Source: a virus
Length of the DNA: 25,639 nt
Virus record (IMG/VR): IMGVR_UViG_3300031746_000155
Coordinates: 1-25,639 of that record
Strand: one strand, 5' to 3'
Shown: piece by piece, positions 1 through 25,639 of the stretch
How the letters are laid out: every line of letters starts with the position of its first letter
Numbering within the stretch: the stretch's first letter is position 1
Notes under the pieces: model-generated
Told to the model about the DNA's origin: nothing
The model's input: only the letters and a program-made list of their open reading frames with translations
Database searches by the model: none
Position numbers and translations under genes: made by a program

Positions 1-2
1 GG

Positions 3-1373
3 GAGATCCTGGAATCGGTCCTCAAGTACGAAAAGACGGCTGTCCGGGCTTGCCATAGCGTGAGCAAGACCTACACTGCGGCCGAGATCGTGGTTTGGTT
101 CTTGAACTGCATTCCGAACTCCAAGGTGATCACCACGGCGCCGACTTTCCCACAGATAAAAATGCTCCTCTGGGCGGAGATCAATGCCATCTATTCCCGG
201 AGCCGCATCGCCCTCGAAGGCGAGTGCCTGATGACCGAGATCAAAACGGTCGAGAAAGATCATTATGCCTTCGGCTTTTCTACGGACAAGCCGGCCCGGG
301 CCGAAGGCTGGCACGCGCCGGCGATCCTCTTCATCTTCGATGAGGCCAAGGGGCTCCCTACCTGGCTATGGGATTCGGCGCGAGGCGGCATGACGGGCGG
401 CCTCTGCCGATGGCTCGCTATCAGCACGACGGATGGTGTTCAGGTAGGGGAGCCCTTTCATAAGATCTTCAGCACCGAGACGAGCGATTGGAACCGGATC
501 CACATCTCGGCCTTCCATTCACCGTACATTACGGGCGAGAAGTTTAGGTCGATCGAGATCCCGGATCCGAAGCGCCCCGATATTTTCCGCGTTAAGTGGA
601 TAGGGCCGGCCGCACTCGCCTACCAACTCGCAAGCCCGAAATGGATTGAAGAATGCCGGAAGGAATGGGGCGAGGAGTCCATCCTTTATCAGACCAAGGT
701 CCTGGGCGAGATCACGGACGCAAGCGCCGACTCGATCATTAAACTCAGCCAGGTCCTGGCCATGATAAAGAATGCCGGGGACCCTGCCTTCAAAGATGAA
801 GGCCAGGAGGAGGTCGGCGTCGACGTGGCCAGGGGTGGGTCGGATGACACGGTCATGTACCGCCGCAAAGGCCTCAAGGTCACAGATAAAAAGACCCTGG
901 TCTCAAAGCAGTTACCCGAAAAGGCGAAGCTCGTCTATATCGCTAAGGAAGTGGAGCGGTTTGCTGGCTTCAATAAAACGATCCGGATCAAGGTTGATGA
1001 TACGGGGCTTGGCGGCGGGGTGACGGACATTTTGCAGGACAAGGGCTACAACGTCGTGCCTGTCAATTTCGGAGCCGAGGCCAAGGATCCCGATAAATAT
1101 CCGAATACGATCTCGGAAATGTGGTTCGAGACCGGGAAGATCATCCACGAGATCTCATGCCCGGCCAGCGACCGGCTGCAGGCCGAACTCGTGAACCGCC
1201 GGCAGAAGCAGCTCGACAAGAAGGGCCGGCGCGTTGTCGAGAGCAAGGACGAATACAAAGCCCGCGGCTTCCGGAGCCCGGATGAGGCAGACGCTTTTCT
1301 TCTCGCCTTCTACGACGCCAGACCCAAGGGCGGGGGCGGCTATGCTTCGGTCTCTAAAGAGGACTTCTACTGA
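3..1373 (+). CDS. terL: Phage terminase large subunit, 5' end outside window
   Basis: This is the ATPase/nuclease motor that cuts concatemeric phage DNA and pumps it through the portal into the prohead. The frame is open from the window edge, so the N-terminus is missing and 456 residues are visible. A P-loop-like motif (ACHSVSKT, nt 48-71) is followed by a Walker B strand ending in a DEA triad (ILFIFDEAKG, about nt 327-356). The C-terminal RNase H-like nuclease half shows GVDVARGGSDDT (near nt 819) and VDDTGLGGG (near nt 991), then a late acidic SPDEADAF motif. A GTG at nt 60 looks like a start but encodes the Val inside the P-loop, so it cannot be the true start. Its TGA overlaps the portal ATG by one base. 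The assignment is firm; the exact terminase subfamily is not. Confidence 0.93.
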   Translation, partial: EILESVLKYEKTAVRACHSVSKTYTAAEIVVWFLNCIPNSKVITTAPTFPQIKMLLWAEINAIYSRSRIALEGECLMTEIKTVEKDHYAFGFSTDKPARAEGWHAPAILFIFDEAKGLPTWLWDSARGGMTGGLCRWLAISTTDGVQVGEPFHKIFSTETSDWNRIHISAFHSPYITGEKFRSIEIPDPKRPDIFRVKWIGPAALAYQLASPKWIEECRKEWGEESILYQTKVLGEITDASADSIIKLSQVLAMIKNAGDPAFKDEGQEEVGVDVARGGSDDTVMYRRKGLKVTDKKTLVSKQLPEKAKLVYIAKEVERFAGFNKTIRIKVDDTGLGGGVTDILQDKGYNVVPVNFGAEAKDPDKYPNTISEMWFETGKIIHEISCPASDRLQAELVNRRQKQLDKKGRRVVESKDEYKARGFRSPDEADAFLLAFYDARPKGGGGYASVSKEDFY

Positions 1374-2845
1374 TGGACATCAAGAATCTCATCCCGGGAC
1401 GAAAACGCGCGGCCGAGCTGCAGGCCATGCGGAGCGAGCTGAATGAAGTCAAGGAACTGGCCCATCTCCAGGGCCTGCTCATTGACGACATCACGACCGC
1501 GACCACAGCGGGGAAGCAGACCTATGTCGGGAATAACTACCAGACCTACATGGCCGTCATCAAAGAACTCGCCAAGAAGTATGAGGGCAAGGCCGAGTGG
1601 GGTGTGCTCCAGACGGGCAACATTATCGACGTTCGATCCGCCTTCATCATCGGTCAGGGAATAAAAATCGCCCCAAAGGATCCGGCGGATAAGGCGTTCA
1701 AGGGATCGAAGGAAGAAGAGTTCATAAAGAAATTCATCGACTTCAACGACCTCGACCGCGAATTAAGCCAGGAGCTAGCCAAGGAAGCTGAGATCGAGGG
1801 CTGCATCTTATTCGAGCTCGTTTGGGACGATAAGGCGCAGTGTGTTTTTCTGAATTATATCAGTCGCGTCGATACGAATTACAAAATTGAGACGGACCCG
1901 CGGGATAAATTCGATTATAAAGAAGCCACATGGCAGCCAGAGGGGTCATCTGTCCCGAGCATCCTGAAAGAAGAGCGGTTCGTCTACTCACGCTTTGGCG
2001 GCCGGATCCATAAGCCGAATGAACCCTACCCCACGGTGGGGAAAGCCTTGAACGAGATCGACGGCATCTCCAGGGCCCTCCGGGATTGGCGGGAGATCAA
2101 TCATCTTTTCACGGCTCCGGTGCCCGTAATCGAAGCTGAGGACGCAGAGGCGGCTAAGGCAATTGATGCCGTGCTTGGCAGCCTCAATTGGAAGATTAGA
2201 AAACAAATCATTCTTGCAAGGGCCAAACTTACTTTTGCTCAGCCGAATCTCCAGGGCGGAAGCGAAGCTCTCGAAAAAGAGATCACGACCTTGGCCAAGA
2301 TGATCAGCGGCACCACGGGTACGCCTGTTCATTTCCTTGGGCTGCCTGATCTCATGAGCAACCGGGCGACGGCCGACAACCTCATGGAGCTCGTATCGGC
2401 CTCAACGTCCAAAGGGCGACAGATTTGGATCGGGACCTATGAGGAAATGATCAAGAAGGCGATGGAGATCTATAACGCCAATAGCGCCTTGACCGCATTG
2501 AACCCGGAGCGATTCAAGGTTTCGATTCCGTTTGTTACGGCCGAGGCTTGGCAGCGCATTAAGGATATCTGGTTACCGGCTTATCTGGCCAACGCGATCA
2601 CCCTTGAGACCTTCCTTGCCCAGATCCCCGGGATCATCGCCGAGGAAGAAGCCGCGGCGGTCCAGGCAAAAGAGGCCGATGACTTTCAACGGTTTCTGCC
2701 CAGGATGGATAACCTTAATCCCGCCGGTAATCAAAACCCGGCTGGCAACCTGAATCCTTCCAGCAATCTGAAGAACGCCAACGAACAGGTCAAAAATTAT
2801 AAAAAAGACCCGGGCGCGCGTCCGGGCGCACCACAGGGAGCCTAG
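1373..2845 (+). CDS. Phage portal protein
   Basis: Portal proteins form the dodecameric ring at one capsid vertex through which DNA enters and to which the neck attaches. The 490-residue length is normal for the family. Position directly after terminase, with a one-base overlap (TGATG), is the classic order. Recognisable portal features are the helical wing region, a segment containing GTPVHFLGLPDLMSNRATA near residues 315-335, and the following long helix with SASTSKGRQIW. Several portal families (SPP1 gp6-like, Mu gp29-like) share this organisation and I cannot choose between them by eye. The C-terminus is low complexity with Asn/Pro/Gly repeats, then a Lys/Pro-rich tail, which is probably disordered. 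Function is assigned from both sequence character and context. Confidence 0.85.
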   Translation: MDIKNLIPGRKRAAELQAMRSELNEVKELAHLQGLLIDDITTATTAGKQTYVGNNYQTYMAVIKELAKKYEGKAEWGVLQTGNIIDVRSAFIIGQGIKIAPKDPADKAFKGSKEEEFIKKFIDFNDLDRELSQELAKEAEIEGCILFELVWDDKAQCVFLNYISRVDTNYKIETDPRDKFDYKEATWQPEGSSVPSILKEERFVYSRFGGRIHKPNEPYPTVGKALNEIDGISRALRDWREINHLFTAPVPVIEAEDAEAAKAIDAVLGSLNWKIRKQIILARAKLTFAQPNLQGGSEALEKEITTLAKMISGTTGTPVHFLGLPDLMSNRATADNLMELVSASTSKGRQIWIGTYEEMIKKAMEIYNANSALTALNPERFKVSIPFVTAEAWQRIKDIWLPAYLANAITLETFLAQIPGIIAEEEAAAVQAKEADDFQRFLPRMDNLNPAGNQNPAGNLNPSSNLKNANEQVKNYKKDPGARPGAPQGA

Positions 2846-2846
2846 A

Positions 2847-3065
2847 ATGGAAATCAATAAGAACGTTATCACCATGAGTCAGGTCCAGATCCCTGAGCCC
2901 GAGAAGCGAGGAAGGCCTCCGGTCCTGACGACAAATACTATCCAGCCCCATGAGTTTCCGAAGGGCGAGAAGCCGACCGGACCCCCGTCGCCTATGATCA
3001 CGACTGAGAACGTGGAAGAGATGCGGAAGCAGGCTCTCACGTCCAAGAAGGCGAAGGCGAAGTAA
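2847..3065 (+). CDS. Small Pro/Lys-rich protein of unknown function
   Basis: This 72-residue protein lies between portal and protease. The ATG is one base after the portal stop, with GGGAG about 8 bases upstream, so start and expression look real. The sequence has a proline-rich middle (KRGRPPVL, GPPSP) and a lysine-rich end (SKKAKAK) with no hydrophobic core, suggesting a largely disordered polypeptide. KRGRPP resembles an AT-hook core, but one such tripeptide is weak evidence for DNA binding. It could be a capsid-associated or accessory assembly protein. I do not recognise a family. Confidence 0.6.
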   Translation: MEINKNVITMSQVQIPEPEKRGRPPVLTTNTIQPHEFPKGEKPTGPPSPMITTENVEEMRKQALTSKKAKAK

Positions 3066-3069
3066 CGCG

Positions 3070-4191
3070 ATGAAAATCCAAGCCCGAGTCCTGGCGATGG
3101 CCGAAGCGGATGTCCTCGGGATGATCTCCCCGCGGACGATCCGGGACATCAAGCGCGAGGATCCGAATCCCAAGCTTATGGCCTTTGTTGTGGGCCAAGA
3201 GGGAGAGGCGCGGCCGAAGGTTGTGGGCCTGGGCGCGACGATCCAGCGATGGTTCCGTTCAGCGATCGAGGCCCTGACCGACCGGCTTCCCCTGGGTATT
3301 GCTGCCTATCACGACCATGCTCAAACCAACGACGCGGCCGGCCGGCAGCCGATCGGTGAGATTGTGGGCAAGGCGCTGCGGCACATCGAGGGCGCGTTGT
3401 CCGCGATCGCCGTGGCCTACATCTATCCGGCCTTCCGTGCCCTGAATCTCGACGTCGCTTCGATCGAGGCAAATATCTTGATCCCACAGGATGCCTGTCA
3501 GTTCGATGTGACGGATGTCGATATCAAAGAAGTTACCGGAGTCGCCCTGGGCTACTCCGCGAACCATAGCCCGGCGTTCCCGGGAGCGACGCTTCTCGCG
3601 CAGCTCCAGGCATTCGCCGAGAAAGAAACCCCAAAAGGAGAAACAATCATGACCCTGGAAGAAATCAAAAAGGCGATCCAGGAGAACAAGCTCCAGCCCT
3701 CGGATGTCTTTGCATCCCAAGTCCTTATCTCCGATGCCGTCGTGCAAGAGCGCATCGAAGACATGAAGGACAACCTAAAGATGGCGGGCATCCGCAAACT
3801 GCGGGAATCCGAGGAGAAGGTTGTGGCGCTCGAAGCCGAGAAGAAAACCTTGGCCGAAAAGCTGAGCGGGCATGAGAAAACAATCGTCAAAACCCAAGCC
3901 AAGGAAGCGTTCGACGCCATGCTCAATGAACGCCCGAAGCTAAAAGAGGATGCGCGTCTCTTGAAGTACGTCACCAAGGCTTTCGACCGCTTCCAGCCCG
4001 GGGATGCCGCCAAGCTCAAAGACGAACTGAACAAGTTTGTCGACGACCAGGTCAAGGAATACCAGGACCTGTTCGGTGAGCCCAAGCCCGGCGACAAGGG
4101 GAAGGCTGCGGGCAAGCCCGAGCCGGATGCCGGCGGCGACACAGGAGACGATCTCCTCAATCCCAAGAACAACGATTTAATCCCCCAGTAA
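3070..4191 (+). CDS. Prohead protease fused to scaffold domain
   Basis: The 373-residue protein lies where the capsid maturation protease is expected. The first 193 residues look like a compact protease domain. An AYHDHA segment (near residue 80) followed by PIGEIVG and then ALSAIAVAY fits the His ... Ser layout of assemblin-like prohead proteases, but the catalytic residues are inferred. From residue 194 the protein changes character to a charged, helical, coiled-coil-like region (about 215-345) with an acidic Gly/Pro-rich tail, typical of scaffolding protein. This resembles the established arrangements of lambda C/Nu3 and Mu I/Z, where a protease gene contains the scaffold gene in the same frame. 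A strong internal ribosome site supports that. The protease would cleave scaffold and capsid N-termini during maturation. Confidence 0.65.
   Translation: MKIQARVLAMAEADVLGMISPRTIRDIKREDPNPKLMAFVVGQEGEARPKVVGLGATIQRWFRSAIEALTDRLPLGIAAYHDHAQTNDAAGRQPIGEIVGKALRHIEGALSAIAVAYIYPAFRALNLDVASIEANILIPQDACQFDVTDVDIKEVTGVALGYSANHSPAFPGATLLAQLQAFAEKETPKGETIMTLEEIKKAIQENKLQPSDVFASQVLISDAVVQERIEDMKDNLKMAGIRKLRESEEKVVALEAEKKTLAEKLSGHEKTIVKTQAKEAFDAMLNERPKLKEDARLLKYVTKAFDRFQPGDAAKLKDELNKFVDDQVKEYQDLFGEPKPGDKGKAAGKPEPDAGGDTGDDLLNPKNNDLIPQ
3635..3651 (+). promoter_or_regulatory. Internal Shine-Dalgarno and ATG for nested scaffold
   Basis: AAGGAG at 3635-3640 lies eight bases before an in-frame ATG at 3649, inside the protease-scaffold gene and exactly at the boundary between the two domain types. 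It is a better ribosome site than that of the full-length gene at 3070, which has only a weak GAAGG stretch upstream. Confidence 0.65.
3649..4191 (+). CDS. Nested capsid scaffolding protein (internal start)
   Basis: The 180-residue product would share frame and stop with the protease-scaffold gene and start at the internal ATG preceded by AAGGAG. The translated region is rich in Glu, Lys, Ala and Leu with heptad-like helix (KVVALEAEKKTLAEKLSGHE region) and ends in a disordered acidic Gly/Pro tail, as scaffolding proteins do. Scaffold is needed in large excess over protease, and an internal strong start provides that ratio in lambda-like and Mu-like systems. Independent expression has not been shown here; the inference rests on the ribosome site and the domain boundary. 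Confidence 0.6.
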   Translation: MTLEEIKKAIQENKLQPSDVFASQVLISDAVVQERIEDMKDNLKMAGIRKLRESEEKVVALEAEKKTLAEKLSGHEKTIVKTQAKEAFDAMLNERPKLKEDARLLKYVTKAFDRFQPGDAAKLKDELNKFVDDQVKEYQDLFGEPKPGDKGKAAGKPEPDAGGDTGDDLLNPKNNDLIPQ

Positions 4192-4202
4192 AAAGGGGGA
4201 TT
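4179..4202 (+). repeat. Perfect hairpin overlapping the scaffold stop codon
   Basis: AATCCCCC (4179-4186) and GGGGGATT (4195-4202) form an 8-bp perfect stem around the loop AGTAAAAA, which includes the TAA stop of the protease-scaffold gene. No T-run follows, so this is not a standard terminator. It sits just before the strong ribosome site of the decoration protein gene and could stabilise or process the abundant capsid mRNA. Confidence 0.5.
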
Positions 4203-4221
4203 GGTCATTAGGAGGTAACAC

Positions 4222-4587
4222 ATGACCATCAGCGGAATTCAACTCCGATGCGGTCCCGAGGGCACGGCCGGTATGACCGTTACTCTCGGCGGGACCGTGG
4301 TTGCCGGCGCGCTCTCCAAGATCGGGGACACCGTCGGCGTCTATTTTGAGGGCGGCGATTCGGGCGACGTCGTCTCGTTCGTCTACCGGGCCAAGAAAGT
4401 CCTGCTTCCCAAGGACGCGGGCTCGGCTGAGGCCATCGCCCAGGGTGCCAAGGTCTACTACAACAACGTGACGGGCAAGGTCACGGGCAACGCTGGTGCT
4501 CTTGGCGTTTGCGGACGCTGCATCGAGGCTGCCGTGGCCCTGGCTACGACCGTGCTCGTTGATTTCAACGGCGCCGCGGCCGCGTGA
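4222..4587 (+). CDS. DUF2190-type capsid decoration/cement protein
   Basis: This 121-residue, Gly/Ala/Val-rich, beta-type protein lies immediately before the major capsid gene. The pattern KVLLPKDAGSAEAIAQGAKVYYNNVTGKVT followed by GVCGRCIEAA and a closing VLVDFNG strand matches my knowledge of the DUF2190 family, which is encoded beside major capsid genes and thought to stabilise the shell from outside. (The family was once mislabelled as a phage recombinase.) The start ATG has a consensus AGGAGGT at 4210-4216, six bases upstream, as expected for a high-copy virion protein. Its TGA is 11 bases before the preferred capsid ATG, and its end carries that gene's context. Confidence 0.75.
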   Translation: MTISGIQLRCGPEGTAGMTVTLGGTVVAGALSKIGDTVGVYFEGGDSGDVVSFVYRAKKVLLPKDAGSAEAIAQGAKVYYNNVTGKVTGNAGALGVCGRCIEAAVALATTVLVDFNGAAAA

Positions 4588-4588
4588 C

Positions 4589-4601
4589 GGAGGACACCAT
4601 G
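4589..4601 (+). promoter_or_regulatory. Ribosome site that fixes the capsid start
   Basis: GGAGG at 4589-4593 with five bases before ATG 4599. An upstream in-frame GTG at 4584 overlaps the previous stop and would place this ribosome site inside the coding sequence, so ATG 4599 is preferred. Confidence 0.7.
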
Positions 4602-5603
4602 AAAAAAATATTCAGCAGCTTCGGTAAGATCGATTTCGCCACCAAGGAAGGGCGGGACAAGATCTTCGCGGCTCTCCAGTATTTCGCCTCGAACAAACGG
4701 GCGGAGGCTGAGGCCAAGAAGGTTGCGGCCGCTATGGAGGCCTTCGGCGCCGCGGGCGATTTCCCCGATGCGGCCCGGCAGGTGATCGAGAAGTTCCATG
4801 CCATTCCGGCCTACGACATGGGCTACCAGGAGATCTTCGACATCCGGGACTTCACGGGCACCAACGAGTCCGGGTTCGATATCCTGGACGTTGAGGATGG
4901 CCTGGCCTTCCGCAAGGTCCCCGGGGGCGAAAAGGTCCACATCTTCAAAATGGCGGGCACCAAGGCGACCGTCGACTTCGACATCTACGGCGGCGGCCTG
5001 GGCTGGATGCGGACCCTCATCGACGACAAGAAGTACTGGACCCTGGAGGACAACGCCGTGGCCTTCGTGAATAAGGCCTACGAGAACAAGGCGGCCGCGT
5101 ACTATGCGCTGGTGGAGGCCGTTGGCGCCGGGCACAATATCGCTTGGCAGAATCCTGATCCGGCTACTCTGGCAAACACGGTCGAGACCTACACAGCCAA
5201 CAGGGACGCCCAGACGCTCAACAAGGCGGCCGAGACGATCCTCCTGGCCATCAAAGCCAAGGGTTACGGCGTGACGCTCCAGAACGCGAGTTTCCTCGTT
5301 CCGTGCCCTATCCAGCTCGTTGGCCGGCTCAACAAGGCCCTGGGGCTGATGCTTCAGGGATTCGCCGGTTCACCCAGCCAGATCGCTTACAAGTTCCGCC
5401 TTCTCCCCACCACCATGTTCGCCACGACCACCGCTTACTATGTCTGCATCCCCAAGATCAAAGCCAAAGCCGGCGACAGGATGAACCTCACGATCTTCAA
5501 CAAGTTCGATGAGGAATCCTACAGCGACATCGCCGTCGGCTGGTTCCGGCATGGCGGAGCCATCGGTGATCAGGATCAGTTCGCGAGGTGCGCGATCAGC
5601 TGA
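4599..5603 (+). CDS. Major capsid protein (HK97 fold)
   Basis: The 334-residue product is of usual length for an HK97-fold major head protein. An N-terminal charged helical segment (residues about 10-50, Lys/Glu/Ala-rich) is followed by a region with IPAYDMGYQEIFDIRDFTG and strand-rich segments such as KVHIFKMAGTKATVDFDIYG. A long alpha segment then leads to a C-terminal domain ending in GWFRHGGAIGDQDQFARC. Position after protease/scaffold and decoration protein, plus a strong ribosome site and a terminator immediately after, all fit the most abundant virion protein. I did not recognise a specific named subfamily. Confidence 0.85.
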   Translation: MKKIFSSFGKIDFATKEGRDKIFAALQYFASNKRAEAEAKKVAAAMEAFGAAGDFPDAARQVIEKFHAIPAYDMGYQEIFDIRDFTGTNESGFDILDVEDGLAFRKVPGGEKVHIFKMAGTKATVDFDIYGGGLGWMRTLIDDKKYWTLEDNAVAFVNKAYENKAAAYYALVEAVGAGHNIAWQNPDPATLANTVETYTANRDAQTLNKAAETILLAIKAKGYGVTLQNASFLVPCPIQLVGRLNKALGLMLQGFAGSPSQIAYKFRLLPTTMFATTTAYYVCIPKIKAKAGDRMNLTIFNKFDEESYSDIAVGWFRHGGAIGDQDQFARCAIS

Positions 5604-5636
5604 GGCAAGGGAGGTCTTTTTTAGTACGTAAGAGGT

Positions 5637-5673
5637 AAAGCGGCGGGAGGTAATCCCTCCCGCCAGCTTTTTT
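5637..5673 (+). terminator. Strong rho-independent terminator after capsid gene
   Basis: GGCGGGAGG (5642-5650) pairs perfectly with CCTCCCGCC (5656-5664) across a TAATC loop. Beyond a single bulged A (5665), AAAGC (5637-5641) pairs with GCTTT, and a run of six T follows (5668-5673). This would stop or strongly attenuate transcription leaving the capsid gene. The next start codon is only five bases beyond the T-run, so the terminator effectively separates the head genes from the metabolic cassette. The 5' arm contains GGGAGGT, a ribosome-site-like sequence that would be sequestered when folded. Confidence 0.88.
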
Positions 5674-5677
5674 CGTC

Positions 5678-8341
5678 ATGAGCAAAGAACAGATGGTGAC
5701 GATGAACAGCCCGCGGGTGCGGGAGATCCTCGAGGCTCGTGCTCACGGGATCCCCGTGCCGCCCATGCCGGGCCCCCCCAGCCCCAAGGTCTTGGATATA
5801 TTCCCGGATGGCGCATGGCGCGACCATCGCTGTTTCATCATTGGGGGCGGTCCATCGCTCAAGGGGTTTGACTTCGGGCGGCTCCGGGGCGAGAAAGTCA
5901 TCGCCATAAACAAGGCGTTTTTCGATGTGCCCTGGGCGGACATCATGTTTTCAATAGACCGCGCTTTTCTCGACCTCATCATATCCGGAAAGTTCGGCGA
6001 GAATTATCGTCAAGCCTTTGAATCTTTCGGAGGCGTGAAACTGTGGCTTGATATCTTCAAGTCCAGCTATCCGCCCGGGATCTACTTCGTTCCATCCGCC
6101 GGCAAGATCGGATGGACGCGGAGCCTAAGGGAAGGTCTTTTTCATGGCCAGAATTCAGGCTACGGTGCGCTGAATCTGGCCCTCGTTCTCGGCGCCAACC
6201 CGATCTACCTCCTGGGCTATGATTGCTCACGGGGCCCGGGGGGCGAGACACACTACCATGACGGCTATCCTTGCGGCTTAAAGCCCGAGGATTTAAATAC
6301 TTTTCGATCCGACTTCGAAGCCGGGATGCCATTGCTCCCTCGCGATAGGCGGATCGTGAACCTCAACCCGGATTCAGCTCTCCGGTGTTTTGAGTTTGGG
6401 CGCCTGGAGGATATCAGATTTGCGCTCCCGGCCGACTATCGGCGGGTCTCTGTTCCTTTGGTTCCCCTCCCGCCGGCCGTCCCCAGAAAACCGGAACCGC
6501 CTGTTTTATTCTCCGGCCCGCTGGGCTTCGGAGACAATATCAATCTCAGGATTGTGATCAGGCACTTGGCCCGAAGACATGAGATTATCTACCTCTCCAC
6601 GACCATTCCCGAGGCCTTCTGGGATTTTCCGAACGTTCGGTTCGTGAGGCCCGATCCGGGACATCTGAGAACTCAGGCTAAACATCTCGCCTCCTTCCCC
6701 CCGGATTTCTTTTCTGAAATTCCCAAGGAGACACCCAGGATGGGCTGGGGCCTGGGCTACACACCCCAGAAGTGGCCGAGGCTCTCGGATGGGAACGTCA
6801 AGCAGGCGGATTTCCCGGGAGAGGAGATCACGGTCTCCGAGTGCATTCGCCGCCGGGCCGGAATCCCTCGCGAGGAGTTTGATTTTACATTCCCCGTGAG
6901 ACAAAAGTGGATCGAGGCGGCTCGGAGCTTCGTCTCCGGTTTGGACCTCAAGGGAAAAAAGCTTTGTCTCGTGCGGCCGAATACACTCCGTCCCGAATGG
7001 CTCTGCCCGACACGGAACCCTAAAACCGAGCATTATCAGACGCTCATTGATCTCTATAGGGACGAGTATTTCTTCCTCAGCGTGGCCGACCTCGAGGATG
7101 GCAAGGAATGGCTTGATGGGGAGATCCTGGGGATCGACGCCATTCTCCATCGAGGCGAGGTCCCGTGGTCGACGCTCTTCGGCCTCATTAAGATCAGCGA
7201 CATGTTCATCACCAACCCGGGCTGGGGCATGTTGGCCGGAATCGCGACGAGGGCCAAGACGTTCACGATCTTTGGTGGGGAGCTCCATCCACGTTACTTT
7301 GTGGACGAGCATGTCGGGACCCAGAATTTCGGCTATGTGGCCCCGGATCCTTTTTGTAATTGCTTTAAAATGGAGCATGCCTGTAACAAGAAGATCCCTC
7401 GTAGCCGATTGATTGCGGCCTTCGAAGAGTTGCGAACCAGGCCGAAGTGGGAGAAGCAGATTACCGTCGGCCTTGCACCCGGCCTGGGTGATGTCCATTG
7501 GCCACTCCTGAAGATGGAGTCATTTAAGGAGAAGAATGCGGTCGACCGTCTCCGCATCTCAATCTCCAACGAGCATGATTATCCTTTGGAATTCGCGAGG
7601 CATGTGCCATTTGTCGACGAGGTCCAGAGGTCCAAGCCCAGGTTCCCATTTCGAATGTCTCTTGCCGGCGGCGACGGCCGACCCCTGGATGCGGGAGCGA
7701 ATGGTGCGGATTGCATCATGGAATTCGGTTCCCGCCTCGAGGCCGGCATGTCCCTCGAGAGAATCCTGCCCGAATATGAGACCAACTGGGGGTATGAGAT
7801 CAAGGGCCTTGACGAATACAGCGCCTTTATTGCCGACCTTCGCAAAAAAACCGGAGGCCGGCTCGTTCTCTTCTATCCGTCTTCTGTAGGCTCGAACAAA
7901 AATTGGGCGCGCGGTCAATGGACGCCCGAATCCTGGATAGCCCTCGCGCGTCTCATTAAGGCCAAGAACGGTTGCCCGCCTGTTCTCGTCGGGGCTGAAT
8001 TCGATCGCGACTATGCTGATGTTTTGACATCCAATAGCAATGGCCCTCTTTTTATCAATCTCGTGGGTCAGATGCCGATCATGAAGACCCTGGCGATCGT
8101 TCGCGGGGCCGATCTCATGCTCGGATTCTCGGCAGGGATCGCCATAATGGCGACGCATTTCCGGGTTCCATGCGCGATCTTCTGGCCGATCCGGGGCGTC
8201 TCTGAATATCCGCTCTATAACCCGCTGTTCATGCGCTCGTGGATCCCGCCGTGGGCGGAAGACAATTATTTCGGCTTTGCCTATGGCGATCCCAAGACCA
8301 CTCCCCGTGGAGTATTCGAAACCGTGGAGAAGTTCCTGTGA
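5678..8341 (+). CDS. Three-domain glycosyltransferase: GGGPSL/DUF115-like plus two GT9-like GT-B domains
   Basis: The product has 887 residues. Domain 1 (about 50-260) has the nucleotide-binding-like CFIIGGGPSLKGFDF motif (GGGPSL at 56-61), then VIAINKAF, PWADIMFSID and LLGYDCS with a downstream THYHDG. This resembles DUF115/Maf-like proteins and a GGGPSL protein type often seen in phages. After a proline-rich linker (260-275), domain 2 (about 276-585) and domain 3 (about 595-887) each resemble heptosyltransferase-family (GT9) GT-B folds. Each starts with a Gly loop (GPLGFGDN, GLAPGLGDVHW) and has a sugar-nucleotide half (FITNPGWGMLAGIATRA; YPSSVGSNKNW then LVGQMPIMKTLAIVRGADLMLGFSAG). The role inferred is transfer of sugars to a glycan or virion protein. 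No Shine-Dalgarno precedes the ATG. The stop overlaps the next gene's GTG. Confidence 0.75.
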   Translation: MSKEQMVTMNSPRVREILEARAHGIPVPPMPGPPSPKVLDIFPDGAWRDHRCFIIGGGPSLKGFDFGRLRGEKVIAINKAFFDVPWADIMFSIDRAFLDLIISGKFGENYRQAFESFGGVKLWLDIFKSSYPPGIYFVPSAGKIGWTRSLREGLFHGQNSGYGALNLALVLGANPIYLLGYDCSRGPGGETHYHDGYPCGLKPEDLNTFRSDFEAGMPLLPRDRRIVNLNPDSALRCFEFGRLEDIRFALPADYRRVSVPLVPLPPAVPRKPEPPVLFSGPLGFGDNINLRIVIRHLARRHEIIYLSTTIPEAFWDFPNVRFVRPDPGHLRTQAKHLASFPPDFFSEIPKETPRMGWGLGYTPQKWPRLSDGNVKQADFPGEEITVSECIRRRAGIPREEFDFTFPVRQKWIEAARSFVSGLDLKGKKLCLVRPNTLRPEWLCPTRNPKTEHYQTLIDLYRDEYFFLSVADLEDGKEWLDGEILGIDAILHRGEVPWSTLFGLIKISDMFITNPGWGMLAGIATRAKTFTIFGGELHPRYFVDEHVGTQNFGYVAPDPFCNCFKMEHACNKKIPRSRLIAAFEELRTRPKWEKQITVGLAPGLGDVHWPLLKMESFKEKNAVDRLRISISNEHDYPLEFARHVPFVDEVQRSKPRFPFRMSLAGGDGRPLDAGANGADCIMEFGSRLEAGMSLERILPEYETNWGYEIKGLDEYSAFIADLRKKTGGRLVLFYPSSVGSNKNWARGQWTPESWIALARLIKAKNGCPPVLVGAEFDRDYADVLTSNSNGPLFINLVGQMPIMKTLAIVRGADLMLGFSAGIAIMATHFRVPCAIFWPIRGVSEYPLYNPLFMRSWIPPWAEDNYFGFAYGDPKTTPRGVFETVEKFL

Positions 8342-9345
8342 AGGCCGCAATCCTTGTCCGACACGGCGCCCCCCTTGTTGTGGATGAGGTTGATCCTTTG
8401 GACTTGGGGCAGGGGCAAGCGTTGGTCCGAATCCGAGCTAGTGGAATCTGCGGAAAACAGATCAATGAGATCGCCGGCAATTGCGGGTCGGACAAGTACA
8501 TGCCTCACCTCTTGGGCCATGAGGGAGCGGGTATCGTTCAGGAAATTGGCCCGGGTGTGACGCACTTCAAACCCGGAGATCACGTTGTCCTTCATTGGCG
8601 CAAAGGCGCGGGAATTGAGGCGGAGTGTCCGCGCTATCGCTGGGGCGATGAATTCATCGGTGGGGGGCCGGTAACGACCTTCAACGAGTATGCGGTCGTG
8701 AGCGAGAACCGCTTGACCCGCATCGAGGATGATATTCCTCTGGACCTGGCGGCCCTCATGGGTTGTGCCGTGACAACGGGCCTGGGTGTAGTGCTGAATG
8801 ACGCCCGGCTCCAACCCGGCCAGAGCCTGGCGATCATTGGCTGTGGAGGCGTGGGTTTGAATGTGATCCAGGGGGCGAAGCTCGCGGGGGCCAAAAGCAT
8901 CTGGGCGATAGACCCGGCCGAGGGCAAGATGCTCAAGGCCCATGAGTTCGGGGCTACGCTGACCTCCGAGGTTGTCTATGAATTTCTCCCTGTTCCCGGG
9001 CCGGATATCATCGTGGACACAACGGGCAATCCCGTGCTCATTGCCTGGGCCTTCGCCCTCGTGGCGCCCGGAGGTAAGGTCATTGCGGTTGGCCAACCTC
9101 CCCGGGGCGTCAATCTCGTGCTTCCCGACTTTGCCCGGAACATGAAGGGCAAGACGCTCATGGACAGCCAGGGCGGGGGGACTGACCCAAATGCCGATAT
9201 TCCACTCTATCTTACCTATTGGCGGAGAGGCTTGCTCAAACTTAAAGAACTCATCACTCACCGCTTCCCGCTCGAGGATGTAAATGAGGCGCTGGACATC
9301 ATGCGCTCAGGCGCCGCGGGACGGATCATCCTGGAGATGGCATGA
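8338..9345 (+). CDS. Zinc-type medium-chain dehydrogenase (alcohol dehydrogenase-like)
   Basis: The preferred start is GTG 8338, overlapping the previous TGA (GTGA). An ATG 99 bases upstream would add 33 residues lying inside the glycosyltransferase gene and unlike the family. The 335-residue product begins at the usual MDR N-terminal strand. Expected catalytic zinc ligands are visible: Cys38 in SGICGK, His61-Glu62 in GHEGAG, and Cys143 in MGCAVTTG. The Rossmann motif IGCGGVG (167-173) is followed by an acidic Asp after the second strand (AIDPAE), suggesting NAD(H). The four-cysteine structural-zinc lobe of classical alcohol dehydrogenases is absent; that region reads HWRKGAGIEAECPRYRW. It probably oxidises or reduces a sugar-linked hydroxyl or aldehyde. 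The substrate is unknown. ATGA overlap couples it to the TPP enzyme. Confidence 0.85.
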   Translation: MKAAILVRHGAPLVVDEVDPLDLGQGQALVRIRASGICGKQINEIAGNCGSDKYMPHLLGHEGAGIVQEIGPGVTHFKPGDHVVLHWRKGAGIEAECPRYRWGDEFIGGGPVTTFNEYAVVSENRLTRIEDDIPLDLAALMGCAVTTGLGVVLNDARLQPGQSLAIIGCGGVGLNVIQGAKLAGAKSIWAIDPAEGKMLKAHEFGATLTSEVVYEFLPVPGPDIIVDTTGNPVLIAWAFALVAPGGKVIAVGQPPRGVNLVLPDFARNMKGKTLMDSQGGGTDPNADIPLYLTYWRRGLLKLKELITHRFPLEDVNEALDIMRSGAAGRIILEMA

Positions 9346-10520
9346 CCAAGCGGGGCCTCATCGACTTCGAGAAGCACATCGCCGAACTCTATGATGCCGG
9401 CGAGCTGCCCTACCTTGTTCATCTTTCGGGTGGAAACGAGGATCAACTCATCGAGATTTTCAAGGATATCCGCCCTGATGATTACGTCTTCAGCACTCAC
9501 CGCAACCATTATCACTATCTACTTCACGGCGGATCACCAGAAGCCCTTGAGCAGAAGATCCTCAGCGGCAAAAGCATGTTCGTATTCGATAGAGCGATGA
9601 ATTTCTATTCGTCCTCCATCGTGGCTGCTGCTCCGGCTATTGCCGCGGGCGTGGCCTGGGCGTTGAAGCGCAAGGGAAGTACCCAAAGGGTTTGGTGCTT
9701 CATCGGTGACGGGGCCGAGGATGAGGGTCATTTTTATGAGGCTGCGCGGTACGTGGACGGCTGGGACCTGCCCTGTATGTTCATCATTGAGGACAATGAC
9801 CGGAACGTCGTGGCCTCCAAGCGAGAACGGCGCGGAAACGACCGATTCGACTGGCCCAATTGCGTTCAACGTTATACCTACATGTCGACATATCCTCATG
9901 GCGGGACGGGGACACCTGGCTGGCTGAAGTTCAAGAGCGAGGCGCAAATTGTCACGCACCCGCTCGCCAATGGCGGCTTTGTTCTTTCCTGGCATGAGAC
10001 CATCAAGACCGACAATTATTTCGCCGCCGTCCGACAGTCCTGCGAAAGCCTGGCCGCTGGGGGCGCTATTTTCATCGGTTATAACGTCAAATACGGCGGG
10101 GCTTATGGTACATTCAAGGAAATTCCCGATGATCTGAAGATCGAGACTCCATTGGCTGAGAACCTAATGCTCGGCTTGGGCATGGGCATGAGCCTCGAGG
10201 GATTCCGGCCCGTCGTATTCTTTGAGCGCCATGAATTCCTGATGAATGCGATGGATGCCCTGGTCAATACCCTGGACGTGATCGAGACTATAAGCGATGG
10301 CGAATACCGAATGCCGGTCATTATCAAGGCCGTGGCCGGGGGCATTAAGCCGTTCTATGCGGGATTGACTCATACCCGGAATTTCGCAGATGAGATTCGA
10401 GCCCTAGTCCACTTTCCGGTTTACGCCCCAGAAACAGGGCAGGAAGTGCTTACCGCCTATACCCTGGCACAGAAGGCCCAGGGTCCGGTCATGATCTCGG
10501 AGAAGAAGGAGCTTTATTGA
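9342..10520 (+). CDS. Compact TPP-dependent enzyme: fused E1-alpha-like and E1-beta-like domains
   Basis: This 392-residue protein joins two parts of 2-oxoacid dehydrogenase E1. Residues about 45-170 resemble the E1-alpha PP domain: STHRNHYHYLLHGG corresponds to the RdHgh substrate loop, and GDGAEDEGHFYEAARY ... LPCMFIIEDND is the TPP/Mg motif (GDG at 122-124, closing acidic-Asn at 151-153). Residues about 205-390 resemble the E1-beta PYR domain: GTFKEIPDDLKIETPLAEN, with the Glu expected to activate TPP, then GMSLEGFRPVVFF and a Thr-His motif (AGLTHTRNF). The separate E1 subunits are much longer, and the beta C-terminal transketolase domain is missing. It may catalyse ketol or acyl transfer onto a sugar rather than work in an E2-linked complex. 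Its stop overlaps the next gene's TTG start. Confidence 0.8.
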   Translation: MTKRGLIDFEKHIAELYDAGELPYLVHLSGGNEDQLIEIFKDIRPDDYVFSTHRNHYHYLLHGGSPEALEQKILSGKSMFVFDRAMNFYSSSIVAAAPAIAAGVAWALKRKGSTQRVWCFIGDGAEDEGHFYEAARYVDGWDLPCMFIIEDNDRNVVASKRERRGNDRFDWPNCVQRYTYMSTYPHGGTGTPGWLKFKSEAQIVTHPLANGGFVLSWHETIKTDNYFAAVRQSCESLAAGGAIFIGYNVKYGGAYGTFKEIPDDLKIETPLAENLMLGLGMGMSLEGFRPVVFFERHEFLMNAMDALVNTLDVIETISDGEYRMPVIIKAVAGGIKPFYAGLTHTRNFADEIRALVHFPVYAPETGQEVLTAYTLAQKAQGPVMISEKKELY

Positions 10521-11197
10521 ACGTTCTCGTCACCGGCTCATCTCACGGCCTCGGAGCCGCCCTGGCCTTGAAGTTTGCGCGGGAAGGGTGTGGAGTCATT
10601 CTCCACGGTCGGGACGGAAAGGCGTTGACCTTGATCTCGGAGGAAATTGAATCCTACGGTAGGCCCGCCCTCAAGGTCAAGGGGGATATTCAAAAGAAGA
10701 AAACCATTGACCGTCTCTATCAAGCGGCCCGGAAAATGGATATCAATATTCTCATCAACAACGCGGGTTCCTATTACAGGGGCCCGGCCGTCGAATCATT
10801 GGGGAAGACCCTCGAATCGGTGATCGGAACGAATCTCATTGCTCCCATCCGGCTGTCGCTTTTCGTCTATCAATTCTTTGTCGCCAAGGGCCACGGACTC
10901 ATCGTGAACATCAATTCCCTGGCCGGGAAGGGATTCAACGACCAAGAGGCTATCTATTCTGCTTCGAAGTGGGGGCTGCGTGGGTTCATGGGATCCTTCA
11001 AGCACGAAGCGCGCAAGAACGGCGTATATGTCCTTGATGTTTTTCTGGGAGCGATGCGGACTGGTATGTCCGCCGAAAAGGCCAAGTTTCTCAATCTCAT
11101 CAACCCGGATGAAGCAGCCTCGGCGATCTACCGGGCCTGCATAGATTACAGAACGGCAAACGTGAATGAGATCGAGATCGGCCGGAGGCAACCATGA
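10517..11197 (+). CDS. Short-chain dehydrogenase/reductase
   Basis: A classical SDR of 226 residues, slightly short for the family. The cofactor motif TGSSHGLG is at 6-13, NNAG at 81-84, and the catalytic triad is recognisable as Ser134 (NINSLAG) and YSASK (Tyr147, Lys151). The start is a TTG overlapping the TPP-enzyme stop (TTGA), which places M-N-V-L-V directly at the first Rossmann strand as the family requires. It would reduce a ketone or oxidise a hydroxyl with NAD(P)H, plausibly the product of the upstream TPP enzyme; the substrate is not visible. Its last bases contain the GGAGG for the neck adaptor gene and it overlaps that gene by ATGA. Confidence 0.88.
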   Translation: MNVLVTGSSHGLGAALALKFAREGCGVILHGRDGKALTLISEEIESYGRPALKVKGDIQKKKTIDRLYQAARKMDINILINNAGSYYRGPAVESLGKTLESVIGTNLIAPIRLSLFVYQFFVAKGHGLIVNINSLAGKGFNDQEAIYSASKWGLRGFMGSFKHEARKNGVYVLDVFLGAMRTGMSAEKAKFLNLINPDEAASAIYRACIDYRTANVNEIEIGRRQP

Positions 11198-11706
11198 GCG
11201 AAATAGGTTGGACTGACTTGGCTGCGGCTAATGCCTACTTCACGGCGGAGCGCCTTGATTCATCGGCCTGGGATGTGCTTGCAACCCTGCCCGGGGGCAA
11301 AGACGGCAAAACGGCCGTCCTCAACATGGCCTATAACCGCCTTCGGTTCTGCCAGGATTTTGGAATTCCCACGAGTCCCACGGCGGCCCAACTCGAACGC
11401 CTAAAGTACGCCCAGCTGGAGCTTGCCTATTATCTCGCCATGCATCTTTCCGATGAGGATCGGCGGAAGGGCTTACAGGCTCAGGGAGTCACGGCAGCCG
11501 GGGTCGTCAAGGAAAATTACGCAGGCGGGGGGGCAAATCGAACCGCCAGCGAAGAAATCCTGGACAAACTTCCCTTACCCCCCATCGTAAGGGAGCTCAT
11601 GGGCGAATTCTGCTCCACGGATAACGTTTATGTCCGAGATATCGCCCGGGATGAGAACTACCGCGTTAACGAGGACGTGACGGAAAAAGAAGGGAAGCTG
11701 CTTTAA
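11194..11706 (+). CDS. Head-tail connector/adaptor, DnaT-like phage family
   Basis: The 170-residue product has an N-terminal helical bundle starting WTDLAAANAYFTAERL and continuing KTAVLNMAYNRLRF and KYAQLELAYYLA. This is the pattern of the family called 'putative DnaT-like ssDNA-binding protein' in phage genomes, which structurally resembles the gp6-type adaptor ring beneath the portal. It would dock on the portal and form the first neck ring. A good ribosome site (GGAGG, 11184-11188, five-base spacer) lies inside the end of the SDR gene. The C-terminal third is more polar and may reach the next ring. Position at the head of the neck-gene series supports the role. Confidence 0.65.
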   Translation: MSEIGWTDLAAANAYFTAERLDSSAWDVLATLPGGKDGKTAVLNMAYNRLRFCQDFGIPTSPTAAQLERLKYAQLELAYYLAMHLSDEDRRKGLQAQGVTAAGVVKENYAGGGANRTASEEILDKLPLPPIVRELMGEFCSTDNVYVRDIARDENYRVNEDVTEKEGKLL

Positions 11707-11708
11707 CC

Positions 11709-13073
11709 ATGTCGAACCCTGCCGGCCAGATCCCGATGAATGCGCGAGTCGCAGAGATAGCGGGGATCTATGCCCGGGCACAGCAGGCGCTGAAGGCTGA
11801 GCTTTCGATGACCACGCCGGGAAGCTATTCAAACCTCAATGCTTCAAAGGCAAAGCACAGGGCCGAGCGCATCATCGGTGAATTGAACGCGAGCGCCCAG
11901 AGGTGGGTGGCGGATCCGTATGTAGCCCGGGGCGCGGCGCTCTATTTCGCCCGCGTCAATTTTATGATCCTCAAATCCACGAGGACCTATCTGGCGGCCC
12001 GGGCCCATGATGCGCAGCAGCTTGAGGCGGATCCCGAAAACCTGAGCCGGGTCGGCCTTATCTCGTCACGGATCCTCAATGGGATCTCCGGGCCTGGGCT
12101 TGGAGTCCATATTGAAGCCGCTGCCCGCGATCTGGTCCGGGAAGCCCGGATCGAAGCGATGGCCGGGGGGCGCCGGCGGAACGCGATCATCACCGGAAAA
12201 GAATCCCATGCGCTTCTCCGGAGGTTTCTCGACGCGCATGAACAGAATGTGATTGTGGCTATATTGAGCACCTGGGGAGCCCAGGCGGATCTCATCTCTG
12301 AATTCATCCTCAAGCGGATGCTTTCAACCGGCAAGCCGGATCCCTACCTCATCGATTCTTTTAACCGAATGAACCGGGCGGCCGTCCGGGATGGGGTCAT
12401 GGCCAAGGCGGCCAGGGGGATGACTGAGGCGAGTACCGATATCGAGACGCGGGCCAGGCTGATATTCAAGGAAGAAGGGACGGTTCTCCCGCGCCCTCGA
12501 AGATCAAGGTATTTCGAGTATTTCACGGGGACGCAGGCGGCGATCCAAAAGTTCATCGACAAAAGGGGAGCGGCCCTTGTCACCAACCTCAACGCCGATG
12601 GCCTGGCTGTGCTTCGGGCGATGCTGGATATTGCCCTCGAGCACATGCTCAGCCCCTACCAGCTTTCACGGATCGTGAAGCCCTGCATTGGCCTGACTGA
12701 CCGCGATGCGGGAGCCGTCTCGAAGTTACTCACTTCACTTCTTGATCAGGGCATGTCCTATGATGAGGCGCTGGCCAAGGCCAAGGAATACGCGGACGAA
12801 CTCCGTGATGCCCGGGCCATGAACATCGCCCGGACGGAGTTGGCTGAGGCCTTCAATCAGGGCCAGCTCGATGCCCTCCAGGATGCCATGTACGAACTCG
12901 GGGCACAGGCAGCCAAGGACTGGGAAACGGCGCAGGATGAGCGGACCTGCGAAGAATGCGCGGGGTTGGACGGGGAGACCGTGGGAATCAATGAATCTTT
13001 CTCCAATGGTGCCGTCTGCCCGCCGGCACATCCCTCATGCCGCTGTTCACTCGGCTATACGATGCTCCAATGA
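11709..13073 (+). CDS. Mu gpF-like minor head protein (SPP1 gp7 family)
   Basis: A 454-residue, largely helical protein. Near the C-terminus it has the hallmark cluster of the Mu F/SPP1 gp7 family: ERTCEECAGLDGE, then VCPPAHPSCRCSLGY (about residues 411-450). Arg-Asn-rich helices with NIARTELAEAFNQGQ precede it, as is usual. Members associate with the portal inside or at the head vertex and affect DNA ejection or packaging. In many phages this gene directly follows the portal; here it is displaced to after the capsid, cassette and adaptor genes. The start ATG lies just after the previous stop, with only a weak purine stretch upstream. It overlaps the next gene at ATGATG. Confidence 0.85.
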   Translation: MSNPAGQIPMNARVAEIAGIYARAQQALKAELSMTTPGSYSNLNASKAKHRAERIIGELNASAQRWVADPYVARGAALYFARVNFMILKSTRTYLAARAHDAQQLEADPENLSRVGLISSRILNGISGPGLGVHIEAAARDLVREARIEAMAGGRRRNAIITGKESHALLRRFLDAHEQNVIVAILSTWGAQADLISEFILKRMLSTGKPDPYLIDSFNRMNRAAVRDGVMAKAARGMTEASTDIETRARLIFKEEGTVLPRPRRSRYFEYFTGTQAAIQKFIDKRGAALVTNLNADGLAVLRAMLDIALEHMLSPYQLSRIVKPCIGLTDRDAGAVSKLLTSLLDQGMSYDEALAKAKEYADELRDARAMNIARTELAEAFNQGQLDALQDAMYELGAQAAKDWETAQDERTCEECAGLDGETVGINESFSNGAVCPPAHPSCRCSLGYTMLQ

Positions 13074-13417
13074 TGAACGTTTACCTGACCGAACCGATCA
13101 AGATCCAGAAGCCTATCTCTTTGTCCGATGGCCAGGGCGGGCATCCCAAGAACTATGCCGACGTGGCGGAGGTCAAGGCGATGGTTGAGGAGCTGAGCGG
13201 GCGGGAGCTTTTTTACGCCCAGCAGCTCCGCGCTGAGGTGACTCATAAAGTCACAATCCTTTGGCGAAGCGATATCAAAAATAATATGCGGATCATCCGG
13301 GCGGACAGTTCGATTCTCCGGATCGAATCTGTCCTCTCTAAGGACCGGGGCGGTTTCACGGCCACGGGCGGGTTCCTGGAAATCACATGCGTCGAGGTGA
13401 AGACCAGTGAAGACTGA
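13070..13417 (+). CDS. Head-tail joining protein (SPP1 gp16/HK97 gp9-like)
   Basis: The 115-residue beta-rich protein has the feel of the phage head-tail joining family. It has an early GQGGHPKNYADVAEVKAMVEEL strand-loop region, a central REL-type segment (SGRELFYAQQL), and an HKVTILWRSDIKNNMRI strand pair in the normal order. Start ATG 13070 overlaps the previous stop by ATGA. A second ATG at 13073 is equally possible, and an ATG at 13037 would overlap the previous gene more deeply and add an unlikely N-terminus. It would form the stopper ring between adaptor and tail. Confidence 0.7.
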   Translation: MMNVYLTEPIKIQKPISLSDGQGGHPKNYADVAEVKAMVEELSGRELFYAQQLRAEVTHKVTILWRSDIKNNMRIIRADSSILRIESVLSKDRGGFTATGGFLEITCVEVKTSED

Positions 13418-13922
13418 TATCGGCATCCAGGGTGGGGGAGACGCCTTCCGCAAATTCCTAGACGCCTTTACCAACGCGAAGATAGTGCGAGTGCAGAAAC
13501 TTATTCTATCAACCGCGCTCGATATACAGCGGGGCGCTAAGCAGAAACTCAGGGAAAACCGCTCCATCGATCTCGGTGCCCTGCGCAACAGCATCATCGT
13601 AGAAAGAACGCCGGACGGATTCATGGCGGAAGTCGGGTCGGTTGAAGCGATGGCCAAATACGCGCTCGCTGTCGAGTACGGAACCGGGCCGCGGACCAAG
13701 TTCCCCCCGCTTGAGGCCCTTGAAGGCTGGGCCATCCGACATGGCTTTAAAAGCGCCTGGCTTGTGGCCAAGAAAATCAAGGAGCGGGGGACGCCGGCGC
13801 AGCCGTTCCTGGGGCCGACGGCGGACGCCATCCTTCCATTCTTCGAGCAGGATCTGGCTGAGGTCCTAGAAAAATCAGAGCCCGGCCTGGATGACGGCGG
13901 CAGCACAAAGGCACTGATATGA
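13407..13922 (+). CDS. HK97 gp10-like neck/tail completion protein
   Basis: The 171-residue product has the family's typical core: helix KLILSTALDIQRGAKQKL, then IDLGALRNSIIVE, the GFMAEVGS strand, and the strongly conserved YALAVEYGTGP element, with a late GTPAQPFLGPT motif before a closing helix. These are the defining marks of HK97 gp10-type proteins, which act at the head-tail joint or tail completion. The start is a GTG inside the end of the previous gene (11-base overlap). The C-terminal extension after PFLGPT is acidic and probably disordered. Confidence 0.85.
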   Translation: MKTDIGIQGGGDAFRKFLDAFTNAKIVRVQKLILSTALDIQRGAKQKLRENRSIDLGALRNSIIVERTPDGFMAEVGSVEAMAKYALAVEYGTGPRTKFPPLEALEGWAIRHGFKSAWLVAKKIKERGTPAQPFLGPTADAILPFFEQDLAEVLEKSEPGLDDGGSTKALI

Positions 13923-14326
13923 AGTTTCCTTTGAACGCACTTGAAGTGGCCGTCATCTCGGTTCTGGAATCCGCCTACCCGACTTGGCGCATATTTAACG
14001 ATACGCCGGAGCAACCGAAATATCCCTACGTCATCGTCGGCGAGGTGAGCACAACGGACTGGAGAACGAAAAGCGAGCCGGGAGTGGCCCTTGTGATTAC
14101 CCTCCATTTTTGGAGCCAGTATCCGGGAAAGAAAGAGACTGGCGAGATGATGGGGAATGCACTGACAGTGCTCCTCCGCGATCACCCGCCCGCGCTCCCG
14201 AACCTCAGCCCGACCTTCCACGTGGTCGACCTGGCCCTGGACTCGGCCGAGATCATCATTGACGTTGACGGCTACACGCGGCATGGGCTGCTTCGGCTGC
14301 GATATCTCATTGAGGAGGTAGGTTAA
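13919..14326 (+). CDS. Tail terminator (DUF3168-like)
   Basis: This 135-residue protein overlaps the previous gene by ATGA. NDTPEQPKYPYVIVGEVSTTDW, a strand with LVITLHFWSQYPG and a terminal RLRYLIEE strand follow the DUF3168/tail terminator pattern: short helix, PYV-x-x-G strand, W-x-x-x-strand, then a hexamer-forming sheet. Such proteins cap the tail tube when the tape measure length is reached and provide the surface that joins the head. Order after the gp10-like gene and before tail-tube genes supports the call. Confidence 0.75.
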   Translation: MKFPLNALEVAVISVLESAYPTWRIFNDTPEQPKYPYVIVGEVSTTDWRTKSEPGVALVITLHFWSQYPGKKETGEMMGNALTVLLRDHPPALPNLSPTFHVVDLALDSAEIIIDVDGYTRHGLLRLRYLIEEVG

Positions 14327-14907
14327 TGTCCAAAAAGAAACGGAGAGTCCTCATGGACGGGACCGCTATAGCCCCCGCCGGCCCGGGCGCGGAGGACCGC
14401 ACGGTTGAGGAAATGGCCGCCAGCCTTGGCCTTGAGGATGAGCCCAGGGAATCCAAGGCGGACTTTGACTTTGAAAAAGAAGTGGCCGCCGAGGTCAAGG
14501 CCCTTGAACAAAGCAGCCGGCCCGGCTTCACGCCGCCCTTTGATATGGCCGATTATCTCCGCCATAAACTTATTGGCGAGATAGATACAAATATACTTAC
14601 GAAAGACTTCCAATGCCTCCCTCGGTCAGCACCAATTTGGGTGCTTTGTCCGGATCAAAAATTCAGTTTCGATTATCGAGGTCCGGACCGGGATTATAGG
14701 TATGAGGTCAGCCTTGGGGCCGACGACGAGAAGCAACTCCGGGCCCTGGTCGATCGGTTTCTTGGCGCGGTCAATTCTCCCTTCATATTCGGCGGGCTCA
14801 AGATTTATCTTCACGCGGCCCAGGGGCATGGGAAGGCTCCGGAGTATCTGCCTTCGGGCCAGGTCAGTCTCAAAGTAGAGCTAATTTTTAGGGCCAGCGC
14901 GCCCTAA
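14326..14907 (+). CDS. Unknown tail-module protein
   Basis: The 193-residue product has two parts. Residues 1-70 are charged and low complexity (KKKRRVLMDG, then Ala/Glu-rich), probably flexible. Residues about 75-190 look folded and beta-rich, with APIWVLCPDQKFSFDYRG, YRYEVSLGADDEKQLRALVDRFLG and SGQVSLKVELIFRAS. Start ATG follows GAGGAGG closely and overlaps the tail terminator stop by one base. I do not recognise the family. Its place between tail terminator and tube protein suggests a tail or neck component, or a tail assembly cofactor. Confidence 0.65.
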   Translation: MSKKKRRVLMDGTAIAPAGPGAEDRTVEEMAASLGLEDEPRESKADFDFEKEVAAEVKALEQSSRPGFTPPFDMADYLRHKLIGEIDTNILTKDFQCLPRSAPIWVLCPDQKFSFDYRGPDRDYRYEVSLGADDEKQLRALVDRFLGAVNSPFIFGGLKIYLHAAQGHGKAPEYLPSGQVSLKVELIFRASAP

Positions 14908-14921
14908 TAGGAGGTACAAAC

Positions 14922-15338
14922 ATGGCAGGCAAAGTAAGAGGCATTGACTGTTACGTCAATGTCAACACGGGCACGCACGCTTCCCCCGTTTGGACGAAGG
15001 TGGGCGGTCAAAAAGACGCCACCATGAACTTCAACCGGGGCAAGATGGACGTGACGGACAAGGACTCGGGCGGCTGGGAGCAATCGCTTCCGGGCAACCG
15101 CACGATGGACATCGACTTCGATATGTTTTTGATCGAAGAAGATGCGGGCTACCAGGCCCTGCTCAACGGTGGGTTTTTTGGAAGCGGGCTGGATGGGGTG
15201 GAGTGCCAGGTTAAGACGCCGACCTACACCTACACCGGTTACTTCCAGCTCTCCAAGGCTCCGCACAAGGCCACGGAAAAAGACGCTGCAACGGTCGCCT
15301 TCACCCTGGTCTCGAACGGCGCCATCACCCGGACCTGA
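14922..15338 (+). CDS. Major tail tube protein (TP901-1 type)
   Basis: A 138-residue beta-sandwich-type protein. KVRGIDCYVNVNTG at the start, GGQKDATMNFNRGKMDVTDKDS in the middle and a closing FTLVSNGAI strand match siphovirus major tail proteins of the TP901-1 type, which stack as hexameric rings to make the tail tube. The TDKDSGGW segment is the usual loop in this family. A consensus AGGAGGT (14909-14915) ahead of the ATG fits a very abundant protein. A strong ribosome site also precedes the following gene, so these two may be produced at comparable levels. Confidence 0.82.
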   Translation: MAGKVRGIDCYVNVNTGTHASPVWTKVGGQKDATMNFNRGKMDVTDKDSGGWEQSLPGNRTMDIDFDMFLIEEDAGYQALLNGGFFGSGLDGVECQVKTPTYTYTGYFQLSKAPHKATEKDAATVAFTLVSNGAITRT

Positions 15339-15364
15339 CGAAAATTCAATGAGGAGGTATTAAC

Positions 15365-15700
15365 ATGCCAGCAACAGAACTCACTCCCCAAGTCATGGTC
15401 GCGGCCGGCCTTGAGGCCGTGCTCGCGGCCGCGAATGCCGACGGCAGCTATTTCCAGAATAGCGGCCGCGACTTCATCTGGGTCAAAAACGGCTCCACGG
15501 TCCCCAGGAACGTCATCATCGATTCGCCGACGCTCTGCAGCCAGGCCGCGGCGCACGACGTCACCGTGGCCGTGGCCAGCGCCGAAGAGCGACTCATCGG
15601 CCCGTTCCCAATCGATCGCTTCAATGATGCGAACGGCCGGGTCAATATTACCTTTTCCAGCGAGTCGGGGCTGACGATCGCGATCATCAGGATGCCCTAG
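15365..15700 (+). CDS. Small beta-rich virion protein, unknown family
   Basis: This 111-residue protein has a regular strand pattern: GRDFIWVKNGST, PRNVIIDSPTLC, HDVTVAVASAEERLIGPFP, and RVNITFSSESGLTIAIIRMP. This suggests a small beta-sandwich like a decoration, ring or tail-tube accessory protein. A very strong ribosome site (GAGGAGGT, 15351-15358, spacer 6) precedes the ATG, as in the decoration and tail-tube genes, implying high copy number. It lies between tail tube and chaperone. I recognise the pattern from phage genomes but know of no assigned role. Confidence 0.65.
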   Translation: MPATELTPQVMVAAGLEAVLAAANADGSYFQNSGRDFIWVKNGSTVPRNVIIDSPTLCSQAAAHDVTVAVASAEERLIGPFPIDRFNDANGRVNITFSSESGLTIAIIRMP

Positions 15701-16086
15701 TGCCGGGCTCTGATTTTTGGCTTGAACTCGACCGCCGCCGGCCGCTCAAATTCGGCTTCAAGGCCTTAAGGCTCGTCCGGGATCGGCTCGGAGACAAAGA
15801 ACTCACCGATCTCCAGAACATGAGCCCCGTGGAAATGCCGGTGATTGTCTGGGCGGGCCTCAGCGCCGACGATTCGACGCTCACCGTGGAGCAGGTCGAA
15901 GAACTGCTCGATAAGGCCATTCCCGAGCACTACACCGTCACCGGAATCATCAAGGTTTTGGGTGACGCGATCCTGGCCCACCTGGTCGGCAAGGCAACAT
16001 TGGATGGGGGCCAAAAAAAAGGCGGGGGCGGCAACAGAGCCTTGGAGAATATCTTGACCAAGCCCGAACCGCCGCCCTTCGCTTAG
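15700..16086 (+). CDS. Tail assembly chaperone G (zero-frame product)
   Basis: GTG start overlaps the previous TAG by one base. The 128-residue product has the size and place of the G-type chaperone that keeps the tape measure soluble until tube protein polymerises around it. The helical body ends near residue 97 (IKVLGDAILAHLVGKA). A lysine-glycine stretch at the A8 run (16013-16020) then leads to an unrelated short tail that ends at 16086. Frameshifting at the A8 run instead fuses the body to a downstream T domain. Confidence 0.75.
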   Translation: MPGSDFWLELDRRRPLKFGFKALRLVRDRLGDKELTDLQNMSPVEMPVIVWAGLSADDSTLTVEQVEELLDKAIPEHYTVTGIIKVLGDAILAHLVGKATLDGGQKKGGGGNRALENILTKPEPPPFA

Positions 16087-16367
16087 GATTTTCGCACGCT
16101 GAATTTGAAGACCTGACCCCGGTTGAGTTCGCGGAGCGCGGTAAGGCGCTGCGAGATGAGCAAGCCGAGCGGGACAAGGAAGAGTGGAGGCGCGCCTCCT
16201 GGCTTGCCTCCATCCTTGTCTCCGCCTCGACCGGCCAGGAGATATCCCCGCAGGAGCTGCTGTCGAGCGTCTGGCCGAAGCGGCGCAAGGGGAAGAAGCG
16301 CGTGATAACTAACGAGGATAAGCCGAAGGAACTGGCGGAGCTCAAAAAGAGGCTGAATATTCAATGA
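15700..16367 (+). CDS. Tail assembly chaperone GT (programmed -1 frameshift product)
   Basis: A -1 slip at A AAA AAA (16014-16020) continues from AGG at 16020 to TGA 16365-16367, giving about 222 residues: 107 of G plus 115 new. The extension reads LGFSHAEFEDLTPVEFAERGKALRDEQ, then WRRASWLASILVSAS and ISPQELLSSVWP, with a basic Lys/Arg-rich end. This is the usual T-domain pattern of siphovirus GT chaperones. No plausible independent start exists for the T frame, and the stretch 16087-16363 would otherwise be an unexplained gap before the tape measure. The G:GT ratio is known to matter for tail assembly in lambda. Confidence 0.8.
16014..16077 (+). promoter_or_regulatory. -1 ribosomal frameshift site with downstream stem
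   Basis: The zero frame reads CAA AAA AAA GGC, so the heptamer A AAA AAA is in the right phase (X XXY YYZ) for tandem -1 slippage. After a five-base spacer GGCGG, GGGCGGC (16026-16032) can pair with GCCGCCC (16071-16077), a seven-base stem that could stimulate pausing. Slippery sequence, spacing, stem and the open T frame agree with programmed frameshifting. Confidence 0.75.
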
Positions 16368-18754
16368 CCGTAAAATCGCTGCTTGTGAAGTTCGGGGTTG
16401 ATGTCTCCGAATTTAACTCCGGTATGGACCGGATGCAGGCGAGCCTCGAAAAACACTCTACGCAATTTAAAAGCATAGGGATCGGGATGATGGCGGTGGG
16501 CGGGATCATGACCGCCTTTTTCGCGAAGTCAATAGATGAGGCGGCAAAATCCGAGGCTGTCCAGGCTAAGCTCGAACAAGCGCTAAAAAGAACGGGGGAC
16601 ACATCGGGAGAAGGGGCGCGGAAGCTTGAGGGCTATGCGAAGCAGCTCTCGCTTACCACCGCGTACAGCGATGAAGAAATCATGTCGGCTCAGGCGCTGC
16701 TGGCCACCTATGGCCTCACGGCCTCCAAGATTGCAGAATTAACCCCCCGAGTACTTGACCTGGCTTCAGCCCATTCAAATGAGACGGGCGAGGTCGTGGG
16801 CCTGGACGGTGCGGCCAGGTCCTTGGGCATGGCCGTCAGCGGGAACACGACCACCCTCCAGCGGCATGGCGTTATTCTGGCTGCGGATACGAAAGCGACG
16901 GGCGATCTTGCCCTTGTCTGCCGGGACCTGGATAAGAGCGTCGGGGGGACGGCGGCCACCTTCGGCCAGACCTTCGCCGGCCAGTTGAAAATCGCAAGAA
17001 ACCAGGTCGGCGAAGTAGTGGAGGGCATCGGCGCTAAGCTCTTGCCGCTGCTGCTACCGCTTCTTCAGAAGGTCGTAAATGTCGCCCAAGGCATCGGCAC
17101 ATGGATTGATGCACACCAGGGCCTCCTGAAGGTCCTGGTGCCCGTGCTGGCCGGCCTCGGCGCGCTACTTACCGTGAGCGGCGGGATCTTGATGATCCTG
17201 CCCAAGATAGTCAACGGCGCTGTCGGCGTGGGGAAGGCATTCCTTTTCCTGGCCGCGAACCCGATCGTGCTTGTCGTGGCTGCCCTTGCGGCTCTTGGTC
17301 TCGCCCTGAATTCGGTGATCAACAGCATGAAGGCGGCCCAAGATGCCACCATGAACGCTATGGTGGCGGACAAGAGCTTGGCTCAAGCCATCGAATTTCG
17401 AGACGGCATCCTGAAGAAGAACATCGTTACCCAGAAGGAGCTGACGGCTTTTTGCAAGGAATACGGAGTCACAACCAAGGGCCTTATAGATCAAGCAAAG
17501 ATAGCTAATGAGCTCCATATGAAGGGTGATGGAATTCTCGCTCGCTTGGGCAAGGCTTATGCTGAATATGAAAAGCAGCTCAAGAAAACAAAAGAGGAAA
17601 CCGGCGGTCTCTCGGCCAAGCAGGAAGAGCTTCAGGACAAACTCTCCAAGGGCCGGAAAGAGATGCTCGATGATCTCGTGAAGCTCACGACGGGCGAAGT
17701 TGAGATGACGAAGAGGGCCGCCAACGAGGAATATCAAATCCGCAAAAAAGCCCTGGATGAAACCAGGGCGGCAAATAAAAAATACAACGACGACGTCGTC
17801 CTGCTCAATCAAATCCGCGTCCTAAAAATCAGCCAGGCGGAAACAAAAGCGCGACTGGCCGAGATAAAGCGCATGGAGGATGAAAAGAAGGCCGCGAAGC
17901 TCCAGGCCGACACTTTGATTGCAATCGCGCTCGCTAAAAATGCTGAGCTATTTTCAGCTGAAGCGGGCCTAGAAGCGCAAAAAGCACGCATGCGCGGCGA
18001 TGAACTTAAAGCGCTGAAAATAGAATTGGCCGCGGAGCTGCACGCTAAAACGGCTGCGATCCTTGCGGATGGAGCTATGTCAGATGGCGCAAAAAAAGAA
18101 GAGATCGCACGTTTGCAACAATTTTATGCAGACAAGTTACAGCTGACCATAGATGAGGCGAGCGCGGAATACGGCATCATGCTCTCTCTTCAATCAGGCA
18201 TAACGGACGTTTACAACGCTCTCTTTACCAATATCATGGGCGCCTTCCAGGTCTGGGGCGAAGGATCGAAGTCGCTGCTCGGGGCTGTCGGAGATGCCTT
18301 CAAGGAAACCGGGAAGATCGCCATGAACGCCTTTCAGCAGGCGGTTTCGGCTGCGCTGGGCGCGGCGGCCAGGGAGATAATCGCTTCCCAGGCGACCGCC
18401 ATCGCCAAAGTTATTGCCTCCGTCATGGCCTTGCCTTTCCCGTTGAATCTGGCTTTGGTGGGCGGTGCTATCGCCGCCGTCTCTGCGCTCTTCCACGCCA
18501 TTCATTTCGCCGAAGGTGGGGTGGTAACAAAGCCCACTTTGGCCCTCATCGGCGAGGCCGGCCCGGAGGCCGTGGTGCCCCTGCGCGGGGCTGGCCGGAC
18601 CGGGGGGCTTGCCTTTGCCGGCGCCGGCATGGGCGGACAATTCCGAATCACGAATAATTTCTACGGGGATATCCGGTCCGATAAGGACATCGAGAAAATC
18701 TCAAGGGCCGTGGCCGATCAAATAAAGCGCGCTTCAAAGCACAGGAGGCTCTAA
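16364..18754 (+). CDS. Tail tape measure protein
   Basis: At 796 residues this is the longest tail gene, in the expected place after the chaperones (ATGA overlap with GT). It starts with a coiled N-terminus (VSEFNSGMDRMQASLEKHSTQFK). Hydrophobic membrane-like spans lie at about 254-283 and 291-315. Long charged helical coiled coil fills about 400-590, with another hydrophobic helical part about 640-730. The closing FAEGGVVTKPTLALIGEAGPE motif is typical of tape measure proteins. Length sets tail length; at roughly 0.15 nm per residue the tail would be about 120 nm. It is also thought to help DNA enter the host membrane. No lysozyme or peptidase domain is seen. Confidence 0.93.
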   Translation: MTVKSLLVKFGVDVSEFNSGMDRMQASLEKHSTQFKSIGIGMMAVGGIMTAFFAKSIDEAAKSEAVQAKLEQALKRTGDTSGEGARKLEGYAKQLSLTTAYSDEEIMSAQALLATYGLTASKIAELTPRVLDLASAHSNETGEVVGLDGAARSLGMAVSGNTTTLQRHGVILAADTKATGDLALVCRDLDKSVGGTAATFGQTFAGQLKIARNQVGEVVEGIGAKLLPLLLPLLQKVVNVAQGIGTWIDAHQGLLKVLVPVLAGLGALLTVSGGILMILPKIVNGAVGVGKAFLFLAANPIVLVVAALAALGLALNSVINSMKAAQDATMNAMVADKSLAQAIEFRDGILKKNIVTQKELTAFCKEYGVTTKGLIDQAKIANELHMKGDGILARLGKAYAEYEKQLKKTKEETGGLSAKQEELQDKLSKGRKEMLDDLVKLTTGEVEMTKRAANEEYQIRKKALDETRAANKKYNDDVVLLNQIRVLKISQAETKARLAEIKRMEDEKKAAKLQADTLIAIALAKNAELFSAEAGLEAQKARMRGDELKALKIELAAELHAKTAAILADGAMSDGAKKEEIARLQQFYADKLQLTIDEASAEYGIMLSLQSGITDVYNALFTNIMGAFQVWGEGSKSLLGAVGDAFKETGKIAMNAFQQAVSAALGAAAREIIASQATAIAKVIASVMALPFPLNLALVGGAIAAVSALFHAIHFAEGGVVTKPTLALIGEAGPEAVVPLRGAGRTGGLAFAGAGMGGQFRITNNFYGDIRSDKDIEKISRAVADQIKRASKHRRL

Positions 18755-18755
18755 G

Positions 18756-19541
18756 ATGTCGATCCCGGTTTATTATACGCCCGGCGCGGAGGAGCGGCCG
18801 AAGATCATTGACTCGAATGGGAATGAGTTTTACCTGCCGCAGACATTCAACATCCGCTCTGAGCCCATAAGCCGGAAATCTCAGGTCTTGGATATCGCCT
18901 TTGCCCACGGGGCGAAGGACGTCGCCGACGGAAAACTGGGAACCCGGACGATAGAGATATCCGGGAAAATATGGGCCGAGACGGACGGAGAATTTCTTGC
19001 CGCCTGGGACCAGCTCGCCGCCCAAATATTAAAAGAGAATATCATCCTCCAGGACAAGGGACGGCAGATCAATTGCTCCAAAATTATTCAGGTTGATTAT
19101 AGCCTTCCTTCACAACTGAATTACAACTATGGGGAGTTCATTTTATATTTTTTATGCCTCGATCCTTTCTGGTACGCCATCGCCGCCAAAACGAAAGCGT
19201 TCACGATCACGGGCTCCCCGACGGTGATCGGCTTTGAACTTCAGGGCAACGTGGATGTGTTTCCTCTGATCACTGTGGCTCACGGCGCATCAAATACCGA
19301 CTTTACAATTGAGAGCATATCGGACGGAAACCGCTCGCTCCGGGTCCAGGACTCAGGGGCGGCCGGGGGGACCAGCGAGATCATTGACTGCGCGGCCGGT
19401 ACGGTGACCCGCGGCGGGGCCAACAAAATCGATAAGATGACTGGTCTTTTCCTGCGCCTTCTCGGCGGCCGGGCAAATAGCATTGAATATACCGGGGCGA
19501 ACTGCACCCTGACTTTCCAATACAAGGAGGCCTGGCTTTAG
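18756..19541 (+). CDS. Distal tail protein (Dit-like)
   Basis: Positioned directly after the tape measure with a good ribosome site (AGGAGG, spacer 8), this 261-residue beta-rich protein fits the siphovirus Dit hub. It has an N-terminal ring-forming part containing ISRKSQVLDIAFAHGAKDVADGKLGTRTIEISGKI, then ILQDKGRQI, then GEFILYFLCLDPFWYA. The C-terminal part (ITGSPTVIGFELQGNVDVFP onward) resembles a galectin-like second domain. Dit forms the ring at the tip of the tube to which the baseplate hub and fibres attach. Confidence 0.8.
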   Translation: MSIPVYYTPGAEERPKIIDSNGNEFYLPQTFNIRSEPISRKSQVLDIAFAHGAKDVADGKLGTRTIEISGKIWAETDGEFLAAWDQLAAQILKENIILQDKGRQINCSKIIQVDYSLPSQLNYNYGEFILYFLCLDPFWYAIAAKTKAFTITGSPTVIGFELQGNVDVFPLITVAHGASNTDFTIESISDGNRSLRVQDSGAAGGTSEIIDCAAGTVTRGGANKIDKMTGLFLRLLGGRANSIEYTGANCTLTFQYKEAWL

Positions 19542-19543
19542 AG

Positions 19544-20734
19544 ATGGGAACGAGGCTCGGAGAATTCAGGTTTCGCGAAGGCCGCCTAGTCGGCTTCAAG
19601 CTCGGCCTCGTTATCTACCCGCCCTCTGTCGGTTTGGAGCGCGGCTTTAAAATGGTTTTCCGTAATATCGCCGGAGTCAAGATCGGGGAGCTCGGCTCGG
19701 ACTCCAACGTCGCCAAGGTGAGCGAGTTGAACTTCGAGCTCGCCGACTTCGGCTGCGGAGGTTTTTCTTTTGTGCTCGATGACCTCCCGGGCTTCAGCAT
19801 CCCCTATAGGACGCAGGTCGATATATTCCCCTATTTTGATTTAGTCGCCTGGTTCACCGGCTTTATCCAGAAAACTCCGGAGAGCGGCGCCGTAAGGCCC
19901 TACACTTTCGAGGGGTTCGGGTTTTATGACCAGCTCTCTTGGGTTTTTGTAACAAAGGACTACAGTGCCGGCCAGGACATATCGGCCGTCGTGAAGGATA
20001 TTATTTCAACGATCGTCGCGCCAAATACTCAGATCGCCTATAACGAAGCGAAGGTGGAAGCAACGGGCTACACGCTTCTAGGGGATATCTCATTCGATCA
20101 CATCACGGCCGATGAGGCTGTTCAGACCCTGGCGGAGGCCGCCCAAAATTTCGAATTTGGCGTGGATAGCGGGCGGGAGTTTTATTTCCGGGCCGTCTCC
20201 TCCGCCGTCGTGACGGATCTCTGGCAGGGAAAACATTTTCAGACCCTGGAGGTACAGCAGGATCCCTCCCAAATCCGAAATAAACTTCACGTCAAGGTTG
20301 GCGAGATCCAGGTGGGCGGAACAAATTTTATCGACCCCGTGAGTGACCCTGATTCGATCACGGCCTACGGCCTAAGAGAGGACGTTATCTCGGCCCCGGA
20401 AGTACTCGGCATCGATGACGCTACGCGATGGGCTCAATATCGGCTCAACCAGGTTAAAGACCCGATTATTCAAATAAGAATCATGGCCCTGCTGCTCGAT
20501 CAAACCCTGACGAAACTTGAAGCCAGGGGTATGGCCAGGGTCACGGCCGAGACGGCCGCCGAATATATCCAGGCTCTGAAGCGAGTCAATTATCACATCA
20601 CGCCGGCGGGGATCACCGCTGACTTGGAGCTGGGCCAGATTGCGGTCCCCCTGGAACTCCAGATCGTCTCGCTTCTTCGGGCCATCCAGGAAGAGCAGCG
20701 GCTTGGAGATCAAAGGACAAAACAACTCTTTTGA
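19544..20734 (+). CDS. Baseplate hub/tail-associated protein (Tal N-terminal, gp27-like)
   Basis: The 396-residue protein follows Dit at the canonical place for the tail hub. It is beta-rich at the N-terminus and has the hub-type features SELNFELADFGCGGFSFVLDDL, a FTGFIQKTPESGA strand pair, and FITADEAVQTLAEAAQNFEFGVD-like central elements near residue 190. It ends in a helical segment (LRAIQEEQRLGDQRTKQ). No murein hydrolase domain follows, so it is a short hub rather than a Tal with lysin. It closes the tube before DNA ejection. The start at 19544 is preceded by AAGGAGG with a long spacer. Confidence 0.72.
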   Translation: MGTRLGEFRFREGRLVGFKLGLVIYPPSVGLERGFKMVFRNIAGVKIGELGSDSNVAKVSELNFELADFGCGGFSFVLDDLPGFSIPYRTQVDIFPYFDLVAWFTGFIQKTPESGAVRPYTFEGFGFYDQLSWVFVTKDYSAGQDISAVVKDIISTIVAPNTQIAYNEAKVEATGYTLLGDISFDHITADEAVQTLAEAAQNFEFGVDSGREFYFRAVSSAVVTDLWQGKHFQTLEVQQDPSQIRNKLHVKVGEIQVGGTNFIDPVSDPDSITAYGLREDVISAPEVLGIDDATRWAQYRLNQVKDPIIQIRIMALLLDQTLTKLEARGMARVTAETAAEYIQALKRVNYHITPAGITADLELGQIAVPLELQIVSLLRAIQEEQRLGDQRTKQLF

Positions 20735-20742
20735 GGTAAAGC

Positions 20743-21852
20743 ATGCCGATGCCGACATCAAGATTTATTGGCGGTTATCAGAACTGGAGATTCCACCCCT
20801 TTACTGGGGCCGATATGGCGGTTGACAAAACCGAGGATCACCTCGCTATCCCCACGTCATCCCCCTACCTTCTGCAGCTCCTTGAGGTGCCCCGGAAGAA
20901 CGACCCTTCCTCGGTCGTGATCTATAACTACTCGGACGGGATCACGATGACCGAGGTTGCCCACGCCGTGGCCCCTTCACAGGGGGAGTACGCGGTCGAT
21001 TACCCGTCGCCGGACGGCTCGGGCACGGGACTCGTGAGATTCCATTCAAACGATTCCGGCAAGGATATCCGAGTGACCTATAAGGCCACGGGGTCGGCCG
21101 CGATCACTGAATTTCTTGATACGTTCGTCCCCTGGCCCACGGCCACACCCGGCGAGAATCAGCTTGTCATTTTTAAGAGCAACATCCCCACCTGGGCCTA
21201 CAACCCGGTCCGGTATTTCCATGAGGGCTCGGCGCTCTACCACGCCTCCGGCGAGAGCGAGTCATGCTTCCTCTTCCGGTTCAAGAAAGACGCGAATCAA
21301 TCTAAGGTTCTCTTGGAGCTCAAGGGGGCCAAGGTCCACCAGGGATATTACACGGAGCTAAAAGAGCACCTGCACGCCGTGAACCTATGGTCTGGGGATT
21401 CGGGGGCTCATGCACACGGGGCTGGTGGTCTTTCTGGGTCACAACCGAACCATCAACATTATTATCTTAAAAACCTTACGGGGGGAGGGGAGTGGGATCT
21501 CACTCAGGAAGCCGGGAATGATGGAGTTTCAATCGGTGGGTCCACGGCTGACGGCGGCAATCATGGCCACGGCGTGGCCGGCTCGACCGCCTTGACCGGC
21601 GGGTCGCCCAAGACCTACCCCGACCAGCTCAAGGTTTATATCGACGGGACTGACCGAACCGCCGCGCTGCTTGCTCTCTCTGGATTAGATAAATTTGGGG
21701 ACGGGGCCGACACTCACGCCTTCGTTGTAAGTGGTTCAGGGGAAATGGATATTACCTCTTATGTGAGCGCGACGGGCTACCATGATATCAAAGCGACGGA
21801 GCCCATCTCGGCCAAGGGCGGCCGCGTGCTTCTGTGCCTGGAGGTTTATTGA
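20743..21852 (+). CDS. Tail tip/receptor-binding protein with HxH motifs
   Basis: The 369-residue product has no recognisable enzyme. The N-terminal half has beta-type segments such as RKNDPSSVVIYNYSDG and DYPSPDGSGTGLVRFHSNDSGKDIRVTY. A central Gly/Ser/His region (about 205-285) has four H-x-H motifs: 209-211, 223-225, 237-239 and 274-276. The first three are 14 residues apart. In T4 gp37 and gp12, H-x-H motifs from three chains bind iron and hold the fibre tip. The C-terminus (SGEMDITSYVSATGYHDIKATEPISA) looks like a second beta domain. A GAGGT ribosome site six bases upstream supports the start. A receptor or fibre role is inferred from place and motif. Confidence 0.65.
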   Translation: MPMPTSRFIGGYQNWRFHPFTGADMAVDKTEDHLAIPTSSPYLLQLLEVPRKNDPSSVVIYNYSDGITMTEVAHAVAPSQGEYAVDYPSPDGSGTGLVRFHSNDSGKDIRVTYKATGSAAITEFLDTFVPWPTATPGENQLVIFKSNIPTWAYNPVRYFHEGSALYHASGESESCFLFRFKKDANQSKVLLELKGAKVHQGYYTELKEHLHAVNLWSGDSGAHAHGAGGLSGSQPNHQHYYLKNLTGGGEWDLTQEAGNDGVSIGGSTADGGNHGHGVAGSTALTGGSPKTYPDQLKVYIDGTDRTAALLALSGLDKFGDGADTHAFVVSGSGEMDITSYVSATGYHDIKATEPISAKGGRVLLCLEVY

Positions 21853-22073
21853 TGATCTACCCCGCGACCAACTTTAAGATCCGGCTTCTGGAACATCCGA
21901 TCATCTTGAAAGATGGAGAGAAAACAAAATTCGGACGATTCAATATCAAAAAGAAATACAGGGTCTATTCTGTCTTCGATAACGGCGACGGGAAAAGCCC
22001 GACTCAGTTTCTGCTGGCCGATGAGGATGGAAAATTCCTCTGGCTTGCAACGGGCATTTGCAGGAGAGCATAG
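21852..22073 (+). CDS. Small SH3-like unknown protein
   Basis: Start ATG 21852 overlaps the previous stop (TGATG) and begins MIYPATNFKI; an upstream ATG at 21834 lies inside the previous gene and is rejected. The 73-residue product reads as a small all-beta fold with KKKYRVYSVFDNGDG and TQFLLADEDGKFLWL, resembling an SH3-like barrel. I do not recognise it. It stands between two fibre-type genes, so it may be a tail accessory or a regulatory protein. Confidence 0.6.
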   Translation: MIYPATNFKIRLLEHPIILKDGEKTKFGRFNIKKKYRVYSVFDNGDGKSPTQFLLADEDGKFLWLATGICRRA

Positions 22074-22088
22074 CGGGAGGGACTTATC

Positions 22089-22679
22089 ATGGCCAAGATA
22101 GGCTATTTCAATAACGCTACGGACGACACCGGAGCCCCGAGGGCCGCCACAATCACGGTCTATAACGCGGGCACCGCGGTCCTAGCCACGATCTATGCCG
22201 ACGCCGGCGGGACGATCGTCAAGGACAACCCCTTCATCACGGACGTCCTCGGCCGCTTTCAATTCTTTGCCGCCTCTGGAGCCTATGACCTTGAGGTGAG
22301 TGGTACGGGGATTACGACCTATAAGGTTGAGTCCATCCCCCTGGGAAACCCTCCTCCCGTGATTCAAAATAAAACAGACAATTATGCGGCGATACCAGGC
22401 GACCTTAATGGAATTATAACCATAAACTCGGCTTCGGATAAAACAATCATGCTCCCGACCGTTGACTCCTTGAACATCGGAGAATTTCTTACAATCATCA
22501 AGCTCGGGGCCGGGGCGGTGACGATTTTACGCGCCGACTCCGACACGATTAATGGTGCCGCGCAAGCCAAGAACGCGATGGGCGATGACCTATTTTCAAC
22601 GATTACTCTCAGGCTCATTTCAGCGACGGCCTGGGTCATCGATTACATGAGCAATCCCCTTGGATGGATTCTAAGTTAG
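22089..22679 (+). CDS. Tail fibre/appendage adaptor protein
   Basis: The 196-residue protein starts with a common tail-appendage pattern: ITVYNAGTAVLATIYADAG, then KDNPFITDVLGRFQFFAASGAYDLEVSG. This is a small beta domain often found at the attachment end of tail fibres and spikes. It is followed by a second beta-rich part: NGIITINSASDKTIMLPTVDSLNIGEFLTIIKL. Start ATG is preceded by GGGAGG. The protein is short and carries no enzymatic spike domain, so it may be a joint to which a longer fibre binds. Confidence 0.68.
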   Translation: MAKIGYFNNATDDTGAPRAATITVYNAGTAVLATIYADAGGTIVKDNPFITDVLGRFQFFAASGAYDLEVSGTGITTYKVESIPLGNPPPVIQNKTDNYAAIPGDLNGIITINSASDKTIMLPTVDSLNIGEFLTIIKLGAGAVTILRADSDTINGAAQAKNAMGDDLFSTITLRLISATAWVIDYMSNPLGWILS

Positions 22680-22688
22680 GAGGAAAAG

Positions 22689-23747
22689 ATGAAAAAAAAC
22701 ATCCGTCAATGTCTTCTCGTTATTTTTATTTTGGCCTTTTGCGCAATTTCTGTTTTTGCCCAGCCTGCCGTAAAGGTCAGGGTTTGGAATTCCGCATATA
22801 ACCATTATTTCACCTTGGCATGGCCGGAGGCGGATTCCGCGAATCGGATGCTCAATTTTACGTTGGCTGGAGAGGATAGAAGCCTCAGCCTTGCCGGCGA
22901 TTTCACCCTAAGCGGAAGTAATCAAGTTGCCAACTGGACAGCAACTACGGCGGTTTATTCCCCATCTATTTATGGTGGAACCGGAGTGGACGGAGACCTG
23001 AATTTATATTCAACTTCAAACGCGACAAGAGGAACGGTCACCGTTAATGACCCGATAGAGATTCCATCGACAGGCCGGAATTTAAAAACATGGTGGAACT
23101 TTGAGGAATTTATTCAAAGATCAGTTACGGCAAGCATATCAGGGATTTGGGCAGGTAATCAAAGCGGAACCGGGGCGACTAGCTCAGATCAGGTTGGCAC
23201 TAATCTTCGTCCAGGTCTCAATCAGCTTACAACGGGGACTACGGCTACCGGATATGCCTATCTTTACACGGGCGGCGCAGCTTTGGGTGCTTTTTTATTC
23301 GGGAACGGGACTTATACGATGGAAGGCGATATTTATATCGGCAATCTTTCCGATGTAACGGAAACATATACTCTTCGATTTGGATTCGGAGATTCGGGAA
23401 CAGGCACTCCGGTTGATGGTGCATATTTTTATTACACTGATGCCGGAGCAAATCCAAATTGGTATCGAAATACGGTATCCAATTCGGTCTTAACTTCTAC
23501 TGATACGACCGTGGCCGCAGTCGCTGGAGCATGGATAAGGCTCAAGGTCGTGGTCAATTTGAATGCAACGTCTGTAGAATATTTTATAAATGGAACTTCC
23601 GTAGGATCGAATGTGGCAAATATTCCGAGTGGGGCAGGTCGCAATACGGCGGCTATTTATTCTCTCATTAAATCAGCGGGGACAACAAGCCGATATGCGC
23701 GAATAGATTGGGCTTGGCTTCATATTGATTTGACGGCTTCGAGGTAA
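22689..23747 (+). CDS. Exported fibre-like protein with LamG-type domain
   Basis: A 352-residue protein with a clear Sec signal at the N-terminus: MKKNIR, a hydrophobic core about 8-20, and VFA-Q with probable cleavage after Ala24. Residues about 45-75 (RMLNFTLAGEDRSLSLAGDFTLSGS) look like repeats in phage fibre shafts. Residues about 185-350 look like a LamG/concanavalin-type jelly roll, with YTMEGDIYIGNLSD, YTLRFGFGDSG and WIRLKVVVNLNATSVEYFING. Fibre proteins act in the cytoplasm, so a signal peptide is unexpected. The ribosome site (TAGGAGGA) is strong and the base composition is visibly more AT-rich than the preceding genes. It may be a host-surface or secreted protein rather than a virion part. 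Confidence 0.65.
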   Translation: MKKNIRQCLLVIFILAFCAISVFAQPAVKVRVWNSAYNHYFTLAWPEADSANRMLNFTLAGEDRSLSLAGDFTLSGSNQVANWTATTAVYSPSIYGGTGVDGDLNLYSTSNATRGTVTVNDPIEIPSTGRNLKTWWNFEEFIQRSVTASISGIWAGNQSGTGATSSDQVGTNLRPGLNQLTTGTTATGYAYLYTGGAALGAFLFGNGTYTMEGDIYIGNLSDVTETYTLRFGFGDSGTGTPVDGAYFYYTDAGANPNWYRNTVSNSVLTSTDTTVAAVAGAWIRLKVVVNLNATSVEYFINGTSVGSNVANIPSGAGRNTAAIYSLIKSAGTTSRYARIDWAWLHIDLTASR

Positions 23748-24064
23748 TGAAAATGCCAATATTAGAAAATGGTCCGGGTTGCATAATCAATGATGATAAT
23801 GTCCAGCCGAATACTATTTTGGATACAGGCATCACCAACGCGGCGGTTGGCCAATTATGGGGCGTGGATGTCACTTCCGGTTATCAAGGGATGTATCTTA
23901 TCGGCAAGGGGACAATTCTCCAGGTGGCCGCATCCACGTTTCTTTCAATGGTCAAAGATACGCCGAATAAGATAAATATATATTTTAACGGCGGGACGCT
24001 AAAAATCCAGAATAAATTAGGAAGCGTTCGGTATCTTTATGTGAAATTCGAAGGACTTATTTAA
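23747..24064 (+). CDS. Unknown small protein in fibre region
   Basis: A 105-residue product beginning MKMPILENGPGCIINDD. Start overlaps the previous stop by one base; ATG 23753 is an alternative. The sequence has beta-like stretches (MYLIGKGTILQVAASTF, INIYFNGGTLKIQ) and no catalytic motif. It shares the AT-rich composition of the upstream gene, so the two may have arrived together. Role unknown. Confidence 0.5.
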   Translation: MKMPILENGPGCIINDDNVQPNTILDTGITNAAVGQLWGVDVTSGYQGMYLIGKGTILQVAASTFLSMVKDTPNKINIYFNGGTLKIQNKLGSVRYLYVKFEGLI

Positions 24065-24065
24065 A

Positions 24066-25415
24066 ATGAAAAAACTAACTCTACTTTTGATCTTGGCTCT
24101 GGCTCTTGTCTTTACCGCCTGCCCGCCGCCGCATCCGCAGACGGTCCAGGTCGAGGTCTGCTCAACGAGCAGCCTGCTGCCCGTGGAGTGGTGCCCGGTT
24201 AAAGAGGTGCGGACTTTCACGATCGGACAGCAACCGACTACGCCCTGTCAGGTCCATAGGGGGGTCAAGGTTTGCTCCGAGACCGGCCGGCGGGCCGTGG
24301 CCTGCTGCCCGGATGTGGTCGAGGTCGCTGAGGCTGGGGCCCCCGATCTCTATTGCCGGCGTCATGCACGGAACGTCTTGGCCTCCCCCTGGCTGGTCCT
24401 GGCCTGGCTGGATGCCCAGAGCAAGTGGCAAAGATATACGCCGGAAGAAAAGGAGCAGTTTTGTCAGCGCGTAGGCGGAGCCGGGCTTTTCGTCATGAGA
24501 ATATTTTTTCCAGGTTGGGCTGATGATGGACCTAACGGTTGCGTGTTTCCCTATGAACAAGAGGCAGACGGTGGATGGAATCTTGATAAACCGAACCCAC
24601 TCTATTATGAGAATCTTCATGACATGGCCACCATGCTCGGCCGCTATGAAGTCGGCCTCTATGTGGACATGGCCGATCAGTGCTCCTGGGACCGGCCCTG
24701 GGATTGTTGGCGTCGGAACATCAATGGCGTCTATGGCTGGATGGATACTTCGCCAACCGCCCTGGCCTACTGGAAGGCGGCGGTTGACCGGGTACTGGCC
24801 GCGATAGGCGGCTCAGAAGGGAATATCATCGGCCTGGGGAATGAACTCCAGCGTTTCGATGATGATGACGTTACCCTGGCTTGGGCTCTGGCCTGGGCTA
24901 AGCCGAGAGTGGATTATCTCATCGGCCTCGGGATCGCCAAGCCGATCACGTTCTCAGGCGGTGGTCGGACAGCCCATAAGATCGTCGGGGCCATCTCGGA
25001 TGAGGACGGGAATTATCCCGACAATTCCTATCTCGCAATTATAGAGCATGGGATCGCCCTTGTAGATCACACCCCGCCCGGCTCCACGTCCCTTGAGGCT
25101 TGGCTGGCCGGCTACTCCAAGTTTCATCTACTTGGCCTATCAGACGACGGCGGTACGACTCAGACCTGGAATCAGATCCCGCCCGAGAAGCGGGGGACGT
25201 GCTCCGGGGATTGCTGCCAGGCGAATGTAGCCGAGAAGATCAAGCTCATAAAACTATTCAGTCAGTATTTCGTCGAAGGTCAATTCCGAATCGTTGAATT
25301 TTTGCCCAGGGAGATATCCTGGAATGAGCATATCTCCGCCCTGGCCGACGAAAGCCTTGAGGCGTTTTGGAGGGTCGGGCTGGAGTTCGGAGTGGATGTC
25401 AGGCGGACGTTTTAG
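24066..25415 (+). CDS. Putative glycosidase-fold lipoprotein with duplicated Cys/His motifs
   Basis: Residues 1-18 are a lipoprotein signal with FTAC (lipidated Cys19 likely; Phe at -3 is less common). Residues 32-64 and 70-100 are two tandem motifs, C-x10-CP-x16-C-x2-H and C-x10-CP-x14-C-x2-H, reminiscent of the C-rich region near the end of class A penicillin-binding proteins. The rest (about 105-449) resembles a (beta/alpha)8 glycosidase fold. IIGLGNELQRF has the Asn-Glu (259-260) of clan GH-A acid/base sites, and a possible second Glu lies in RIVEFLPREI (Glu411). It ends on TAG overlapping a convergent gene. A host-surface moron, exclusion factor or envelope hydrolase is possible; no exact family is claimed. 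Confidence 0.6.
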   Translation: MKKLTLLLILALALVFTACPPPHPQTVQVEVCSTSSLLPVEWCPVKEVRTFTIGQQPTTPCQVHRGVKVCSETGRRAVACCPDVVEVAEAGAPDLYCRRHARNVLASPWLVLAWLDAQSKWQRYTPEEKEQFCQRVGGAGLFVMRIFFPGWADDGPNGCVFPYEQEADGGWNLDKPNPLYYENLHDMATMLGRYEVGLYVDMADQCSWDRPWDCWRRNINGVYGWMDTSPTALAYWKAAVDRVLAAIGGSEGNIIGLGNELQRFDDDDVTLAWALAWAKPRVDYLIGLGIAKPITFSGGGRTAHKIVGAISDEDGNYPDNSYLAIIEHGIALVDHTPPGSTSLEAWLAGYSKFHLLGLSDDGGTTQTWNQIPPEKRGTCSGDCCQANVAEKIKLIKLFSQYFVEGQFRIVEFLPREISWNEHISALADESLEAFWRVGLEFGVDVRRTF

Positions 25416-25639
25416 CGGCGCATTTTTTCTTTAAATTTTGCGGCTATCTCATCCCGAATTTTATCAAGTTCTTCTATAACAGCCGTGCCTACTGCAACTG
25501 CCCCGATTTGAGAAACATGAATTTCAACCTGGGTCTCAGCCTGGATTCGTTTAAAAGTGGCCATTACTTTAAGCTGATCTTTTTCTCCGATTAGATAGGG
25601 GTCCTTGTATCCCATTGCTGCAAGCACAGCGTCAGGATG
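25412..25639 (-). CDS. Convergent gene fragment, unknown
   Basis: On the minus strand the frame is open from the right edge to TAA, with stop codons of the two convergent genes overlapping by four bases. The visible part (about 75 residues) includes HPDAVLAAMGYKDPYLIGEKDQL and then a Lys/Glu-rich C-terminal helix (IEELDKIRDEIAAKFKEKMRR). GTG at 25627 or ATG at 25618 could be a start, but neither has a ribosome site, so the true N-terminus is probably outside the window. I do not recognise a family. Its opposite direction suggests the end of the late operon. Confidence 0.5.
   Translation of the reverse strand, partial: HPDAVLAAMGYKDPYLIGEKDQLKVMATFKRIQAETQVEIHVSQIGAVAVGTAVIEELDKIRDEIAAKFKEKMRR

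Follow-up and report, generated by a model that had tools for sequence, protein, structure and literature searches.

The four genes located between the major capsid protein (MCP) gene and the first neck gene of the analysed viral DNA look like a recurrent, so far undescribed phage sugar-coating system, because unrelated phages carry the same set in the corresponding position. The analysed stretch (hereafter the window) covers 25,639 nucleotides, positions 1 to 25,639 of the IMG/VR record IMGVR_UViG_3300031746_000155. Phage glycosylation is a known kind of system, of which the present gene set is a new version; no description of this cassette was found in the open-licence literature. The earlier proposal of a sugar-building and sugar-transferring set is supported, and the cassette very probably makes and transfers a sugar. 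We tentatively suggest that it is a phage glycosylation cassette placed in the capsid-neck slot, which would branch a sugar and transfer it to a virion protein, and we rate the chance of this explanation being correct as a whole as somewhat below even. It is supported by gene order, protein families, catalytic residues and repeated occurrence next to the capsid genes of two unrelated lineages, and further by consistent sugar and heptose gene neighbourhoods.

Organization of the cassette

The cassette and its surroundings are arranged as follows:

4584..5603, + strand: MCP gene (context), directly 5' of the cassette; Phage_capsid_4 3.5e-4, phrog_24071 2e-13, syntenic MCP in relatives
5642..5674, + strand: terminator-like hairpin (5642-5664) and T run; 9-bp G+C-rich stem with 8 G-C pairs, then AGCTTTTTTC
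5678..8341, + strand: DUF115-GT9-GT9 protein gene (GT), 887 aa; DUF115/Maf-Cst-II-like domain at ~aa 50-245, GT9-like (heptosyltransferase-type) domains at ~aa 275-590 and ~594-887
8338..9345, + strand: Zn-dependent (MDR) dehydrogenase gene (ADH), 335 aa, start GTG at 8338
9342..10520, + strand: compact TPP enzyme gene, 392 aa; E1-alpha-like PP domain at ~1-185, linker, E1-beta-like Pyr domain at ~226-392
10517..11197, + strand: SDR gene, 226 aa, start TTG at 10517
11194..11706, + strand: Ad1-like head-tail adaptor gene (context), right border of the slot, overlapping the SDR stop; phrog_477 0.0056 (weak), syntenic homologues in relatives
11709..13073, + strand: Mu F-like head morphogenesis gene (context); PF04233 1e-17

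All four ORFs lie where the preliminary description had placed them, in the order MCP, GT, Zn-dehydrogenase, TPP enzyme, SDR and neck, and the overlapping junctions that it listed are present: GTGA (8338), ATGA (9342), TTGA (10517) and ATGA (11194, into the adaptor gene). Its claim that the cassette is translationally coupled to virion genes stands within the cassette and into the neck adaptor gene, but not on the MCP side. The MCP and GT genes are separated by a gap of 74 nt containing the terminator-like hairpin, and therefore the 5' side of the cassette is not translationally coupled to the MCP gene. The hairpin region (5600-5680) has a fold z-score of -3.5, and such hairpins were found in 10 of 20 relatives, the number expected from mononucleotide shuffling being 0.0.

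The GC content of the cassette (0.54-0.60) and its GC3 (0.66-0.69) are near the values of the flanking genes, and thus composition gives no sign of a recent foreign insertion. Chance ORFs or an assembly artefact were ruled out by the presence of the same genes on second contigs (L002, L042) and by the conservation of catalytic residues across relatives. Neither a heptose kinase nor a nucleotidyltransferase is encoded in the window, therefore host precursors would be needed.

Predicted functions of the encoded proteins

The reading of the GT protein as DUF115-GT9-GT9 could be upheld in part. GT9 is supported by profile matches to the ADP-heptose LPS heptosyltransferase II (1psw, 5e-5) and TibC (6e-4), by Foldseek matches to 3tov (GT9) and 1psw, which are weak since the structure model is poor, and by a Pfam GT9 match over the cut-off in the homologue from L093 (8e-6), but there was no Pfam GT9 match in the window protein itself. 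The match to PF01973 (MptE-like/DUF115; 9e-4, 19.5 bits) does not reach the curated cut-off of 34.6, therefore the protein is named 'DUF115-like' and is not filed as Maf. It also matches phrog_4603, 'alpha-2,3-sialyltransferase' (1e-25), and phrog_6804, and the DUF115 region gives a weak Cst-II profile match.

The nearest matches of the GT domains appear to be ADP-heptose transferases, among them TibC, which places heptose on a protein serine (PMC4358343). The GT-B heptosyltransferase fold and the profile matches are shared with TibC and other bacterial autotransporter heptosyltransferases and with WaaF/WaaC (GT9), whereas the tandem domains, the DUF115 fusion and the phage origin of the gene set the protein apart. 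PF01973 is the central, Cst-II-like domain of Maf flagellin glycosyltransferases, which act on a structural protein that self-assembles (PMC11339370). The phage protein resembles Maf (PF01973, Maf_flag10) in its Pfam family (a weak match) and its Cst-II-like core; it differs in that the phage DUF115 gene adjoins a capsid gene and is fused to GT9-like domains.

Phages do glycosylate DNA, and GT-B enzymes can act on it, which speaks for a modification of DNA or small nucleotides, yielding a glycosylated base instead of a protein or glycan. We consider this very improbable, as the GT domains resemble heptosyltransferases, and base-hydroxymethylating or base-modifying genes were not noticed in the window or beside TPP genes.

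The ADH matches ADH_N (2e-19) and ADH_zinc_N (1e-13) of Pfam as well as phrog_2640 (1e-82), and its catalytic-zinc ligands Cys/His/Cys are invariant in 31/31 relatives. The SDR (adh_short, 2e-38) carries TGSSHGLG, corresponding to the TGxxxGxG motif of classical SDRs, and the Tyr and Lys of its YxxxK motif are invariant in all 20 relatives.

The TPP enzyme matches E1_dh (6e-19) and Transket_pyr (4e-5) in Pfam, and phrog_34187 (1e-145); among the matches listed, none is to a decarboxylase family. The GDG...N cofactor motif of the PP domain is kept in 110-112 of 112 TPP sequences, and with the Pyr domain aligned to E1-beta, the catalytic Glu that contacts the aminopyrimidine is E273, invariant in 110/110. 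The protein stops after the Pyr domain; the C-terminal transketolase domain is absent, therefore we did not file the enzyme as a complete E1 or transketolase. Its structure model (pLDDT 82, pTM 0.85) matches the folds of DXS, transketolase and E1. The family was found in 371 viral contigs, either fused and with the Zn-ADH as neighbour, or split into two short chains and next to a radical SAM/SPASM enzyme, but in no case both; the window enzyme is one chain. A tree of the PP domains contains many unsupported forks and does not fix the number of fusion events.

The fold matches to transketolase and DXS, the transketolase-like order of the PP and Pyr domains and the heptose-pathway genes found as neighbours would also fit precursor supply. 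The TPP enzyme would then be a minimal transketolase making sedoheptulose 7-phosphate for the ADP-heptose pathway, the ADH and SDR would perform unrelated redox trimming, and the sugar would remain unbranched. However, in sequence the enzyme is E1-like, being closer to PDH E1 alpha (8e-26) than to transketolase (4e-6), hosts normally have a transketolase, and the strict partnership with an ADH or a radical SAM enzyme would be left unexplained. Precursor supply is in our view improbable, while the E1 resemblance in sequence does not settle the reaction of the TPP enzyme.

In acetoin systems, E1-like AcoA/AcoB occur together with dehydrogenases, and a distant match is to a gene annotated as acoA in the record of an Acinetobacter phage. 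The E1-like enzyme, Zn-dehydrogenase and SDR might thus form an auxiliary module of central metabolism, acting on acetoin/2,3-butanediol or 2-oxo acids and lying near glycosyltransferases by chance. This seems extremely improbable: neither an E2 nor a lipoyl protein was noticed in the vicinity, and the neighbours across phages and cells are glycosyltransferases, epimerases and heptose kinases.

A possible branched-sugar pathway

Based on these assignments, we hypothesize the following course of reactions, in which both the order of steps and pyruvate as donor are presumed. The Zn-dehydrogenase would introduce a ketone into a heptose-type sugar, or into the corresponding nucleotide sugar, by oxidising one of its hydroxyls. 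Next, a 2-oxo acid, probably pyruvate, would be decarboxylated by the compact E1-like TPP enzyme and the two-carbon unit put on this ketone. The branched or extended sugar formed in this way carries a new acetyl ketone, which might be reduced to a hydroxyethyl group by the SDR. Finally, the DUF115-GT9-GT9 protein, a fusion of Maf-like and heptosyltransferase-like parts, would move the sugar to a protein of the virion, for which the product of the adjoining upstream MCP gene is the most likely candidate. Heptose has an even chance of being the substrate, and two-carbon branching falls just short of that. That the acceptor is a virion protein is argued from gene position and seems fairly probable.

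The preliminary description had suggested ketol or acyl transfer like that of TPP-dependent branched-sugar enzymes; of these, two-carbon transfer by analogy with the alpha-keto-acid-dehydrogenase-like type appears to fit best. Enzymes of this type (alpha-KADH2, E1-type alpha/beta TPP enzymes) move the acetyl unit of pyruvate to a keto-sugar, and the ketone of the branch is sometimes reduced (PMC12247030, PMC4753412). Examples are those of aldgamycin, KbDH-alpha/beta of kibdelomycin and AviB1/AviB2 of avilamycin, to which the phage enzyme is likened by description only. The known members belong to antibiotic pathways, while the phage enzyme is one chain without the C-terminal domain. An envelope sugar is likewise given an acetyl branch by the TPP-dependent YerE (yersiniose, LPS), which belongs to the decarboxylase superfamily (PMC12247030). 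In contrast, the phage enzyme is E1/transketolase-like, with PP before Pyr.

Recurrence in phages and bacteria

A search for the four genes elsewhere did find them together. In 20/20 dereplicated contigs of the phage group to which the window belongs, the MCP gene is directly followed by a DUF115 (Maf/Cst-II-like) gene; 3' of this pair lie variable GT2, GT9, cupin, epimerase and methyltransferase genes, and then the neck. Seven contigs with an unrelated MCP family (L116-L119, L122/L123, L124, L176) have the order MCP-DUF115-(heptose-7-P kinase)-ADH-TPP-SDR-tandem GT9 between the MCP and neck genes, several of these cassettes including a heptose-7-phosphate kinase (TIGR02198, 270-352 bits). PF25209 had no match in ten contigs from other groups, as would be expected if their capsid families differ. 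This recurrence in an unrelated capsid lineage strengthens the previously noted link with virion genes, but high late expression instead of a virion target could also account for it. A precedent is provided by mycobacteriophages Che8 and Rita, whose phage-encoded glycosyltransferases are associated with glycans on the major capsid protein (PMC11256854), albeit with no ADH/TPP/SDR sugar-building module reported.

The cassette had been described as not being a loose insertion, which our comparison does not support. The ADH-TPP-SDR triad moves: it lies 5' of the terminase and portal genes in L003, where triad and GT are apart, and in L087, and takes the same upstream position in the partial contigs L004 and L090, and in other relatives different sugar genes fill the MCP-neck interval. 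The statement that no described phage system has this gene set must also be corrected. In published cyanophages, SDR-ADH-TPP (P-TIM68, gp188-190) and ADH-TPP (S-SM2, SSM2_197-198) are adjacent within LPS/heptose clusters, the families are present in PHROGs (phrog_34187, phrog_2640) and further IMG/VR contigs carry the complete set. Both cyanophages resemble the window in having a homologous Zn-ADH (46-47%) adjacent to a fused TPP enzyme (50-53%), with glycosyltransferases nearby, P-TIM68 also in having the SDR; they differ in that these genes belong to long nucleotide-sugar clusters, with other carbohydrate genes in the neighbourhood, and not to a virion operon. Since the TPP genes of cyanophages and split-TPP phages are located outside the virion operon, a virion target cannot be general. 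The cyanophage 'LPS' clusters were noted earlier as being of unknown function, and the question was raised whether they have a function or serve as stuffer DNA (PMC3037559).

Close cellular relatives of the TPP enzyme are rare among the sampled genomes. A single-sequence scan of bacterial genomes found nothing, while an alignment-based scan gave five cellular loci and one weak match. Close TPP relatives comprised, for the class that includes the Prochlorococcus genome, the seed alone of 390 together with one divergent pair (L048), and for the phylum to which the Desulfobacterales MAG belongs, the seed alone of 395; the remaining cellular matches resemble ordinary PDH E1 alpha. In Prochlorococcus (L037), GmhB/HldE/HldD-like genes lie beside ADH-TPP.

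Such envelope-sugar genes adjoining the cellular relatives, the occurrence of cyanophage TPP/ADH genes in LPS-type clusters (PMC3037559) and the classical role of GT9 enzymes as LPS heptosyltransferases favour modification of the host envelope. Late in infection, a modified heptose or nucleotide sugar would be added to LPS or to a different surface glycan, which would hide receptors from released progeny or keep out rival phages. We regard this as rather unlikely, given the repeated MCP-neck placement in unrelated capsid lineages and the DUF115 gene adjoining the MCP gene in 20/20 relatives; moreover, a flippase, polymerase or O-antigen ligase was not noticed in the window.

Significance

The virion-glycosylation reading may be taken further: in several unrelated lineages of tailed phages, a Maf-like DUF115 protein would decorate the capsid with a TPP-branched heptose, whose ketone is formed by either a Zn-dehydrogenase or a radical SAM/SPASM dehydrogenase. 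Both the viral glycan and the two-route pathway would be new, and in this wide form the proposal is unlikely. If glycosylation of the virion by the cassette is true, the capsid-adjacent locus of environmental phages would be a changeable sugar-coating module with DUF115 as its conserved anchor, and the TPP family of hundreds of viral contigs would gain a testable reaction. It would also help to explain the role of the cyanophage 'LPS' genes, and could supply compact new carboligases for branched-sugar synthesis.

Organization of the cassette in the head-neck operon

The window, which is the entire IMG/VR virus record (25,639 bases) and may be a genome fragment, carries on its plus strand a head, neck and tail operon in the order: TerL, portal, major capsid protein (MCP), sugar cassette, Ad1-like adaptor, Mu F-like protein, further neck and tail genes, and tape measure. 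The four cassette ORFs of the preliminary description are present, and their junctions, the last leading into the adaptor gene, read GTGA, ATGA, TTGA and ATGA as it stated.

5642-5674, between the MCP and DUF115 genes: terminator-like hairpin with T run
5678-8341, plus strand: DUF115-GT9-GT9 gene
8338-9345, plus strand: Zn-dependent dehydrogenase (Zn-ADH)
9342-10520, plus strand: TPP enzyme
10517-11197, plus strand: SDR

The proposed translational coupling to virion genes holds within the cassette and into the neck gene, but does not extend to the MCP, because these are separated by a 74-nt gap containing the terminator hairpin (5642-5664, plus T run). A similar hairpin trails the MCP gene in 10 of 20 relatives, versus 0.0 expected from mononucleotide shuffles, and lies before the DUF115 gene in the window, in the related contigs L029, L044, L072, L077 and L081 and in others (half of the related phages). 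It probably separates MCP expression from that of the sugar genes, the cassette probably being transcribed at a lower level than the MCP gene. Downstream of the tail genes, ORFs 22689-23747 and 24066-25415 have signal-peptide or lipoprotein-like N-termini (MKKNIRQCLLVIFILAFCAISVFA..., MKKLTLLLILALALVFTAC...).

A portal-profile scan yielded 44 related contigs. After dereplication, 20 contigs extend 700 nt or more past the MCP gene, and every one of them has a DUF115 gene no more than 1.2 kb from it. The content between the DUF115 and Ad1 genes varies (GT2, GT9, cupin, epimerase, B12-radical SAM, methyltransferases). The slot of L044 holds DUF115, GT2-like and methyltransferase-like genes, while that of L003 contains just the DUF115-GT9-GT9 gene plus a small one, the ADH-TPP-SDR triad of this contig lying upstream of TerL. 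In L072 (8939-10482), L077 (10741-12362) and L081 (8080-10520), the ORF after the DUF115 gene shares the short leader of the DUF115 protein (MAIITTRD/GDxRVAEIM...) with another domain behind it, as though the slot proteins had N-terminal tags in common.

Pfam did not detect GT9 in the window protein, yet the GT9-GT9 label is backed by profile comparison, fold comparison and homologues; by profile and fold, the tandem domains resemble heptosyltransferases.

The TPP enzyme and its partners

The TPP enzyme (392 residues; phrog_34187, 1e-145) opens with an E1-alpha-like PP domain, continues with an E1-beta-like Pyr domain and lacks the C-terminal domain. Its good structure model (pLDDT 82, pTM 0.85) matches DXS, transketolase and E1 folds, and relatives keep the GDG...N motif and the Pyr-domain Glu almost without exception. 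This phage family is widespread: one viral scan found relatives on 371 contigs, the best 80 of which were kept, and scans of cellular genomes revealed few.

Partner enzymes were identified with Pfam and counted after dereplication at 80% identity. Zn-ADH lies within three genes at 16/16 fused TPP loci, none of which has a radical SAM enzyme beside it, whereas at the split loci (alpha ~204 aa, beta ~172 aa) a radical SAM/SPASM enzyme is present in 12 of 13 cases and Zn-ADH in none. As the tree requires just two changes between the forms, this pattern, though strong, has only a small number of independent events behind it. It suggests that the pathway includes an oxidation step, which either enzyme class can perform. 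Aminoglycoside pathways offer a precedent, in that the radical SAM/SPASM enzyme BtrN and NAD-dependent dehydrogenases there carry out one and the same oxidation.

Split TPP genes adjoin a radical SAM/SPASM gene in loci L005-L024 and L126-L172; in L005-L024 a glycosyltransferase (phrog_1574) follows, RecE/RecT/RusA-like genes are adjacent, and the set lies outside the virion operon. In a 735-kb phage (L027, LR756501; 4959-10880), TPP beta, radical SAM/SPASM and TPP alpha genes are flanked by two related ORFs; the scanned one is of sugar C-methyltransferase type (Methyltransf_13/14), and the second groups with it. Locus L048, from a cyanobacterial-class genome, has a very divergent alpha/beta pair flanked by B12-radical SAM and epimerase-type genes.

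Recurrence in other capsid lineages

The preliminary description knew of no phage system with this gene set; this proved wrong, as the set recurs in a second group (L116-L119, L122/L123, L124, L176), whose MCP (phrog_771) has no detectable relationship to that of the window. There, the MCP is followed by one or two small genes, DUF115 (weak similarity in L117, 0.003), ADH/TPP/SDR in varying order, often with a kinase, and tandem GT9; the L116 and L124 loci stop short of where SDR would appear. Neck connectors follow in L119 and L176, where the locus reaches far enough. The MCP of L043 belongs to a third family (phrog_29), and tandem GT and methyltransferase genes occupy a similar place in this contig. 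The picture of a fixed, MCP-coupled cassette needs qualification, given the terminator and the displaced L003 triad.

Proposed sugar, pathway and target

Gene neighbours point to a sugar of the heptose type. The second group encodes D-glycero-D-manno-heptose-7-phosphate kinase within the cassette (TIGR02198, scoring 270-352 bits; of four phage kinases, one exceeds the 345-bit cut-off). In L037, a Prochlorococcus single-cell contig, ADH and fused TPP genes adjoin GmhB, HldE and epimerase genes (1624-6494); this 6.5-kb contig could be host or phage DNA. An HldE-like fusion occurs in L039, a Nanoarchaeota contig, and the cyanophages with homologous ADH and TPP genes, S-SM2 and P-TIM68, carry HldE-type kinase and adenylyltransferase genes. 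The window encodes no heptose-7-phosphate kinase, so its phage would draw on host ADP-heptose.

We suggest that ADH would oxidise a sugar to a keto-sugar, to which the TPP enzyme would add two carbons; SDR would reduce the product, and the DUF115/GT9 protein would transfer the sugar. Precedents are alpha-KADH2 enzymes and YerE for sugar branching (PMC12247030; PMC4753412), Maf for glycosylation of a structural protein (PMC11339370) and TibC for attaching heptose to protein (PMC4358343). A further precedent is the capsid glycosylation that PMC11256854 reports for the mycobacteriophages Che8 and Rita. The main argument for the virion as the target is the repeated use of the capsid-neck slot, although gene position falls short of proof.

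No description of this capsid-neck sugar cassette was found in the open-licence literature searched. The original finding is sound: a sugar cassette, probably a variant of phage glycosylation, recurs between capsid and neck genes.
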